Under the pieces are notes generated by a model. The model did no database searches. It was given only the letters and a program-made list of their open reading frames with translations, and was not told the DNA's origin. Shown here piece by piece: positions 1-64,000 of a stretch of DNA of 64,000 nt. The translations under genes and the position numbers were made by a program. This stretch comes from Catellatospora sp. KI3 (lineage in GTDB: Bacteria; Actinomycetota; Actinomycetes; Mycobacteriales; Micromonosporaceae), in the NCBI RefSeq assembly GCF_029948125.1, contig NZ_JASAMB010000010.1:124001-188000 (forward strand). Reading direction: 5' to 3'. Each line of letters opens with the position of its first letter. Within the stretch, counting starts at the first letter, position 1.

Positions 1-1118
1 CCACGTACGCCCTCGCCCTGCGCGACCAGCAGCAGCTCGCCGACGTCGACTGGCGCCGCGTCGTCGTCGACGAGGCACAGGCGATCAAGAACGCCGCGGC
101 CAAGCAGTCCCGCGCCATCCGCGCCCTGCCCGCCGCCCGCCGCATCGCCCTCACCGGCACCCCCGTCGAGAACCGGCTCGCCGACCTCCACTCGATCATG
201 GAATTCGCCAGCCCCGGCCTGCTCGGCGGCCCCGAAACGTTCAAGAAGCGCTTCGCCACCCCGATCGAGCGCGACGGCGACACCGCCACCGCCGCCCGGC
301 TGCGCCAGGTCACCGGCGCGTTCATGCTGCGCCGCCTCAAGACCGACCCGGCGATCATCTCCGACCTGCCCGACAAGTTCGAGATGAAGGTCGTCTGCAA
401 CCTCACCCGCGAACAGGCCTCGCTCTACCAGGCCGTACTCGACGACATGCTGCGCCAGGTCGAGCACGCCACCGGCATCGACCGCCGCGGCCTCATCCTG
501 GCCACCCTCACCAAGCTGAAGCAGGTCTGCAACCACCCCGCCCAGCTGCTCAAGGACGGCTCCCGCGTCGCGGGGCGCTCCGGCAAGGTCGCCCGGGTCG
601 AGGAGCTCTGCGAGGAGGTGCTCGCGGCGGGGGAGAAGGTGCTGCTGTTCACCCAGTTCGCCGAGTTCGGCACCATGCTCGCCGAGCACCTGGCCGCGAA
701 GTTCGACCAGCCGGTCCCGTTCCTGCACGGCGGCGTACCCAAGAAGGCCCGCGACGCCATGGTCGCCTCGTTCCAGCAGCCCGGCGGCCCGAGCATGTTC
801 ATCCTGTCGCTGAAGGCGGGCGGCGTCGGGCTGAACCTCACCGCCGCCAACCACGTCATCCACGTCGACCGCTGGTGGAACCCGGCCGTCGAGGACCAGG
901 CCACCGACCGGGCGTTCCGCATCGGGCAGCGCCGCGACGTGCAGGTACGCAAACTGCTGTGCGCGGGCACCCTGGAGGAGCGCATCGACGAGGTGCTGGA
1001 GCAGAAGAAGGCCCTCGCCGAGGCGACCGTCGGCACCGGCGAGGCCTGGCTGACCGAGCTGTCCACCCAGGCCCTGCGCGACCTCGTCGCGCTCGACCGC
1101 GACACCGTCGTCGAGTAG
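1..1118 (+). CDS. SNF2/RapA-family DEAD-like helicase, C-terminal part (5' end outside window)
   Basis: The reading frame is open from base 3 with no start inside the window, so only the last ~372 codons are seen. Visible SNF2 motifs in order: a DEAQ motif II (VVVDEAQAIKN), motif III (ALTGTPVEN), the second RecA domain (LLFTQF, FLHGG), motif V (LSLKAGGVGLNL) and motif VI (DQATDRAFRIGQ). The product would be an ATP-driven DNA translocase. It is followed after 10 nt by a SWIM zinc-finger gene, an arrangement common in actinobacteria and suggesting a joint DNA transaction role. In SNF2 proteins of this type the missing N-terminal part usually carries the Walker A motif and an accessory domain; that cannot be checked here. 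Confidence 0.93.
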   Translation, partial: TYALALRDQQQLADVDWRRVVVDEAQAIKNAAAKQSRAIRALPAARRIALTGTPVENRLADLHSIMEFASPGLLGGPETFKKRFATPIERDGDTATAARLRQVTGAFMLRRLKTDPAIISDLPDKFEMKVVCNLTREQASLYQAVLDDMLRQVEHATGIDRRGLILATLTKLKQVCNHPAQLLKDGSRVAGRSGKVARVEELCEEVLAAGEKVLLFTQFAEFGTMLAEHLAAKFDQPVPFLHGGVPKKARDAMVASFQQPGGPSMFILSLKAGGVGLNLTAANHVIHVDRWWNPAVEDQATDRAFRIGQRRDVQVRKLLCAGTLEERIDEVLEQKKALAEATVGTGEAWLTELSTQALRDLVALDRDTVVE

Positions 1119-1128
1119 GAGGACCCGC

Positions 1129-1959
1129 ATGCCCCGCCGCCCGACCACCGCCGCCGACATCTGGGAGAACTTCCCGGCGGCCAAGCCGCGGCTGCCCGCC
1201 GACGGGATCAGAGCCGTCAGCCGGCGCGGCGCCATCGCCACCACCTGGTGGTCGCGCCGGTTCCTCGCCGCGATCGAGTCGCCGCAGACCAGCGGCAGGC
1301 TCACCCGCGGCCGCTCGTACGCCCGAACCGGCCAGGTTCTGTCCCTGGCCATCACCGCGGGCAAGGTCACCGCGCCCGTGCAGGGCTCCCGGCAGCAGCC
1401 GTACGACGTCGTCCTGTCCGTGCCCGTCTTCCGCCCCGCCGACTGGAAGCGCATCGTCGCGGCCCTGGCCGGGCAGGCCGCGTTCAGCGCCGCGCTGCTC
1501 GCCGGCCAGATGCCCCAGGACATCGAGGAGGTACTGGACGACCTCGGGATCTCGCTGTTCCCGACGCCGAGGCAGCTCAAGAACGAATGCTCGTGCCCGG
1601 ACTGGGGCAACCCGTGCAAGCACGCCGCCGCGGTCTGCTACCTGCTGGCCGAGCGCTTCGACGCCGACCCGTTCGCCATCCTCGCGCTGCGGGGCATGGC
1701 CCGCGAACCCCTGCTGGCCGCGATCAGGGCCCACCGCGAGCGGAGCACGGGAGGCGGCACGGCCGCAGCGCCCGCCGCCGACGAACTGAGCGGCTTCTGG
1801 GACGCGGGCCCGCTGCCGCCGCTACCGCCACCGGGGGAGGGCGCCGCGGTCGGCGTGCTGGACAGGCTCGGCCCGACCGGCGTCACGGTCCGCGGCCGCG
1901 ACCTGGCCGAACTGCTGGCCCCCGCGTACGAGGCGATGACTCTGCGCCCCGGCCGGTAG
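1129..1959 (+). CDS. SWIM zinc finger protein
   Basis: 276 aa, start ATG with GAGG 7 nt upstream, 10 nt after the stop of the SNF2 gene, so the two are probably cotranscribed. The middle holds a SWIM signature, C-S-C then C-K-H (residues ~152-165, CSCPDWGNPCKHAAA), which binds zinc and is thought to mediate DNA or protein contacts. The N-terminal region (ATTWWSRRFLAAIES) is typical of the actinobacterial SNF2-associated SWIM family. The C terminus is Pro/Gly rich and probably flexible. The biochemical role is unknown; association with the helicase is inferred from operon order. Confidence 0.9.
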   Translation: MPRRPTTAADIWENFPAAKPRLPADGIRAVSRRGAIATTWWSRRFLAAIESPQTSGRLTRGRSYARTGQVLSLAITAGKVTAPVQGSRQQPYDVVLSVPVFRPADWKRIVAALAGQAAFSAALLAGQMPQDIEEVLDDLGISLFPTPRQLKNECSCPDWGNPCKHAAAVCYLLAERFDADPFAILALRGMAREPLLAAIRAHRERSTGGGTAAAPAADELSGFWDAGPLPPLPPPGEGAAVGVLDRLGPTGVTVRGRDLAELLAPAYEAMTLRPGR

Positions 1960-1978
1960 CGAGCCGCCACCGGCCGGG
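1948..1978. terminator. Bidirectional hairpin between convergent SWIM and copA genes
   Basis: 10-bp perfect stem, CCCGGCCGGT (1948-1957) with ACCGGCCGGG (1969-1978), 11-nt loop. It overlaps the SWIM stop codon and lies 8 bp beyond the copA stop, so it can serve both strands. There is no U-tract, as is usual in actinobacteria. Confidence 0.65.
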
Positions 1979-1986
1979 AGCGGCGG

Positions 1987-4239
1987 TCAGCCGGCGACGG
2001 GCTGGAAGCCGCGCAGCCGCAGGCTGTTGGAGACGACGAACACCGAGGACAGTGCCATCGCCGCACCGGCGATCATCGGGTTGAGCAGCCCCAGCGCCGC
2101 CAGCGGCAGCGCCGCGACGTTGTAGGCGAACGCCCAGAACAGGTTCGTCTTGATCGTCGCCAGGGTCCGGCGCGACAGCCGGATCGCGTCGACCGCCGCC
2201 ATCAGGTCGCCCCGGACCAGGGTCAGGTCGGCGGCCTCGATCGCGGCATCGGTGCCGGTGCCCATCGCCAGACCGAGGTCGGCCTGGGCCAGCGCGGCGG
2301 CGTCGTTCACGCCGTCGCCGACCATCGCCACGACCTTGCCCTGGTCCTGCAGCCGCTTGACGACGTCGACCTTGCCCGCCGGCAGGACCTCCGCGACCAC
2401 CTCGGTGATGCCGACCTCGGCCGCGATCGCGTGCGCGACGGTGGCGTTGTCTCCGGTCAGCAGCACCGGCGTCAGCCCGAGCGCGCGCAGCCCGGCGACC
2501 GCGGCGGCACTGGTCGGCTTGACCACGTCCGCGACCGCGAACACGGCCCGGGCCTGACCGTCCCAACCGGCGAGCACCGCCGTACGCCCCGCCCGCTCGA
2601 AACCCTGCCGGGCCTCGTCCAGCGCCGCGGGCACGGGCAGCCCGTGCTCGGCCAGCAGCGCCGCCCGGCCCACCACGACAGCCGTGCCGTCGACGGTGCC
2701 GGTGACCCCCAGCCCCTGCGTGTTCGCGAAGCCCTCGACCGCCGGAAGGCCGCCGGCCTCGTCGGCCGCCGCCGCGGCGATCGCCTGGGCGATCGGGTGC
2801 TCAGAGGCGGCCTCGGCCGCCCCGGCCAGCCGCAGCGCCTGCTCCCGGCCGACCCCGTCGGTGGCCACGTCGACCAGCGTCATCCGGCCGGTGGTGACGG
2901 TGCCGGTCTTGTCCAGCACGACCGTGTCCACCTGCCGGGTCGACTCCAGCACCTCCGGGCCCTTGATCAGGATGCCCAGCTGGGCACCCCGGCCGGTGCC
3001 GACCAGCAGCGCCGTCGGCGTGGCCAGGCCCAGCGCGCACGGGCACGCGATGATCAGCACCGCGACCGCGGCGGTGAACGCCGCCGCCACCCCGTTGCCC
3101 GTGCCGAGCCAGAACCCCAGCGTCGCCACGGCCAGCGCGATCACGACCGGCACGAACACCGCCGAGATCCGGTCCGCGAGCCGCTGCACGGCCGCCTTAC
3201 CGGTCTGCGCCTGCTCGACCAGCCGCGCCATCTGCGCCAGCTGCGTGTCCGCGCCCACCCGCGTGGCCCGGACGACCAGGCGGCCGCCGACGTTCACCGT
3301 CGCGCCGGCCACCGCACCGCCGACACCGACCTCGACCGGCACCGACTCGCCGGTCAGCATCGACGCGTCGACCGCCGACGCGCCGTCCTCGACGACACCG
3401 TCGGTGGCGATCTTCTCGCCGGGGCGGACGACGAACCGGTCGCCGACGGCCAGCCCCGTCACCGGGATGCGCTGCTCGCGGCCGTCGCGCAGCACGGTGG
3501 CGTCCTTGGCGCCCAGCTCCAGCAGCGCCCGCAGCGCCGCACCGGCGCGGCGCTTGGACCGGGCCTCGAAGTACCGCCCGGCCAGGATGAACACGGTCAC
3601 GGCGGCGGCGACCTCGAGGTAGATGCTGCCGGTGCCGCCGGAGCGGGAGACCGCGAGGCTGAACGGGTGCGTCATGCCGGGCTCGCCCGCGGTGCCGAAG
3701 AACAGCGCCCACAGCGACCACCCGAACGCGGCCAGGGTGCCGACCGAGATCAGCGTGTCCATGGTGGCCGCGCCGTGGCGCAGGTTCACCCACGCGGCCC
3801 GGTGGAACGGCGCACCGCCGTACACGACGACCGGCGCGGCCAGGGTCAGCGACAGCCACTGCCAGTTGGTGAACTGCCAGGCCGGCACCATCGCCAGCAC
3901 CACCACGGGCAACGCCAGCACCACCGAGGTCCACAGCCTGCGGCGCAGGGCGGACAGCTCGTCGGGTGCGGTCGCCTCGGCCGGTTCGGCCTGCGGCGGG
4001 GCGGGCAGCGCGGCGGTGTAGCCGGTCGCCTCGACGGTGGCGATCAGGTCGTCGGTCGACACCGTGTCGGGGAACGTCACCGACGCCTTCTCGGTGGCGT
4101 AGTTGACGCTGGCCGTGACCCCGTCGATGCGGTTGAGCTTCTTCTCGACGCGGGCGGCGCACGAGGCGCAGGTCATACCGCCGATGGTGAGCTCGATCTG
4201 CCGGGGGGCGCGGGCGAGCCGGATGGTGGGCGTGCTCAT
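1987..4239 (-). CDS. copA: Copper-exporting P1B-1-type ATPase (CopA)
   Basis: 750 aa. An N-terminal HMA domain carries MTCASC (residues 22-27). It is followed by membrane helices, the actuator loop TGES, the transmembrane metal site CPC ([12 protein letters not shown]), the phosphorylation motif DKTGT, the HP motif (SEHP) and the hinge GDGVND. All P1B-1 Cu(I) export hallmarks are present. The start is ATG at 4239 with AGGAGGG just upstream, overlapping by one base the stop of the preceding gene (TGATG), so translation is coupled. It is the last gene of copZ - secreted His-rich protein - copA, driven from a promoter with CsoR-type operators at 5418-5470. Expected role: pumping excess cytosolic Cu(I) outward. 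A longer in-frame extension upstream is rejected because it only shadows the neighbouring gene. Confidence 0.95.
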
Positions 4240-5189
4240 CAGTGCCCTCCTGAGTGCCCGTGGCCGCTGGGGCTGGGCACCGGGTCGGTCGGCGCGGTCG
4301 CGACGGCTCCGGCGGCGGCGGTGAACGCGGCGGTGCGCACGACGCCGTCGTGCTGGAAGTCCAGGTAGAGCCGGTAGGTGCCCGCGGAGGGGACCTCGGC
4401 GTGGAAGACGATCCGCGGCCCGGCCTGGGTGCGGCCGTCGCCGGGCGCGCCGTCGGGGTGCACGTGCAGGTACGCCAGGTCGCCGTCGCGCAGCGCCACG
4501 AGGTGCCCGTAGGCGGCCAGGTACGGCTGCAGGTCGGTGACCGGGGCGCCGTCCTTGGCCACACTCAGCGTCAGCTGCGACGAGGTGCCCGGCACCAGGT
4601 CGCCGTCGAGGGTGACCGTGTAGCCGTCGACCGACGCGGTGCGCGCCGGGGAGGGCAGCGACCGCGGCCGGTAGGTCCCGGCGGCGGGGACGTCCACGCC
4701 CAGGGTCAGGCCGCGGCCCAGGGCGGCGGGCTGGAAGTCGGCGAACAGCCGGTACTGCCCGGCGCCCGCGGTGGCCTCGACCGGGATCTGCCACACGCCG
4801 TCCTCACCCAGGGCCGGGTGGACGTGCTGGAAGCCGGCCAGGTCCCGGCGGACCACGATCAGGTGCAGGTCCTTGTCATGGGTGCGGGTGTACGCGGTGA
4901 CCGGTGCGCCGTCGGGGCCGAGGATCTGGAACCGCAGCGGCCGAGCGCGGCTGGTGGACAGCTCGTCGGTCAGCGGCCGCAGCCGGTAGCCGTCCTGGGC
5001 GACCTGGAGCCCGCCGGGGACCTGCGCCTGCGCGGCCGGGGCGGGGTGGGCGCCGTGGCCGCTGGCGGGGGAGTGCTCGGGCTCGTTCGCGGCGGGTGCG
5101 GGGCCGGCGAGTCGGCCGGCCCCGAGCGACGCCGCGAACACCGCGACCAGGCCGAGCCCGTACAGGCTCAGCTTGAGCGGGGTGTTCAT
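4239..5189 (-). CDS. Secreted/anchored His-rich protein with duplicated HVHP domain, copper operon
   Basis: 316 aa. An N-terminal hydrophobic helix (residues ~6-26, [19 protein letters not shown]) acts as signal or anchor and is followed by an AP/H-rich linker. Two similar extracytoplasmic units follow. The first has [22 protein letters not shown] and ends in YRLFADFQP. The second has [18 protein letters not shown] and ends in [11 protein letters not shown]. The C terminus is [11 protein letters not shown]. The shared pattern H-L-x-x-x-R-D plus HVHP plus a YRL-x-x-DFQ strand shows an internal duplication, and the His residues could bind copper outside the membrane. It overlaps copZ by 4 nt (ATGA) and copA by 1 nt. 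I do not recognise an enzymatic function; a periplasm-like copper buffer or donor is inference. Confidence 0.85.
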
Positions 5190-5398
5190 GAGTGTGCTCC
5201 GATCAGTTCGTAGCCCGCCTCGTCGACGGCGGCGGCGACCGCGCTCTGCGCGACCGGCTCGCTGCTGGCCACGGTGACCGCACCGGCCGCGAGGTCCACC
5301 TGCACGCCGGTCACGCCGTCGATCTTCCCGATCTCGGTGCTGACCGAGTTGACGCAGTGCCCGCAGGTCATGCCCTTGACGGTGTAGACGGTCTCCAT
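5186..5398 (-). CDS. copZ: CopZ-like copper chaperone (HMA domain)
   Basis: 70 aa, essentially one heavy-metal-associated domain with MTCGHC near the N terminus (residues 9-14) and the usual beta-alpha-beta length. The start is METVYTVKG because GGGAG lies 6 nt upstream; longer in-frame readings run through operator site 1 at 5418-5434 and are rejected. It is the first gene of a three-gene copper operon, overlapping the next gene by ATGA. It probably hands Cu(I) to CopA. It is controlled by two CsoR-type palindromes. Confidence 0.93.
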   Translation of the reverse strand: METVYTVKGMTCGHCVNSVSTEIGKIDGVTGVQVDLAAGAVTVASSEPVAQSAVAAAVDEAGYELIGAHS

Positions 5399-5417
5399 TG
5401 CGACTCCCATCGGAATG

Positions 5418-5470
5418 ATACCCCCTCGGGGTACCTTGAGCCGACCGTAGCATACCCCCCGGGGGTTTAT
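5418..5470 (-). promoter_or_regulatory. copZ promoter with two CsoR-type operators
   Basis: Site 1 (5418-5434) has arms TACCCC and GGGGTA separated by CTC. Site 2 (5452-5470) is ATACCCCCCGGGGGTTTAT. Read on the minus strand, a -10 like TATGCT (5449-5454) overlaps site 2, and site 1 falls in the transcribed leader. The G/C-tract palindrome flanked by TA matches the CsoR operator type. Confidence 0.8.
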
Positions 5471-5500
5471 GCGAATGGCGGCGGTCACATCTTCCGGGTG

Positions 5501-5818
5501 TCAGCCGCGCTTCATGAGTCTGCCGACCGCGGCCATCATCTCGGTGGCCATCTCGTCGGCCCGTCCCTCGGCGGCCCCCTGGTGCATGCAGTGGCGGGCG
5601 TGGCCGTCGAGCAGGCCCAGGCCCACCTTGTCCAGCGCGGCCTGGATCGCCGAGATCTGGGTGAGGACGTCGATGCAGTACCGGTCCTCCTCGACCATCT
5701 TCTCGATGCCGCGCACCTGGCCCTCGATCCGCCGGATGCGCGTGAGCAGCTGCTCCTTGGATGCGGTGTAGCCGCGGGTTGGCGTGGTCGCGGCGGCGTC
5801 GGTATTCGGCGTGGTCAT
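5501..5818 (-). CDS. csoR: CsoR family copper-sensing transcriptional repressor
   Basis: 105 aa, all-helical DUF156/CsoR fold. The Cu(I) ligand triad is complete: C48 (DRYCID), H73 and C77 (HARHC), with the same 25- and 4-residue spacing as the founding CsoR of Mycobacterium tuberculosis. In the apo form it should bind the G/C palindromes flanking it and release them on Cu(I) binding. There is no Shine-Dalgarno; a -10 TATGCT lies 6 nt before the ATG, so the mRNA is probably leaderless. Operator site 3 sits immediately upstream of that -10, implying autoregulation. Confidence 0.95.
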   Translation of the reverse strand: MTTPNTDAAATTPTRGYTASKEQLLTRIRRIEGQVRGIEKMVEEDRYCIDVLTQISAIQAALDKVGLGLLDGHARHCMHQGAAEGRADEMATEMMAAVGRLMKRG

Positions 5819-5824
5819 GCAACC

Positions 5825-5850
5825 AGCATAGCGAAACCCCCAGGGGGTAT
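5825..5850 (-). promoter_or_regulatory. csoR leaderless promoter with operator site 3
   Basis: Minus-strand -10 TATGCT (5825-5830) is 6 nt before the csoR ATG. The palindrome AAACCCCCAGGGGGTAT (5834-5850) covers the spacer just upstream. Confidence 0.7.
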
Positions 5851-5869
5851 GTTACGGTCAGCGGGTCAG

Positions 5870-5940
5870 ATACCCCCAGGGGGTATACTTGAGGCTAGGT
5901 CAGGCACCGAGAACACGCTGGGTGTACCCCCGAGGGGTAC
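5870..5940 (+). promoter_or_regulatory. Promoter of second P-type ATPase with operator sites 4 and 5
   Basis: Site 4 (5870-5886, ATACCCCCAGGGGGTAT) overlaps a strong plus-strand -10 TATACT (5884-5889). Site 5 (5924-5940, GTACCCCCGAGGGGTAC) lies in the leader before the ATG at 5978. The layout mirrors that at copZ: one operator over the -10 and one downstream of it. Confidence 0.8.
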
Positions 5941-5977
5941 GTTCGGGACAAGCCGGTGAGACGGGACTGGGGCAGCC

Positions 5978-8368
5978 ATGACGGACCACCATTCAGGCCA
6001 CGGCCACGCAACCGCACATGTCGCACAGGTCGCCCTCGACCAGTGCTTCTGCGCCACCGAACTGGCCGCCATCGAGCGGTTCCTCACCGGCCGGCCCGGC
6101 ATCGTGGCGGCACACGCCGACCGCACCCGCGCCGTCGTACATGTCTCCTACGACCCGGCCCGCACCGACGCGACGGCCATCGCCCGCCTGCTGACCGGCC
6201 ACGACTACGACTGCCAGTGCACCGAGTGCCCGGCCTCGTGCTGCCAGCCCGGCCACCCCGCCGCCGGCCGACCCGACCAGGCAGCCGCACACGGGGAACA
6301 CGAAGGGCATGACGAACACGAAGGGCACGACGAGCACGCCGGTCACGGCGCCGACATGGCCGACTCCATGCTGCGCCGGTTCGTCGTCAGCGCGCTGCTG
6401 ACCGTCCTCGTCGTCGCGTTCTCGCCGATCGGCGCGGCCCTGGGCCTGCCCGAGCAGCCGCCGTTCGGGCTGACCATGGGCTGGTTCGGGCTCATCCTGG
6501 CCACCCCGGTCGTCTGGTGGGGCGGCTGGCCCTTCATCTCCTCGGCCGCCAGGTCACTGCGCATCGGCGACGTCACGATGATGACCCTCATCGCCGTCGG
6601 CATCCTCGTCGCCTACCTGTACTCCGTCGGCGCGACCCTGCTCGGCGCCCACGACGTGTTCTTCGAAGCCGCCGCGATGCTGACCACCCTGAGCCTGCTC
6701 GGCCACTGGCTGGAGATGCGCTCCCGGTTCGCCACCGGCCGCGCCGTGGCGGCGCTGCTGTCGCTGGCACCGCCGACCGCGATCGTGCGCCGCGACGGCA
6801 CCGACACCGAGATCCCGCTCGACCGGGTCGCCGCGGGCGACGTCATCGTCGTCCGGCCCGGCGCGAAGGTCCCCGTCGACGGCACCGTCACCGACGGGCA
6901 CTCGTACGTCGACGAATCCATGATCACCGGCGAGCCGGTGCCCGTGGCCAAGCAGACCGGCGACGCGGTCGTCGGCGGCACCATCAACACCACCGGCGCG
7001 TTCACGTTCACCGCCACCGCGGTCGGCGCCGACACCGCCCTGGCCCGCATCGTCGCGATGGTCCGCAACGCCCAGGCGTCCAAGGCGCCCGCGCAGCGGC
7101 TGGCCGACACCGCAGGCAGGTACCTCGTGTACGTCGCGCTGGGCGCCGGTGCCCTCACGTTCGCGGCCTGGATGCTGTGGGGCGGGCACGGCGCGGCGTT
7201 CGCGGTGACCGCCGCCGTGTCGGCGATCGTCATCGCCTGCCCCGACGCGCTTGCCCTGGCCACCCCGACCGCCATCACCGTCGGCGTCGGGCAGGGCGCC
7301 CGCGGCGGCGTACTGTTCAAGAACGCCTCCGCCCTGGAAGCCACCGCGGGCGTCGACACGGTCGTGTTCGACAAGACCGGCACCCTGACCGCCGGCAGGC
7401 CGGCCGTCACCGACGTCGTACCGGCCGACGGCTCCGACCGCACCGAGTTGCTGGCCCTGGCCGCCCGCGCCGACCAGCCCTCCCAGCACCCGCTCGCCGC
7501 GGCGATCACCCGTGCCGCCCGCGAGCGCGGGATCACCGTCGCGCCGCCGTCGCGGTTCGACTCGATCCCCGGCCACGGCGTCCAGGCCACCGTCGACGAC
7601 CGGCGGATCCTGCTCGGCAACCTGCGGCTCATGCAGCGCGAAGGCATCCCCGTCGACGGCCTCACCGCCTCGGCGACGGCGCTGTCGGCGGACGGCAAGA
7701 CCGCCGTGTACGTGGCCGCGGACGGTACCGCCCTGGGCGTGGTGGCCGTGGCCGACCCGATCCGCGACTCGGCCGCCGCCGCGATCGCCGCCCTGCGGCA
7801 CGCCGGGGTACGCACCGTCATGCTCACCGGCGACCAGCGCGGCGCCGCCGAGGCCGTCGCCCGGCAGCTGGGCATCGACACGGTCATCGCCGAGGTCCTG
7901 CCGGGGGACAAGGCCGCCCACATCGCCGAGCTGCAGCGGCGGGGCGCGAAGGTCGCGATGGTCGGTGACGGTGTGAACGACGCTCCAGCGCTGGCCCAGG
8001 CCGACATCGGCGTCGCGATCGGGGCGGGCACCGACGTCGCCGTGGAGACCGCTGATGTCGTACTCATCCGCGACGACCCTGCCGACGTCGGGTACGCGCT
8101 GTCCATCGCCCGCGCCGTCCGGATGAAGATCAAGCAGAACCTGTTCTGGGCCGCGATCTACAACCTGCTGGCGATCCCGGTCGCGGCGGGCGTGCTCTAC
8201 CCCAGCCTCGGGCTCCTGCTGCAGCCGCAGTGGGCCGCGCTGCTGATGAGTGCCTCCACCATCATCGTCACCTTCAACGCCCTGCTGCTGCGCCGCCACG
8301 ACCCGGCGCGGCAGCAGCCCGGCAGCGCCGTATCCGCGACCCGCGGGCGGTCACCGGGCACGCCGTGA
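5978..8368 (+). CDS. Heavy-metal P1B ATPase with CPD metal-site motif
   Basis: 796 aa. The N-terminal ~90 residues form an HMA-like but atypical module, with CFC near residue 25 and a Cys cluster ([11 protein letters not shown]). A His/Glu/Asp-rich linker follows (repeated HEGHDEH). Then come membrane helices, the actuator TGEP, the transmembrane motif C421-P-D423 ([12 protein letters not shown]), D465-KTGT, SQHP and [10 protein letters not shown]. All catalytic parts are intact, but the membrane motif is CPD rather than CPC (Cu+), CPH (CopB) or SPC. The start is ATG with GGGG 6 nt upstream. It is divergent from csoR behind two CsoR-type operators, so copper-linked control is likely. Substrate (Cu+, Cu2+ or other) cannot be assigned from sequence alone. 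Confidence 0.93.
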
Positions 8369-8382
8369 CCTGCTGAGAGAGG

Positions 8383-9168
8383 TCAGGCCTCAGCGATCAC
8401 CAGATAGAAGGTGAAGCCGGCAACGACAGGACCGCTCGCCAGCCGCTCCAGCCATGCCTCGCCGTCGCTCTCCGCGAGCCTGCCCGCCTGTACGGCGCGG
8501 GCCGTGTTGCGCCGAAGCCCCAGGATCTGATCCGCCGTGCCGAAGTCGCGGAACAGCACTGCGATGGGATCGACGGATCGCACCCGCATCCCGGCCTGGA
8601 CGCACAGGCGCGCCAGGTCGCGGCCGATCGTCGTGTTCCGCACCTGACCTGCGACGAAGCCGGCGAAGCGCCGGCTGGTCTCAAGGTCGTCGTCGGAAAC
8701 GGCGAGAGTGTCCCAGTCCGGCTCGGCCATCCCGAACAGTCCGCCCGGACGAAGCACACGGCGGACCTCAGCCATCGCCTTCGCCGGGTCGAGCACGTGC
8801 TGCAGCACACGATCGACTCGGGCGCGGTCGACGCTGGCGTCCTCCAGCGGCAGGTCATGGATGTCGCCCGATCGAAGCTCGACATTCGGGCGGAGAGCCA
8901 GTCGGCGACGCGCCTCGTCCAGCATCCGCGCCTCACGGTCGATACCGACTACCGAGCCCCGCACGCCCACCGCATCTGCCAGTCGGGCAAGGTCGGTCCC
9001 CGGGCCGCAGCCGATGTCCGCCACCGTCTGCCCATGCCGGACATCGAGAGTGGCGACGAATCGCCGCTTGTAATCCAGGCCCACCGCCGTGCCGGCAGCG
9101 GTATCCATGTACGTGATGTTGTCTGGAGCGGTTACCGCCGTCGTGAGCTCACCCATTCGTCCATCCAA
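8383..9168 (-). CDS. Class I SAM-dependent methyltransferase
   Basis: 261 aa. SAM motif I is VADIGCGPGTDL (around residue 52), motif II is VVGIDREARML, and the motif IV/V region has a DLPLEDASVDRARVDRVLQHV stretch and RRVLRPGG, typical of UbiE/Methyltransf_11-type small-molecule methyltransferases. Two close ATG codons (9168 and 9156) are possible starts; neither has an ideal ribosome site, and the longer is given. It is convergent with the upstream ATPase gene. Substrate unknown. The next gene is also a methyltransferase but is not a close copy. Confidence 0.85.
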   Translation of the reverse strand: MDGRMGELTTAVTAPDNITYMDTAAGTAVGLDYKRRFVATLDVRHGQTVADIGCGPGTDLARLADAVGVRGSVVGIDREARMLDEARRRLALRPNVELRSGDIHDLPLEDASVDRARVDRVLQHVLDPAKAMAEVRRVLRPGGLFGMAEPDWDTLAVSDDDLETSRRFAGFVAGQVRNTTIGRDLARLCVQAGMRVRSVDPIAVLFRDFGTADQILGLRRNTARAVQAGRLAESDGEAWLERLASGPVVAGFTFYLVIAEA

Positions 9169-9288
9169 CCGGGAGACGAGCCGCGGTTGGTGAAGATACT
9201 GCGGAGAAACCTCCTCGGCTGCGCGGCTGCCGCCCGCGTGAATGCGGCAGGCGGGCGACCGTCGGTTCGAGGTGGGAGTGCTGCGACG

Positions 9289-9987
9289 TCAGTGTGCGTG
9301 CAGGACGAAGAAGAGGAAGCAGATGAAGGCTGTCCGGTCGCCGATGTGGGGCGGGATGAGTTCGCGGGGGGTGTCTGGTGAGAAGGGAGGCTCACTGATG
9401 ATCGAGATGCGGAAACCTGCCTCGGTGAACGCGTCGGTCATGGCGTGCAGAGGCCGGTGCCAGAAGGTCAGCACCGCGCTCTGACCGGCGAAGGTGTACT
9501 CGTCCGAGTACTGCGTGACGGAGAAGTAGTCGGCACCGGGGTCGCTCGACTCGAGGATGCGGGGGTGGTTGACCGACAGGAGGAGTCGGCCACCGGGCTT
9601 CAGCACGCGGCGCAGCTCGGCCAGGGGTGCCTTCCAGTCCTGCAGGTAGTGCAGCACGAGCGAGACGACGACATCGTCGAACGTGCCGTCGGCGAACGGC
9701 AGTGGCAGGCTGAGGTCGGCTACCCGCAGGTCGGCATCCGGGCCCAGCCGCTCGCGGGCCAGCTCGACCATGGCCGGGCTGGAGTCGAAACCGGTCACGA
9801 CGGCCCCCCTTGCCCGGAGGGCTTCGGACAGGGGTCCGGCGCCACACCCGGCGTCGAGCACCCGACGACCGCGGACATCGCCGGCGAGCGCGAGCATCGC
9901 CGGTCGCTCGTAGTAAGCGGTGAAGAGGCCTGACTCGTTGGCCTTGGCGTAGTTCTCGGCGAAGCTGTCGTAGTGGTCGGCTCTCAT
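9289..9987 (-). CDS. Class I SAM-dependent methyltransferase
   Basis: 232 aa. Motif I is VLDAGCGAGPLS, then an acidic VTGFDSS, FADGTFDDVVVSLVLHYLQDW and RRVLKPGGRLLLSVNHP, giving a complete Methyltransf_11 core. The N terminus (MRADHYDSFAENYAKANESG) is typical of the family. ATG 9987 is chosen over the preceding TTG because GAGG lies 5 nt before it. Same direction as the adjacent methyltransferase with a 120-bp gap, so cotranscription is possible but unproven. Substrate unknown. Confidence 0.87.
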   Translation of the reverse strand: MRADHYDSFAENYAKANESGLFTAYYERPAMLALAGDVRGRRVLDAGCGAGPLSEALRARGAVVTGFDSSPAMVELARERLGPDADLRVADLSLPLPFADGTFDDVVVSLVLHYLQDWKAPLAELRRVLKPGGRLLLSVNHPRILESSDPGADYFSVTQYSDEYTFAGQSAVLTFWHRPLHAMTDAFTEAGFRISIISEPPFSPDTPRELIPPHIGDRTAFICFLFFVLHAH

Positions 9988-10213
9988 CAAGACCTCGCTT
10001 CTCGCGTACCCCCGGCGGGAGGCGACCCGGCTAAGGGTGGCACAGCTCCCAGCCCCGCGGTGCCCCGAACCGGCGCGCGGCTACTCGATTCATCGACGGT
10101 GGTCCCGGGCACGGCCAAGGCTTCCTAGGGACTTCCCCAGTACCTCGACCGCCGCGAGCCGCAATCCCGACTTCGACGGGCGTACCCGGGCGGCCGTTGA
10201 GATCGTCTCTGGC

Positions 10214-11722
10214 ATGTTGCGAAGAACTCTCGCCATCACTGCCGCCGCGCTGCTCACAGCGACGGCCTTGACCGGACTCCCGGCCTCGGCCGCACCCGAC
10301 CAGCCGCCGGTTCTGAAGTCCCTGCGCCTGTGCGACGCCACCGCCTGCTACATCGCCTGGCGGGTCGTCGACTCCGACGGCGACGGCGTCTGCGACGCCG
10401 ACGAGATCGTGGCGGGCACCGATCCCTACGACGCGCGCAGCTACCCCGGAATGCCGCTGCTGGTGGAGTTGACCGCCGCCCGTACGCTGCCGTCCTTCGA
10501 AGCCGGTCTCGGCACGTTCGCCGTCATCCCGGCCGACGTGCTCGCCGCCTGGGCCAAGGACGGCAGATCCGCCGAAGGCGTCTTCGCGTACGCCAGGCGC
10601 GCCGACGCGCTGGCCCGGATGGGCGTCAGCGCCGAACTGCTCGCCGAGTTCGGCCTCCACCCGGGCCGGGGCCTCACCATCGGCCTGGGCGCCGTGGCCA
10701 AGGAGGGCCGGCCCGCCCCGATCGGGGTCGGGACCCTGGCCGTGGTCCGTGCCTCGACCGGCTTCGGGCAGCCGTACGGCGCGTCCGCGCTGACCGCGAT
10801 CAAGGGCGATGACGGGCTGCCCGCGCAGCTCATCGCCTACGCCAACGGCGTCAAGGGCATCGCCGCCTACGCCGCCGGGGGAGCCGGCGACATCTCGTAC
10901 GCCAACGGCTCGGGCAGCGGCATCGGCAGCAAGACCACCATCTCCGGCAAGGATGCCGACGGCAACCCGTCGGTCACCGAGATGGTCACCGACTCCGACG
11001 GCCGCGTCGAGTCCGTTGTACGAACGAGCCGCGTGGACGGAGGCAGCTGGTCGCAGACCTACACCGAGTCCACGCAGTACAACCGGGACAGCTCCGGCAA
11101 GGTCACCAGCATCATCATCACCCGTACCACGACGACGTCCACGCAGTACGGCTCGGGCACCGGCCGTACCGTGCACCAGTGCGACGGCAGCGGCGGGAAC
11201 TGCCAGGACATCACGTACCCGGCGCACGGCGACGCCGGTCACGACGCCCCGACCGGTGACCACGGCGGTGCGGGCCACGGCCCGGCCGAGGGCATCGAAC
11301 CCGACCCGGCCACCGGCGACAACCCCGGCGGGCACGGCGAACCCGGGGACAGCCACGACCCGGACGACCCCGCCGACGGCGGGCCCATCCACCACGATCC
11401 TGACGACCACGGCTACATCGAGTCCGACTACGCCGGGCCTGCCTTCATCAGCCAGGAGCAGGTCGATCAGACGCTGCGGCTGCGCGGGGCGGCCGTCAAC
11501 GTCGTCGAGGGCTGGCGGTCGCCGGGTCTGGACCGGGACCCGCAGTTCCCGAACCTCGGCACGATCATGCTGGTGACCGACGCGGGCGACACGTTCACCG
11601 TGCTCACCGAGCCGGTGCGGGTCACCGAGGCGCAGCCGGAAGGGCGGCCCGACCTGCCGCAGCCCGGCCTGCCGGGCGAGGGCATCCCGCCGGGCGGCTG
11701 CCTGTACTGCTACGGCGCCTGA
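10214..11722 (+). CDS. Secreted protein with calcium-loop (TSP3/EF-like) segment, unknown function
   Basis: 502 aa. Signal peptide MLRRTLAITAAALLTATALTG with cleavage near PASA/AP. Residues ~50-75 hold a DSDGDGVCDADE loop followed by GTDPYD, as in thrombospondin-3/dockerin-like calcium-binding segments, with two close Cys (CDATACY) just before. A central Gly/Ser/Thr stretch is followed by a long His/Asp/Gly/Pro-rich segment (residues ~335-400). The tail ends in GGCLYCYGA. The start is set by the signal peptide; the ribosome site is weak. No catalytic motif recognised; probably an extracellular matrix or metal-binding protein. Confidence 0.8.
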   Translation: MLRRTLAITAAALLTATALTGLPASAAPDQPPVLKSLRLCDATACYIAWRVVDSDGDGVCDADEIVAGTDPYDARSYPGMPLLVELTAARTLPSFEAGLGTFAVIPADVLAAWAKDGRSAEGVFAYARRADALARMGVSAELLAEFGLHPGRGLTIGLGAVAKEGRPAPIGVGTLAVVRASTGFGQPYGASALTAIKGDDGLPAQLIAYANGVKGIAAYAAGGAGDISYANGSGSGIGSKTTISGKDADGNPSVTEMVTDSDGRVESVVRTSRVDGGSWSQTYTESTQYNRDSSGKVTSIIITRTTTTSTQYGSGTGRTVHQCDGSGGNCQDITYPAHGDAGHDAPTGDHGGAGHGPAEGIEPDPATGDNPGGHGEPGDSHDPDDPADGGPIHHDPDDHGYIESDYAGPAFISQEQVDQTLRLRGAAVNVVEGWRSPGLDRDPQFPNLGTIMLVTDAGDTFTVLTEPVRVTEAQPEGRPDLPQPGLPGEGIPPGGCLYCYGA

Positions 11723-11786
11723 CACAGGCGCGGCTGCAGGGCCGGCTCGCGCCGCCTTTACCGCGGCGGCGCACCGCGCCTTTCGT

Positions 11787-11826
11787 CCGCAGGCGGTGAT
11801 CTCCACGTGGAGATCACTGCCTGCGG
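11787..11826. repeat. 40-bp near-perfect palindrome in an intergenic repeat-like tract
   Basis: Arms of 20 bp meet without a loop: CCGCAGGCGGTGATCTCCAC and its complement, with one G:T-type mismatch. Fragments recur downstream: AGATCACTGCCT at ~11811 and again at ~11881, and GATCACTGC near 11967. The tract lies between the convergent genes ending at 11722 and 11968. It could terminate both, but it is longer and more symmetric than the other hairpins here, which hints at a dispersed intergenic element. Confidence 0.55.
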
Positions 11827-11967
11827 TCACGGCTGGGCTTTGCGCCCTACGTTCCGACCTCGGCCAGCGATCATTCCCGAAGATCACTGCCTCTGGGGCG
11901 GCGTGGGGCAGCCGCGGGGCTCCGTCCGCGAGGAACAGCGGAGCGCCCGCGGCTGCCGGTCAGGGGA

Positions 11968-12633
11968 TCACTGCACGTAGACCAGTGGGGCGGCGGCCAC
12001 GCTGGTGTCCCGGACAGGCGCGTACTTCGCGGTGAAGTAGCCGTTGGCGAAGCAGGTGCCCGGCCCGGAGAACCGGTTGAACTTCTGGCTGGTGAAAGTG
12101 ATCGAGTTGTCGGTGTTGGAGGTGGCACCGGCGACCGTGTTCAGGTCGGCGCGGTACACGCAGGTCACCGTACCCAGCAGGGTGCACAGCTTGATCGTGG
12201 TCTGGATCGGCGCGGCGGCCGAGCCGGTGATGGTGATGGCCTTCGTGGTGCCGTTGACGCTGGCGCTGTACGGCAGGTTGTTGACGGCGATGCTCTGCAC
12301 GCAGGTGGTGCCGGGGATGTTGCTGGTGCAGCTGCTGAAGCTGTGCGCGGTCACGCTCTCGGTGGCGACGCCGCCCGCGCCCGGGTTGGTCAGCACGGTG
12401 CCGCTGAAGCTGGACGCGGTGCAGGTGACGCCGGTGGTACCGGCGGCGGTGGAGTAGAACGTGGCGGTGGTGCCGGTCTTGAGGTTGGACTGGATCACGT
12501 GGCCGACCGGGACGGCGGTGCCGCCGAGCGAGCCGTACGTGAGCACGGCGCCGGCCGCCTGGGCCGGGGTGGCCGAGAGGGCGAGCAGGGCCGCGACGGC
12601 CGCCGCACACGTGAGGAGCAGCTTCTTGCGCAT
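11968..12633 (-). CDS. Secreted Cys-containing protein, unknown function
   Basis: 221 aa. Clear signal peptide MRKKLLLTCAAAVAALLALS, cleavage near AQA/AG. The mature part is rich in Thr/Ser/Ala/Gly with several Cys residues (TCTAS, SSCTS, TTCVQ, LCTLL, TCVYR, GTCFA) probably forming disulfides, and the predicted fold is all-beta. GAAGGGA upstream supports the ATG. It is followed on the same strand by another secreted protein gene. Similar actinobacterial proteins are annotated only as secreted or hypothetical. Confidence 0.8.
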   Translation of the reverse strand: MRKKLLLTCAAAVAALLALSATPAQAAGAVLTYGSLGGTAVPVGHVIQSNLKTGTTATFYSTAAGTTGVTCTASSFSGTVLTNPGAGGVATESVTAHSFSSCTSNIPGTTCVQSIAVNNLPYSASVNGTTKAITITGSAAAPIQTTIKLCTLLGTVTCVYRADLNTVAGATSNTDNSITFTSQKFNRFSGPGTCFANGYFTAKYAPVRDTSVAAAPLVYVQ

Positions 12634-12713
12634 GGTGGATCGTTCCCTTCTTCATCGCCTGCCTGGCCGGCAGGCGTACTGGGGGTGATGGGACCTGCGG
12701 AGCTGGAGCGAGG

Positions 12714-13622
12714 TCAGCTGGCGGCGAGCGCGGCCGCCAGGTCGGTGAGGCTCTCGTCGACGGCCAGCGAGGTGTTCGTACGGTCGAAGACGACGGCGTT
12801 GTGGCCGGCGCCGGCCTGGGACAGGCCGAAGGCCTGCTCGACGAGGCCGTTGAGGATGCCTGCGAGGCCGCAGCCGCTGGCGCCGGGGGCGGCGAACTCG
12901 TTGTCGACGAGCCTGGCGCCGGCGAAGGAGGCGACGACGGCGCTGTGGCCGTTGGGGTCGGCCTGGACGTCGATGACGCCGGGGTCGCCGGTGACGGGGC
13001 CGTTGGGCGGCTGCGGGTCGGTGGTGCCGGTGGTGGGGCGCAGGATCAGCGGGTGGCTGTTGGAGCCCAGGTAGCAGTTCAGGCCCAGGACCGCGTTGAT
13101 GAGGCGCAGCTTGATCGGCAGGACGAACACGGGGTACGACTCGCCGGTGGCCAGCGGGACGAACCGGGTGATCGGTCCGGCCAGTTCCACCTGGGCGAAG
13201 ACGCTGGTGACGCCCGGGATGATGTTCCAGATGCCGGGGATGGCGACCTGGATCGGCGCGGCGGTCAGGGTGCGGCCGTTGGCGGGCGGGACGACGCTGT
13301 ACACGTTGGCGCTGCTGCCGTCGGGGAACTCGACGACCGGGGCGCCGGCCGGCCAGTACACGCCGAACTGGAGGGTGATGGGCGAGCTGAGGGTGACGTC
13401 GGTGGTGCCGATGCGGAAGCTGCCCGCGTTGGTGACCGAGTAGACGCAGCCGACCTGCAGGTTCGTGGTGTCGCGCATGGCCGGGGCGGTCAGCGGACAG
13501 TTGCCCATCCCGGTGTAGATGCCGCCGGGTGCCCTGGCCGCGGCCGGGGTGGCGCCGAGGGCCAGCACGGCCGCCAGGGCGGCGCCGACCGTCGCGATCC
13601 TTCGGGTATGGGTGGAGATCAT
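12714..13622 (-). CDS. Secreted protein, unknown function (TetR-divergent)
   Basis: 302 aa. Signal peptide MISTHTRRIATVGAALAAVLALGA, cleavage near AAA/RA. The mature part contains NCPLTAPAMRD, repeated beta-like segments, SPITLQFGVYWPAG and a conserved-looking core PIKLRLINAVLGLNCYLGS, then a Thr/Pro linker and a C-terminal Ala-rich helix. ATG 13622 has AGGGAG 6 nt upstream; the longer frame has no signal peptide at its start. It is divergent from the TetR gene across an AT-rich spacer with an inverted repeat. Function unknown; context suggests a TetR-controlled cell-surface set. Confidence 0.82.
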   Translation of the reverse strand: MISTHTRRIATVGAALAAVLALGATPAAARAPGGIYTGMGNCPLTAPAMRDTTNLQVGCVYSVTNAGSFRIGTTDVTLSSPITLQFGVYWPAGAPVVEFPDGSSANVYSVVPPANGRTLTAAPIQVAIPGIWNIIPGVTSVFAQVELAGPITRFVPLATGESYPVFVLPIKLRLINAVLGLNCYLGSNSHPLILRPTTGTTDPQPPNGPVTGDPGVIDVQADPNGHSAVVASFAGARLVDNEFAAPGASGCGLAGILNGLVEQAFGLSQAGAGHNAVVFDRTNTSLAVDESLTDLAAALAAS

Positions 13623-13806
13623 GGGAGCTCCCTGTTCAGCTGGTGGAGACAGGCAGAGGTGGATGGCCTCTGCGCGCTGCTCCCGGTCATTCCGCAGCTG
13701 AGCCGGGTACGCGGTGCCGCCTGGACGGCCGGCCGGTCGATACTGGTGCCGGGCCGGATCGCGGGCGGTGCCGCCTTCCGATGTGGTCACAAGGCGACGA
13801 TGCTCT

Positions 13807-13843
13807 TGTAACATCATCGAAATAAAAACCTACCGATGTTATA
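13807..13843. promoter_or_regulatory. AT-rich inverted repeat between divergent secreted-protein and TetR genes
   Basis: TGTAACATC (13807-13815) faces GATGTTATA (13835-13843) with one mismatch and a 19-bp AT-rich spacer containing AATAAAAAC. In this GC-rich window such an AT island between divergent starts is a likely promoter/operator for the TetR regulator. Confidence 0.6.
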
Positions 13844-13880
13844 AACCTCTCGTGCTCCTCAGGTCAAGTGAAAGAGTTGA

Positions 13881-14648
13881 ATGCCTGTGACCTCACCAGA
13901 CGCAGCCGGCACTCATCCGCCACTGCCCGGGGCCCGCGCCGGCCGGGACCCCGACCGCGCCATCAAGCGCGGCCCGAGCCGCGTGCCGCCCGAGGTGGTG
14001 GCCGCCACCCAGCGCGACCGGCTGTACGACGCGCTGGTGCACACCGTGGCCCAGAAGGGCTTCGCCAACGCCCGCGTCGGCGACATCTGCCAGGCCGCAG
14101 GCGTCACCCGGCCCGCCTTCTACGCTCTGTTCGAGGGCAAGGAGGACGCCTTCCTGGCCACGTACCGGCACGGGATCGGGGTGCTCTGGGAGGTGATGGA
14201 GGCCGCCTACGCGGCGGCGCCGGACTGGCGCACCGGCATCCGCGCCGGGATCGGCGTGCTGCTGTCGGTGCTGGCCGGGGTGCCCTCGTTCGCGGTCATG
14301 GCCGTCGTCGAGATCGACGCCGCCGGGCCGGCCGCCCGGCGCGAGCGCGAGGAGCTGCTGGAGCGGTTCCACCGGTTCTTCGCCGAGGCGCCGCACCGCG
14401 AGCAGGTCCCCGCCGAGCTGGTCAGCTCGATCATCGGCGGCATCTACTCGACGATCTACCGGGCGGTGGCCGGGGGCCGGGTGGCGGCGCTGCCGGACCT
14501 GCTCGCCACCCTGACGTACTTCGCGCAGGTGCCCTTCATCGGCCGCGAGGAGGCCGCGGGCGAGCTGACCGGCCGGGTCGAGGCGGTGATCGTGAACGCG
14601 CCCTGCGTGCCGGCGGTCGTCGAGCGGCCCGCGGGGGTGATCGAGTGA
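13881..14648 (+). CDS. TetR/AcrR family transcriptional regulator
   Basis: 255 aa. The TetR N-terminal HTH is clear: RDRLYDALVHTVAQKGFANARVGDICQAAGVTRPAFYALFEGKEDAF (residues ~45-92), followed by a helical ligand domain. The first 40 residues are a Pro/Arg-rich extension. It likely represses its own divergent region; the inverted repeat at 13807-13843 is the best operator candidate. A DUF6230-DUF6114 gene pair follows downstream under its own promoter. Ligand unknown. Confidence 0.93.
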   Translation: MPVTSPDAAGTHPPLPGARAGRDPDRAIKRGPSRVPPEVVAATQRDRLYDALVHTVAQKGFANARVGDICQAAGVTRPAFYALFEGKEDAFLATYRHGIGVLWEVMEAAYAAAPDWRTGIRAGIGVLLSVLAGVPSFAVMAVVEIDAAGPAARREREELLERFHRFFAEAPHREQVPAELVSSIIGGIYSTIYRAVAGGRVAALPDLLATLTYFAQVPFIGREEAAGELTGRVEAVIVNAPCVPAVVERPAGVIE

Positions 14649-14668
14649 CCGGATGCGGACGCTGGGTA

Positions 14669-14697
14669 TTGACCAGACCTGTACCGGGGGGTAACTT
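14669..14697 (+). promoter_or_regulatory. Promoter of the DUF6230 operon
   Basis: TTGACC (14669-14674) and TAACTT (14692-14697) with a 17-bp spacer, a good housekeeping-type promoter. It leaves a leader of roughly 120 nt before the ATG at 14828, containing repeated GATC-based inverted segments. Confidence 0.6.
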
Positions 14698-14827
14698 CCT
14701 CACCTGAGATCGATGTATGGATCTCTATAGATGAAGATCCGTTGCCGACGGCCCTGGTATTTCATCCGCAGTGATTCGCCACGCCGAGACAAGGGTCTGG
14801 TCAAGCACCCCTCCGAAGGGAGCAACC

Positions 14828-15463
14828 ATGCCTGCAGAATCGCACCGAAGCGAAAAACCCGATCACCCCGAGCACGGCAGGACCCACTGGCGCAGGTTCG
14901 CCGGTGCCATCGCCCTCACCGGCACCGCCGCCGCCACCCTGGTCGTGCTGACCGCCCAGGGCGTACTGGCCGCCCAGTTCTCCGTATCGGGCATGCCGTT
15001 CGTCGTCACCGCCGACTCCCTGCAGGGCGAGGGGTTCGAGCAGTTCGCCACCCTCGACACGATGGTCCCCGGCAGCCCCAACGAGGGCGACACCGGCGGC
15101 CAGCTCGTCCTGATCGTCTCGGCGGTCCGCGAAGCCCGGCTGACCAACCTCTGCCAGGCCATCAGCCTCGGCGGCATGAACCTCAAACTCACCGCCGGCG
15201 ACGCCGGCACCCCCGTCACGGCCAGGAACCTCGTCGTCGACTCCGACGCCATCAGCGGCAACGCCTCGTTCGACGACATCAGCATCGGCCAGGACGCCAG
15301 CACCCTCGACCAGGTGCCCGGCGTCACCGGCGGCATCGGCGTCCTCGGCCAGCAGGCCCGCACCGTCGTCATCAACGACCTGCGCCAGAACAACTACGCC
15401 ACCACCGCCGTCGCCTTCAAGCTGCCCAACCTGCACATGAGCTTCACCGAGGACGGCTGCTGA
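14828..15463 (+). CDS. DUF6230 family membrane-anchored exported protein
   Basis: 211 aa. A charged N terminus precedes one hydrophobic segment (FAGAIALTGTAAATLVVLTA, ~residues 28-47), then an extracellular beta-rich domain (QFSVSGMPFVVTADSLQGEGFEQF) ending in MSFTEDGC. This matches the DUF6230 family of actinobacteria as I know it. ATG 14828 has AGGGAG 5 nt upstream. It is followed after 2 nt by a DUF6114 gene, its usual partner, so a two-component envelope complex is likely, function unknown. Confidence 0.85.
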   Translation: MPAESHRSEKPDHPEHGRTHWRRFAGAIALTGTAAATLVVLTAQGVLAAQFSVSGMPFVVTADSLQGEGFEQFATLDTMVPGSPNEGDTGGQLVLIVSAVREARLTNLCQAISLGGMNLKLTAGDAGTPVTARNLVVDSDAISGNASFDDISIGQDASTLDQVPGVTGGIGVLGQQARTVVINDLRQNNYATTAVAFKLPNLHMSFTEDGC

Positions 15464-15465
15464 CC

Positions 15466-15912
15466 GTGTCCGCACCCGACACCGGCATGGACTCCACCGG
15501 GCCCGACCCGGTGGAGCCCGCCACGGCCGACCCGAGCCCGGCCGCCGCCCCGCGCGGCTTCCGGCACTGGCGCCGCACCCGCCCCTTCTGGAGCGGCCTG
15601 CTGGTCACTCTCGGCGGGCTCGAGATCACGCTCACCGTCCTCGCGCCGCTGCCCGTCATGCTGCGCGTCGGGCTGCAGGGCACCGCCGGATACCTCATCC
15701 CGATCGTGCTGACCCTCTGCGGCCTGCTGATCATCTTCACGCCCGCCCAGCGCATCTTCAACGCCTGCGTCGCGATGGTCCTGGCCCTGGCCAGCTGGCT
15801 CACCTCGAACCTGGGCGGCTTCCTGATCGGCATGCTGCTCGCGCTGGTCGGTGCCTGCCTCGCCTTCGCGTGGGGCCCGCGCCGCACCCCGGCGGCCCAC
15901 CGCCGGCGCTGA
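15466..15912 (+). CDS. DUF6114 family membrane protein
   Basis: 148 aa, GTG start 2 nt after the DUF6230 stop (alternative ATG at 15487). A Pro-rich cytoplasmic N terminus is followed by RTRPFWSGLLVTLGGLEI and about four hydrophobic helices, ending in a basic tail (GPRRTPAAHRRR). The conserved opening FWSGLLVTLGG..E and overall length fit DUF6114, a membrane protein nearly always paired with DUF6230. Translation is probably coupled with that gene. Confidence 0.85.
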   Translation: MSAPDTGMDSTGPDPVEPATADPSPAAAPRGFRHWRRTRPFWSGLLVTLGGLEITLTVLAPLPVMLRVGLQGTAGYLIPIVLTLCGLLIIFTPAQRIFNACVAMVLALASWLTSNLGGFLIGMLLALVGACLAFAWGPRRTPAAHRRR

Positions 15913-15992
15913 GCCCGGCGCGTCACCACGGCGGTGCCCCGGCCCGCCGCACTTCACCAACGGCGATCCCACGCGCCCTCTGGAGGAAGACC

Positions 15993-17231
15993 ATGCGCAT
16001 CCCACGGTCCCTGCTGGCCGCCGCCATGGCGGCCGGCCTGCTCACCTCGCTCGCCAGCCCCGTCCACGCCGTCCAGCCGGCCGGGGGCCTGCGCCGGGTG
16101 ATGTTCGTCGGCAACAACTGGGACGGCACCGCCGACGTCATCAACCCCAGCGGCGACTACGCCCGGATCGCCCGCGTCAACATCGTCCCGGACAAGGCCC
16201 TGCGCCTGGCCGAGATCTACCTCAACCCCGTCCGGCTGGCCTTCTACCTGGGCATCCAGCAGGGCCCGGGGGAGGGCCACGACCAGCTCGTCGACGACAT
16301 GTACGCCACCCCCGACGGCACCGCCCTGGTCGCCTCCCGGCCCAGCTTCGCCGACGTCGTCTCGATCAACCTCGCCACCGGCAAGCTCAAGTGGCGCTTC
16401 CCGGTCTCCGGGTTCCGCGCCGACCACATGGCCGTCTCACCCGACGGCACGAAGCTCGCCGTATCGGCGTCGACCTCCAACACCGTCCACGTCCTGGACA
16501 TCTACACCGGCCGCCAGCTCGGCTCGTTCGGCACCGGCGACAAGCCGCACGAGAACCACTTCAGCGCCGACGGCCGCTACCTGTGGAACATGTCGATCGG
16601 CGAGGTCAACACCGACCTGGACGACCCGATCTGGGACTGGACCAAGGGCGACCGGCGCATCACCGTCGTCGACGCGGTCACGTTCCGGCAGGTCAAAGTG
16701 ATCGACATGCGGCAGCGGCTGGACGCCTTCGGCCGCGGCGACCTGTCCGACGCCGTACGGCCCGTCGCGTTCACGCCTGACGAGTCCAAGCTCTACTTCC
16801 AGGTCTCGTTCTTCAACGGCTTCCTCGAGTACGACGTCGCCACCGACCGGATCACCCGGCTCAAGACCCTGCCGAAGAACCCCGCCACCAGCGAGGACCG
16901 AACCACCTGGGTCAACGACTCCCGCCACCACGGCCTGTCGATGAGCCCCGACGGCAGCAAGCTCTGCGTCGCCGGGACCATGGACGACTACGCCACCGTC
17001 GTCGACCGGGCCACCCTGCAGGAGGGCCCGCTGGTGCCCGCGTCCAAGCCGTACTGGGCCACCGTCAGCGACGACGGCAAGGACTGCGTCATCTCCGAGA
17101 GCGGCGCCGACAGCGTCACCGCGATCAGCTTCGCCACCGGGCAGAAGGTCGCGACCGTCGCCGTCGGCGACCACCCGCAGCGCGTACGCGTCGGCAACGT
17201 CCCGGCGACCTGGACCGGCCCGGCCGCCTGA
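15993..17231 (+). CDS. Secreted YncE-like beta-propeller protein
   Basis: 412 aa. Signal peptide MRIPRSLLAAAMAAGLLTSLA, cleavage near VHA/VQ. The rest is a beta-propeller with repeated units such as MAVSPDGTKLAVSASTSNTVHVLDIYTGR, LSMSPDGSKLCVAGTMDDYATVVDRAT and ATVSDDGKDCVISESGADSVTAISFATG. GGAGGA lies 7 nt before the ATG. It is 80 bp behind the DUF6114 gene on the same strand and may belong to that transcription unit. No active-site motif; a binding or scaffold role at the surface is likely. Confidence 0.85.
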   Translation: MRIPRSLLAAAMAAGLLTSLASPVHAVQPAGGLRRVMFVGNNWDGTADVINPSGDYARIARVNIVPDKALRLAEIYLNPVRLAFYLGIQQGPGEGHDQLVDDMYATPDGTALVASRPSFADVVSINLATGKLKWRFPVSGFRADHMAVSPDGTKLAVSASTSNTVHVLDIYTGRQLGSFGTGDKPHENHFSADGRYLWNMSIGEVNTDLDDPIWDWTKGDRRITVVDAVTFRQVKVIDMRQRLDAFGRGDLSDAVRPVAFTPDESKLYFQVSFFNGFLEYDVATDRITRLKTLPKNPATSEDRTTWVNDSRHHGLSMSPDGSKLCVAGTMDDYATVVDRATLQEGPLVPASKPYWATVSDDGKDCVISESGADSVTAISFATGQKVATVAVGDHPQRVRVGNVPATWTGPAA

Positions 17232-17237
17232 CCGGCC

Positions 17238-17279
17238 GACCGCCCGCCGCGGGCGTGCTCAGACCTGCGGCGGGCGGTC
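17238..17279. terminator. Convergent hairpin terminator
   Basis: 13-bp perfect stem GACCGCCCGCCGC / GCGGCGGGCGGTC with a 16-nt loop. The 3' arm overlaps the last codons of the gene ending at 17259, so it can act on both converging transcripts. Confidence 0.7.
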
Positions 17280-18437
17280 CGGGACCAGCATCGTGGCGAT
17301 CTCCTTGCCCAGCGGCAGCGCGTTGTCGACGTTGGCGTCCGAGGTCGGCCCCAGCGTCACGTAGGCGACCACCAGCGTCTTCGAGACGGTGTCGTAGTAG
17401 ACGACACCGTGGTAGCCCCCGTAGGCCGGGTTCATGAAGATCCAGTCGCCGGCGTGCGCGACACCGTAGGCGAAGAACTTGTCCTTGGTCAGCGACCCGA
17501 GCCCGGCGGTCGACGGCGCCATCATGGCCTGGTGCTGCTCCTTGCTCAGCACCTTGCCGTCGGCCAGGGCCCGGACCCAGGTCGCGACGTCGGCCACGGT
17601 CGTGTTCATGTTGCCGCTGTGCCGGAACGCCGTCGGGTTCCAGAACGACGAGTCCTCGAAGACACCCCGCTCATTGGTGTAGCCGTGCAGGAACGGCTCG
17701 TTCAGCTGCGGCGTCAGCACGACCTTGCTCGCGCGCATCCCCAGCGGGTCCAGGACGCGCGTCTGCAGCAGCTCGCCCAGCGGCTTGCCGGTCGCCTTCT
17801 CCAGCACCTCGCCCAGCACGACGAGGTCGCTGTGCGCGTACGCGAAGCTCTTGCCGGGTTCGAACAGCGGGGGGCGCTCGTTGGCCAGCGCGAGCAGCTG
17901 CTCGCTGGTGAACCCCGCGATCGGGTCGGCGTAGAACTGCTTCTCGAAGTTCGGGTTCGTCACGTAGTCGGAGATGCCGGAGGTGCTGGAGGCGAGCATC
18001 CTCGGGGTGATCTGGCCGGCGCGCGGGAAGTCGGGCAGCCATTTCGCGATCGGTTCGTCCTGGTCGAGCACGCCCTCGCCGTCCAGCTGCAGCAGCACCG
18101 TGGACAGCATCGGCTCCATCGGCTGCCCGATGCGCACCTGCATGTCGGCGGTCGCGGGAACGCCGACCGGTGACCCGCCGACCGCACCACTGGCGATCAG
18201 CTCGCCGCCGCGCCATACGCCGTAGACCGCGCTGGTGAGGTCCTGCTCCTTCATCCTGCGCGCGACGATGTCGGCGATCTGCTGCGCCTGCGGACCGGCG
18301 GGCTGGGAGGCGGAGAGCTCCTTCGGCACGCCTGCGCCGGTGGCGGTGAAGGCCGCATCGCACGAGGAGAGGCCGAAGGCGAGGACCGCGGCAGCGGCTG
18401 CGCACGTCCAGCGCTGCCACTGGTTCGAGACGCTCAT
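17259..18437 (-). CDS. Lipoprotein of the serine beta-lactamase/DD-peptidase fold, catalytic motifs lost
   Basis: 392 aa. Lipobox LSSC with C26 as the lipidation site. The body follows the class C beta-lactamase/esterase family: the order of segments ISDYVTN, LLALANERPPLFEPGKSFAYAHSDLVVLGEVLEKATG and FRHSGNMNTTVADVATWVRAL is that of active family members. However, where the SxxK nucleophile motif belongs (after VRIG) the sequence is Q105-P-M-E108, and the YxN motif is YAH. Both catalytic elements are therefore missing, so hydrolysis by the usual mechanism is not expected. Probably a peptidoglycan- or ligand-binding pseudoenzyme on the membrane surface; a divergent catalytic mechanism cannot be excluded. 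Confidence 0.87.
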   Translation of the reverse strand: MSVSNQWQRWTCAAAAAVLAFGLSSCDAAFTATGAGVPKELSASQPAGPQAQQIADIVARRMKEQDLTSAVYGVWRGGELIASGAVGGSPVGVPATADMQVRIGQPMEPMLSTVLLQLDGEGVLDQDEPIAKWLPDFPRAGQITPRMLASSTSGISDYVTNPNFEKQFYADPIAGFTSEQLLALANERPPLFEPGKSFAYAHSDLVVLGEVLEKATGKPLGELLQTRVLDPLGMRASKVVLTPQLNEPFLHGYTNERGVFEDSSFWNPTAFRHSGNMNTTVADVATWVRALADGKVLSKEQHQAMMAPSTAGLGSLTKDKFFAYGVAHAGDWIFMNPAYGGYHGVVYYDTVSKTLVVAYVTLGPTSDANVDNALPLGKEIATMLVPDRPPQV

Positions 18438-18538
18438 GGCGGCCGTCCTTCGGGTACGAAAGGTGTGCGCTCCTCAGCGAAGGTATCCCGGACCGTGTCA
18501 CTGATGAGCCGGTTTCGGCCTATTCGCTCCGATCGCGG

Positions 18539-18574
18539 ACCGGCCTGCCCGGCACCGGGGCCGGGCAGGCCGGT
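18539..18574. other. Strong hairpin between two divergent genes
   Basis: 15-bp perfect stem ACCGGCCTGCCCGGC / GCCGGGCAGGCCGGT with a 6-nt loop. It lies 100 bp before the lipoprotein start and 145 bp before the ArsR gene, so it is downstream of no recognisable gene. It could be an attenuator in the lipoprotein leader or the terminator of a small untranslated RNA. I see no coding frame here. Confidence 0.5.
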
Positions 18575-18682
18575 GCCGGTCAGCCGGGCAGGTGGCGCTG
18601 TCGGTGGAATCCTGGATGTCTTCAGTGGAGGGGCGAAGGTATCAGGCCCGGCGCCGGTGGGAAAGACGATCAGCGGGTACGC

Positions 18683-18715
18683 TTGACAACGTACAACCGA
18701 ATGGTTGTATGTTGT
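18683..18715 (+). promoter_or_regulatory. Leaderless promoter overlapped by 30-bp ArsR-type operator
   Basis: -35 TTGACA (18683-18688) and -10 TATGTT (18708-18713), the latter 6 nt before GTG 18720. A palindrome at 18686-18715 covers both: ACAAC and ACAACC on the left, GGTTGT and GTTGT on the right, around GAAT, with one mismatched pair. Repressor binding here would block the promoter completely. Confidence 0.75.
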
Positions 18716-18719
18716 AAGG

Positions 18720-19061
18720 GTGACCGACCAGGGCGAGGACCAAGCAGACGCCTTCTTCCACGCACTGGCCGACCGCACCCGGCGCGACATCATGCGCCGC
18801 GTGCTGGCCGGGGAGCACTCGGTCTCCGCACTCGCGGCGAAGTACGAGATGAGCTTCGCCGCCGTGCAGAAACACGTCGCCGTGCTGGAGAAGGCCGGCC
18901 TGCTCGCCAAGCGGCGCAGCGGCCGCGAACAGCTGGTCAGCGGCGACGTCGCGGCGGTGCGGTCGGTGGCGTCCATGCTCACCGAACTCGAGCAGATCTG
19001 GCGCGGCCGCATCGCCCGCATCGACGAACTCATCACGACCGAACCCGACCAGGAGGACTGA
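18720..19061 (+). CDS. ArsR-family winged-helix repressor
   Basis: 113 aa. Winged-helix core FHALADRTRRDIMRRVLAGEHSVSALAAKYEMSFAAVQKHVAVLEKAGLLAKRRSGREQLVS. No metal-site Cys pair is present. GTG 18720 is taken as start because it lies 6 nt after a -10 box, so the mRNA should be leaderless. The next gene, an SRPBCC protein, starts 3 nt after the stop. ArsR-SRPBCC pairs are common in actinobacteria and probably respond to a small organic ligand bound by the SRPBCC protein or regulator. Confidence 0.92.
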   Translation: MTDQGEDQADAFFHALADRTRRDIMRRVLAGEHSVSALAAKYEMSFAAVQKHVAVLEKAGLLAKRRSGREQLVSGDVAAVRSVASMLTELEQIWRGRIARIDELITTEPDQED

Positions 19062-19064
19062 CCC

Positions 19065-19547
19065 ATGCCCGTCACCGACGTCCGGCAGGACCTCGACAAC
19101 CTGACGCTGACCATCACCGCCGACTTCGCCGCCCCGGTCGAGCGCATCTGGCAGGTGTACGCCGACCCGCGCCAACTCGAGAAGGTATGGGGACCGCCGA
19201 CCTACCCCGCCACCTTCGTCGAGCACGACCTGCGGCCCGGCGGCCGCGTCACCTACTACATGACCGGACCCGAAGGCGACCGGTACGCCGGATACTGGCT
19301 GGTCACGGCCGTCGACGAACCGACCGGCCTGGCGTTCGACGACGGCTTCGCCGACCAGGACCTCAAGCCGAACCCGGACCTGCCCGTCTCCAAGAACGTC
19401 TACACCTTCACCGCCCACGGCGGCGGCACCCGGGCCGTCTACGTGAGCACCTTCGACACCGCCGAGGAGATGCAGAAGGTGCTCGACATGGGCGTCGTCG
19501 AAGGCTCCACGGCCGCGATCAACCAGATCGACGACCTGCTCAAGTAG
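19065..19547 (+). CDS. SRPBCC/AHSA1 domain protein
   Basis: 160 aa, one START/Bet v1-like domain of the Aha1 C-terminal type: LTITADFAAPVERIWQVYADPRQLEKVWGPPTYPATFVEHDLRPGGRVTYYMTGPEG, ending TAAINQIDDLLK. The fold forms a hydrophobic ligand cavity. It is cotranscribed with the ArsR gene (3-nt gap, CAGGAGG upstream). Role: ligand binding or modification under ArsR control; ligand unknown. Confidence 0.92.
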   Translation: MPVTDVRQDLDNLTLTITADFAAPVERIWQVYADPRQLEKVWGPPTYPATFVEHDLRPGGRVTYYMTGPEGDRYAGYWLVTAVDEPTGLAFDDGFADQDLKPNPDLPVSKNVYTFTAHGGGTRAVYVSTFDTAEEMQKVLDMGVVEGSTAAINQIDDLLK

Positions 19548-19550
19548 CCC

Positions 19551-19602
19551 GTCGGTCCGTCCCGGCCACCGATCGAGCCTCAGGCGACCGGGACGGACCG
19601 AC
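19551..19602 (+). terminator. Terminator of the ArsR-SRPBCC operon
   Basis: 15-bp perfect stem GTCGGTCCGTCCCGG / CCGGGACGGACCGAC, 22-nt loop, starting 4 nt after the SRPBCC stop. Confidence 0.75.
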
Positions 19603-19650
19603 CGCGTCGCGAAACTGGACGTCTGGCTCAGCGGGCCTGATCCGCGCTGG

Positions 19651-22600
19651 TCAGGCCGCCACGGCAGCGCGGCGGAACAGCTCTTCGGGCATGGGCTCAT
19701 CCAGCCGCCAGGTGACCGCCATCGGCTTGTCGCCACGGTGCTCGACGTACCGGGCGGTGCCATGGAAGACGTACGGCTCCGGGTGGCCCGCGTCGGTGGA
19801 CTTCGCCTCCCGAGTGAACAGCAGCACGTGGCTGCCGTCGCGCACATGCGACTGGTACCGCAGCCCCACCGGCGACCGCTCCGACGTGCTGTGCTGCGAC
19901 TCCCAGTGGAACAGCTCCGGGCTGAGCGCGTAGTCGCGGTACATCGTCTGCGGCGAGAACTCCTTCTCGCTCTTGCGCAGCGTCACCAGCAGCGCGTCGC
20001 ACCGGGTCGCCTCCGACCAGGCCACTCCCTCGCGCATGTGGGCCGGCACCCGCCGTCCGAGATCCGCCCAGTCCAGCGCGGCGAGGATCTCGTCGGCGGA
20101 GTAGCGGGCGTTGACCGCCAGCGGCACCCGCGACAGCGTGTCGCCCAGCGGCCTGGCGACCCGCCGAGGCCGCTGCGCGGTGTACTGCACGATCTGGCGC
20201 AGCTCGTCGCGCACATACTCCAGGCCGCGAAGCTGCGCCAGCGCCGCGTCGTAGTCGGCGAAGCCGCCGCCGTCGCGCCAGATCGAGAACACGAGCATGC
20301 GGGCGTACGCCCGATCGGCGGCCGACAGGTCCGCGTACGCGACCGACCCGGTCACCAGCCGCGCGTACGCCCCGGCCCGCGGCTCGTCGTCGACGTGCAG
20401 GAACGCCCGCATGCGCTTGCCGACCGCGGCCTCCAGCGCCGATCCCTCACCCGGCACCACGCCCGCGTGGCGCAGCAGCCACGTCCAGGACCGGTCCCGG
20501 CGGTAGACGTCGGTGATGTCCCGGCCGCTGGCCTCCAGATACTCTGCCAGCCGCGGCTGCGCGTGGGCGCGGATCTCCTGCGACAGCACGTTGACCTTGA
20601 CGCTCAGGTGCTCCCGCAGGCTGCCCAGCAGCCGCTCCTTGGCGACGCGGTCGAGCACCACCTGGCAGCCGGGCGGCAGCAGCGGGAAGTCGGCCTCCAC
20701 CTGGTCGGCCAGCCGGCCGCGCGCGAACCCGGTCAGCGCCTGGAAGCGGTTCTCCAGCCGGAACTCCGACCGGTGCAGGCCGACGAAGTCCAGCACCGTC
20801 AGCACGTCCTTGTCCGGCGTGCGCCGCAGCCCGCGCCCGAGCTGCTGCAGGAACACCGTCGCGCTCTGCGTCGGCCGCAGCATCAGGATGGTGTTGATGT
20901 CAGGGATGTCCAGACCCTCGTTGAAGAGGTCGACCGCGAACAGGAACGCGATCCGCCCCGCCCGCAGCGCCGCCAGCGCCTCGCGCCGCTGCTGCTCCGG
21001 CGTGCTGCCGTCGACCGCCAGCGAGACGATCCCGTGCTCGGTGAAGAACTCGGCCATGTAGTGGGCGTGCGACACCGAGACGCAGAACCCCAGACCCCGT
21101 GCGGCGCCCAGGTCGCCCACCTTGTCCCGAACCGCATTGAAGATCAGCCGGGCCCGCTGCTCGTTGCCGGTGTACGCCGCGTCGAGGGCTTCGCCGTCGT
21201 AGGCGCCCCGCACCCAGGCGACCCCGCTCAGGTCGGTCTCGTCGTTGATGCCGAAGTAGTGGAACGGGCACAGCAGATCGGCGTGCAGCGCATCCCACAG
21301 GCGCAGCTCGGAGGCGATCCGCCCGTCGAAGAACTCGTCCTGCACCCAGGTGCCGTCGGCCCGCTCCGGCGTCGCGGTCAGCCCGAGCAGCTCGCGCGGC
21401 TGCAGGTGGTCCAGGATGCGCCGGTAGGTGGTGGCGTGCGCGTGGTGGAACTCGTCGACGACCACCACGTCGAACCGGTCCGGCGCGAAGTCGGTGATCG
21501 AGCGGTGCAGCGACTGCACCGAGGCGAAGACGTGCCGCCACTCCCGCGCCCGATCGTCACCGACGTGCAGCTCGCCGAAGGCGGGCTGGGCCAGCACCTG
21601 CCGGTAGGTGTGCAGCGCCTGGACGAGGATCTCGCGCCGGTGCGCCACGAACAGCAGGCTCGGCAGTCCGCCCAGCCGCTGCCGCAGGTTGCGGTAGTCG
21701 AACGCGGCCGTGACCGTCTTGCCGGTGCCCGTGGCCGCCACCAGCAGATTGCGGTGCCGGTCGTGCGCCGTACGCTGCAGGTCCAGGTCTTCGAGCAGCT
21801 CCCGCTGGTGCGGGAACGGGTGCGGCACCAGCGCCGGCACGTCGATCAGGCGCTTGCCCGAGGCGGTGACCGCCAGCGCCTGGTCGAGCCGGTCGGCGTC
21901 CTTGCCGGGGTCGTAGAGTTCGAACTCGGCCCGGTCCCAGTAGGAGTCGAACGTCGCCCGGAACTTGTCCAGCAGCCGCGGCGTCGTGACAGCCGAGAGC
22001 CGCACGTTCCATTCCAGCCCGTCGAGCAGCGCCGCCTTGGACAGGTTCGAGCTGCCCACGTACGCGGTGTCGAAGCCGGTGGCCCGGCGCAGCAGCCAGG
22101 CCTTGGCGTGCAGCCGGGTCGAGTTCTGCTCGTAACTGATCTTCACCTGGGCGCCGAAGTCGGTCACCAGCCGGTCCAGCGCCCGGCGCTCGGTGGCACC
22201 CATGTACGTCGTCGTGATCACCCGCAGCGGCACCCCGCGCCGCCGCAGCTCCTCCAGCCGCCGCTCCAGGATGCGCAGGCCGGACCACTTCACGAACGCG
22301 CACAGCAGGTCCACCCCGTCCGCGCTGGCCAGCTCGGCCGCGAGCTCGTGTGCGAGGTGCGGATCCTCCCGGGCATTGGTCAGCAGCGCCGCCTCGGCCA
22401 GCGCGGTCGACGGCCGCACCGGTGGCTGGGCGTCGGGCGTACCGGCGAAGACCGCGAGCAGCTTGCGCGGACCCTCGTCGATGAACTCCGGGTTTTGGAG
22501 ATTGCGCAGCAGCTGGTTGGCCAGCTCGACCTGCGCGTCGGTGCCGCGAACGGCGGCCAGCGCCCGCGCGGCCGCCTCGCCGATGTAGCGGCCCAGCAGG

Positions 22601-22734
22601 TGGGCGGCGTCGGCCTCCTCGACCTCGCCGAGATGGACCAGATGGCCGTCGGCTTCCCACCCGGCTACCCGGTCGGTCAGTCGCTGGGTCAGCAGACTGT
22701 CGTAGAGCCCGAGAACGGGGGAGTCGGCCACCAC
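19651..22734 (-). CDS. PLD-nuclease/SF2 helicase/DUF3427 protein
   Basis: About 1027 aa. The N-terminal region is followed by a phospholipase-D-like module (LHAKAWLLRR...GSSNLSKAALLDGLEWN, one HxK with GSSN). Then an SF2 helicase: Walker A ATGTGKT, DEFHH motif II, SATPER-like LTATPERADG, motif IV FCVSVSHA, motif VI QQLGRGLRR. The DUF3427 C-terminal half ends in a TARYVEHRGDKPMAVTWRL segment. GTG 22734 is chosen since family members begin about 8 residues before GLYDSLL; an ATG at 22851 would add 39 non-family residues. No strong ribosome site is seen. Such proteins occur alone or with restriction/defence genes; no such partner is next to it here. Confidence 0.9.
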   Translation of the reverse strand: MVADSPVLGLYDSLLTQRLTDRVAGWEADGHLVHLGEVEEADAAHLLGRYIGEAAARALAAVRGTDAQVELANQLLRNLQNPEFIDEGPRKLLAVFAGTPDAQPPVRPSTALAEAALLTNAREDPHLAHELAAELASADGVDLLCAFVKWSGLRILERRLEELRRRGVPLRVITTTYMGATERRALDRLVTDFGAQVKISYEQNSTRLHAKAWLLRRATGFDTAYVGSSNLSKAALLDGLEWNVRLSAVTTPRLLDKFRATFDSYWDRAEFELYDPGKDADRLDQALAVTASGKRLIDVPALVPHPFPHQRELLEDLDLQRTAHDRHRNLLVAATGTGKTVTAAFDYRNLRQRLGGLPSLLFVAHRREILVQALHTYRQVLAQPAFGELHVGDDRAREWRHVFASVQSLHRSITDFAPDRFDVVVVDEFHHAHATTYRRILDHLQPRELLGLTATPERADGTWVQDEFFDGRIASELRLWDALHADLLCPFHYFGINDETDLSGVAWVRGAYDGEALDAAYTGNEQRARLIFNAVRDKVGDLGAARGLGFCVSVSHAHYMAEFFTEHGIVSLAVDGSTPEQQRREALAALRAGRIAFLFAVDLFNEGLDIPDINTILMLRPTQSATVFLQQLGRGLRRTPDKDVLTVLDFVGLHRSEFRLENRFQALTGFARGRLADQVEADFPLLPPGCQVVLDRVAKERLLGSLREHLSVKVNVLSQEIRAHAQPRLAEYLEASGRDITDVYRRDRSWTWLLRHAGVVPGEGSALEAAVGKRMRAFLHVDDEPRAGAYARLVTGSVAYADLSAADRAYARMLVFSIWRDGGGFADYDAALAQLRGLEYVRDELRQIVQYTAQRPRRVARPLGDTLSRVPLAVNARYSADEILAALDWADLGRRVPAHMREGVAWSEATRCDALLVTLRKSEKEFSPQTMYRDYALSPELFHWESQHSTSERSPVGLRYQSHVRDGSHVLLFTREAKSTDAGHPEPYVFHGTARYVEHRGDKPMAVTWRLDEPMPEELFRRAAVAA

Positions 22735-22926
22735 GAGATCGTAGCTACGACGGCCGCTGCCCGGTGTCCCCTCGACGGGTCTTGAAATACCCCTAAACCG
22801 CCCAATCGGTATGGTGAGATGCGGTCGGCCGCCCCTGAACGACGGCATCATTCGGGGCTCGCAGACTTATACTGGATTAACCCGGTTTTCGCGTATTCGA
22901 CCCGAAGAGGCTAGGGGAAAAGGGCC

Positions 22927-23451
22927 ATGGTCCGGAATCCGAGCAGCCCGATCGACTGGGTGATCGACCTGCTCGACACGGCGAACACCGTCGAGGACGT
23001 GCAGACCGCCCTACGCTGCAGCGTGCGGGCGGCAGTCGGCGCCCAGGGCGCGACCGTCGTCCAGCTCCAGGACGGCCAGTGCTACTACGCCGACGAGGAC
23101 GCGATGAGCCCGCTGTGGAAGGGCCAGCGGTTCCCCGCCACCGAGTGCATCAGCGGCTGGGCCATGCTCCACGACGAGACCGTCGTCATCGCCGACATCC
23201 GCACCGACAGCCGCATCCCGCAGGCCGCCTACCGTCCCACCTTCGTCCGCAGCGTGCTCATGGTGCCCATCCGCGCCACCGGAGCCCCGGTCGGCGCCAT
23301 CGGTGCGTACTGGGCCGACGTGCACACCGCCTCGGCCGACCAGATCGCCGTACTCGAAAGGCTCGCCGCCGCCGCCGGACGTGCCCTGACCAGGATCGGC
23401 ACGTCGGCGTTCGACCGAGCGCAGAACCCGGTCCCGCTGGCCGCCGTCTGA
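22927..23451 (+). CDS. GAF domain protein
   Basis: 174 aa, almost entirely one GAF domain: a helix LLDTANTVEDVQTALRCSVRAAVGAQGATVVQLQDG, CISGWAMLHDETVVIADIRTDSRIPQAAYRPTFVRSVLMVPIRATGAPVGAIGAYWAD, then a helix with LERLAAAAGRALT. Cys residues at CYYAD and ECISG could take part in redox or cofactor sensing, but this is speculative. ATG with AGGGGA/AAGGG upstream. It stands 36 bp before a GGDEF-EAL gene, so it may deliver a signal to cyclic-di-GMP turnover. Confidence 0.88.
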   Translation: MVRNPSSPIDWVIDLLDTANTVEDVQTALRCSVRAAVGAQGATVVQLQDGQCYYADEDAMSPLWKGQRFPATECISGWAMLHDETVVIADIRTDSRIPQAAYRPTFVRSVLMVPIRATGAPVGAIGAYWADVHTASADQIAVLERLAAAAGRALTRIGTSAFDRAQNPVPLAAV

Positions 23452-23487
23452 CGCCGCGGCAGGCTCGGACAGGCGCCGGCGGCCACG

Positions 23488-25557
23488 ATGAGCGCCAACC
23501 CAGCAGACGCGCACCCGCACCGACCGGTGGAGGTCGAGCTGGTGCTGCGCGACGCCGCCGCCGCCCTGGCCGGCGCCACCGGCACCGAAGCCGTCCTCGA
23601 GGCTGCCGACCGGGCCCTCGCCGCGCTCACCCTGCCGGACTGCCGCTACAAGGTGCGCATCCGGGTGGCCGAGGACAAGGCTCCGCCCGCCGACCTCGTA
23701 CCGATAGACGTCCCGGCGCCAGACGCCGAGTCGGTGGGTGTGCTCCTCGTCGACCAGGACACGGCGGCCAGATCCGAGCTGAGCCTGCCGCTGCAGATAC
23801 TGTCGGCACTGGCCGCGCAGGCGGTCGAGCGGATCTGCCTGGCCGACGAACTCCAGCGCTACCGCAGCCTCCACGAGATGGAGGCGCTCATGGAGCGGAT
23901 CTGCGACGCCGTCCTGATCGTCGACGCCGGTCACCGCATCCGCTACGCGAGCCCGTCCGCCCGTACCGTGTTCGGCACCTCGGCGCTGCAGGACCGCGAC
24001 CTGCTCGCCTTCGTCCCCGCCGAGCAGCGGCCCGCCGCCGGATCCCTGCTGCGGCATGTACGCTCCGGCGCCGCCGGCACCGAACCCGGCCACGCCGACT
24101 GGACCATCGAGGCAGCCGACGGGCGCACCCCCACCGTCGAGGTCACCTGCACCACGCAGCAGCCCGCCGACCCGACCGGCACGGTCACCGTCACCCTGCA
24201 CGACGTCACCGCCCAGCGCCGGCTCGAGCACGAGCTGACCGAGAGCATGTTCCACGACACCCTGACCGGGCTGCCCAACCGGGCCCTGTTCGCCGAACGG
24301 ACCGAGCACGCGCTGGCCACCAGCTCCGGCCTCACCGCCGCCATCATCCTCGACCTCGACGACTTCGGCTCGATCAACGACACCTTCGGCCACGCCGTCG
24401 GCGACGAGGTCCTCCGGTCCGCCGGCCGACGCGTGGCCGAGGCCATCGGCCCCGACAACGTCGCCGCCCGCTCCGGCGGCGACGAGTTCGCCGCCCTCAT
24501 CCACGACGCCGGCACCCCCGAGGACATCGCCGCCATCGCCGAGCACCTCAGCCGACTGCTCGCCGAACCGGTGCGCACCAGCGGCGGCACCGTGGTCGTC
24601 AGCGGCGCCAGCATCGGCGCGGCCACCACCGCCGACACCGGCAGCGCCCACGAGCTGCTGCGCAACGCCAACCTGGCCCTGCGCGAAGCCAAGTCGGCCG
24701 GGGTCCGGCAGTGCCGCCACTACGAGCAGTCCATGGCCGACCGCATCGCCCAACCGCAGCTGCACTCGGCCCTGGCCGCCGCCGTCGACGACGGCTCCCT
24801 CCTACTGGAGTACCAGCCGATCGTGGCGCTGGGCACCGGCCGCACCGTCGGATTCGAGGCGCTGCTGCGCTGGCAGCACCCCGTCCGGGGCCGGCTGTAC
24901 CCGGGCGAGTTCATCGCGCTCGCCGAGGACTGCGGCCTGATCGTGCCGATCGGCGAGTGGGTGCTCGCGACCGCGACGGCCCAGGCGCAGCGCTGGCCCG
25001 CCTCGGTCCGGGGCAACGCCCCCTACCTCAGCGTCAACGTCTCGGCGCACCAGTTCCGGTCCGACGGCTTCCTCGACACCGTCGGGCGGCTGCTCGCCGG
25101 TACGGAACTGCCGGCGCACCGGCTCGTACTGGAGATCACCGAGAGCCAGCTGCTGCCCGACGACGACAAGGTATGGGGCGCGCTGGCGCACCTGCGCGGC
25201 AGCGGGATCAGGATCGCCATCGACGACTTCGGCACCGGCTACTCGGCGCTGGGCTACCTGCGTCAGATCCCCCTGGACATCGTCAAGCTGGACCGGTCGT
25301 TCGCCAGGGGCCTCACCACGTCCCGGCGCCAGCGCGACCTCATGCAGGGCACCGTCACCCTGATCCGGACCCTCGGACTGGACGTCGTCGCGGAGGGGAT
25401 CGAGACGGAGCACCAGCGTGAGCTGTCGGCCACGGTCGGCTGCACCTACGGACAGGGCTACCTGTTCGCCACGCCGATGCCCGAGTCCGGAGTGGCGGAC
25501 TGGCTGGCGCAGGCCGGTGCCGCATCCTCTGCACCGCCCGTCGGTGGCAGGCGGTGA
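23488..25557 (+). CDS. GAF/PAS-GGDEF-EAL cyclic-di-GMP enzyme
   Basis: 689 aa. An N-terminal GAF-like sensor (to ~residue 130) is followed by a PAS domain (ICDAVLIVDAGHRIRYASPSARTVFG), a diguanylate cyclase domain with intact G330-G-D-E-F334, and a phosphodiesterase domain with intact E457-A-L459, TESQL, DDFGTGYSALGYL and VVAEGIET. Both active sites look functional, so the enzyme could make and break c-di-GMP, with the sensors setting the balance. No transmembrane helix, so cytosolic. In the same direction as the preceding GAF gene and probably an operon with it. The ribosome site before the ATG is weak. Confidence 0.93.
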   Translation: MSANPADAHPHRPVEVELVLRDAAAALAGATGTEAVLEAADRALAALTLPDCRYKVRIRVAEDKAPPADLVPIDVPAPDAESVGVLLVDQDTAARSELSLPLQILSALAAQAVERICLADELQRYRSLHEMEALMERICDAVLIVDAGHRIRYASPSARTVFGTSALQDRDLLAFVPAEQRPAAGSLLRHVRSGAAGTEPGHADWTIEAADGRTPTVEVTCTTQQPADPTGTVTVTLHDVTAQRRLEHELTESMFHDTLTGLPNRALFAERTEHALATSSGLTAAIILDLDDFGSINDTFGHAVGDEVLRSAGRRVAEAIGPDNVAARSGGDEFAALIHDAGTPEDIAAIAEHLSRLLAEPVRTSGGTVVVSGASIGAATTADTGSAHELLRNANLALREAKSAGVRQCRHYEQSMADRIAQPQLHSALAAAVDDGSLLLEYQPIVALGTGRTVGFEALLRWQHPVRGRLYPGEFIALAEDCGLIVPIGEWVLATATAQAQRWPASVRGNAPYLSVNVSAHQFRSDGFLDTVGRLLAGTELPAHRLVLEITESQLLPDDDKVWGALAHLRGSGIRIAIDDFGTGYSALGYLRQIPLDIVKLDRSFARGLTTSRRQRDLMQGTVTLIRTLGLDVVAEGIETEHQRELSATVGCTYGQGYLFATPMPESGVADWLAQAGAASSAPPVGGRR

Positions 25558-25652
25558 CGGTGGAGATACGCACGATTGCTCAGTGCCGTGCGCGCAGTCG
25601 GCTCCGCATCGGATGAGAAGCGGCCGGGCCGTCGCCGCGCCTACGGTTTGGC

Positions 25653-27026
25653 ATGGCTTCAGACCATACGGCTGTCGTGATCGGCGCCAGCATGGGCGGC
25701 CTGCTCGCCGCCCGCGCGCTCAGCGACAGTCACACCCGGGTCGTGGTCGTTGACCGCGACGACCTACCCACCCTCCCCGCCGACCGGCGCGGCGTCCCGC
25801 AGGGCAGGCAACTGCACGTCCTGCTGTCCCGCGGGCGCGAGGCGCTGGAGGAACTGTTCCCCGGCCTGACACAGCAGATGCGGGACCTGGCCGTGCCGCT
25901 GATGGATCTGCACGGCCAGGTCACCTGGTACAACGACGGCCATGTGATGGCCCGGGCCGAGTCCTCGATCATCGCGGCGGGGATGAGCCGCCCCCTGCTG
26001 GAGTACACCGTGCGCAGCCGCGTGGCCGCGCTGCCCGGGGTCGAGTTCCTGCCCGCCACCGAGGCGCTCGGGCTGGTCGCGACCCCCGACCGGCAGCGCG
26101 TCACCGGGGTACGGCTGCGCCACCGCGACGGCACCGAGCAGACGATCACCGCCGACCTCGTCGTCGACGCCTGCGGCCGAGCCTCGCGCACCCCGACCTG
26201 GCTCGGCGACCTCGGCTACGACGCACCCGCCGAGGAAGAGGTCCGCATCGAGGTCACCTACGTCACCCGCGTCTACCGGCACGAACCGCACCACCTCGGC
26301 GGGCTGCTCGGTGTCCTGACCAACCCGGTCCCCGGCGCGCCCCGCGCCGGCGTCGCCGGAGTGCTGCAAGACGGCCAGATCGCGGTAGCGCTCAGCGGCG
26401 TGCTCGGCGAGCAGCCGCCGACCGACGACGAGGGCATGCTGTCGTTCGCCGAGTCGCTGGCACCACCGCAGATCGCCGAGGTCGTCAAGTCGGCGCAGCC
26501 GCTGACCGACGCGGTCGCCATGCGCTTCCCGGCCAGCCGACGCCGCAGATACGAGCGGCTGCGCCGGTTCCCGGCGGGCTACCTGGTCGTCGCGGACGCA
26601 CTGTGCAGCTTCAACCCGCTCTACGGACAGGGTATGACAGTCGCCGCGCTACAGGCACTACTGCTGCGGCGGCTGCTCACCACCGGGGACGCGCAGCTGA
26701 GCCGGCGGTTCTTCCGGGCCAGCGCCCGGGTGATCGACGCGCCCTGGGCGATCGCCGTCGGCTCCGATCTGCGGTTCCCCGAGGTGGAAGGGCCGCGCCC
26801 GGCACCGGTGCGGTTCTTCAACGCCTACATCCACCGGCTGCATATCGCCGCGACCGCCGACGCGACACTGGGGGCGGCGTTCCTGCGCGTGGTGAACCTG
26901 GTCGACCCGCCCACGGCGCTGCTCGCGCCGGGGACGGTGCTCCGGGTGCTGCGCGGCTTCTGGCGGGGCCGCGGCGGCGCCCGCCGCGTTCCGGAAAGTC
27001 CGCGGTCGACGCACCCGGGCAGCTAG
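25653..27026 (+). CDS. FAD-dependent monooxygenase/oxidoreductase
   Basis: 457 aa. The N-terminal dinucleotide-binding fingerprint is VVIGASMGGLLAARAL, with RVVVVDRDD at the end of the second strand. A mid-protein DLVVDACGRASRTPTWL segment and a C-terminal VVADALCSFNPLYGQGMTVAALQALLL motif (the GD-like flavin site with D replaced by an A-D-A context) place it among PHBH-type flavoproteins. The ATG lies 5 nt after a TACGGT -10-like box, so it may be leaderless. No pathway genes are adjacent, so the substrate is unknown. Confidence 0.88.
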   Translation: MASDHTAVVIGASMGGLLAARALSDSHTRVVVVDRDDLPTLPADRRGVPQGRQLHVLLSRGREALEELFPGLTQQMRDLAVPLMDLHGQVTWYNDGHVMARAESSIIAAGMSRPLLEYTVRSRVAALPGVEFLPATEALGLVATPDRQRVTGVRLRHRDGTEQTITADLVVDACGRASRTPTWLGDLGYDAPAEEEVRIEVTYVTRVYRHEPHHLGGLLGVLTNPVPGAPRAGVAGVLQDGQIAVALSGVLGEQPPTDDEGMLSFAESLAPPQIAEVVKSAQPLTDAVAMRFPASRRRRYERLRRFPAGYLVVADALCSFNPLYGQGMTVAALQALLLRRLLTTGDAQLSRRFFRASARVIDAPWAIAVGSDLRFPEVEGPRPAPVRFFNAYIHRLHIAATADATLGAAFLRVVNLVDPPTALLAPGTVLRVLRGFWRGRGGARRVPESPRSTHPGS

Positions 27027-27045
27027 GGCCGGCGTACTGACGTGG

Positions 27046-27082
27046 ACGCGCGGCTTGTCACCGGGGGAGGCGGGCCGCGCGT
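27046..27082. terminator. Hairpin between convergent genes
   Basis: 9-bp stem ACGCGCGGC / GCCGCGCGT with a 19-nt loop between the monooxygenase and DUF1295 genes. Confidence 0.5.
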
Positions 27083-27119
27083 GTCGGACCCGGCAGACTC
27101 GGACGGCTCGGGCCGTTGA

Positions 27120-27941
27120 TCAGACGCTGGCCTGGCCGGGTTCGCGGCGTGGGGGCCAGGGGATGATCGGCGAAGTGAGCGCCTGGTAGTCGGCGTACTC
27201 GGGGTAGCGGGAGCGGGTGATGCTCTCGGTGAAGACCGTCGAGCCGACGAACAGCGCGGTGAGCAGGACCGCACCGATGACCGTCCACTGCGGAAGCGAG
27301 GCGGCCGCGACCGCGCCGAACCCGAACACCACCCACCACTGGGCCTGCTCGAAGAAGTAGTTCGGGTGGCGCGAGTACTTGAAGAGTCCGCCGCGCGCGA
27401 ACCGCGACTCGGGCTCCTGGCCGGCCGCGAGCGCGGCGTGCTTGCGCCGGTGGAAGTCCCACTGCTGCTGATCGGCGACGGTCTCACCGGCGAGCAGGCC
27501 GAGGAAGACCAGGGCGAGCAGCGCGTCGAGCGCCCCGAACGGCCGCGGGTGGGTCAGCGCCGTGTACGCCGGCAGCGTGATCAGCAGCAGGATGATGTTC
27601 TGGTACACCGTGATGAAGCCCAGGTTGAACAGCTGGAACTGCCACGGCGCCAGCCGTGCCCGCAGGATCGCCCAGCGGTAGTCCTCGCCGCCGGGGGCGT
27701 ACCCGCCGCGCCGGGCGAAGTTGAACGTCAGCCGCGCCCCCCACAGCAGCACCAGCGCGGTCAGCACGTTCAGCCGGGTGTCGCCGAAGTCGGCCGCGGC
27801 GGCGAACACCGCCACGTACACCACCGGGACGATCGACCAGATCCGGTCCACCCACGAGTGCTCGTTGCTGATCAGGGAGGCGATCCAGGTCGCGGCGCAG
27901 GCACCGGCGCAGATCCACAGGCAGACGATGAGGGCGTCCAT
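27120..27941 (-). CDS. DUF1295 / steroid 5-alpha-reductase-like membrane protein
   Basis: 273 aa with about seven hydrophobic helices. The family core is GGEDYRWAILR, then WDFHRRKHAAL, and the C-terminal FKYSRHPNYFFEQAQWWVVF with SRYPEYADYQALTSPIIPW, characteristic of DUF1295 and related isoprenylcysteine methyltransferase/steroid reductase folds. ATG 27941 is 8 nt from a TACAGT -10-like box and has no ribosome site, so it is probably leaderless. A lipid or steroid-like NAD(P)H-dependent reductase is suggested by the family, not proven. Confidence 0.9.
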   Translation of the reverse strand: MDALIVCLWICAGACAATWIASLISNEHSWVDRIWSIVPVVYVAVFAAAADFGDTRLNVLTALVLLWGARLTFNFARRGGYAPGGEDYRWAILRARLAPWQFQLFNLGFITVYQNIILLLITLPAYTALTHPRPFGALDALLALVFLGLLAGETVADQQQWDFHRRKHAALAAGQEPESRFARGGLFKYSRHPNYFFEQAQWWVVFGFGAVAAASLPQWTVIGAVLLTALFVGSTVFTESITRSRYPEYADYQALTSPIIPWPPRREPGQASV

Positions 27942-27949
27942 GATCGGGC

Positions 27950-27955
27950 ACTGTA
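27950..27955 (-). promoter_or_regulatory. -10 box of the DUF1295 gene
   Basis: Minus-strand TACAGT, 8 nt before the ATG, with no Shine-Dalgarno in between. Confidence 0.45.
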
Positions 27956-27985
27956 ATCCTGCGGCGGGCCCGCGTACACAGGCCG

Positions 27986-28019
27986 ACCGGCCGGATGCCG
28001 CGGCGGGCATCCGGCCGGT
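27986..28019 (-). terminator. Terminator of the PadR operon
   Basis: 14-bp perfect stem ACCGGCCGGATGCC / GGCATCCGGCCGGT, 6-nt GC loop, 12 bp beyond the stop of the membrane gene at 28032. Confidence 0.75.
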
Positions 28020-28031
28020 GCCGGGAGGTGC

Positions 28032-28901
28032 TCAGCCGCGCGGTCGGAACAGGGTGCGCGCCATCAGGACCAGCATCGCCAGCAGGCCGCCCAGCAGGGC
28101 CAGCCACGACCACGCCCAGCCGGCGGTGAGCGTCAGCAGCACGAACCCGCCGAGCGCCGCGATCCAGATCGCCGCGGTGTAGATCCCGAACCGGGCCGCC
28201 GCGGCCGGGTCCCCGGCGAACGGGTCGCCGAGTTCGTGGTGCTCGCGCTGCATGCGTACCACCCATGGCTTGTGCCGGTTGGTCTGGGTCACGCCCAGCC
28301 AGGTGAACGCGACGGCCGCGACGACCAGCAGCACCCCGGCCGCGACCAGCGGGCCGACGGGCCACTCGGGGTAGGCGGTGGCGACGATCCCGGCGCCCGC
28401 CAGGCCCAGCGCGGCGGCCGCGCCGTAGCCCAGCGCCCGGCCGGTGGGCAGGGGGTAGTTCGTGGTGGTCTCCTGCCGCAGCGCGTCGGCGGTGATCAGG
28501 CCGCCGGTCGCCGCCAGCACCGCGACCGCGAGGATCTCCCAGATGATCCCCATGGTGTGCAGGACGGTCAGCACCAGGATCGCCAGGGCGGCCGTGGCCA
28601 GCAGCGACAGCAGCAAGGTCCGTAGGACGAACGCGGGTCGGGGCCGCACCCGCTGGTCCAGCCACGGCGCCGCCGAGGGTGCCCCGGCGGTCTCGGCCAC
28701 GATCGACCGCACGTCGCCGAGTTCGGCCATGGCGCGCCGCGCGGACTCGTCGCCGCCGACGCCGGACTGCTCGAGTTCGGCGACGCGGGCGACCAGGTTG
28801 GCGCGCATCTCCTCCTTGAGGTCGCGGGCCTCGGCGGTCATGTCGATGCCGGCGAACGCTTCGTCGAGGAGGCGGTGGATCGCCAGGCTGCTGTCGGTCA
28901 T
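28032..28901 (-). CDS. Permease-prefix (HAAS-like) membrane protein, PadR partner
   Basis: 289 aa from ATG 28901 (a GTG one codon earlier is equally possible; GGAAGG serves both). The first ~80 residues form the soluble helical prefix typical of PadR-associated proteins (RDLKEEMRANLVARVAELEQSGVGGDESARRAMAELGDV). About six membrane helices follow, ending in FRPRG. The start overlaps the PadR stop, so translation is coupled. In actinobacteria and firmicutes such prefix-domain proteins sit with PadR regulators and often with ABC transporters, which are absent here. Function unknown. Confidence 0.87.
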   Translation of the reverse strand: MTDSSLAIHRLLDEAFAGIDMTAEARDLKEEMRANLVARVAELEQSGVGGDESARRAMAELGDVRSIVAETAGAPSAAPWLDQRVRPRPAFVLRTLLLSLLATAALAILVLTVLHTMGIIWEILAVAVLAATGGLITADALRQETTTNYPLPTGRALGYGAAAALGLAGAGIVATAYPEWPVGPLVAAGVLLVVAAVAFTWLGVTQTNRHKPWVVRMQREHHELGDPFAGDPAAAARFGIYTAAIWIAALGGFVLLTLTAGWAWSWLALLGGLLAMLVLMARTLFRPRG

Positions 28902-29308
28902 CACGGCCGCCTTCCGGTACGGGTGGTGCCCGGGTCGGACTTGCCGAGCCGGAGCAGGGAGTCGATGAGGCCGCGGGTGATCTCCCAGGCCTGGACGTTG
29001 TGGCCGTAGACGGCCCGGCCCGCATCGGTGATGCGGTAGTACTTGCGGCGGCCGCCCTGGGTCTCGTCGCCCCAGAAGGCCTCCACCAGGCCGTCCTTGA
29101 GCAGCCGCCGGTAGCTGGCGTAGAGGGTGGCTTCCTTGATCTCGTACGCCCCGCCGGTGGCGTCGCGGATGGTCTTGAAGATCTCGAAGCCGTAGCTCTC
29201 GCCCTGGCTCAGCACCGCCAACACGATCGTGTCGGTGTGCCCCCGCAGGAGGTCGGCTGCGAACGCGTCGCTCGCCAGAAATGTATCGCTGTCAAACTTC
29301 TCGGGCAC
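28901..29308 (-). CDS. PadR-family transcriptional regulator
   Basis: 135 aa. Winged-helix PadR core: LLRGHTDTIVLAVLSQGESYGFEIFKTIRDATGGAYEIKEATLYASYRRLLKDGLVEAFWGDETQGGRRKYYRITDAG, then a C-terminal dimerisation helix. GTG 29308 is chosen because a TACAGT -10 lies 7 nt upstream and no ribosome site exists, giving a leaderless mRNA; longer frames lack family similarity. It is probably autoregulated through the dyad at 29313-29335 and controls the coupled membrane gene. Confidence 0.92.
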   Translation of the reverse strand: MPEKFDSDTFLASDAFAADLLRGHTDTIVLAVLSQGESYGFEIFKTIRDATGGAYEIKEATLYASYRRLLKDGLVEAFWGDETQGGRRKYYRITDAGRAVYGHNVQAWEITRGLIDSLLRLGKSDPGTTRTGRRP

Positions 29309-29312
29309 GACT

Positions 29313-29335
29313 AGTACTGTAACAGATAAAGTACT
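29313..29335 (-). promoter_or_regulatory. Dyad operator/promoter of padR gene
   Basis: AGTACT at 29313-29318 and 29330-29335, 17 bp apart, with an inner CTGTAACAG (29317-29325) that contains the minus-strand -10 TACAGT (29316-29321). AT-rich relative to its surroundings. Confidence 0.6.
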
Positions 29336-29506
29336 CGACGACGCAAGTATGAGCTGCGGCGGCGGACAGGCCGTCCACAACGACGTCAACACTGTTGACG
29401 GATCACCGGCCGGGCGGCTGCTCCCGACCCCTCGTGATCACGTGTGAAACTCCGGCAGGTGGAGCCTCAACGCTCCACCTCACGCGTTCCTGGGGAGGGA
29501 CCCACG

Positions 29507-31816
29507 ATGAGAAAGCCGATCATCGCCGCGGTCGGCGCGGCCGGTGCGGCGGTGCTGGTCGCCGCAGCCCTGCAGTGGCCGGCCGGTGCGGCACCCGCCA
29601 CGAGCGGGAACGCCGCGCGACCCGCGGCGGACAACGCGACCCACCGGTCCGACAACCGGCCCGGCCCGCGCACCAAGCAGTGGACCGACAAGCGCAAGGC
29701 CGCCCTCGACCTGGTCGGGCGCGGCAAGGCGCACATCGACGCCCGGGGCAACGTCACGGTCGACGCCGAGACGGACAACGTCGTCGAGGTGGCCTTCGAG
29801 AAGACCGACAAGATCTTCACGGTACTGGCCGAGTTCGGCACCCAGAGCGCCGGCAAGTACGGCACCGCCCCCGGCCCGCTGCACAACCAGATCCCGCAGC
29901 CCGACCGCAGCACCGACAACTCCACCGGCTGGGCCGCCGACTTCAGCACCGCCCACTACGAGAACCTGTTCAACGGCTCGGGCGAGTCGATGAAGAGCTT
30001 CTACGAGCAGCTGTCCTCGGGCAGGTACTCGGTCAGCAACACGGTCAGCGACTGGGTGCAGGTGCCCTACAACGAGTCCTACTACGGCGACAACGCCATC
30101 GAGGACAACGGCGGCTCCTGGGCGTTCATCGCCGACACCGGCAACGCCTGGTACCGGCACGCCCTCGCCTCGATGACCCCCGCGCAGATCGACGCCTACC
30201 TGGCGCAGTTCGACGTGTGGGACCGCTACGACTTCGACAGCGACGGCGACTTCGACGAGCCCGACGGCTACCTCGACCACTTCCAGGCCGTACACGCCGG
30301 TGAAGGCGAGGACGCCGGCGGCGGCGCCCAGGGCGAGGACGCCATCTGGTCGCACCGCTGGTACGTCAACGCGACCGACTTCGGCCTGACCGGCCCGACC
30401 GTCAGCGGCCGGCAGAACCTGTCCGGCGGCGCCCGCATCGGCGACTCGAACTACTGGCTGGGCGACTACACCACCGAGCCCGAGAACGGCGGCCTGGGCG
30501 TGTTCGCCCACGAGTTCGGCCACGACCTCGGCCTGCCGGACTACTACGACACCAACAGCGGCGACAACAGCACCTCGTTCTGGACCCTGATGAGCTCCGG
30601 CTCGTGGCTCGGCCACGGCGCCGAGGCCGACGAGGGCATCGGCAACACCCCCGGCCTGATGGGCCCGGAGGAGAAGCTGTTCCTCGGCTGGCTGGACTAC
30701 CGCGAGGTCGCCCCCGGCCAGAGCGGCACCATCCAACTGGACCCGGCCCAGGACGCCAACGCCGCCAACGCGCAGGCGATCAAGGTGAACCTGCCGCCCG
30801 CGACGACGTCGACCACGTACACCACCCCGGCCTCCGGGCAGTACGCGTGGTGGACCGGCAGCGCCGACCAGCTCAACGAGGCCCTGGCGCACGCCGTGCC
30901 CGCCACCTCCAAGGTCACCGTGACCGCCAAGGCGTGGTACGACATCGAGTCGGGCTACGACTACCTGTACTTCGAGTACTCCGCCAACGGCGGCGCCACC
31001 TGGACGCAGGCCGGACAGCCGATCACCGGCTCGTCGGCCGGGAAGTGGACCACGCTGCGGTACTCCTACACCGCGGGCGGCGCGGCCACCCAGTTCCGGT
31101 TCCGCTACCAGACCGACGGCGGCGTGCACTTCGCCGGCGCCTTCATCGACGACATCACGGCCAAGGCCGGCAACGCCACGGTGTTCACCGACGACGCCGA
31201 GACCCCCGGCACCTGGACCGCCACCGGCCAGTGGCAGCGCTCCACCGGCACCGTGTCGACCTCGGCCGAGCGGTACTACCTGCTGGAGAACCGCCAGTAC
31301 ACCGGCTACGACGACACGCTGCGCACCGGCCCGTACCAGTTCAGCTACGCCTACAGCGCGCCGAACAAGGTCGAGTTCTTCCCGTTCCAGCCCGGCATGC
31401 TCGTCTGGTACGTCAACCACGGCCAGGAGGACAACAACACCTCCCAGCACCCGGGCACCGGCCTGTCGCTGCCGGTCGACGCGCACCCCGCGTCGATGCT
31501 CTACTCCGACGGCACCAGCCCCACCAACCGCCGCCAGCCGTTCGACGCGACGTTCGGCATCCAGCCCGTCCCGCAGGTCTGCCTGCACAAGGAGGCGCTG
31601 GTCGGCAGCGGCAAGACGCAGACCGTGCAGACCCTGGCGGCCTGCGCCCCGGCGAACGCGGGCATCCCGGTGTTCGCCGACGCCGATCCGCTGGCGTACT
31701 ACGACACCGCCAACCCGACCAACAGCGTCAAGGTCGCCGGCCACGGCGTCACCGCCACGGTCACCGGCCAGACGGGCAACATCCTGACCGTCAGCGTGGT
31801 CAACCCGGCCGCCTGA
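29507..31816 (+). CDS. Immune inhibitor A-type M6 metalloprotease, secreted
   Basis: 769 aa. Signal peptide MRKPIIAAVGAAGAAVLVAAA, cleavage near GAA/PA, then a propeptide-like region. The M6 catalytic domain has the zinc motif H335-E-F-G-H339 followed by DLGLPDYYD and a Met-turn-like FWTLMSSGSW. The C-terminal half holds beta-sandwich modules (WYDIESGYDYLYFEYSANGG, FIDDITAKAG). Length and layout are those of full-size bacterial InhA proteases. GGGGAGGGA precedes the ATG. Secreted zinc endopeptidase, active outside the cell; substrates unknown. Confidence 0.95.
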   Translation: MRKPIIAAVGAAGAAVLVAAALQWPAGAAPATSGNAARPAADNATHRSDNRPGPRTKQWTDKRKAALDLVGRGKAHIDARGNVTVDAETDNVVEVAFEKTDKIFTVLAEFGTQSAGKYGTAPGPLHNQIPQPDRSTDNSTGWAADFSTAHYENLFNGSGESMKSFYEQLSSGRYSVSNTVSDWVQVPYNESYYGDNAIEDNGGSWAFIADTGNAWYRHALASMTPAQIDAYLAQFDVWDRYDFDSDGDFDEPDGYLDHFQAVHAGEGEDAGGGAQGEDAIWSHRWYVNATDFGLTGPTVSGRQNLSGGARIGDSNYWLGDYTTEPENGGLGVFAHEFGHDLGLPDYYDTNSGDNSTSFWTLMSSGSWLGHGAEADEGIGNTPGLMGPEEKLFLGWLDYREVAPGQSGTIQLDPAQDANAANAQAIKVNLPPATTSTTYTTPASGQYAWWTGSADQLNEALAHAVPATSKVTVTAKAWYDIESGYDYLYFEYSANGGATWTQAGQPITGSSAGKWTTLRYSYTAGGAATQFRFRYQTDGGVHFAGAFIDDITAKAGNATVFTDDAETPGTWTATGQWQRSTGTVSTSAERYYLLENRQYTGYDDTLRTGPYQFSYAYSAPNKVEFFPFQPGMLVWYVNHGQEDNNTSQHPGTGLSLPVDAHPASMLYSDGTSPTNRRQPFDATFGIQPVPQVCLHKEALVGSGKTQTVQTLAACAPANAGIPVFADADPLAYYDTANPTNSVKVAGHGVTATVTGQTGNILTVSVVNPAA

Positions 31817-31846
31817 CCGGCACAGACGAAAGGCACCAACCGTTCG

Positions 31847-31887
31847 GCCGGGCGGGGCCGGGAGTCGATCTCCCGGCCCCGCCCGGC
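31847..31887. terminator. Bidirectional terminator
   Basis: 18-bp perfect stem (31847-31864 with 31870-31887), 5-nt loop TCGAT, between the convergent protease and VanX-like genes. One of the strongest hairpins in the window. Confidence 0.85.
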
Positions 31888-31905
31888 GTCCAGCCCCCGA
31901 TCCGG

Positions 31906-32427
31906 TCAGGACGGACCGGCCACCCGGGCGTAGCGGGCGGCGGCCCGGGTGGCCAGGGCCCACAGGTGCTCGCCGTAGGACCAGTGCCACCACGCCGCCG
32001 GATGGTTGACCATCCCGGCGGCCGTCATGGCCCGGCCCAGCAGCGCCCGGTGCGCACCGGCCCCGTCGTCGGCGACCTCGTCGGCCAGCCGGCTGGGCCC
32101 GCCGACGTCGGGCACCTGCGTGCCCAGCCACAGGGGCGTACCGTCCGCGCCGCACAGCGTCACGTCGACCTCCCCGCCGGTGGCGTGCGGACCGTGCGGC
32201 GTCCCGTCCGTCCGGTGCCCGGCCACGACCAGCAGCCGCACTCCGCGCGGCAGCAGGCTCTGCGCCACCACCAGCCGGTCGGCCACGGCCAGCCGCACCC
32301 GCACCGCCCGGTCCGGACCCACCTGCAGCACCTCGCTGCCGGCCAGGTCGACCAGCGGCTCGCCGCACTCGGCGACCGGCACGTCGATGTGCCAGCTGTC
32401 GACGTCGACGAGGCACTCCGATGTCAT
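31906..32427 (-). CDS. Degenerate VanX-like (M15D) D-Ala-D-Ala dipeptidase homologue
   Basis: 173 aa. The N terminus is typical of the family (VAECGEPLVDL, then ADRLVVAQSLLPRGVRLLVVAGHR). Zinc ligands H81 and D88 keep the right spacing (HATGGEVDVTL), and H148 sits in the C-terminal WWHWSYGE. Two defects are visible. First, about 30-40 residues normally found between the GYR segment and the His-Asp motif are missing, as these are separated by only ~8 residues. Second, the catalytic Glu of the E-W-W-H motif is Ala (A145-W-W-H148). No signal peptide. Zinc binding may remain, but dipeptidase activity is doubtful. No vanH/vanA neighbour. GAAGGAG precedes the ATG, and the frame is otherwise intact. 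Confidence 0.82.
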   Translation of the reverse strand: MTSECLVDVDSWHIDVPVAECGEPLVDLAGSEVLQVGPDRAVRVRLAVADRLVVAQSLLPRGVRLLVVAGHRTDGTPHGPHATGGEVDVTLCGADGTPLWLGTQVPDVGGPSRLADEVADDGAGAHRALLGRAMTAAGMVNHPAAWWHWSYGEHLWALATRAAARYARVAGPS

Positions 32428-32456
32428 CTCTGCTCTCCTTCCATGTTCGTGCTGGA

Positions 32457-32502
32457 ACGACCGGGAACCGGACCGCCGCGAGGCGACCCGGTTCCCGGTC
32501 GT
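32457..32502 (-). terminator. Terminator of the CHAP gene
   Basis: 15-bp perfect stem ACGACCGGGAACCGG / CCGGTTCCCGGTCGT, 16-nt loop, between the CHAP stop (32520) and the VanX-like start (32427). It argues that the two genes are separate units. Confidence 0.75.
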
Positions 32503-32519
32503 GGTTCAGGTTGCGGCTG

Positions 32520-34109
32520 TCACAGCCAGGAGCCGACCAGCAGCCGGTTGGCCACCGGGGCGAGGCTCATCGGGCCGGAGGTGTACCAGTCGACCGGCGC
32601 GATGGTCCCGTTCAGGAACACCTTGTACGTGAAGGAGGTGTCCGCGTTCTGGACCGCGATCACGGTGTCGTCCATGCCGTCGCCGTTGACGTCGCCGGCG
32701 GCCATCCGCGAGCCGGCGTTGTCGAGGTCGATGTTGTAGTAGGTCGCGGTGGACAGGTTGCCGAACGAGCTGCCGTTGGAGTACCAGCGGTACAGGACCA
32801 GGTAGGTGCCGCCGTCGTAGCCCAGGATCGGCTCGGCCTTGCTGTCGCCGTTGACGTCGGCCAGGATCAGCCGGTCACCGACCGGGGCCAGGCTGAACGG
32901 GCCGGAGGTGTACCAGTCGACCGGCGCGGTCGTCCCGCTCAGGAACACCTTGTACGTGAACGAGGTGTCGGCGTTCTGCAGCGCGATGACCGTGTCGTCC
33001 CTGCCGTCGCCGTTGACGTCGGCGGCGGCCATGCGGTTGCCCACGTTGTCCAGGTCGATACCGGCGTAGGTCGCCGTCGAGTAGCTGCCGAAGGAGCTGC
33101 CGGTGGAGTACCAGCGGTACAGGATGGTCGTGGTGCCACTGTCGTAGCCGAGGATCGGGTCGGCCTTGCCGTCGCCGTTGACGTCGGCGAGCACGAGCCG
33201 GTTGGCGACCGGGCCGAGGTTGAACGGGCCGGAGGTGTACCAGGTCTGGGGCGCCGCGGTGCCGTGGAGCAGGACCTTGAAGCTGAACGTGCCGTCCGGG
33301 TTCTGCATGGCCATCACGGTGTCGTCGGTGCCGTCGCCGTCGACGTCGCCGGAGGCGACCCGGTCACCGACCCCGTCCAGGTCGTACCCGGCGTGCGTGG
33401 CGGTGGAGTAGCTGCCGAACGAGGTGCCGTTGGAGTTCCAGCGGTACATGACCGTGTAGTTGCCCGCGTCGTACCCGAGGATCGGGCTGGCCAGCGACGA
33501 GCCGCCGCCGCCACCGGCGCCGACCGGAGTGGTGAACCCGACGATGTCGGAGTTGCCCGTGTAGCTGGTGTAGGTCTTGGCCTTGATCGAGTCGCTGGTG
33601 TTGCCCTCGATCGTGTACAGGGTCGTGCCCGACACCGACTTCACGATGCCGACGTGGTCGATGACCCCGTCGCCCTCCCAGTCGAACACCACCGCGTCGC
33701 CGGGCTGCGCCACGTAGCCGCTGCTGCGGGCGTGCCAGGTGCCGTGGTTCTGGCCGTACGTCTTGAACGACCGCGCCATGCCGGTCACCTCCGACAGGTA
33801 CGAGGTCACCCCGCCCTCGCGCCAGGTGTACTTGGCGAACGCCGCGCACCAGGCGTAGTCGTCGCCGCCCCCGCCCCAGCCCGACCGGCCGCCGCAGGCC
33901 GGCCAGCCGAACATCTGGCCGCCGTAGTAGGTGCAGTTGTTGCCGATCTCCACGTTGCGCAGGCTGTCGTTGAGCTCGCGCTGCGCGATCGTGACGATGC
34001 CGCTGCCGACGGTGGCGTGCGCGGCCGTGGGGGCCACGACGACTCCGAAGGCGACCGCCGCGGTCGCGACGACAGTGGTGCCGATGCGCTTGAGGAGTGC
34101 GATGGACAT
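32520..34109 (-). CDS. Secreted CHAP amidase/peptidase with FG-GAP (VCBS) repeats
   Basis: 529 aa. Signal peptide (VVATAAVAFGVVVAPTAAHA). The CHAP domain (residues ~35-195) has the catalytic Cys in DDYAWCAAFAKYTW and the His in DGVIDHVGIVKSV. A Gly/Ser linker leads to about three and a half FG-GAP units, each with LADVNGDGKADPILGYD or GDVNGDGMDDTVIA calcium loops and YRWYSNGSSFG blades, forming a beta-propeller. It likely cleaves peptidoglycan while the propeller binds a polymer. The ribosome site AAAGG lies inside a hairpin arm (34119-34151), so translation may be structure-controlled. Confidence 0.92.
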   Translation of the reverse strand: MSIALLKRIGTTVVATAAVAFGVVVAPTAAHATVGSGIVTIAQRELNDSLRNVEIGNNCTYYGGQMFGWPACGGRSGWGGGGDDYAWCAAFAKYTWREGGVTSYLSEVTGMARSFKTYGQNHGTWHARSSGYVAQPGDAVVFDWEGDGVIDHVGIVKSVSGTTLYTIEGNTSDSIKAKTYTSYTGNSDIVGFTTPVGAGGGGGSSLASPILGYDAGNYTVMYRWNSNGTSFGSYSTATHAGYDLDGVGDRVASGDVDGDGTDDTVMAMQNPDGTFSFKVLLHGTAAPQTWYTSGPFNLGPVANRLVLADVNGDGKADPILGYDSGTTTILYRWYSTGSSFGSYSTATYAGIDLDNVGNRMAAADVNGDGRDDTVIALQNADTSFTYKVFLSGTTAPVDWYTSGPFSLAPVGDRLILADVNGDSKAEPILGYDGGTYLVLYRWYSNGSSFGNLSTATYYNIDLDNAGSRMAAGDVNGDGMDDTVIAVQNADTSFTYKVFLNGTIAPVDWYTSGPMSLAPVANRLLVGSWL

Positions 34110-34118
34110 TGTCCCGTT

Positions 34119-34151
34119 CCTTTCGGTGTCTTCCTTGCTGACACCGAAAGG
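34119..34151 (-). promoter_or_regulatory. Hairpin enclosing the CHAP gene ribosome binding site
   Basis: 12-bp perfect stem CCTTTCGGTGTC / GACACCGAAAGG, 9-nt loop. In the minus-strand RNA the 3' arm contains AAAGG, the Shine-Dalgarno of the gene starting at 34109. It also lies 15 bp past the stop of the AfsR-like gene, so it may serve as that gene's terminator. Confidence 0.65.
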
Positions 34152-34166
34152 TTCGCGGCGGGTCCT

Positions 34167-37100
34167 CTAGCTGTGCTTCAGCCCGCCTTCAACGCCGGTT
34201 ATAGGGGGCGTGAGCTCGTCATACTCCCGGGTTCCGTGCTCGTGGAACACCTTGCGCGCCCCCGCCACCAGCGCCGCGGCCGCGGCCTCGTCACCCTGCG
34301 CGCGGCGCAGCAGGGCCAGGTCGCGATCGGTGCGCGCCTCCCACAGCGGCAGCTCCAGCACCGACCACAGCTGCCTGGCCGCGACCAGGAACTCCTCCGC
34401 CAGGTCCAGCCGGCCCGCGGCCAGGTGCAGCTCCCCGAGCGTCCGCAGGCTCGACGCCTGCCCGAACCGGTCCTGCGCGATCCGGCTGGCCGCCAGGGTC
34501 TCCTCCAGCGGCGCCAGCGCCTCGCCGAGCCGCCCCTGCCGCAGCCGCGCCTTGGCCAGCGACCGCACCGCATACGTGCGCAGGAACGGGTGCCCGATCT
34601 GCTCGAAGATCTCCACCGCCTCGGCGCATGCCCGCTCGGCGGGCCCGTGCTCGTCCCGCGCCCGGTGGTAGAGGCCCAGGGTGCGCAGGCTCAGCGCCTC
34701 ACCGCGGCGACTGCCCGAGCGGCGGTACGCCGCCACCGACTGCTCCAGATTGGTCCACGCCTGCTCGTAGCGGCCCTGCTCCAGCCGCACCGACCCGATC
34801 AGCCGCCGGGTGTAGCCGATGCCGGTGTCCTCACCCAGCCCCTCCAGCAGCGTCGCCGCCTGCTCCAGGAAGTGGACCGCCTCGGCCAGCCGCCCGGACT
34901 CCCGGCACGAACCGCCGAGCCCCGCCAGCGCGGCCGCCTGCCCGCGTACGTCGCCGACCTCCCGGAACCGGCCCAGCGCCTGCCCGTACACCTGCTGCGA
35001 CTCGGTGTAGCGGTCCTGCATGTAGCGCAGCCCGCCGAGGTCGGCGAGCATGACCGCCTCCCGGAAGCCGTCCCCGGCCCGCCGGGCCGCGGCCAGCGCC
35101 GCCCCGACCACCCGCTCGCGCACCTCGAACCGGTCCGCGCCGCTGAACACCACCGAGTACTGCTCCGGGGCGAACGCGCAGGCCAGCTCATGCAGGCCGA
35201 GACCGGCGGCCCGTTCGACCGCGGCGGTGAGCGACACCTGCTCGGCGGCGAACCACGCGGCGGGATCGGCCCGCACCGCCCGCGCCAGCTCAGCCGAGAC
35301 CGGGGCCGTGACCACCTCGGGCCGGGGCCAGCGGATGTCGTCCGGCGGCGAGGACGCGTGCACCTGGTCCACCAGCGACAGCCACGACATCAGCGCCCGG
35401 GCCACCGCCGCGGCCAGCGCCTCGGGCGCCTCCTCCGCGGCGGCCCGCTCCCGGGCGTACAGCCGGACCAGATCGTGCATCCGGTAGCGCAGCTGCCCCA
35501 GCTCGTCGATCCCGGCGAACTCGACCAGCTGCGCGTCGACCAGCGCCTCCACCAGCTCCTCACCGTCGGCGTCGGCGACGTCGAGCAGCCAGCCGGCCAC
35601 CCACGGGCCGAAATGGGTGACGCCCAGGTAGCCGAGGCGCCGCAGCGCGGTTCGCGCCGGATCGGACAGCCCCACGTAGCTGAGCGCGATGCTGGCCCGC
35701 ACCCCCTGGTCACCCGGGCTCAGCTCGTGCAGGCGGCGGCTCTCGTCGCCGAGCCGCTCAGCCAGCCAGGACAGCGGCAGCCGCTGCCGCGCCGCCAGCC
35801 GCGCGCCCGCCACCCGGATCGCCAGCGGCAGCCGGGCGCAGTGGTCCACGATCGTCCGCGCGGCCGCCGGCTCGGCCGCGACCCGGTCGGCACCGACGAT
35901 GCGGGCGAGCAGCGCCACCGCCTCCTCGACGGTGAGCACGTCCAGCTCCGTCAGCTCCACCCCGGCCAGGCCGACCAGCCGGTCCCGCGAGGTGACCAGC
36001 ACCGCGCAGTCCGGCCCGCCCGGCAGCAGCGGCCGCACCTGCTGCTCGGTCGCCGCGTCGTCGAGCAGCACGAGCACCCGCCGCCCCGACAGCAGCGCCC
36101 GGAACCGCTGCGCCCGCTCGTCCGACGTGCCGGGCACGTCGGCGACCGGGACGCCCAGCGCGCGCAGGAACCCGCCCAGCACCTCACCCGGCTCGGCGGG
36201 CAGGTCCGCCATCCCGCGCAGGTCGGCGAAGAGCTGCCCGTCGGGGTAGGAACCGCGGGAGTCCTGCGCCAGCCGCGCCGCCAGCGACGTCTTGCCGGTG
36301 CCGCCCGCACCCGCGATGACCCGCAGCCCGGCCAGCGGCAGCAGCGCGGCCAGCACCTCGTCCCGGCCGGTGAAGTCCGCGGGCACCGGCGGCAGCTGCG
36401 CCGGCACCGGCAGCGCGGCCCCGGCGGTCCGCGGCGCCTCGACCTCGGGCAGGTCACCGCGCAGGATCGCCGCGTGCAGCCGGTGCAGCTCGGCACCCGG
36501 CTCGACCCCCAGCTCCTCGATCAGGACGTCGCGGCCCTCCCGGAAGCACGCCAGCGCGTCGGCCTGCCGACCCAGCCGGTAGTACGCCAGCATCAGCTGG
36601 CCGCGCAGCCGCTCGTTGGCCGGGTGCCGGCCCACCAGGCCGGTCAGCTCCGGCAGCAGCCTGCCGTGCTGCCCCTGCGCCAGCTCGGCCGCGATCCGCT
36701 CCTCCGTGGCGGTCAGGCGCAGCTCGTTGAGGCGGGTCGCCTCACCCGCCAGCACCTCGCTGTCGATCCCGGTCAGCGCGCCGCCGCGCCACAGCGCCTC
36801 GGCGGTGCGCAGCGCCTCGATCGCGGCCTGCCGGTCGCCGTCGGCACTGCGCGCCCGCGCCTGGGCCAGCAGCAGTTCGAACCGCGCCAGGTCGAGGCGC
36901 TCCGGGTCGACCTGCGCCGAGTACCCGGCCGGTTCGGTCTGGATGACCGACGCCAGGCCCTGCCGCCGCAGCGTGGAGACGTACGTCTGCACCAGGGCGC
37001 GGGCGCTGTCGGGCGGGCTCTCACCCCAGACGATGTCGATGAGCCGCGCCGCCGGGACCACCCGCCCCCGCTCCAGCAGCAGCGTCGCGAGCAGCGTCCG

Positions 37101-37175
37101 CGGCTTCTCGCCGCCGAGCTGCACCGCCCGCCCGTCCACCTCCGCCTCGACCGGCCCGAGCAAGCGGAAATCCAT
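34167..37175 (-). CDS. AfsR-type SARP regulator (HTH-BTAD-NB-ARC-TPR)
   Basis: 1002 aa. OmpR-like winged helix (MDFRLLGPVEAEVDGRAVQLGGEKPRTLLATLLLERGRVV, residues 1-95), BTAD (~100-245, ending AACFREGRDVLIEELGVEPGAELHRLHAAIL), and an NB-ARC ATPase with P-loop GAGGTGKTS (~residues 288-296), VLVLLDDA and LVTSRDR. A C-terminal TPR array follows (YTESQQVYGQALGRFREVGDVRGQAAALAGLGG and similar units). This is the domain order of Streptomyces AfsR. It is divergent from a tiny secreted repeat peptide whose promoter has SARP-type direct repeats, so that peptide is the best predicted target. No convincing ribosome site is seen before ATG 37175. Confidence 0.95.
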   Translation of the reverse strand: MDFRLLGPVEAEVDGRAVQLGGEKPRTLLATLLLERGRVVPAARLIDIVWGESPPDSARALVQTYVSTLRRQGLASVIQTEPAGYSAQVDPERLDLARFELLLAQARARSADGDRQAAIEALRTAEALWRGGALTGIDSEVLAGEATRLNELRLTATEERIAAELAQGQHGRLLPELTGLVGRHPANERLRGQLMLAYYRLGRQADALACFREGRDVLIEELGVEPGAELHRLHAAILRGDLPEVEAPRTAGAALPVPAQLPPVPADFTGRDEVLAALLPLAGLRVIAGAGGTGKTSLAARLAQDSRGSYPDGQLFADLRGMADLPAEPGEVLGGFLRALGVPVADVPGTSDERAQRFRALLSGRRVLVLLDDAATEQQVRPLLPGGPDCAVLVTSRDRLVGLAGVELTELDVLTVEEAVALLARIVGADRVAAEPAAARTIVDHCARLPLAIRVAGARLAARQRLPLSWLAERLGDESRRLHELSPGDQGVRASIALSYVGLSDPARTALRRLGYLGVTHFGPWVAGWLLDVADADGEELVEALVDAQLVEFAGIDELGQLRYRMHDLVRLYARERAAAEEAPEALAAAVARALMSWLSLVDQVHASSPPDDIRWPRPEVVTAPVSAELARAVRADPAAWFAAEQVSLTAAVERAAGLGLHELACAFAPEQYSVVFSGADRFEVRERVVGAALAAARRAGDGFREAVMLADLGGLRYMQDRYTESQQVYGQALGRFREVGDVRGQAAALAGLGGSCRESGRLAEAVHFLEQAATLLEGLGEDTGIGYTRRLIGSVRLEQGRYEQAWTNLEQSVAAYRRSGSRRGEALSLRTLGLYHRARDEHGPAERACAEAVEIFEQIGHPFLRTYAVRSLAKARLRQGRLGEALAPLEETLAASRIAQDRFGQASSLRTLGELHLAAGRLDLAEEFLVAARQLWSVLELPLWEARTDRDLALLRRAQGDEAAAAALVAGARKVFHEHGTREYDELTPPITGVEGGLKHS

Positions 37176-37259
37176 CGGTGTCCCTCCCCGTGACGGTCAC
37201 GGCCGCCAGCGTAGACGGCACCCCGGGACCCGCGGTGCCCCGAACGCCGCACCTGCCCG

Positions 37260-37289
37260 CCAAGCCGCTCCCAAGCCGACCCCAAGCCG
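37260..37289 (+). promoter_or_regulatory. SARP-box: three direct repeats with 11-bp period
   Basis: CCAAGCCG occurs at 37260-37267, 37271-37278 and 37282-37289, exactly 11 bp apart, with the third copy ending a few bases before a weak -10 candidate (TACGAA at 37294 or GAACCT at 37297). SARP regulators bind heptamer-type direct repeats with 11-bp pitch just upstream of the -10. The likely binder is the adjacent AfsR-type protein. Confidence 0.75.
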
Positions 37290-37347
37290 GGCGTACGAAC
37301 CTGATGCCGTGCCGCGGGAAGGTCCCGCCGCACGGAAGGAGACTCCG

Positions 37348-37566
37348 GTGCGCAAGCTCGCCCGCCTCGCCGCCCTGGCCGCCGTCGTCACGGTCGGCGC
37401 CCTCGCCACGGCCACCGCCGCCTCCGCCGCCGACGGCGACCCGTCGCAGTGGGGCCAGGCCGCGGCCGTCGACGGCGACCCGTCGCAGTGGGGCGCCGCC
37501 GTCGACGGCGACTCGTCGCTGTGGGTGGACACGGCAAAGAAGGGCGCCAAGGTCACCCTGGGCTGA
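37348..37566 (+). CDS. 72-aa secreted repeat peptide, AfsR-associated
   Basis: GTG start with an excellent GGAAGGAGA 6 nt upstream. Signal peptide VRKLARLAALAAVVTVGALA ending near ASA/AD, leaving a mature peptide of about 45 residues. This carries three repeats: DGDPSQWG (29-36), DGDPSQWG (42-49) and DGDSSLW (53-59), then a basic tail DTAKKGAKVTLG. The first two repeats are 13 residues apart and identical over 24 nt of DNA, showing recent duplication. No known domain. It is divergent from the AfsR-type gene behind a SARP-box and is followed by a terminator. It may be an exported signal or an AfsS-like effector, though AfsS has no signal peptide; function is inference. Confidence 0.85.
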   Translation: MRKLARLAALAAVVTVGALATATAASAADGDPSQWGQAAAVDGDPSQWGAAVDGDSSLWVDTAKKGAKVTLG

Positions 37567-37574
37567 ACCGGGGT

Positions 37575-37601
37575 GCCGGGAGGCGGCCGCCGCCTCCCGG
37601 C
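37575..37601. terminator. Perfect palindrome terminator
   Basis: 13-bp stem GCCGGGAGGCGGC / GCCGCCTCCCGGC around a single C, 8 bp beyond the peptide stop and 7 bp beyond the ABC gene stop on the other strand. Confidence 0.75.
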
Positions 37602-37608
37602 CCTGCGC

Positions 37609-39390
37609 TCAGGCCTGGTCGCCGTGCCAGGAACGCCACAGCGCCGCGTACGCCCCACCCGCGCGCACCAGCTCCTCGTGGCTGCCCAGCTCGCTGATCC
37701 GGCCGCCCTCCAGCACCGCGACCCGATCGGCGTCGTGGGCGGTGTACAGCCGGTGCGCGATCGCGATGACCGTCCGCCCCGCCAGCACCGCACCCAGCGA
37801 CCGCTCCGTCCGCCGGGCGGTGGTCGGGTCGAGGGCGGCGGTCGCCTCGTCCAGGATCAGCGTGTGCGGGTCGGCCAGCACCAGCCGCGCCAGCGCCAAC
37901 TGCTGCGCGTCGGCCGGGTTCAGCTGCCGCGCCCCGTCGCCGAGCTCCGTGTCCAGGCCGTCGGGCAGGTCGGCGTACCAGTCTGCCCCCACCGACACCA
38001 GCGCCGACAGCATGTCCCCGGCGGAGGCGCCCGGCGCGGCGAAGGCGAGGTTGTCGCGCAGCGTGCCGATGAAGACGTGGTGCTCCTGGGTGACCAGCGC
38101 GATCCGGCGGCGCCGCTCGGCCGGGTCCAGTTCGGACACCGGCACCCCGCCGAGGCTGACCGCGCCCTCGCGCGGGGCGTCGATCCCGGCCAGCAGCCGG
38201 GCCAGCGTCGACTTGCCCGCCCCGGACGGGCCGACCACCGCCAGCCGCTCGCCGGGGCGCACCTCCAGGTCGATGCCGTGCAGCACGTCGCCGCCGCCGG
38301 GGTAGGAGAACCGCACCCCGCTGGCGACCAGCCGCCGGCCGGGCGGGGCCGCGGCGCTGCCCCGCGGCTCCGGCGGGACCAGGCCGATGCCCAGCACCCG
38401 CGACAGCGAGGCCACGCCGCGCTGGGCCTGCTCCAGGAACACCATGATCCGGTCGAGCGGGTCGATGGTCTGCTGGGCGTACAGGGTCGCCGAGACGACC
38501 GTGCCGAGGGTGACCCAGCCGCGGTCGAGGAAGAACCCGCCCGCCAGCAGCATCGCCGCGGCGGGCAGCGCGTACCCGGCCTCGGTGATCGGGAAGAAGA
38601 CGCTGCGCAGCCCCAGCGTGGCGCGACGGGTCTGCCACTGGCGCGCGATCCGGGCCGTGCCCTCGCGCACCCGCGCCGGACCCAGCCGCAGCGCCTCCAC
38701 CGTCCGCGCGCCCTCGGCGGTCGCGGTCAGCGACTCGGTCAGCTCCGAGGTCGCCTCACCCTCGGCCAGGTACGCCCGCGGCGCCCGCCGCAGGTACCAG
38801 CGCGCCACCGCGGCCGTGGTCGGCACCCCGGCCAGCACCGCGAACCCCAGCACCGGCTCCAGCAGGAACACCGCCGCCACCACCAGGACCAGCTGGATCG
38901 CCGAGATCAGCACCGTCGGCACCACCTCGCGCACGGTGTTGCCGACCGTGGCCACATCGACCGAACTGCGGGTGGCCAGCTCGCCCGTGCCGGCCCGCTC
39001 CACCACCGAGATCGGCAGCCGCAGCGTACGGGCGACGAAGTCCTCCCGCAGCCGCGCGTTGGCCCGCTCGCTGGCCCGGTTGCCGATGTTCTGCGCGGTG
39101 CGCGACAGCAGGACCTGCGCCACCACGCAGGCGCCGATGGTCAGCGCGAGCCGGTCCACGTGCGCGGCGCCCTGGCCGCTGCTCACCCGGTCGACGATCT
39201 GCCCGATGAGCCACGGCGAGGCCAGCCCGGCGACCGCCGCGGCCACGTGCAGCGCCAGCGCCAGGAGCAGCGCCCCTTTCTCGGCGCGGGCCAGCTCGGC
39301 CACCGACCGGCGCACGGTCGCGCCGTCGGCGACGGGCAGGGCCCTGGCCACCGGCTGCTCCGGTGCGGTCGTGGCGGTGGTGGCGGTCAA
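37609..39390 (-). CDS. ABC exporter half-transporter, degenerate signature (subunit with active Walker motifs)
   Basis: 593 aa, type IV (ABCB-like) exporter: six membrane helices (to ~residue 330), then the nucleotide-binding domain. Walker A GPSGAGKST (~384-392), Q-loop VTQEHH, Walker B LILDEATAALDP with catalytic Glu, and H-loop AIAHRL are intact. The LSGGQ signature is replaced by LNPAD (QLNPADAQQLALARL). It overlaps the upstream partner gene by 4 nt (ATGA), so the two are made together and should form a heterodimer. In that dimer this subunit's Walker A pairs with the partner's intact LSGGQ. Substrate unknown. Confidence 0.93.
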   Translation of the reverse strand: MTATTATTAPEQPVARALPVADGATVRRSVAELARAEKGALLLALALHVAAAVAGLASPWLIGQIVDRVSSGQGAAHVDRLALTIGACVVAQVLLSRTAQNIGNRASERANARLREDFVARTLRLPISVVERAGTGELATRSSVDVATVGNTVREVVPTVLISAIQLVLVVAAVFLLEPVLGFAVLAGVPTTAAVARWYLRRAPRAYLAEGEATSELTESLTATAEGARTVEALRLGPARVREGTARIARQWQTRRATLGLRSVFFPITEAGYALPAAAMLLAGGFFLDRGWVTLGTVVSATLYAQQTIDPLDRIMVFLEQAQRGVASLSRVLGIGLVPPEPRGSAAAPPGRRLVASGVRFSYPGGGDVLHGIDLEVRPGERLAVVGPSGAGKSTLARLLAGIDAPREGAVSLGGVPVSELDPAERRRRIALVTQEHHVFIGTLRDNLAFAAPGASAGDMLSALVSVGADWYADLPDGLDTELGDGARQLNPADAQQLALARLVLADPHTLILDEATAALDPTTARRTERSLGAVLAGRTVIAIAHRLYTAHDADRVAVLEGGRISELGSHEELVRAGGAYAALWRSWHGDQA

Positions 39391-41126
39391 CGCAGTGCTC
39401 CCATTCCGGCGGCGTCGGTCTCGGGTTCGTCGGCCTCGCGGGCCACCAGCGCCCGGTAGCCGGGCTCGGTCTTCAGCAGCTCCTCATGGGTGCCGACGGC
39501 GGCCACCCGGCCCTCGCGCAGGTACGCCACCAGGTCGGCCCGGTCCAGCAGCAGCGGCGAGGTCGCGCAGACGACCGTTGCCCGGCCGGCGCGGTGCTCG
39601 CGCAGCCGTGCCGCGATCCGGGCCTCGGTGTGCGAGTCGACGGCCGAGGTCGGGTCGATCAGGATCAGCACGTCCGGCTCGGCGAGCAGGTGCTGGGCGA
39701 GCCGGATGCGCTGGCGCTGGCCGCCGGACAGGTTGCGGCCGCGCGCCTCGACCACCGCGTCCAGGCCGCCGGGCAGCGAGTCGACCACGTCGTCGGCCGA
39801 CGCGGTACGGATCGCGGCGGCGACCTGCGCGTCGGTGACATCCGCGCGCAGCCGCAGCACGTCGCGCAGCGCCCCGCTGAACAGGTACGAGTCGTGGTCG
39901 GCGACGAGGATCCGCGCCCGCACCTGGGCCGGGTCGACCGCGGTCACCGGCAGCCCGCCCCAGGTCGCGTCACTGGGCACGTAGCCGCCGAGCCGGTCGG
40001 CCAGCGCGATCGCGTCCGCGGGGTCGGCGGCCGCGACGCCGATCATGCCGTGCGCCGCGACGGTCAGCCCGGAGTGCGGATCGTGCAGGTCGGCGGGGCC
40101 GACCGGGGCGGGGCGGGCGCCGGGCACCAGGTCGGGCTCCAGCCGGAGCAGGGCGATGATGCGCCGGGCGGCGACGATGCCGCGTACGGCCATGAAGCCG
40201 CCCTCGAGCAGGAACCAGACCGGCACCGCCAGGACGGCCACGTAGCCGTACACGGCGACCATCTCCCCGACGGTGATCTGCCCCTCGGCGGCCATCCGCG
40301 CGGCCAGCCACACGATCGCGGCCAGGAACAGCGCCGGGATGCCGATCGTCAGCGCGTGCACCCAGCTGGTGATCGCGCCGACCCGGTAGCCCTGCCGCAG
40401 CAGCCGCTGCGACCGGTCGGCGTAGCGGCGCGCGAACAGGTCCCGCCCGCCGACCCCGGCCAGCACCCGCAGCCCCGACACGATGTCGCCGGCGCGGGTC
40501 GTCAGCAGCCCCAGCTCCTGCCGGTAGCCGGTGTCCACCCGCTGCAGCCGGTTCAGCAGCGGCCCGACCACCAGCGCCACCACCGGCACGCCCAGCAGCA
40601 CGAACAGGGCCAGCATCGGATCGACCGACCAGAGCACGACCGCACCCGTCGCGTACGACAGGACCGCGCCCACGCCCGGCCCGGTCATCGTGAGCGACCA
40701 GGACGTGTGCGACACGTCGGTGCCCGAAACCGTCGCCACCTCACCCGCGGCGACCTTGCGCGGCAGCACCGCCCCCAGCCGCGCGATGTGGTGCAGGATC
40801 ACCTGCGACGAGCGCGCGGTCGCGTCCTCGCGCAGGAACGTCATCGTCCGGTGCCGCGTGATCCCCAGGTACGCCACCACCACGCCGGACGCGACGATCG
40901 CCGCCACCCAGTCCAGCAGCGCCCCGGCGTCCCCGGCGCGCAGCCCGTCGTCGATCGCCCGCGCGATCAGGTACGGCCGGACCGCCAGGCCGATCATCCA
41001 CGCGGTGGCGACCGCGCCCGCCCGCAGCGCCCGCGGCCACTGGCAGCGGATGAGCCACCACAGGTAGCGCACGGGCCCTCTCGTGTCCGGAACGCCAGGG
41101 TCAGGATGCGGCAGACGTGGGGGCAT
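39387..41126 (-). CDS. ABC exporter half-transporter, degenerate ATP site (subunit with active signature)
   Basis: 579 aa, six membrane helices then a nucleotide-binding domain. The signature NLSGGQRQRIRLAQHLL is intact. The Walker A position reads GMIGVAAADPADAIAL with no GKS/T, the Q-loop reads VADHDSYLFSG, Walker B is LILIDPTSAVD with Pro instead of Glu, and the H-loop reads CATSPLLL without His. It therefore cannot hydrolyse ATP itself but supplies the signature to the partner encoded by the next gene. ATG 41126 is 6 nt after a TAGATT -10 box with no ribosome site, so the operon is probably leaderless. Confidence 0.93.
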   Translation of the reverse strand: MPPRLPHPDPGVPDTRGPVRYLWWLIRCQWPRALRAGAVATAWMIGLAVRPYLIARAIDDGLRAGDAGALLDWVAAIVASGVVVAYLGITRHRTMTFLREDATARSSQVILHHIARLGAVLPRKVAAGEVATVSGTDVSHTSWSLTMTGPGVGAVLSYATGAVVLWSVDPMLALFVLLGVPVVALVVGPLLNRLQRVDTGYRQELGLLTTRAGDIVSGLRVLAGVGGRDLFARRYADRSQRLLRQGYRVGAITSWVHALTIGIPALFLAAIVWLAARMAAEGQITVGEMVAVYGYVAVLAVPVWFLLEGGFMAVRGIVAARRIIALLRLEPDLVPGARPAPVGPADLHDPHSGLTVAAHGMIGVAAADPADAIALADRLGGYVPSDATWGGLPVTAVDPAQVRARILVADHDSYLFSGALRDVLRLRADVTDAQVAAAIRTASADDVVDSLPGGLDAVVEARGRNLSGGQRQRIRLAQHLLAEPDVLILIDPTSAVDSHTEARIAARLREHRAGRATVVCATSPLLLDRADLVAYLREGRVAAVGTHEELLKTEPGYRALVAREADEPETDAAGMGALR

Positions 41127-41132
41127 GCGGCC

Positions 41133-41138
41133 AATCTA
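41133..41138 (-). promoter_or_regulatory. -10 box of the heterodimeric ABC operon
   Basis: Minus-strand TAGATT, 6 nt before the ATG at 41126; leaderless arrangement. Confidence 0.5.
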
Positions 41139-41289
41139 CCGACGGGCCAACGGGCCTGGCTTGCTGTTATTCCGACCGGGTGACGTACCGCACGGCCCTG
41201 TCCAACCGTGTCCAAGAACCGCCCCCGCGCGGCGCCGATCCCGCCACGATGGACCTCCCGGCCGCTGCGGCCCGTCTCCCGGAGGCGCC

Positions 41290-42297
41290 ATGTCCAAAGT
41301 AATCCGATATCGCCGCGTATTGACGGCGGCGCTGCTCGCCTGCGGGCTCGCCGTCGGCACCGGCCTGCTGGCCGCCGCGCCCGCCCAGGCCGCCGTCCTG
41401 TTCGCCGACGACTTCGAGCAGCCCACCGCCAACATCTGGCTGACCGGCAGCGGCGGCACCTGGTCGGTCGTCAGCGAGGACGGCTCGAAGGTGTGGAGGC
41501 AGTCGGGCACCACGCTCAGCCCGACCGCCTGGGCCGGCTCGGGCTCCGGCACCGGCACCACCGTCACCGGCCGGATCAAACCCACCAGCACGCTGAGCCC
41601 GGCGAACCTGGTCAGCCTCACCGGCCGCGTCGCCAACCCGAACAACCTCTACTACGCGGGCCTGCGCGGCGGCACCACGTTCGAGATCGGGCAGGTCTCC
41701 TGGGGTACGACCATCGTCCTGGCGTCGGTGCCGTTCCCGCACACCCTCGGCACCTGGTACGGGCTGAGCCTCAGCTTCCCGACCGCGGGCACCGTCACCG
41801 GCAGCGTCACCGCGCCCGGCGGCGCCACCGCCACCCTCAGCGCCGCCGACCCCGGCGGCATCCAGCAGGGCGACCGGGTCGGCTTCTACATGCGCACGGC
41901 CACCGCCTCGCTCGACGACATCCGCCTCACCGACAGCCTGCCCGAGCCGTCACCGCCGACCGGCCCCTGCGTCGCCGAGATCAACGTGACGGCCAGCGTC
42001 ATCTGGGGCAACCTGTCCAACGTCACCCTCACCTTCAAGAACATCTCGGCGGCGCCGATCGCCCCGTCGTGGTCGATCAGGTTCAAGTGGGCGGACGGGC
42101 AGACCATCACCAGCGTGCGCAACGCCAACTGGTACCAGGTCGGCCCGAGGCTGACCCTCACCAGCTCAGGCTGGTACCCGGCCGTGGCACCGGGCGCGAC
42201 GAGCAATCCGCCGGTCGGGTTCACGCTCACCGGGCCGCTGGTCGCCCCGTCCGAGGCAACCTTCAACGGCGTGCCCTGCCCGATCACGCTGTCCTGA
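41290..42297 (+). CDS. Secreted protein with C-terminal CBM2-like domain
   Basis: 335 aa. Signal peptide (VLTAALLACGLAVGTGLLAAAPAQA). Residues ~37-210 form a jelly-roll/LamG-like domain (LFADDFEQPTANIW, IGQVSWGTTIVLA, GFYMRTATASLDDIRLTD). After a PEPSPPTG linker, a CBM2-type domain runs from CVAEINVTASVIWGNLSNVTLTFKN through WYPAVAPGATSNPPVGFTLTG to PCPITLS, with the terminal Cys pair and exposed Trp residues that bind cellulose or chitin. No catalytic domain is evident. GGAGG precedes the ATG. Confidence 0.85.
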   Translation: MSKVIRYRRVLTAALLACGLAVGTGLLAAAPAQAAVLFADDFEQPTANIWLTGSGGTWSVVSEDGSKVWRQSGTTLSPTAWAGSGSGTGTTVTGRIKPTSTLSPANLVSLTGRVANPNNLYYAGLRGGTTFEIGQVSWGTTIVLASVPFPHTLGTWYGLSLSFPTAGTVTGSVTAPGGATATLSAADPGGIQQGDRVGFYMRTATASLDDIRLTDSLPEPSPPTGPCVAEINVTASVIWGNLSNVTLTFKNISAAPIAPSWSIRFKWADGQTITSVRNANWYQVGPRLTLTSSGWYPAVAPGATSNPPVGFTLTGPLVAPSEATFNGVPCPITLS

Positions 42298-42303
42298 CCC
42301 GCC

Positions 42304-42342
42304 GGCCCGCGGCCTGCTCCTGATCAGAGCAGCCCGCGGGCC
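42304..42342. terminator. Convergent terminator
   Basis: 16-bp arms (42304-42319, 42327-42342) with one mismatch and a 7-nt loop, overlapping the stop of the response regulator and 6 bp beyond the CBM2 gene. Confidence 0.65.
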
Positions 42343-42941
42343 ATCGCGGTGGTCACCGCGGCGGTCCGGTCGGCGACGTCGAGCTTGGTGAAGATCCGCA
42401 GCAGGTGCGTCTTCACCGTCGCCTCCGAGATGAACAGCTCCCGCCCGATGTCACCGTTGGTCAGCCCGCGCGCCACCAGCCGCAGCACCTCGGCCTCCCG
42501 CGCCGACAGGCCGGGCTGCGCGGGCTGGCGCACCTGCCGCAGCAGCCGCCCGGCCACCGACGGCGCCAGCACCGTCTCCCCGCGCGCCGCCGCCCGCACC
42601 GCCGCCGCCAGGTCACCCGGCGAGGCGTCCTTCAGCAGGTACCCCGACGCCCCCGCCTCCACCGCCCGCAGGATGTCGGCGTCACTCTCGTACGTCGTCA
42701 GCACCACCACCCGGCTGCGCGAACCGCCGCGCAGGATCCGCTCGGTGGCGCTGGCACCGTCCCCGCCCGGCATCCGCAGATCCATCAGGATCACGTCGGG
42801 CAGCAGCGCCGCCGCGGCGGTGACCGCCTCCGGACCCGACGCCGCCTCACCGACCACCCGCAGGTCCGGCTCGGCCTCCAGCATCCCGCGCAGCCCGGCC
42901 CGTACCACCGGATGGTCGTCGGCGAGCAGAATGGTGATCAT
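42324..42941 (-). CDS. NarL/LuxR-family response regulator
   Basis: 205 aa. Receiver domain with the acidic pair ADDH, phospho-acceptor Asp in [14 protein letters not shown] and Lys in GYLLKDAS. The C-terminal LuxR HTH is [52 protein letters not shown]. It overlaps the kinase gene by ATGA. It is phosphorylated by that kinase and probably controls the upstream ABC genes of the same operon or others. Confidence 0.95.
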
Positions 42942-44107
42942 GACGGCACCTCCAGCGTGACGGCCGTGCCCCGGCCCGGTTCGGTGTCCACCGTGAGCAC
43001 CCCGCTCACCTGCGCCGCCCGCGCCCGCATCCCCGGCAGGCCGAACCCCTGCGCGTCCCGTTCCGCGTCGAAGCCGCGCCCGTCGTCCTGCACGCTCAAC
43101 GCCACCCCCTCGGCCCGGTAGTCCAACCGCACCAGCACCACCGCCGCCCCCGCGTGCCGCCGTACGTTGGCCAGCGCCTCCTGCGCCGCCCGCAACAGCA
43201 CCACCTCCACCGCGGTGGGCAGCGGATACGGCTGCCCGCCGACCGCGTACGACACCTCGACGCCGATCTCCTCCGCCAGCCGCTCCGCCTGCCGGCGCAC
43301 CGCCTGCTCCAGCGACCCCGCGTCCAGTGCGGCCGGCTGCAGCGCCGCGATCAGCGCCCGCGACTCGGCCAGGTTCTCCCGCGCCGTACGCACCGCCAGG
43401 TCCACGTGCTCGCGGGCCCGCACCGGATCGCGCTCCAGCTCCGCGCCCACCGCCTGCAGCAGCGTCACGATGCTGGTGAAACCCTGTGCCAGCGTGTCGT
43501 GGATCTCCCCGGCCAGCCGCGACCGCTCCGCGGCCACCCCCGCCTCCCGCGACAGCCGCGCCACCTCGCCCCGGCTGGCCTCCAGCTCGCCGATCAGCTT
43601 CAGCCGCTCCTGGCTCTGGTTCAGCACCCGGATGATGAACACGCCCATCAGTACCGACAGGCTGACCCCGAAGACCGACATGATGGCGGTGGTGTGCAGG
43701 TCCGCCCCGTCGGCGCGCCGCCCCAGGGCCAGGGCCAGCGGCATCAGGTTGGCGACGGTCGCACCGGCGATGGCCTGCCCCAGCGGCAGGCTCATGAACA
43801 TCAGCGGCGACAGCGCGAAGTCGATGTACGCGGTGACCGGCACCGCCGCGATCGCCGCGATCTGCAGCACCAGCAGCGCACCGATGAACGGCCACACGCG
43901 CCCCGAGTCGGCGTCGCAGGCCACCAGCGGCCGCCCCCAGCACGCGTACAGCACGGCCATCGCCGTCAGCGCCCCCGCCGCGACAGCGCCGCGCGCCGTG
44001 CCGATGCCCTGGTCGGCGACCACGAGCACCAGCACGACGACGTACGCGATCGCGAAGTACAGGTCCCACGTCCGCAGCGTCGTGGACCAGGACTCGCGGC
44101 GGCTCAT
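42938..44107 (-). CDS. Sensor histidine kinase (HisKA_3 type)
   Basis: 389 aa. About five membrane helices in the first ~160 residues, a coiled-coil ([29 protein letters not shown]), the dimerisation/phospho-acceptor box [21 protein letters not shown] with the His, and a HATPase_c domain ([34 protein letters not shown]). It overlaps the ABC permease gene by 4 nt and the regulator by 4 nt. No large extracellular sensor is seen, so it may sense the membrane or the transporter, as in BceS-like kinases (inference). Confidence 0.94.
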
Positions 44108-44916
44108 CTGTCCTCTGTGGTCCAGCGGAAGGTCGTCAGGCACAGCGCCAATCCGATCACACACCAGGCGCCCAGCACGAGCGCGATCCGGCCGTGCTCC
44201 CAGCCGCCCGCCAGCTCCTGCGCGGCAAGCGTTTCGGGCAGGAACACCGACCGGAACCCCTGCGCCATCCACTTCACCGGGAAGAACGACGCCACCGTCA
44301 CCATCCAGCCCGGCAGCGAGCTGATCGGGTGCACGAAGATCCCGGACAGGAACTGCAGCGCCACCACCGGCACGTTCAGCACCACCCCGGCGCTGCGCGA
44401 GTTGCGCACCAGCGCGCTGGCCGCCACCCCGAGGGCGGTGCTGGCCACCACCGACAGCGCCAGCACCCAGGCGAAGGTCAGCCACCGCCCGGCGTCGTCG
44501 GGCAGCTCCATGTCGAACGCGAGCACCCCCACCGCCAGCAGCAGCGCCACCTCGGCCAGCGTGGTGACCACCACGACGACGAGCTTGCCGATGAAGTACG
44601 CCAGCGCGGTCATCGGCGTGCCGCGCAGCCGCTTGAGCGTGCCGTCCTCGCGATCGGTGGCGATGCCGGTGCCGATCGAGATGAACGCGGTCGACACGAT
44701 CCCGTACGCGATCATGCTGGCCGAGAAGACCTGCGCCACCGACGCCGCCGGATGCTGGCCGGAGTCCTTGAAGATCGAGCCGAGCAGCACCAGCAGCAGC
44801 GCCGGGAACGCCAGGCTGAACCCGACGGCGGCCTTGCTGCGGAAGAACTGGCGCAGCTCCACCGCGCCGCGGGCCAGGCCAAGGCGGCCGCTGGAAGGCA
44901 GGGAGACACTGGTCAC
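44104..44916 (-). CDS. ABC-2 type permease
   Basis: 270 aa with six hydrophobic helices and the ABC-2 signature region FPVKWMAQGFRSVFLPE. The motif ATDREDGTLKRLRGTPMTALAYFIGKL is typical of drug/lipid exporters of the DrrB/NatB kind. It overlaps both neighbours by 4 nt. It works with the ATPase encoded just upstream. Confidence 0.93.
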   Translation of the reverse strand: MTSVSLPSSGRLGLARGAVELRQFFRSKAAVGFSLAFPALLLVLLGSIFKDSGQHPAASVAQVFSASMIAYGIVSTAFISIGTGIATDREDGTLKRLRGTPMTALAYFIGKLVVVVVTTLAEVALLLAVGVLAFDMELPDDAGRWLTFAWVLALSVVASTALGVAASALVRNSRSAGVVLNVPVVALQFLSGIFVHPISSLPGWMVTVASFFPVKWMAQGFRSVFLPETLAAQELAGGWEHGRIALVLGAWCVIGLALCLTTFRWTTEDR

Positions 44917-45764
44917 CGGTCTGCTCCGATCAGGGTCAGGTAGGTCTGCTCAAGGGAGGGGCGGGTCACGCTCAGGTCGGCCACCGGACCGGCGGCGGTC
45001 AGCGCGGTGATCAGGGCGGCCGGGTCGGCGGTCTGCTCGGTGCGGCGGCCGGTGGCGTCGGTCCAGGCGACGGTGGCCAGCTGGGTCTCGCGGCCGCCGA
45101 CGGTCGCCGGGGTGCCCTCGGCGACGATCCGCCCGCCCGCGATCACCGCGAGCCGGTCGGCCAGCACCTCGGCCTCGTCCAGGTAGTGGGTGGTGAGCAG
45201 GATGGTGGTGCCCTCGGCGTTGAGCAGCCGGATCAGGTCCCAGAACTGGCGGCGCGCCTCCGGGTCGAACCCGGTCGTCGGCTCGTCCAGGAACAGCAGC
45301 TCTGGTCGGCCCACGATGCCGATCGCCACGTCCAGGCGGCGGCGCTGGCCACCGGACAGGGTCCGTACCCGCGCCTTCGCCTTGCCGGTCAGCCCGACCA
45401 GCTCGACGACCTGGCCCACCGGGCGCGGATTCGGGTAGCAGGTCGCGAAGTGGCGCACGGCCTCGGTGACGGTCAGGTCGCCCAGGTCGTGGGCGGACTG
45501 GGCGACGATGCCCAGCCGGGCCCGCCAGCCGCGCCCTGCCGTGCCAGGGTCCTCGCCGAGGACCGCGACGTCGCCGCCGTCGCGGCGGCGGTAGCCCTCG
45601 AGGATCTCCACGGTGGTGGTCTTGCCCGCGCCGTTCGGGCCGAGCAGGGCGAAGACCTCGCCCGAGGCGACGGTCAGGTCCAGGCCCGCGACGGCTTCGC
45701 GGCCGCCGTACGCCTTGCGCAGGCCGCGCAGCCGGATGGCCGGGGGAGGGGGAGTCGATGTCAT
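44913..45764 (-). CDS. ABC transporter ATP-binding protein (DrrA/NatA type)
   Basis: 283 aa. Walker A GPNGAGKTT, Q-loop IVAQSAHDLGDLTVTEAVRHFA, signature LSGGQRRRLDVAIGIVG, Walker B LLFLDEPTTGFDPEARR and H-loop LTTHYLDEAEVLADRLAVI are all intact. The C-terminal extension is of the drug-resistance ATPase type. First gene of a four-gene unit (ATPase, permease, kinase, regulator) joined by 4-nt overlaps. Export of a drug-like or lipid substrate is likely. Confidence 0.95.
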   Translation of the reverse strand: MTSTPPPPAIRLRGLRKAYGGREAVAGLDLTVASGEVFALLGPNGAGKTTTVEILEGYRRRDGGDVAVLGEDPGTAGRGWRARLGIVAQSAHDLGDLTVTEAVRHFATCYPNPRPVGQVVELVGLTGKAKARVRTLSGGQRRRLDVAIGIVGRPELLFLDEPTTGFDPEARRQFWDLIRLLNAEGTTILLTTHYLDEAEVLADRLAVIAGGRIVAEGTPATVGGRETQLATVAWTDATGRRTEQTADPAALITALTAAGPVADLSVTRPSLEQTYLTLIGADR

Positions 45765-45976
45765 GTCTCAAGCGTCGCGGCGGCGGGGGTGCTCCAGGGA
45801 CGACCGGCGGACTGAATCCAGCTGTCCACCGACCGGTGGACACCGGCACCGACGGCCCGGGCAAGGCGGAGCAGTGGCGCGGCCGTGGGGCTTATGCGGT
45901 GCCGGTAGAGTCGCGCTGATCGCGGAGCCGGGTACCCGCGGCCACCAATGCCGACAGACATATGGAGCGCACAGGC

Positions 45977-47377
45977 ATGAGTGACATCCGGCCGCCCCGC
46001 AGCAGGCACCGCAGGAGGATGCCGACCTCCCGCCGCATCGTGATCGCCGCCGTGGCGGTCGCGGTCCTCGCCACCACCGGCATCGCCGCGAACGCGTACC
46101 TCGCCGACGCGCCCGCGCAGACCGGTCCCGTGTCCGGGTTGGAGACCGCCGGTTCGGCGGCGCCGGGCACCACCCCGGCCGGTGCCACGCCGACCGCCGC
46201 ACCGTCGCCGTCGCCGACGACCTCCGGCGAGTGCGCCCGGCCGGTCGGCACCGCCCCGAAGGTGAAGGTCACCGAGGTCAACGTCGGGGTCAAGGTCACC
46301 GGCTACGGCCGCGAGGGCGACACCGAGCCGCTGCCCATGGCCATCGCCGCGACCCCGTCCGGCGGCTCCTGGCTGGCGTGGCTGGGCACCGACGGCAAGG
46401 TCCACCTCGGGCGCCTCGACTGCGACGACCGCCTCGTCGGCAAGCCCACCAGCTTCACCGGCGTCGACCTGCAGGACGTCCAGGCCGACGCCACCGGCGG
46501 GGTGCTGCTGCTCACCCGCAAGGGCGACTGCCGCACTGGCCCGCTCTGCGGCGGCTCGTCCAGCCCGTGCCGGACCATGTTCATGGTCCGCTTCGACGAC
46601 TCCGGCCACCAGGTATGGGAGCGGCAGGTCACCAACCTGACCGGCGGTCGGGGCGGCTACGACGCCGGCGCCCGGTTCGTCTGGTGGTACCAGCACCACG
46701 GCCGCCTCGCCTCCGACGGCAGGAACTACGCCGCGTACTTCGGCGTCGCCATCACCGTGCGCAACGGCGACTGCGTCGACATCCACGAGGGCGACCGCAT
46801 GCAGGTCGTCGACGCCGCGGGCAAGCTGCTGTCCGGGCACGACAGCTTCGAGGTCGGCTGCAGCCACGCCTGGACCTCGCGCATCGTCTGGGATCCGCGC
46901 ACGAAGCACTTCGTCATGGTCTGCGCCACCGACAACGCGTGCCGCATCGCCCGCCCGGACCCGTACCGCACGGTCGCGAGCGGCGCCTGCGACGGCACCC
47001 TGTTCGGCGGGGACCTGGTGCTCGCCGCGACCAAGGGGTACTGGACCGCGTGGAGCCAGGGCGGCCAGGTGCGGCTGGAGCACTTCACCACCGGGCGCTC
47101 GGACACGACGGTCAAGACGGGGGCCAGGTCGAGCCATCCGCACCTGGTCGGCTACGGATCGGGGCGGATGCTGCTGGCCTGGGCGTCGGGCTCCGGGCTG
47201 GCCGCGCAGGCGTACGACGCGGGCACCGGCAAGCCCGTCGGCGCCAAGTTCACGATCAACGTCAAGGACCACGACTACCAGGCGTTCAAGGCGTACGCCG
47301 ACGGCAGCGCCGCGTACCCGGCGGCCGGTGGCAGCAGCACGTCCATCCGGATCGCCCGCGTGCTGCCGCTGGCCTGA
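45977..47377 (+). CDS. Membrane-anchored extracellular protein, propeller-like, unknown function
   Basis: 466 aa from ATG 45977 (GGAG 9 nt upstream; an ATG five codons earlier is possible). A basic cytoplasmic tail (PPRSRHRRRMPTSRR), one membrane helix (IVIAAVAVAVLATTGIAANAYL) and a Pro/Thr/Ala-rich stalk are followed by a large domain with repeated strands (SWLAWLGTDGKVHLGRLDCDDR, GVLLLTRKGDCRTGPLCGG, RMLLAWASGSGLAAQAYDAGTGKPVG) suggesting a beta-propeller, with about ten Cys likely paired. No catalytic motif recognised. Confidence 0.82.
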   Translation: MSDIRPPRSRHRRRMPTSRRIVIAAVAVAVLATTGIAANAYLADAPAQTGPVSGLETAGSAAPGTTPAGATPTAAPSPSPTTSGECARPVGTAPKVKVTEVNVGVKVTGYGREGDTEPLPMAIAATPSGGSWLAWLGTDGKVHLGRLDCDDRLVGKPTSFTGVDLQDVQADATGGVLLLTRKGDCRTGPLCGGSSSPCRTMFMVRFDDSGHQVWERQVTNLTGGRGGYDAGARFVWWYQHHGRLASDGRNYAAYFGVAITVRNGDCVDIHEGDRMQVVDAAGKLLSGHDSFEVGCSHAWTSRIVWDPRTKHFVMVCATDNACRIARPDPYRTVASGACDGTLFGGDLVLAATKGYWTAWSQGGQVRLEHFTTGRSDTTVKTGARSSHPHLVGYGSGRMLLAWASGSGLAAQAYDAGTGKPVGAKFTINVKDHDYQAFKAYADGSAAYPAAGGSSTSIRIARVLPLA

Positions 47378-47383
47378 GCAGGT

Positions 47384-47866
47384 TCAGGCGGCGGCCTTGC
47401 GCCGCCGCCTGACCGGGCGGGCGCGGGGGACCGGCACCGCCGGGGGCAGCCCCAGCGCGACGCGCTCGGCCTCGGTCAGCATCCGCTTGCCGGTGGCGGC
47501 GATCTCCACCGGCTCGGGCGGCTGCGGCGGGGCGGGCACCGCCTTCACCGGCCTGGCCGCGGCCTTCACCCGCTCGGTCTGCCCGGCGGTGCTGATCAGC
47601 TTGCGTACGCGCGGGACGGTGGCGAGGTTGGTCTTGGCGGCCACGTCGGCGACCGGCACGCCGGAGACCACCAGGTCGGCCAGGGCGCGGCCGCGCTCGC
47701 GCTGCAGCGCGGTCACGATGCCGTCGAACAGGACCTGCTGGTAGGTGAGGTCGGCGTAGCGCTGCAGCGGATCCGGCTCGCCCAACGCGTACGCGCAGAG
47801 GTTGCGCACCATCGCCTCGACCTCCTCGGTCGCGACGGTGTACCCCTCGGTCGTCGGATCGGACAT
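47384..47866 (-). CDS. Small HTH-like basic protein, unknown function
   Basis: 160 aa with AGGGAGG 5 nt before the ATG. The N-terminal half is helical (EEVEAMVRNLCAYALGEPDPLQRYADLTYQQVLFDGIVTALQRERGRALADLV) followed by VSGVPVADVAAKTNLATVPRVRKLISTAG, which resembles a helix-turn-helix. A Pro-rich linker and the tail PRARPVRRRRKAAA suggest nucleic-acid binding. It converges with the preceding gene with only 6 bp between stops. I do not recognise the family. Confidence 0.75.
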   Translation of the reverse strand: MSDPTTEGYTVATEEVEAMVRNLCAYALGEPDPLQRYADLTYQQVLFDGIVTALQRERGRALADLVVSGVPVADVAAKTNLATVPRVRKLISTAGQTERVKAAARPVKAVPAPPQPPEPVEIAATGKRMLTEAERVALGLPPAVPVPRARPVRRRRKAAA

Positions 47867-48042
47867 CGACGCCTCCCTTCACCGCCGGCGCGGGGCCCGG
47901 CGGCGAGCGAGAACTCTAGCGGCACCCGGGGACAGCGGTCCACGATCCGAGTAACCGGTGCTGATTCGTACCGTTATATGCGGATAGCTCCGCTGATCCG
48001 CCGCCGCGGCGGTCCCGTTCCCGGAGCCGGAGAGGCTCCGAC

Positions 48043-48852
48043 GTGAACATCTACTTCCCCCGGCCCAAGGCGCTGCTACGCGCCCTGCTGATCACGGTGC
48101 TGGTGCTGCACGTGATCAGCCTGGGCAGCCACTTCATCTACCACTACCTCGGCATCCACAACCTGGTGCCGTACTTCGGCCGCCTCACCGGCTTCGTCAA
48201 CGTGGACAAGGAGGCCAACATCCCCACCTGGTTCTCCAGCATGCTGCTGGCGGGCTCGTCGTTCGTGCTCTGGGGCGTCTACCGGCACGTACGCGACACG
48301 CGCGGCCGCTACCGGTGGCACTGGGCGGTGCTGTGCGGCGTGTTCGCGGTGCTGTCGATGGACGAGCTCAGCCACATCCACGAGATGGCCGGACGCTTCG
48401 GCCTGGCCGGCTCCGGCCGCACGGCCTACCTGTCCTGGGTCGTGGCGGTGGCCCCGTTCGTGCTGCTCTTCGCCGTCACCTACCTGCGCTTCCTGCTGCA
48501 CCTGCCGAAGGCGGTCCGCCGGCTGGTGGCGTGGAGCGGCGTGCTCTACGTCGGCGGCGCCGCCGGCCTGGAGGTCGCGGGCGCGCTCGGGCGCACCCTG
48601 ACCGAGCACGTCGGACCCGGCCGCCCCTACTTCAACTACCTGCTGTACGCCTCGGCCGAGGAGGCGCTGGAGATGGTCGGCGCCGTCCTGTTCCTGTACG
48701 CGATGACCCTGCACCTGCGCGACCTGCGCCGCGCCGACCCCGGCCCCGCCGCGACGCCGGGCCAGGCACGCCCCGCCGAGACCCGCCGGGGCGCACCGCA
48801 CCGCCTCACCGCCAACCGGCCGTCCCCCGCCGGGCGGCCCGCCCGGCGCTGA
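48043..48852 (+). CDS. Polytopic membrane protein with conserved acidic/His motifs
   Basis: 269 aa, GTG start, about six to seven membrane helices. Within them are the polar motifs SMDELSHIHEMAG and ASAEEALEMVGAVLFLYA. These are reminiscent of the metal-binding acidic/His residues of integral-membrane hydrolases, but I cannot name the family with confidence. The C-terminal ~45 residues are Pro/Arg-rich and cytoplasmic. Single-gene unit. Function unknown. Confidence 0.8.
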   Translation: MNIYFPRPKALLRALLITVLVLHVISLGSHFIYHYLGIHNLVPYFGRLTGFVNVDKEANIPTWFSSMLLAGSSFVLWGVYRHVRDTRGRYRWHWAVLCGVFAVLSMDELSHIHEMAGRFGLAGSGRTAYLSWVVAVAPFVLLFAVTYLRFLLHLPKAVRRLVAWSGVLYVGGAAGLEVAGALGRTLTEHVGPGRPYFNYLLYASAEEALEMVGAVLFLYAMTLHLRDLRRADPGPAATPGQARPAETRRGAPHRLTANRPSPAGRPARR

Positions 48853-48864
48853 ACCGCGACGGGC

Positions 48865-49725
48865 TCAGAACAGGGTCGGCTGCTCGGCCCGCTCGACCGG
48901 CAGCGGTTCGGGCAGCGGTGCCAGCTCCGGCACCTCGGCCCGGACCTCGTCGTGGAAGCGGCGGCACAGCCGCGGGGCGTCGGCGTTGTCGGGCGTATGG
49001 ATGAACACCGTCGGCCGCCGCCCCTCCCGCAGCCACCCGGCGACCGCCTCCACCCAGAACCGCCACCCCTCGACCGTCTGCTCGGTGGAGTCCCGGCCCA
49101 GGTAGCGCACGATCGGACGGTCGGTGAGCGCCAGCGAGCGGCGCGGCATCCGCGGCTTCTTCGTCCAGGCGTCCCGCTCGGCGTCACTGGTCGGTGGAGC
49201 CTGGAAGAACATCACCGTGTCGAACGGCACCCACTCCGCGTCCGCCCCGGCCAGCACCGCCTCCAGCGCCCCGACGGCGTGCGGGTCGTCGAAGAACGCC
49301 CGGTGGCGCACCTCGACGGCGTACCGGTGCCCGGCGGGCAGGCGGCGCAGGAACCCGGCCAGCACGTCGAGGTCACCCGGGCCGAACGAGCCGGGCAGCT
49401 GCAGCCACAGCGCGTGCGCGCGCGGGCCGAGCGGCTCCACCGCGTCCAGGAACTCCCGCAGCTCCGGGCCCGCACCGCTCAACCGCTGCTCGTGCGTGAC
49501 CGGCCTGGGCAGCTTCAGCACGAACCGGAAGTCCGGACCGGTCTGCTCCGCCCAGGAGGCCACCGTCTCCCGGGTCGGGGTCGCGTAGAAGGTCGTGTTG
49601 CCCTCGACCGCGTTGCACCAGCTCGCATAGGCGCGCAGCCGCTCACCGGCGGGCAGCGGATGCGCCGTGAAACGCCCCTGCCACGGCTTGAGCGACCACA
49701 TCGCGCAGCCCACATGAAGACTCAT
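48865..49725 (-). CDS. DUF72 family protein (YecE-like)
   Basis: 286 aa. TIM-barrel DUF72 features: HVGCAMWSLKPWQGRF at the start, YASWCNAVEGNTTFYATPTRETVASWAEQTGPDFRFVLKLPRPVTHEQRL, LWLQLPGSFGPGDLDVLAGFL, YAVEVRHRAFFDD, and RFWVEAVAGWLREGRRPTVFIHTPDNADAP. The protein ends in QPTLF, like a sliding-clamp-binding peptide. ATG 49725 follows AGGGG closely; a GTG 18 nt upstream is an alternative. The biochemical role of DUF72 is not established; nucleic-acid-related enzymology has been suggested. Confidence 0.92.
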   Translation of the reverse strand: MSLHVGCAMWSLKPWQGRFTAHPLPAGERLRAYASWCNAVEGNTTFYATPTRETVASWAEQTGPDFRFVLKLPRPVTHEQRLSGAGPELREFLDAVEPLGPRAHALWLQLPGSFGPGDLDVLAGFLRRLPAGHRYAVEVRHRAFFDDPHAVGALEAVLAGADAEWVPFDTVMFFQAPPTSDAERDAWTKKPRMPRRSLALTDRPIVRYLGRDSTEQTVEGWRFWVEAVAGWLREGRRPTVFIHTPDNADAPRLCRRFHDEVRAEVPELAPLPEPLPVERAEQPTLF

Positions 49726-49819
49726 CGCCCCTGACCCGGTCACCGGCCCACGGTATATCGCCGCCGAATGCCTGGCCCCGGGGCTGTCGGCGGTACCGGG
49801 ATTCAGGCATGATCGCCGG

Positions 49820-51037
49820 GTGAGCGCTCTCCAAGCACCGATCCGCAGGTCCCTGCTCCTCCTGGCCTACTTCGCCTTCATCAGCCTCGGCCTGCCCGAC
49901 GGCCTGCTGGGCGTGGCGTGGCCGTCGATGAGCGGCGACCTGCACGTCTCCCGCGAGACGATCGGCCTGCTGCTCATCCCCTCGACCTGCGGCTACCTCG
50001 TGTCCAGCATCGCGGCCGGGTTCCTGCTGGCCCGCGTCGGCGTCGGTCGGCTGCTCGCGGGCAGCACCGCCCTGGCCAGCCTGGCCCTGTTCGGCTACGG
50101 GCTGTCCCCGGCGTTCGCGGTCACCATGGCCGCCGCCCTGGCCGCCGGGTTCGCCGGCGGCGCGATCGACGCCGGGCTCAACGCCTACGCCGCGTCGGCG
50201 TTCGGCCCCCGGCACATGAACTGGCTGCACGCCTTCTTCGGCCTCGGCGTCGCCCTCGGGCCGCTGATCATGACCGCCGCCATCCAGTACGGCGACGACT
50301 GGCGCCCCGGCTACCTCGTCGTGGCCAGTGGCCAGGCCGCGCTGGCGGTCGCGTTCATGCTCACCGCCCGCCAGTGGACCCGGCACACCGCCGACGGCGA
50401 ACACCCGCACGCCGTCAGGGTCCAGCCCCCGGTGCGCCAGACGCTGGCCATGCCCGCGGTCTGGTTCAGTGTGCTGACCATCGCCGTGTACGTCGCCCTC
50501 GAGGTCGGCGCCGGCCTGTTCGCATACCAGCTGCTCACCGAGGGCCGCGGCATGGGCGACGCCGCCGCGGGCGTCTGCGTGTCGCTGTACTGGGGCAGCC
50601 TGTTCGCCGGACGGGTGCTGCAGGGGTTCGCCGCGCACCGGATGGACCCGCACCGGGTCGTGACGGTGTCGATCGGCGGGATGGCGGCCGGTGCGGTGCT
50701 CGTGGCCGTTCCCGGGCCGGGCTGGCTGGCCGCGGCCGGGCTCATGGTCATCGGGTTCGCCGCCGCGGCGGTGTTCCCGATGTTCACCCTGACCACCGCC
50801 GAACGGGTCGGCCCGGCCCACGCCGACCGCACCATCGGCCTGCAGATGGCCGGGGCGGGCCTCGGCGGCTCGATCATCCCGTCGCTGATCGGGGTGCTGA
50901 TGGGCGCGGCGGGCGTGGAGGCGCTGGGCCCGGCGCTGGTCGTGCTCAGCGTCGCGCTGATCCTCGTGTACCTGGCCGCGACCCGCCGCCCGACGTCGCC
51001 AGCCACGCAGGACCACCCTGCCGGAGCGCGCGGATGA
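49820..51037 (+). CDS. MFS transporter
   Basis: 405 aa, twelve predicted membrane helices with the MFS features AGFLLARVGVGRLLAGST between helices 2 and 3, and FAGGAIDAGLNAYAASAFGPRHMNWLHAFFGLGVALGPL, resembling FucP/sugar-type or small-solute MFS proteins. GTG start without a ribosome site, 6 nt after CATGAT, so perhaps leaderless. Substrate unknown; the direction is divergent from the DUF72 gene. Confidence 0.9.
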   Translation: MSALQAPIRRSLLLLAYFAFISLGLPDGLLGVAWPSMSGDLHVSRETIGLLLIPSTCGYLVSSIAAGFLLARVGVGRLLAGSTALASLALFGYGLSPAFAVTMAAALAAGFAGGAIDAGLNAYAASAFGPRHMNWLHAFFGLGVALGPLIMTAAIQYGDDWRPGYLVVASGQAALAVAFMLTARQWTRHTADGEHPHAVRVQPPVRQTLAMPAVWFSVLTIAVYVALEVGAGLFAYQLLTEGRGMGDAAAGVCVSLYWGSLFAGRVLQGFAAHRMDPHRVVTVSIGGMAAGAVLVAVPGPGWLAAAGLMVIGFAAAAVFPMFTLTTAERVGPAHADRTIGLQMAGAGLGGSIIPSLIGVLMGAAGVEALGPALVVLSVALILVYLAATRRPTSPATQDHPAGARG

Positions 51038-51154
51038 CCGCGCTCCCGCGGTCGGCGAAGCGTTCTCTTCCCGACAGAAGGGTTGTCCCGGGGCACGCCC
51101 CACCGCAGCCTGCATAGGCGTACGGAACCGACAACTCCGCGCGATAGGACGAGC

Positions 51155-54100
51155 ATGGTCAGCCGACCCGGCCGCCGCATCGTGGTCGCCGCCGCCGGCT
51201 ACGGCAAGACGACCGCCCTGCGCCGCTGGTACCCCACCGGCCAAGCCCGCTGGTGGCAGCACGACACCGCCCCGCACCTGTTCGTCCGCGACGCCGCCCG
51301 CTCCGGCGGCCACCTCGTCCTGGACGACCTGCCCCCGCTGCCCGACCCTGCCCTGCGGGACCTGCTGCGCGCCGTCGCCGAACTCGACGAGGGCACCGAC
51401 GTCGCCCTGGCCTCCCGCCACCCGCTCCCGTGGCGCCGCCTCGGCAGCGCCGACCGCTGGACCGAGACCGACCCCGCCGACCTGGCCTGCACCGCCGACG
51501 AGATCGACGACCTGATCACCGAAGCCTGCGGCACCCCCGACCCCGAACTGGCCGCCCGCCTGCACAAAGCCACCGCGGGCTGGCCCGCCCTGGTCCACCT
51601 CGCCGTCGAGTCGGTGCACCGCCACGGCGACCCCGGCACCCCGCTGGGCGCCGACGAGCCGCTGCGCGAACACGTCCTCGACCACGTCCTGGCCGAGCTG
51701 CCGCCGACGGCGTACCGGCTGCTGGTCCAGCTCGAAGACCGCACCCCGGTCAGCACCGGCCTGGCCGCGGCGCTCGGCCACCGCGACGCCGCCGACCTGG
51801 TCGCCCACCTGCGCCGCACCGGACTGCTGGTCCGCACCCGCCGGGTCGTGCCGGGCCTGCCCGCCGCCGAGCACGTCGTCCCGGTCGTCGCCGCGGCCGT
51901 CGCCACCGACCGGCGCGGCGTCTCGGCCACCACCACCGCCCGCAAAGCCGCCACCTGGTACGACGAGCACGGCCCGCCCGCCGCGGCCGCCCGCGAGCAC
52001 CTGCGCGCCGCCGACCCCGACCGCTGCGCCCGCGTCCTGGCCGACCACGGCGACCGCATCATCTCCGCCGGCCAGGCCGGTCTGACCGCCGACCTGATCA
52101 GCCGCCTGCCCGGACCCCTGCGCACGCCGCGGCTGCGGACCCTGCTCGGCGACGCCCAGCGCACCGCGGGCGACCTCGAAGCCGCCGCCCACACCTACAC
52201 CGGCGTGTCCGGACCGGACGACACCTGCACCCCCGGCCTGGCCTGGCGCATCGGCCGCATCGCCTACCAGCGCGGCGACGCCCAGGGCGCACTGGCCGCC
52301 TACGCCCGCGCCACCCCCGACGCCACCGCCACCGAGGACACCGCCCTGCTGGCCGCGTGGACCGCCCACGCCCACCTGCTCGCCGGGGACGTCGACCTGG
52401 CCACCGCCACCGCCCGCCGCGCCGTCACCCAGGCCGCCGCCTGCGGCGACGGCACCGCCCTGGCCACCGCCCACCTGTCGGTCGCGCTGTGCCTGGCCGT
52501 GGCCGGCGACGCCGCCGGCAGCGAGGAGCACTTCGCCCTCGCCCTGCCCGTCGCGCAGCGCACCGGCGACGTGCTGCTGCTCACCCGGATCCACACCAAC
52601 CGCACCTACCAGCGGCTCCAGGCCGCCCGCTACCCCGAGGCGCTCACCAGCGCCCAGCTGTGCGTCGCGTACGCCCAGGCCGCCGGGTCGCCGAGCCTGC
52701 ACGCCATCGCCACCAGCAACGAGGCCGAAGCGCTGGCCATGCTCGGCCGGTTCCCCGAGGCGGTCCGCCGCTACCAGGCTGCCATCGCCCACTACCAGCG
52801 CCACGGCTCCCGCCGCTTCGCCGGGGCGGTGCTGGGCCTGGCCGAGCTGTACCGGCGCCGGGGCTGGCGCGAGCAGGCGCGCGCCGCGTACGAGCAGGTC
52901 GTCGCGGTCGCCACCGGCACCGGCAACGCCCACGTGCTGGTGCCCGCCCTGGCCGGGCTGGCCCTGGTGCTGCTCGCCGACGACGTCAAAGCCGCCGCGG
53001 GGCACGCCGACGCGGCCGCCGGGCACGCCGGACCCCAGGCTGCCGGACCGGCCCTGCTCGCACAGGGCTGGACGGCGCTGGCCGAGGGCACCCCCGGCCG
53101 CCCGGCCGAACTGGCCACCGAGGCGGCCCGGGTGGCGCGCACCAACACCGACCCGGCCGGGCTGGCCGACGCCCTGGAGTTGCGGGCCGCCGCCGAGACC
53201 GACCCGGCCCGCGCCCGCGCGGCGCTGCGCGAAGCCGAGGCGATCTGGCACCAGGCCGGGGCGGCCGTGGAGGCGGCCCGGATCGCCGTGCTGACCGGCG
53301 CACTGCCCGGGACCGGCACCGACGAACGCGCCGCGGCAGCCGCCGCCGCCCAGCGGCTGGCCGCCGTCGACGCCATCGCCGACCGGCTCGGCACCGGCGC
53401 CACCGCCACCCGGCCGCAGGTCGCGGTACGGGCCCTGGGCCGCTTCGAGGTCGAGGTCGCCGGGCAGGTCCCACCACCCTCGCAGTGGCAGTCCCGCAAA
53501 GCCCGCGACCTGCTGCGCATCCTCGTCGGCCGGCGCGGCCGGCCGGTGCCCCGCAGCGAACTGTGCGAACTGCTGTGGCCCGACGGCGAACCCGCCCGCA
53601 CCGGGCACCGGCTGTCGGTGCTGCTCAACATCCTGCGCGGGGTGCTCGACCCGGACCGCGCCCAGCCCGCCGACCACTTCCTGCTCGCCGACACCGCCGC
53701 GATCGCGCTGAACCTGCGCGCCGCCGACGTCGACGTCGAGGACTTCCTGGACCACGTCGCGCACGCCCGCCGCCTGGTCGAACAGGAGCGGCTCGGCCAG
53801 GCACGGGAGATCCTGCTGGCCGCCGACACGCTGCACCGGGCCGAGGCGTTCGAGGACGAGCCGTACGCCGAATGGGCCGGGCCGCTGCGCGAGGAGGTCC
53901 GCGCGGCCCACCTGGCGATGCTGCGCATGCTCGCGCACACCCACCGCGCGGCCGGGCAGCCCGGCGCGGCCGTCGCGTGCCTGCTGCGCCTGCTCGAACG
54001 CGACCCCTACGACGAGCGCGCCCACCGGTCGCTGGTGCGCACCCTGGTCGCGGGCGGGCAGCACGGCGAGGCCCGGCGGGCGTTCGACCGGTACGCGGGC

Positions 54101-54178
54101 GCGATGCGCGAGATCGGGGTGCGGCCGCCGGACCGGGAGCTGCTGCTGCCGGTCCGGCCCACCGCGCCCGCCCGCTGA
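51155..54178 (+). CDS. Large ATPase-TPR regulator with C-terminal SARP (HTH-BTAD) module
   Basis: 1007 aa. The P-loop is at the extreme N terminus (AAAGYGKTT, residues 12-20), followed by the STAND-type ATPase features HLVLDDLPPLP, VALASRHPLPW and ATAGWPALVHLA. A long TPR superhelix occupies ~300-740, and then an OmpR-like HTH plus BTAD (from VRALGRFEVEVAG near residue 755, RKARDLLRILVGRRGRPVPRSELCELLWPDG, to the end). Classic SARP regulators carry HTH-BTAD first, so the order is inverted here, similar to MalT/LAL proteins with a BTAD reader. ATG 51155 has AGGA 7 nt upstream. Targets unknown. Confidence 0.92.
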   Translation: MVSRPGRRIVVAAAGYGKTTALRRWYPTGQARWWQHDTAPHLFVRDAARSGGHLVLDDLPPLPDPALRDLLRAVAELDEGTDVALASRHPLPWRRLGSADRWTETDPADLACTADEIDDLITEACGTPDPELAARLHKATAGWPALVHLAVESVHRHGDPGTPLGADEPLREHVLDHVLAELPPTAYRLLVQLEDRTPVSTGLAAALGHRDAADLVAHLRRTGLLVRTRRVVPGLPAAEHVVPVVAAAVATDRRGVSATTTARKAATWYDEHGPPAAAAREHLRAADPDRCARVLADHGDRIISAGQAGLTADLISRLPGPLRTPRLRTLLGDAQRTAGDLEAAAHTYTGVSGPDDTCTPGLAWRIGRIAYQRGDAQGALAAYARATPDATATEDTALLAAWTAHAHLLAGDVDLATATARRAVTQAAACGDGTALATAHLSVALCLAVAGDAAGSEEHFALALPVAQRTGDVLLLTRIHTNRTYQRLQAARYPEALTSAQLCVAYAQAAGSPSLHAIATSNEAEALAMLGRFPEAVRRYQAAIAHYQRHGSRRFAGAVLGLAELYRRRGWREQARAAYEQVVAVATGTGNAHVLVPALAGLALVLLADDVKAAAGHADAAAGHAGPQAAGPALLAQGWTALAEGTPGRPAELATEAARVARTNTDPAGLADALELRAAAETDPARARAALREAEAIWHQAGAAVEAARIAVLTGALPGTGTDERAAAAAAAQRLAAVDAIADRLGTGATATRPQVAVRALGRFEVEVAGQVPPPSQWQSRKARDLLRILVGRRGRPVPRSELCELLWPDGEPARTGHRLSVLLNILRGVLDPDRAQPADHFLLADTAAIALNLRAADVDVEDFLDHVAHARRLVEQERLGQAREILLAADTLHRAEAFEDEPYAEWAGPLREEVRAAHLAMLRMLAHTHRAAGQPGAAVACLLRLLERDPYDERAHRSLVRTLVAGGQHGEARRAFDRYAGAMREIGVRPPDRELLLPVRPTAPAR

Positions 54179-54185
54179 GCGGCGG

Positions 54186-55052
54186 TCAGTGGAAGGTGCC
54201 GATGCGGGCCGCGTACGCGGTCACCGAACCGTTGTCGGCGGCCGCGGGGGCGACCGACCGCGCGGCGCCCGGCGGCAGCGAGGCCGCCACGCTCTGCGCC
54301 CGGACCCAGCTGGTGCCGGTCGGGCGCGGCACGAACGCGTCCAGATGCGCGTCGACCCCGACGGCCAGGCCGCCGACGCCGAAGCTCCAGTCGTCACCGG
54401 TCGGCTCCACACCCGCCGACTTCGGCCACGGCGACCCGGGGGTGCTCACGCCCTGCCACCGGTACGGCCGGACCGAGGGTGACTGCGGGTCGACCCGGTA
54501 GCAGATCGCCGCGACCGCCAGCGCACCCTGCTGCCCGCCGCCCGCCGCGTGCACCTGCACGCCGGTCAGGTCCTGGTTCGGCACCAGCGCGTCGATGCGC
54601 CACTGGTCGACCGGGCGCTCCAGCCGGAACCCGAAGCCCAGCAGGTCCGTCTGCCCCGGGCACAGCAGGGCCACCGCCGACGCCTGCGTCGAGGACGCCG
54701 TCACCAGGGTCGGCGGGCGCTCCGACCGGCCGCAGACCGCCTCGGCGACGAGCGAGAAGGCGCCGGCGGCGTCGCTGCGCGGCCGGGCCGCGACCACGAC
54801 CGAGCGCAGGTCGGCGGCGGGCTCCATCCGTACCAGCTGGACCCGGCCGCCGCCCCCGACCACCTGGGCCCCGACCGTGAACACCCACGACCCGGGCGGG
54901 CACTGCACCGTGACCGACTTCGCGGCGGCGTCCACCGGGCTGGTCCGCTGCGCCAGCACCACCGGCTGCTCGGCGGTCGCCGCGGCGGGCGCGGCCGGGA
55001 CGACCAGAGCGCCCGCCGCGACCACGGCGGCGGCGAGAGGGCTTGCCTTCAC
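54186..55052 (-). CDS. Secreted protein, unknown function
   Basis: 288 aa, GTG start with GAGGAGGT upstream. Signal peptide KASPLAAAVVAAGALVVPAA, cleavage near AAA/TA. The mature chain has two similar halves, each with a Cys-containing strand: VTVQCPPGSWVFTVGAQVVGG...AEAVCG, and VALLCPGQTDLLGFGFRLE...AAICYRVD. This suggests a duplicated disulfide-bonded beta domain. It converges with the SARP-like gene (7 bp between stops). Function unknown. Confidence 0.82.
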   Translation of the reverse strand: MKASPLAAAVVAAGALVVPAAPAAATAEQPVVLAQRTSPVDAAAKSVTVQCPPGSWVFTVGAQVVGGGGRVQLVRMEPAADLRSVVVAARPRSDAAGAFSLVAEAVCGRSERPPTLVTASSTQASAVALLCPGQTDLLGFGFRLERPVDQWRIDALVPNQDLTGVQVHAAGGGQQGALAVAAICYRVDPQSPSVRPYRWQGVSTPGSPWPKSAGVEPTGDDWSFGVGGLAVGVDAHLDAFVPRPTGTSWVRAQSVAASLPPGAARSVAPAAADNGSVTAYAARIGTFH

Positions 55053-55221
55053 GACTACCTCCTCATCGGCCGGTCCCTCGTGGAACGGCCGCCATCCATC
55101 GTCGGCGGGCGCGTCACGGTGGCGTCATGGTCGGCGCTGATCCGACCGTGACCGGACCCTGACAGCCGATGGCGAGCCTGGGCGGGCCGCGACAACGCGG
55201 CACCGACACCAAGGAGCAACC

Positions 55222-55812
55222 ATGAGCAAGCGCACGGTCGCCGTACTGGCGGCCCTGACGGCGATCCTGGCCGTCGGCATCGGCGCCACCCCCGGCTCGG
55301 CGGCCCCCACCCGGCTCGCCGCCGCGGTCGAGGACCGGTCCCTCGACGCCCCGACGGTCGGCCTGACCGCCTGCAACGGCGGCGTCCAGGAGGCCAGCTA
55401 CGTACGGATGCAGGACGTCCCGACCGGCCTGGCGGAGAACGGGGCGTTCCTCCCGCTGCCCGGCGCGACGGTCCCGGTCAACATCCCGGCGGGCGACTCC
55501 GACCAGCTCGTCATCATCTTCTCGGCGGAGGCCCGGCTGCAGGGCCAGGCGCTGACCTACGTGGCACCGATGGACTTCCTGCAGGTCCGGATCCTGGTCA
55601 ACGGCGTAGCGATCGGCCCGAACGACCTGACGTTCACCACCGGGGCCGGCGAGTCCGACGCCACCCAGGCCTGCCGGCGGGTGACCGCCCCGGCCGCCGC
55701 CGCGATGGTCTACACCGTCACCGTCGAGTACCTGATCGTCGACCAGGGCGCGAACAACGCCCTGACCGGCGTCCTCGACGACTGGACGCTGAACGTCCAG
55801 GTCAGCAACTGA
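55222..55812 (+). CDS. Small secreted protein, unknown function
   Basis: 196 aa. AAGGAG before the ATG, signal peptide MSKRTVAVLAALTAILAVGI, cleavage near SAA/PT. The mature domain is beta-rich (SDQLVIIFSAEARLQG, FLQVRILVNGVAIGPNDLTFTT, YTVTVEYLIVDQGANNALTGVLDDWTLNVQVSN) with two Cys (TACNGG, QACRR) that could pair. The architecture fits a single secreted beta-sandwich. It converges with another small secreted protein across a terminator. Confidence 0.8.
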   Translation: MSKRTVAVLAALTAILAVGIGATPGSAAPTRLAAAVEDRSLDAPTVGLTACNGGVQEASYVRMQDVPTGLAENGAFLPLPGATVPVNIPAGDSDQLVIIFSAEARLQGQALTYVAPMDFLQVRILVNGVAIGPNDLTFTTGAGESDATQACRRVTAPAAAAMVYTVTVEYLIVDQGANNALTGVLDDWTLNVQVSN

Positions 55813-55825
55813 CATCGCGTACCTT

Positions 55826-55856
55826 CGGGCGGGACCGGTCATGCCGGTCCCGCCCG
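55826..55856. terminator. Bidirectional terminator
   Basis: 13-bp perfect stem CGGGCGGGACCGG / CCGGTCCCGCCCG, loop TCATG-like 5 nt, between the convergent genes ending at 55812 and 55867. Confidence 0.8.
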
Positions 55857-55866
55857 TTCGCCGTGG

Positions 55867-56337
55867 TCAGACGTGGATCGCCCGCACCGCGCTGCGCTCC
55901 CAGCCGGTGAAGCCGGAGGTCACCGGGCCGCTGGTCACCTTGAACCGCACCTTCTGGAACATCTCCTCGTACATGTCGGTGAAGTCGTCGGTGTCGGGCA
56001 GCGTGGCGGTGACGGTCCAGGTGATGCTGTCGGCCGTCGGGAACGCCCGCACCAGGTCGCTGTCGCCGATGAGGTCGTTGGTCTGGTTCAGGTCCTCCTC
56101 CCAGCGCTGCTGCTCCACGGTGATGGTCACCCCCGCGACGCAGGTGATGTCGACCTCGTACGCGATGCGCTTGAGGCCCGCGGCGGTGAAGTCCCCGTTG
56201 TGGTACGGCGTCTTCGGGGTCACGGTGCACCCGTTGCTGAAGGTCGAGGCGTGCGCGGGGGCGGCGCCCAGCGCCAGCGGCGCGGCCAGCGCGGCCACCA
56301 CAGCCAGCGCCCGGACCAGTCGGCGGGATCGGTTCAT
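55867..56337 (-). CDS. Small secreted protein, unknown function
   Basis: 156 aa. GAGGAG before the ATG; signal peptide RRLVRALAVVAALAAPLALGAAPAHA. The mature domain has two Cys (NGCTVTP, ITCVAG) and beta-strand patterning (VDITCVAGVTITVEQQRWEEDL, TWTVTATLPD, KVRFKVTSGP). Function unknown. The longer upstream frame has no signal peptide and is rejected. Confidence 0.8.
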   Translation of the reverse strand: MNRSRRLVRALAVVAALAAPLALGAAPAHASTFSNGCTVTPKTPYHNGDFTAAGLKRIAYEVDITCVAGVTITVEQQRWEEDLNQTNDLIGDSDLVRAFPTADSITWTVTATLPDTDDFTDMYEEMFQKVRFKVTSGPVTSGFTGWERSAVRAIHV

Positions 56338-56446
56338 CGGACTCTCCTCGGAGGGATGTGCGGCCTTTCGCCGCGATGTCGGCGTCGCGATCGCGGCGCC
56401 GGTGACCACGTTCGGCCGCACCCCTCCGGGTGGCGTCAGCGTCCGA

Positions 56447-57388
56447 TCACGGTGCCGTCCCCAGCTGCGGGGCGACCTGCGCCGCCACCAGCTCGACGTG
56501 GTCCAGGTCGGTCAGGTCCAGCACCTGCAGGTAGATCCGCTGCGCACCGATCTCGGCGTACCGGCCGAGCTTGTCGACGACCTCGGCGGGCGACCCGGCC
56601 AGGCCGTTGGTCCGCAGCTCGTCCTCTTCCCGCCCGATCGCCTCGGCCCGCCGCCGCACCTCCGCACCGGTACGCCCGCAGCACAGCACCAGCGCGCTGG
56701 ACAGCCGCAGCGTCGCCGCGTCCCGCCCCGCCCGCGCGCACGCCTGCCGCACCCGCCCGAACTGCGCGGCCGTGTCCGCGACGCTCGCGAACGGCAGGTT
56801 GAACTCGTCGGCGAACCGGGCCGCCAGCACCGGCGTACGCCGCTTGCCACCGCCGCCGACCAGGATCGGCGGGTGCGGCCGCTGCACCGGCTTGGGCAGG
56901 GCGGGGGAGCGGACCACCGTGTAGTGGCTGCCGTGGAAGTCGAAGCTGCCGCCCACCGGCGTACCCCACAGGCCGGTGATGATCTGCAGCTGCTCGCCGA
57001 GGCGGTCGAACCGCTCACCGACCGGCGGGAACGGGATGCCGTACGCCTCATGCTCCTCGGCGTACCAGCCCGCGCCCAGCCCCAGCTCGACCCGGCCCCC
57101 GCTCATCGCGTCGACCTGCGCCACGCTGACCGCCAGCGGCCCGGGATGGCGGAACGTCGCGGCCGTCATCAGGGTGCCGAGCCGGATCCGGGACGTGTCG
57201 CGGGCCAGCCCGGCCAGGGTCGTCCACGCGTCGGTGGGTCCGGGCAGGCCGCTGACCGCACCCATCTTCAGGTAGTGGTCGGAGCGGAAGAACGCCCCGT
57301 ACCCGGCGTCCTCGGCGCAGCGCGCCACCGCCAGCAGCTGGTCGTAGGACGCACCCTGCTGGGGCTCGGTGAAGATCCGCAACTCCAT
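56447..57388 (-). CDS. F420-dependent LLM-class oxidoreductase
   Basis: 313 aa luciferase-like TIM barrel: VARCAEDAGYGAFFRSDHYLKMG, IRLGTLMTAATFRHPGPLAVSVAQVDAMSGGRVELGLGAGWYAEEHEAYGIPFPP, RPHPPILVGGGGKRRTPVLAARFADEFN. These are typical of the F420-dependent LLM class abundant in actinobacteria. The ATG lies 6 nt after a TAGGCT -10 box with no ribosome site, so leaderless. Substrate unknown. Confidence 0.93.
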   Translation of the reverse strand: MELRIFTEPQQGASYDQLLAVARCAEDAGYGAFFRSDHYLKMGAVSGLPGPTDAWTTLAGLARDTSRIRLGTLMTAATFRHPGPLAVSVAQVDAMSGGRVELGLGAGWYAEEHEAYGIPFPPVGERFDRLGEQLQIITGLWGTPVGGSFDFHGSHYTVVRSPALPKPVQRPHPPILVGGGGKRRTPVLAARFADEFNLPFASVADTAAQFGRVRQACARAGRDAATLRLSSALVLCCGRTGAEVRRRAEAIGREEDELRTNGLAGSPAEVVDKLGRYAEIGAQRIYLQVLDLTDLDHVELVAAQVAPQLGTAP

Positions 57389-57394
57389 GCGCCG

Positions 57395-57400
57395 AGCCTA
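57395..57400 (-). promoter_or_regulatory. -10 box of the LLM oxidoreductase gene
   Basis: Minus-strand TAGGCT, 6 nt before the ATG at 57388; leaderless. Confidence 0.5.
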
Positions 57401-57562
57401 GAAGCCGAGGGCGTCCCGGCGGGCCGGTTTGCGCAGGTCGCTCCGGGACGCGGTGCGGTCCACCGTCGTGCCACGACGGCAAGGCGACAGCCGTCGGGAC
57501 AGCGGGCCGCAGCACGACGTGAATACGCTTCCTCCACATTCCACCAACAGAATGGCGGGGGT

Positions 57563-59119
57563 ATGAGATTCACCAGAACAGCCGCGGGCGCGGCCCTGAC
57601 CGTGGCGGCGCTGTCCACGGCGCAGCTGCTCACCGCGGCACCGGCGGCGGCCGACCCGGCCTACGCCTCGGTCACCTCGCAGGGCCGCGAACTGCGGATG
57701 CTGTGCCAGGAGCGGCAGGACGCCCCGGGCACCGGCGGCACCTCCGGCACCCGGTCGGACTTCGACGGCAACGGTTTCGAGGACGTGCTCACCGGCGCGC
57801 GCGACGAGCACACCGGCGGCCGCATCGCCGTCGTGCTCCTCCAGAAGGTCACCACCATCGGCGTGGTCAGCTGCGTCTTCTACGGCACCACCCTGGCCGA
57901 CTCGGTCGCCGCGTACACCTCCGGCGACCTCGACAACGACGGCTTCGACGATCTGGTCCTCGGCCAGCCGGGGCAGCACGACGCCGCCGGCGGCATCTGG
58001 GTGGTGCCCGGCGCACCGGCGGGCTTCGACCTCGCCGCCGGGGTCTACCTCGACGAGGACACCGACGCCTTCCCGGGCGTACGCAACCCCGGCGACGAGC
58101 TCGGCGCGACCCTGGCCAGCGGCGACGTCAACCATGACGGCTACGCCGACCTGGCCGTCGCCTCGCCCGGCGAGTCGTTCGGCGTCACCGACGCCGGTGC
58201 GGTCGCGGTGCTGTACGGCTCGGCGTCCGGCCTCACCACGACCGGATCCCAGCGGTTCCACACCGCGCTGGCAGGCATCCCCGGTGACCCCGTCGCGCCC
58301 GGCGAGCGGTTCGGCCGCGCGCTGGCCGTCGGCGACGTGACCGGCGACGGCTACGGCGACCTCGCGGTCGGCAGCGGCGCCGCGGGCGGCCAGATCTTCC
58401 TGCTCGACGGGTCCGCGACCGGGATCACCACCGTGGGCGCCGACCTGGTCGAGTCGTCGTTCCTGAACACCGGCACCCTCATCGTGCACGGGTTCGGCGA
58501 CCGGGTCACCATCGGCGACGTGACCGGCGACAGCCGTGCCGACGTCATCGCGGGCATGCCCGATGCCGACGTCAAGGGCCTGGCCGGAGCCGGGGCTGCG
58601 ATCGTCCTTCCCGGCAGGGCGAGCGGTATCGGCCTGGCCGACCGGCAGGTGCTGCGCCAGGGCGCCGCGGGCATCCCGGGCACCCCTGCCGCAGGCGACC
58701 ACTTCGGTTACGCCGTGGCCACCGGCGACACCACCGGCGACGGGCACCCCGACCTGATCATCGGGGTGCCGGGCGAGGACATCGACGTACGCAGCGACGC
58801 CGGCATCGTCGACGTCCTGCCGCACAACTCGGTGCTGGGGACCGGCAGCAGCTACCTGAGCAAGTCGACGCTGGCCGTGGGCTCCATGGCCGCGGACGCG
58901 TTCGGCAGCTGGCTGACCGTCCTCGACCGGGTGAACAACGGCGGCCAGCTCGACCTGACGGTCAGCGAGCCGGGCGCGAACATCCCCTCCATCAGCCCGA
59001 CCGGCGGGGTGCAGATGCTGGTCGGCGTCGTCGGTGAGCAGCGCCCCAACGTGGGCTACGGCGGCTGGCTGATCACCACGCCCGCCGAGATGCAGCTGCG
59101 CAACTTCGGCATCGCCTAG
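57563..59119 (+). CDS. Secreted FG-GAP/integrin-alpha-like beta-propeller protein
   Basis: 518 aa. Signal peptide MRFTRTAAGAALTVAALSTA, cleavage near AAA/DP. At least six calcium-binding FG-GAP loops are visible: DFDGNGFEDVLTG, DLDNDGFDDLVLG, DVNHDGYADLAVASPGE, DVTGDGYGDLAVG, DVTGDSRADVIAG and DTTGDGHPDLIIGVPGED, forming a propeller as in integrin alpha N-terminal domains. No enzymatic domain. Probably a surface or extracellular adhesion/binding protein. The start has only a G-rich stretch upstream. Confidence 0.9.
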   Translation: MRFTRTAAGAALTVAALSTAQLLTAAPAAADPAYASVTSQGRELRMLCQERQDAPGTGGTSGTRSDFDGNGFEDVLTGARDEHTGGRIAVVLLQKVTTIGVVSCVFYGTTLADSVAAYTSGDLDNDGFDDLVLGQPGQHDAAGGIWVVPGAPAGFDLAAGVYLDEDTDAFPGVRNPGDELGATLASGDVNHDGYADLAVASPGESFGVTDAGAVAVLYGSASGLTTTGSQRFHTALAGIPGDPVAPGERFGRALAVGDVTGDGYGDLAVGSGAAGGQIFLLDGSATGITTVGADLVESSFLNTGTLIVHGFGDRVTIGDVTGDSRADVIAGMPDADVKGLAGAGAAIVLPGRASGIGLADRQVLRQGAAGIPGTPAAGDHFGYAVATGDTTGDGHPDLIIGVPGEDIDVRSDAGIVDVLPHNSVLGTGSSYLSKSTLAVGSMAADAFGSWLTVLDRVNNGGQLDLTVSEPGANIPSISPTGGVQMLVGVVGEQRPNVGYGGWLITTPAEMQLRNFGIA

Positions 59120-59129
59120 TCGCGCACCC

Positions 59130-59162
59130 GCGGTGGGCCGGGGCACCTGACCGGCCCACCGC
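59130..59162 (+). terminator. Terminator of the FG-GAP gene
   Basis: 12-bp perfect stem GCGGTGGGCCGG / CCGGCCCACCGC, 9-nt loop, 10 bp past the stop. Confidence 0.75.
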
Positions 59163-59197
59163 GTCCTTCGACCGCCACCGCGACCGGCAAATTCGCT

Positions 59198-59225
59198 TTG
59201 CCGAGCTCGCGCCGCTTCCTAGGGT
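59198..59225 (+). promoter_or_regulatory. Leaderless promoter
   Basis: TTGCCG (59198-59203), 16-bp spacer, TAGGGT (59220-59225), then 6 nt to the ATG at 59232. Confidence 0.6.
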
Positions 59226-59231
59226 CTGTAC

Positions 59232-60098
59232 ATGTCCGACACCTGTCTCTGGGAGTTCCGCAACCTGGTGCTCAACCTGCGTGACGAGGCACCACCGGGA
59301 TTCGGCGCGGACCACCTGCTGCCGTGGCTGAACGAGCACCCGGACGTGCTGACGGAGCTGCGGGAGATCGGTCGGCCCGAGAACCACCGGCGCCGCATCG
59401 ACCGGGGCGACGACGTCCTGCAGGGCCTGTACGCGCTGTCGCGGCTCGCCGACATCCTCATCGGCCCGTACCAGCCGGGCAACGACGACCCGGAGCTGCT
59501 CGCGTGGACCACCAAGGGTCCATGGTGGAGCGGACCGCTGCCGTCACCCGACGCCTGGACCGCCTTCCGGACCGCCCTCGGGGCAGCGTCGATCACCGAG
59601 GACGACTTCCATCCCTTCTTCCACGAGATCGTCGAAGTGGTCCCGGACGAGGACCCCGACGCGCCGCCCGCACTGGTCGCCGAGGTCTGGCCGGGGGCGC
59701 TGGCCGGCGGGCTCGTGCTGGTCCGCGCCGGGGTGGTCGTCCGTGCGGGCGCCCGTCGGTTGGACCCGGCGGTCGCCGCCCGGTCCTGCCTGTACTCGGC
59801 CTGGTGGCGGCGCAACCGGGTGTGCCGGGACCTGTCGCACGGGTGGGGCGGCAACTCGCAGTGGCGCACCGACTTCCGACGCGACTACCTGGTCGGCGAC
59901 GAGCTGCACTACAACGTCGACTGGGCCGGGCGGCCGGACCCGAACAACCCCGCCGACGACGATACCGACGTCACCGCCGATGAGCGGCGCGACCTGCTGC
60001 GCCACCGGCACAGCCTGCTCCGCGACCTGGGCACCGAGCGCTGGCCGTACCACGACGCGCTGGTCGAAGCCCGGACCCGGCCGGTCCTGCGGCGATGA
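59232..60098 (+). CDS. Protein of unknown function
   Basis: 288 aa, cytosolic, acidic, no signal peptide or membrane helix. Notable segments: MSDTCLWEFRNLVLNLRDEAPPGFGADHLLPWLNEHPDVLTEL, FHPFFHEIVEVVPDEDPDAPPALVAEVWPGALAGGLVLVRAGVVVRAGARRLDP, and a conserved-looking STLYW-like SCLYSAWWRRNRVCRDLSHGWGGNSQWRTDFRRDY. I do not recognise a family. Single gene with its own leaderless promoter, flanked by a terminator upstream and a convergent gene downstream. Confidence 0.82.
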   Translation: MSDTCLWEFRNLVLNLRDEAPPGFGADHLLPWLNEHPDVLTELREIGRPENHRRRIDRGDDVLQGLYALSRLADILIGPYQPGNDDPELLAWTTKGPWWSGPLPSPDAWTAFRTALGAASITEDDFHPFFHEIVEVVPDEDPDAPPALVAEVWPGALAGGLVLVRAGVVVRAGARRLDPAVAARSCLYSAWWRRNRVCRDLSHGWGGNSQWRTDFRRDYLVGDELHYNVDWAGRPDPNNPADDDTDVTADERRDLLRHRHSLLRDLGTERWPYHDALVEARTRPVLRR

Positions 60099-60125
60099 TC
60101 CGCACCCCGCGACGGCGCGCGCCCC

Positions 60126-61103
60126 TCAGGACGCCGACAGCAGCGCGTCGGCGACCGACGTCCGCGAGTTCAAGATCGCCCGCCCCTGTCGGTGCGTGAC
60201 CACCAGCCCCGCCGCCCGCAGCACCGTCAGCTGCTGCGACACCCCGCCCGCCGTGATGCCGGTGCGGCGGGCCAGCTCCGAGGTCGACACCGGCGCGCCC
60301 ATCTCGGCGAGCAGCCGGGCCCGGCTCTGCCCCAGCACCGCCCCCAGCGCGTCCGCCACCGGCGGCGCCGCCTCCCACAACGCGGCCGCGCCCCGGGCCG
60401 GGTACGCCAGCTGCGGCAGCAACCCGGTCGACACCGTCAGCACATCCGGCCAGGCGAACACCGACGGCACCAGCGTCAGCCCGCCGCCGTCGGCCAGGTT
60501 CGCGGCGGTGCAGTGCGGCTGGCGTACCGACAGCGCACCGTGCTCCCAGCGGACCTGCTCGTGCAGGCTGTTCAGCATCTCGGCCGCCCCGGCCTCGGCC
60601 ACCTGCCGGGCCCGGCCCAGGATGTCGCCCTCCAGCAGCGCCCGCATGCGGGGCCAGTCCGCAGCGACCGCGATGTCCCAGTACGCCGCGATCTGCCGCG
60701 ACAGCAGCCGCAGCCCCTCGACCGGATCCTCGCGCAGCGCCCGGACCGGTCCGGCCGCGATCCGCGTGTAGGAGTCGAGATCGGCCCGGACCGTCTCGGC
60801 CGGGGTCGACCGCAGCACCGCCAACTCGTCGGCCAGCTCCGGGGCCAGCCCGGCGGGCACCGGCGTCAGGAAGTCCGGCAGGTACCCGGGCGCCGCCGGG
60901 ACCAGCGCCCACAGCAGGCTGCCCGGACGCTCGATCAGCCCGGCCCGGACCAGCTCCGGCCGCACCCGCCGCACCCAGGGCAGGTGCACGGCGTGGCGGC
61001 CCGGATCGCGCAGCACCCGCAGCCCGGCGACGACCTCCCACAGGCACGACACCGCGAATCGCACCCGGGCGACCGCCCCCGCCGACATGCCGATCGCGAC
61101 CAC
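60126..61103 (-). CDS. ArsR-like regulator with large N-terminal domain
   Basis: 325 aa, GTG start with GAGGAGGT 6 nt upstream. The N-terminal ~240 residues (FAVSCLWEVVAGLRVLRDPGRHAVHLPWVRRV and YPARGAAALWE) match a domain seen in actinobacterial ArsR proteins (DUF5937-like, from memory). The C-terminal winged helix is LGQSRARLLAEMGAPVSTSELARRTGITAGGVSQQLTVLRAAGLVVTHRQGRAILNSRT. It is divergent from a PEP-mutase gene and shares a palindrome with it, so it probably represses both. Confidence 0.88.
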   Translation of the reverse strand: MVAIGMSAGAVARVRFAVSCLWEVVAGLRVLRDPGRHAVHLPWVRRVRPELVRAGLIERPGSLLWALVPAAPGYLPDFLTPVPAGLAPELADELAVLRSTPAETVRADLDSYTRIAAGPVRALREDPVEGLRLLSRQIAAYWDIAVAADWPRMRALLEGDILGRARQVAEAGAAEMLNSLHEQVRWEHGALSVRQPHCTAANLADGGGLTLVPSVFAWPDVLTVSTGLLPQLAYPARGAAALWEAAPPVADALGAVLGQSRARLLAEMGAPVSTSELARRTGITAGGVSQQLTVLRAAGLVVTHRQGRAILNSRTSVADALLSAS

Positions 61104-61117
61104 CGCCGCACCTCCTC

Positions 61118-61137
61118 GTTTGAGCTGCAGCTAAAAC
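61118..61137. promoter_or_regulatory. Operator palindrome between ArsR-like and PEP-mutase genes
   Basis: 20-bp inverted repeat GTTT-g-AGCTGCAGCT-a-AAAC, mismatched only at one symmetric pair. It sits 14 bp before one start and 14 bp before the other (61152), in the only plausible shared promoter region. Confidence 0.7.
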
Positions 61138-61151
61138 AATAGGCACCCGGT

Positions 61152-61970
61152 ATGACCAGCGGCAGACTCAAGGTCATGAACTCCGCAGCCGCCTTCCGCT
61201 CCCTGCACGTCCCCGGCACCCCGCTGGTGCTCGCCAACGCCTGGGACGCCGTCGGCGCCCGCATCGCCGCCGCCTCCGGCGCCCCCGCCGTCGCCACCAC
61301 CAGCGCGGGCGTGTGCTGGGCCGTCGGCGCCCCCGACGGCGGCGTGCTGGCCCGCGACGAGGCACTGGGCCAGCTGGCGCGCATCGTGCGGGCCGTGGCC
61401 GTGCCGGTCACCGCCGACATCGAGTCCGGGTTCGGCGACACTCCCGCCGAGGTGGCCGACACCATCCGCGCGGTGCTGGCCATCGGGGCCGTCGGCGTCA
61501 ACATCGAGGACCGGGTACGCGGTGGCGCCCACCCGCTGCGCGAGGTCGACGACCAGTGCGAGCGGCTCGCCGCGGCCAAGCAGGCCGGCGGCGACGGGCT
61601 GTTCGTCAACGTCCGCGTCGACACGTTCCTGGCCGGGGCCGGTGGCCTGGCCGAGACCGTCGAGCGCGCGAAGGCCTACGTCGCCGCCGGTGCCGACGGC
61701 GTCTTCGTGCCCGGCACGGCCGACCCGCACACCATCGGCGCCCTGGTCGCCGCGATCCCGGCGCCGGTGAACATCCTGGCCGGACCGGGCTCGCCGACCG
61801 TCGCGCAGCTCGCCGGACTCGGCGTGGCCCGGATCAGCCTCGGCTCCTCAGTGGCCGAAGCGGCGTACGCGGTGGTGATGCGCGCGGCCAGGGAGGCGCT
61901 GGAGACCGGCACCTACACGGCGCTCGCGGACAAGGCCGACTACGGCACGCTCAACGACCTGATGCGGTGA
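61152..61970 (+). CDS. Isocitrate lyase/PEP mutase superfamily protein
   Basis: 272 aa TIM barrel: FRSLHVPGTPLVLANAWDAVGARIAAASGAPAVATTSAGVCWAVG, DIESGFGDTPAEVADTIRAVLAIGAVGVNIEDRV, NVRVDTFL, ADGVFVPGTADPHTIGALVAAIPAPVNILAGPGSP. The acidic metal ligands (DIESG, NIEDR) are present. The isocitrate-lyase KKCGH loop is absent, so a small C-C or P-C lyase such as a methylisocitrate- or oxaloacetate-type enzyme is likely. A shorter start at 61176 is possible. Probably controlled by the divergent ArsR-like gene. Confidence 0.92.
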   Translation: MTSGRLKVMNSAAAFRSLHVPGTPLVLANAWDAVGARIAAASGAPAVATTSAGVCWAVGAPDGGVLARDEALGQLARIVRAVAVPVTADIESGFGDTPAEVADTIRAVLAIGAVGVNIEDRVRGGAHPLREVDDQCERLAAAKQAGGDGLFVNVRVDTFLAGAGGLAETVERAKAYVAAGADGVFVPGTADPHTIGALVAAIPAPVNILAGPGSPTVAQLAGLGVARISLGSSVAEAAYAVVMRAAREALETGTYTALADKADYGTLNDLMR

Positions 61971-62067
61971 CCACCGGACCGCAGCGCTACGCAGCACCAG
62001 CATAGGGCGGGCGCGGGCGTTCCCGTATCGGTCGATCGACCCTCGCGACCAGCGGGAACGCCCGCCT

Positions 62068-62073
62068 AGGCTC
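62068..62073 (+). promoter_or_regulatory. -10 box of the repeat-protein gene
   Basis: TAGGCT, 7 nt before the GTG at 62081, no ribosome site. Confidence 0.5.
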
Positions 62074-62080
62074 AGCCCCC

Positions 62081-63490
62081 GTGACCGACGACAGCTGGAT
62101 CGCCCGCGCCCTGTCCGCCAACCCGTCCACCCCCGCCGACCTGCTGCTGACCATGGCGAACAGCCAGGACAGGTCGATCACCGTGGCGCTGTGCCACGAC
62201 CGGCCCCAGGGGCTGATGCCCGCAGAGGTCGCGGCGGTGCTGGCGGGCAGCCCGCATGTCCCGGTCCGCACCGGTCTGGTGGTCCGGGGCGACACCTCAC
62301 TGCAGTTGATCGCCGAACTCGCCCACGATCCAGCCGCCCGGGTTCGCTTGTTCATCGCTATGCGGCCCTACGTGGTGGAGGGGGTGGCCTTCGACCGGTA
62401 TGCCATCGACGAGACATACGAGCTGCTCGCGCGCGACCCTGAGCCGAAGATCCGCTCCGAGGTGTTGATCAACCGGGACGTGCCCGGGTCGATCAAGCTC
62501 GCGAACGCCGCCGGGTCGGGGCACGAGGACTGGATCCTGCTGCGCCACGGCGACGAAGAGCAGTCCCTGGCCGCCTTCCTGCGGCTGCTGTCCGCCGCCG
62601 ACCCCGCCGACCGCAAGGCGGCCGTCACCGAGGGCCGTCACCAGGTGCCCGCCGAGTTCGTCGCGGCGCTGCTGGCAGATCCGCAGACCCGGTTCGATGC
62701 CGTGAGGCACTGCCCGCTGACGCCGGAGCAGGCCGACGAGCTGGCCCGGGACGCCGATCCGACGATTCGGGCCCGGCTGGCGGGCAATCCCAGCACCTCG
62801 GACGACCTGGTGCGGGAACTGGCCCTCGACTCCGACGAGGGGGTGCGCCGCGCCGTCCTCCACCGCCCGTTCATCCCCATCGACCTGCTCGACAGCATCG
62901 CCGAGCCGGTGGCACCCGAGCAGCGCACAAACCCGGTCTACTGGATGCTGGACGGCCCGGCTGACGCCGCCACGGTCGCCGCGTACGCCCGCTCCCGCTC
63001 GGTGATCCATCGGCGGACCGCGGCCAACTACCGCGGGCTGACCGCCGAGTCGGTGGCCGAGCTGGCCGAGGACGAGGACTTCGCGGTCCGGCTGATGCTC
63101 ACCGAGCGCAATCCCGGCCGCGTCCCGCTGTCGCTGCTGGCGGAGATCTTCCGCGAGTGGCGCGGGTGGACCATCCACTGGATGCTCCGCAACCCGGAGC
63201 TGCCGCTGGCCTTCCTCGACCAGCTCGTCCGGTCCGACGATCCGCAGCAGCGGTGGTACGCGGCCCAGTCCGGCCGGCTCACCGCCGAACAGCGCGCCCT
63301 GCTCGCCGAGGATCCCGATCCAGCGCTCGCCGCGTACGTGGATCCGGCCCGGCCCGCCAGAGAGCTGGAGCAGCTGCTGGCCTCCGGCGACCCGGACGAT
63401 CTGAGGAAGGCGGCCCGCCACCCCGACGTGCCGGTCGAGGTCATGTGGGAGCTGTGGCACCGGATCGCGCCCGCCGCGCAGCCGGGCTGA
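62081..63490 (+). CDS. HEAT/LRV-type helical repeat protein
   Basis: 469 aa, GTG start. It is built of ~20-25-residue helical units with the recurring pattern (L/V)A-x-(N/D/H)-P-x-(T/V)-(P/S)-x-(D/E)-L-L: ALSANPSTPADLLLTMAN, LAHDPAARVRLFIAMRP, LARDADPTIRARLAGNPSTSDDLVRELALDSDEGVRRAVLHRP, LAEDPDPALAAYVDP and AARHPDVPVEVMWELWHRI. This fits the leucine-rich-repeat-variant/HEAT solenoid class used for protein binding. No signal peptide. Single leaderless gene ended by a terminator. Partner unknown. Confidence 0.87.
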   Translation: MTDDSWIARALSANPSTPADLLLTMANSQDRSITVALCHDRPQGLMPAEVAAVLAGSPHVPVRTGLVVRGDTSLQLIAELAHDPAARVRLFIAMRPYVVEGVAFDRYAIDETYELLARDPEPKIRSEVLINRDVPGSIKLANAAGSGHEDWILLRHGDEEQSLAAFLRLLSAADPADRKAAVTEGRHQVPAEFVAALLADPQTRFDAVRHCPLTPEQADELARDADPTIRARLAGNPSTSDDLVRELALDSDEGVRRAVLHRPFIPIDLLDSIAEPVAPEQRTNPVYWMLDGPADAATVAAYARSRSVIHRRTAANYRGLTAESVAELAEDEDFAVRLMLTERNPGRVPLSLLAEIFREWRGWTIHWMLRNPELPLAFLDQLVRSDDPQQRWYAAQSGRLTAEQRALLAEDPDPALAAYVDPARPARELEQLLASGDPDDLRKAARHPDVPVEVMWELWHRIAPAAQPG

Positions 63491-63493
63491 CCG

Positions 63494-63530
63494 GATCGGG
63501 GTCGGGTCCGTCAGGGGCACGACCCCGATC
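63494..63530 (+). terminator. Terminator of the repeat-protein gene
   Basis: 11-bp stem GATCGGGGTCG / CGACCCCGATC, 15-nt loop, followed by TTGT; starts 4 bp past the stop. Confidence 0.7.
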
Positions 63531-63533
63531 TTG

Positions 63534-63539
63534 TACGGT
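63534..63539 (+). promoter_or_regulatory. -10 box of the CxxC protein gene
   Basis: TACGGT, 7 nt before the ATG at 63547, directly after the preceding terminator. Confidence 0.5.
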
Positions 63540-63546
63540 CGAAGGC

Positions 63547-63951
63547 ATGGCCCGACGCGCATCCGAGGACGTCCTGGCGGCGGTGCACGCCTTCGTCACC
63601 CGCATCGACGCACTCGACCCGCACGCCCCGTCGTTCGGCGAGCTGACCCTGACCCTGGGCGGCGAGCAGGTCAGCCTGACGCTGCGGGCCCCGGTGGCCG
63701 AGGCTATGGTCGAGGCGCTGCGCGTCTACCACGATCCGCGTGACCGGGGCCGCTGCGACCACTGCGGCAGCGGCTGGCTCGACGACAACTTCCAGTGCCG
63801 CGACTGCGGCGCGTTCAACGGCGTGTTCGGGCAGCTGCTGGCCGAGCGGGCGGCCGGATACACCGAACCGGAGGCGGCCGCGCCGCTGCCAGGGCTGGGG
63901 CTGGCAGCGGGCCGCCACGCCCGCCGTGAGGAGCCCGGCGATCCGTCGTGA
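63547..63951 (+). CDS. Small zinc-ribbon-like protein, unknown function
   Basis: 134 aa. A helical N-terminal half (ASEDVLAAVHAFVTRIDALDP, VAEAMVEALRVYHDP) is followed by a four-Cys cluster CDHCGSGWLDDNFQCRDCG (CxxC-x11-CxxC, residues ~73-91) likely to bind zinc, then a flexible tail. The ATG has a -10 box 7 nt upstream and should be leaderless. Family not recognised. Confidence 0.82.
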   Translation: MARRASEDVLAAVHAFVTRIDALDPHAPSFGELTLTLGGEQVSLTLRAPVAEAMVEALRVYHDPRDRGRCDHCGSGWLDDNFQCRDCGAFNGVFGQLLAERAAGYTEPEAAAPLPGLGLAAGRHARREEPGDPS

Positions 63952-63978
63952 CCGCCCGTGCGGGGCGCGGGCGGTCAC
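63948..63978 (+). terminator. Hairpin overlapping the stop codon of the last gene
   Basis: 11-bp perfect stem GTGACCGCCCG / CGGGCGGTCAC, 9-nt loop, starting at the TGA of the CxxC gene. The remaining bases to 64000 hold no supportable feature; a minus-strand gene could end there. Confidence 0.65.
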
Positions 63979-64000
63979 CTGCGGGCGGTCAGCTGCCGGG

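Follow-up and report, generated by a model that had tools for sequence, protein, structure and literature searches.

A predicted exported peptide of Catellatospora is probably expressed from a promoter of the type that SARP regulators activate. SARPs are known chiefly as activators of antibiotic clusters. It is proposed that a SARP-class promoter, whose three direct repeats are each centred on CAAG and lie on the same face of the helix, with a weak xANNNT -10 element at a fixed 3' distance, would drive a gene for a small peptide exported by the Sec route. The activator would most likely be a SARP of the QTYVSxLRR clade, namely the regulator encoded next to the gene, another lineage-specific paralogue, or the clade member that all three species have conserved (L160/L186/L217). 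Outside the cell, the peptide would most likely work with a linked locus for a histidine kinase, a response regulator and an ABC-2 transporter, either as a ligand or as a handled substrate. As a whole, this reading of the sequence comparisons, a SARP-activated exported peptide partnered with the kinase locus, seems to us about evenly poised between right and wrong. The window, that is the whole stretch of 64 kb that was analysed, belongs to the genome G000; the other two carriers of the peptide, G005 and G009, are also Catellatospora.

The Three-Repeat Box and Its -10 Element

37260-37267, 37271-37278 and 37282-37289, forward strand: SARP-type box, three copies of CCAAGCCG at a pitch of 11 bp, kept as three CAAG cores in G005 and G009
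37297..37302, forward strand: predicted -10 element GAACCT (xANNNT), 10 nt after the last CAAG

The sequence-only reading described three copies of CCAAGCCG spaced 11 bp apart, and the spacing is exact (starts at 37260, 37271 and 37282). Between pitches of 8 and 24, the window has no other exact threefold 8-mer, and among 15000 sequences simulated with a Markov-1 model of the 172-bp intergenic region none had an exact triple at pitch 11. A CCAAG triple with at most one mismatch matches once in the 8.2-Mb genome, a scan that is not significant by itself because the reversed control gives 1+1. The composite of box and -10 element also occurs once in that genome, with a control of 0+0.

Absence of the repeats before orthologous peptide genes had been named beforehand as one outcome that would speak against the sequence-only reading. 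Upstream of both credible homologues (2/2), the diverged one of G009 included, three CAAG cores stand at 11-bp pitch. Across 354 genomes of the family, the CAAGYS triple without the -10 element is weakly enriched (41 matches versus 29 in the reversed control), and the composite with the -10 element and with YS relaxed gives 87 matches in 53 of the genomes versus 5 in the reversed control. From 30 of the 41 CAAGYS matches, 31 distinct box sites were obtained, including those of the window and G005; they are not independent, because several are evidently related (window and G005; L059, L060 and L071). The xANNNT element is found at one offset in 17 of these 31 sites, with at most 5 at any other tested offset, and is absent from the common offset in the remaining 14. 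The genes downstream of the sites are varied. A SARP gene is present in 6 of 30 composite-box loci examined, the window being one of the six.

In the part of PMC10936776 that was available, the rule for SARP promoters places the -10 element at 8 bp from the 3' repeat and sets the repeat pitch at 11 or 22 bp, and the -10 element of afsS is CACTGT. The box here has direct repeats at such a pitch, and its predicted -10 element follows the 3' repeat at a short, constant spacing. The published rule and the afsS element thus agree with its geometry and favor the reading as a SARP-class promoter, a claim that is strengthened by the comparison between species. Box conservation and promoter geometry were observed directly, and what they suggest is that a SARP binds here.

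The box is nearer to the CGGCAAG heptamers of PimR, SanG and PolR than to the afs box (PMC3367932, in the portion available). In the same portion, the PimR operator or SARP-LAL box in the pimM promoter of Streptomyces natalensis consists of three heptameric direct repeats CGGCAAG with 4-bp spacers; three heptamers, 4-bp spacers and the CAAG core are shared with the box here (PMC3367932). On the other hand, the 5' bases of the heptamer differ here, and the PimR site and the -35 of its promoter do not overlap. PimR also has a guanylate-cyclase/LAL half, whereas the regulator beside the box here has NB-ARC and TPR matches. The afs box, as given in the accessible text of PMC10972967, is made of two repeats CGTT(T/C)ATCGNN, unlike the CAAG-core triple found here.

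The scans also returned sites of other kinds. Multi-copy triples of the CAAGATACGCC type in G002, G008 and G003 were rejected as SARP boxes, since they look like palindromic intergenic repeats. At L118, L119, L122 and other loci of G002 and G008, a multi-copy palindromic intergenic repeat was seen with CAAGATACGCCCAAGTGCCAGGCAAG or near it. At L262 and L050, three CAAG cores and a -10 element precede the gene of an 85-aa protein with AGGxxxNHS-type repeats, in which a signal peptide is not evident and for which Pfam and NCBIfam gave zero matches. In the genus g44 (L059, L060, L071 and L268), box and -10 element are followed, nearly leaderless, by an ORF starting with MTN[MT]TTFWAGPTF or MTKRIWAGPT.

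The Peptide and Its Relatives

37307..37335, forward strand: weak 5'-leader stem-loop, just before the ribosome-binding site and near the predicted transcription start
37336..37341, forward strand: ribosome-binding site AAGGAG, by direct reading
37348..37566, forward strand: gene for the 72-aa exported peptide, GTG start, with a bias toward synonymous changes
37348..37428, forward strand: predicted Sec signal peptide of 27 aa with cleavage ...ASA-A, by direct reading and heuristic
37432..37527, forward strand: repeat units DGDPSQWG (37432), DGDPSQWG (37471) and DGDSSLWV (37504)

The ORF is probably a real gene, because the codon changes between species are mostly synonymous (nonsynonymous changes 2/9, P = 0.005, and 7/18, P = 0.007). 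The leader stem-loop is regarded as weak because shuffling gives z values between -0.9 and -1.2 and because the corresponding stretch of G009, taken whole, folds in another way. The signal peptide that had been claimed is plausible; the product passes the signal-peptide heuristic, in which the first possible site is residue 18, and cleavage is likely between ASA and A after residue 27, as read by eye. The peptide is thus probably exported. Repeats spaced by 13 residues had also been claimed. The units are present, but their regular spacing did not hold, as they start at residues 29, 42 and 53, which is 13 residues and then 11.

A search of 101 genomes, and then a profile search of the 354 family genomes, identified G005 and G009 as the only genomes with credible homologues. 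At E ≤ 0.1, 44 of the 101 genomes gave matches; at E ≤ 0.001, 9 of the 354 did. The same three carriers (G000, G005 and G009) were accepted from both searches, and the six genomes left out of the profile search (E 2.7e-4 to 9e-4) matched inside longer reading frames. Up to 16 candidates per genome were scored in the profile search, so relatives at greater distance may escape detection. A pattern scan of genome contigs matched 46 stretches, from which 1 relative was confirmed, and a plasmid search gave zero matches. In Pfam and NCBIfam, the peptide has zero families above the curated cut-off. In the limited literature collection searched, titles and abstracts contained no pair of a SARP with a secreted peptide or pheromone, and searches for the motif turned up no paper.

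The homologues of G005 and G009 have 48 and 46 aa and carry one DGDPSQWG-type unit each. The mature peptide in these two species consists of one [D]GDPSQWG unit followed by a conserved AK[KR]GAKV[TA]LVG tail, and the window's form has about 2.5 units. Because the homologues have a single unit, and units 1 and 2 of the window's form are identical over 24 nt, the repeats look recently expanded by duplication. AfsS, a cytoplasmic protein that is not known to have a signal peptide, has been described with three 12-aa repeats. Conserved triple repeats of about 12-13 residues are not seen here, where the spacing is 13/11 and both homologues are single-unit, and the signal-peptide heuristic is positive. 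Homology to AfsS was rejected on repeat number, spacing and box. A RiPP precursor was considered and rejected as well: zero families lie above the cut-off, and the NCBIfam HaaT and FxSxx matches of the adjacent regulator are far below theirs.

The Linked Kinase and ABC-2 Locus

37609..41126, reverse strand: two ABC exporters between the peptide and the response regulator, in the same order in G005 and not between them in G009
42324..42959, reverse strand: response regulator with a LuxR-type (GerE) domain, in the locus whose linkage to the peptide is kept
42938..44107, reverse strand: histidine kinase, start approximate
44104..45764, reverse strand: ABC-2 permease and ATPase of the kinase/response-regulator locus, the ATPase also in G005 and G009

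Apart from one additional large gene in G005, gene order to the right of the peptide is broadly shared by the window and G005, running from two exporters through response regulator and kinase to the ABC-2 ATPase. In both, the kinase locus lies at least 4.8 kb from the peptide, past the two exporters. In G009, the stop codons of the peptide and response-regulator genes are separated by 39 bp, and a different contig carries the exporter orthologue. Response-regulator orthologues of 95-98% are found in 3 of 11 genomes of the genus, and these are the peptide carriers; three of the other genomes have 74-75% matches and five have none at 1e-80. The exporter orthologue is present in all 11 (at least 83%). 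In the gene tree of the conserved SARP, the three carriers form one clade (support 1.0), and the exporter gene tree disagrees. The co-occurrence of peptide and response regulator may therefore be plain descent, because the carriers may be one clade. From linkage and lineage distribution, both of which are observed, we infer that the kinase/ABC-2 locus is the better-supported partner of the peptide, compared with the adjacent regulator.

The linkage of the peptide to ABC-2, kinase and response-regulator genes would also suit a secreted antimicrobial or envelope-active peptide, for which the ABC-2 exporter and the two-component system would provide immunity or sensing. The single-unit mature forms (19-21 aa, calculated pI 8.5-10) fit such a role, but the window's form is acidic (calculated pI 4.05), the peptide belongs to no family above the cut-off, and a Pfam scan of eight neighbouring proteins revealed zero modification enzymes. 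An antimicrobial role is therefore unlikely, while deserving some weight.

Which SARP May Act on the Box

34167..37175, reverse strand: 1002-aa SARP/NB-ARC/TPR regulator, divergent from the peptide gene; in the other two species the peptide does not have it as a neighbour

The regulator beside the box has Trans_reg_C, BTAD, NB-ARC and TPR matches, that is the architecture of a SARP with NB-ARC/NOD and TPR parts. It had been taken for a divergent gene of AfsR type; divergence and architecture stand, and orthology to AfsR falls, as the score of 585.8 is far from the cut-off of 1430 for the NCBIfam AfsR equivalog. As for the base contacts of AfsR (residues counted on the 993-aa chain), T88 is kept and the Arg92 position is Thr, so that the pair is not conserved jointly. 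The AfsR-afsS system of Streptomyces coelicolor shares with the present case a SARP + NOD + TPR regulator and direct repeats at 11-bp pitch that precede a suboptimal xANNNT -10 element (PMC10936776, as far as its available part goes). It differs in its two-repeat box, in the three 12-aa repeats of AfsS and in having a regulator of the AfsR equivalog, and the proposed analogy was abandoned on account of the different box, the score, the threonine and the one-unit homologues.

It has also been considered that this 1002-aa regulator itself activates the peptide gene via the box, and that the exported peptide putatively feeds back on its NB-ARC/TPR half. The two genes are adjacent and divergent, and of the 29 composite-box loci other than the window, 5 contain a SARP gene, where about 1% would be expected (an estimate of ours, based on the 36 BTAD matches found in 8.2 Mb). 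Against this, the box-bearing homologues have no such regulator beside them. The upstream neighbour of the peptide carries a TIR-like sequence in G005 and looks like a peptidase in G009 (by eye). Over 6.4 kb of sequence upstream of the peptide in G005, the SARP-domain profile found nothing; its nearest match in G009 is a SARP-like ORF of weak score (80.9 bits; L281 1977-3353, forward strand), which lies about 7.4 kb from the peptide, on the side of the kinase, and is missing from the BTAD match list. In a comparison of 100 SARP domains and the window's, which included 34 of the 35 G009 matches, the regulator had zero reciprocal best matches in G005 or G009 (best 60% and 57%).

Because the regulator is not beside the homologues, and no reciprocal match to it was found among these domains, the box does not seem to need it in two species, and a conserved private pairing of regulator and peptide is not supported. 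A search for such peptides next to AfsR-like genes, suggested by the sequence-only reading, came out negative: 30 of 64 regulator matches were examined, and such a peptide was found at none of the 29 other loci. Together with the loss of the Arg92 equivalent, these results make activation by the neighbour, with feedback from the peptide, distinctly unlikely as a general account; action of the regulator on the box in the window's own strain is possible.

Among the alternatives to the neighbour, the L160/L186/L217 group shows reciprocal best matches between all three species. Its recognition helix is QTYVSSLRR versus QTYVSTLRR in the window regulator, and like recognition helices do not prove like sites. 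The SARP-domain tree places L161 with the window regulator at a support of 0.33, and L148 and the L160 group with it at 0.77. A large ATPase-like protein at 51083-54178 of the window has a BTAD-like match, and its reciprocal orthologues in G005 and G009 are likewise encoded near the peptide; it is not favored as the regulator, since the match is C-terminal. Beside the regulator, at 32520-34109, the window encodes a CHAP-domain protein that has FG-GAP repeats and what looks like a signal sequence.

That the peptide is a lineage-specific orphan of little function, exported and given a SARP-type promoter by chance, would agree with its 3 carriers in 354 family genomes and the 1 relative from the contig scan, but is improbable in view of the synonymous bias and the conserved box and tail.

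A Second Repeat Peptide Beside a SARP

A filter for small exported ORFs was passed at 4 of 100 SARP upstream stretches (L181, L186, L208 and L218) and, among the 30 regulator loci, by the window's peptide and at L075, L078, L081, L082 and L088. L218 was taken forward, the rest being judged less convincing by eye. The locus encodes a probably exported peptide of 68-69 aa that contains two GFGWDSV units and whose gene immediately precedes that of a SARP (L284, from 1501 on the forward strand; L285, reverse strand). The G009 form has 69 aa, and the G001 homologue (62%) is also upstream of a SARP and keeps both units. The search matched 4 of 354 genomes; G009 and G001 were accepted, and G307 and G048 were left out as longer proteins in SARP-free loci. 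NCBIfam gave zero families above the cut-off for this peptide. In G009, its gene is preceded by an AMP-ligase-like C-terminus, as read by eye.

Like the window's peptide, the GFGWDSV peptide is small and probably exported, carries Trp in tandem repeats and neighbours a SARP of Catellatospora, and the L218 SARP branches next to the clade of the window regulator (support 0.67). It differs in being unrelated in sequence, in lying on the same strand as its SARP and in having no CAAG triple in the upstream stretch read. A speculative and rather remote extension is that Catellatospora, and perhaps other actinomycetes, use Sec-exported tandem-repeat Trp peptides tied to one SARP clade as signals, with DGDPSQWG and GFGWDSV as unrelated instances whose unit copy number evolves fast.

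Implications

A class of SARP-associated extracellular peptides beyond DGDPSQWG is possible. With the composite of three CAAG cores and a -10 element, the whole family to which the window's genome belongs can be screened for candidate SARP promoters. A SARP-class promoter on an exported peptide would make a peptide link directly testable for the large SARPs that carry an NB-ARC/TPR half.
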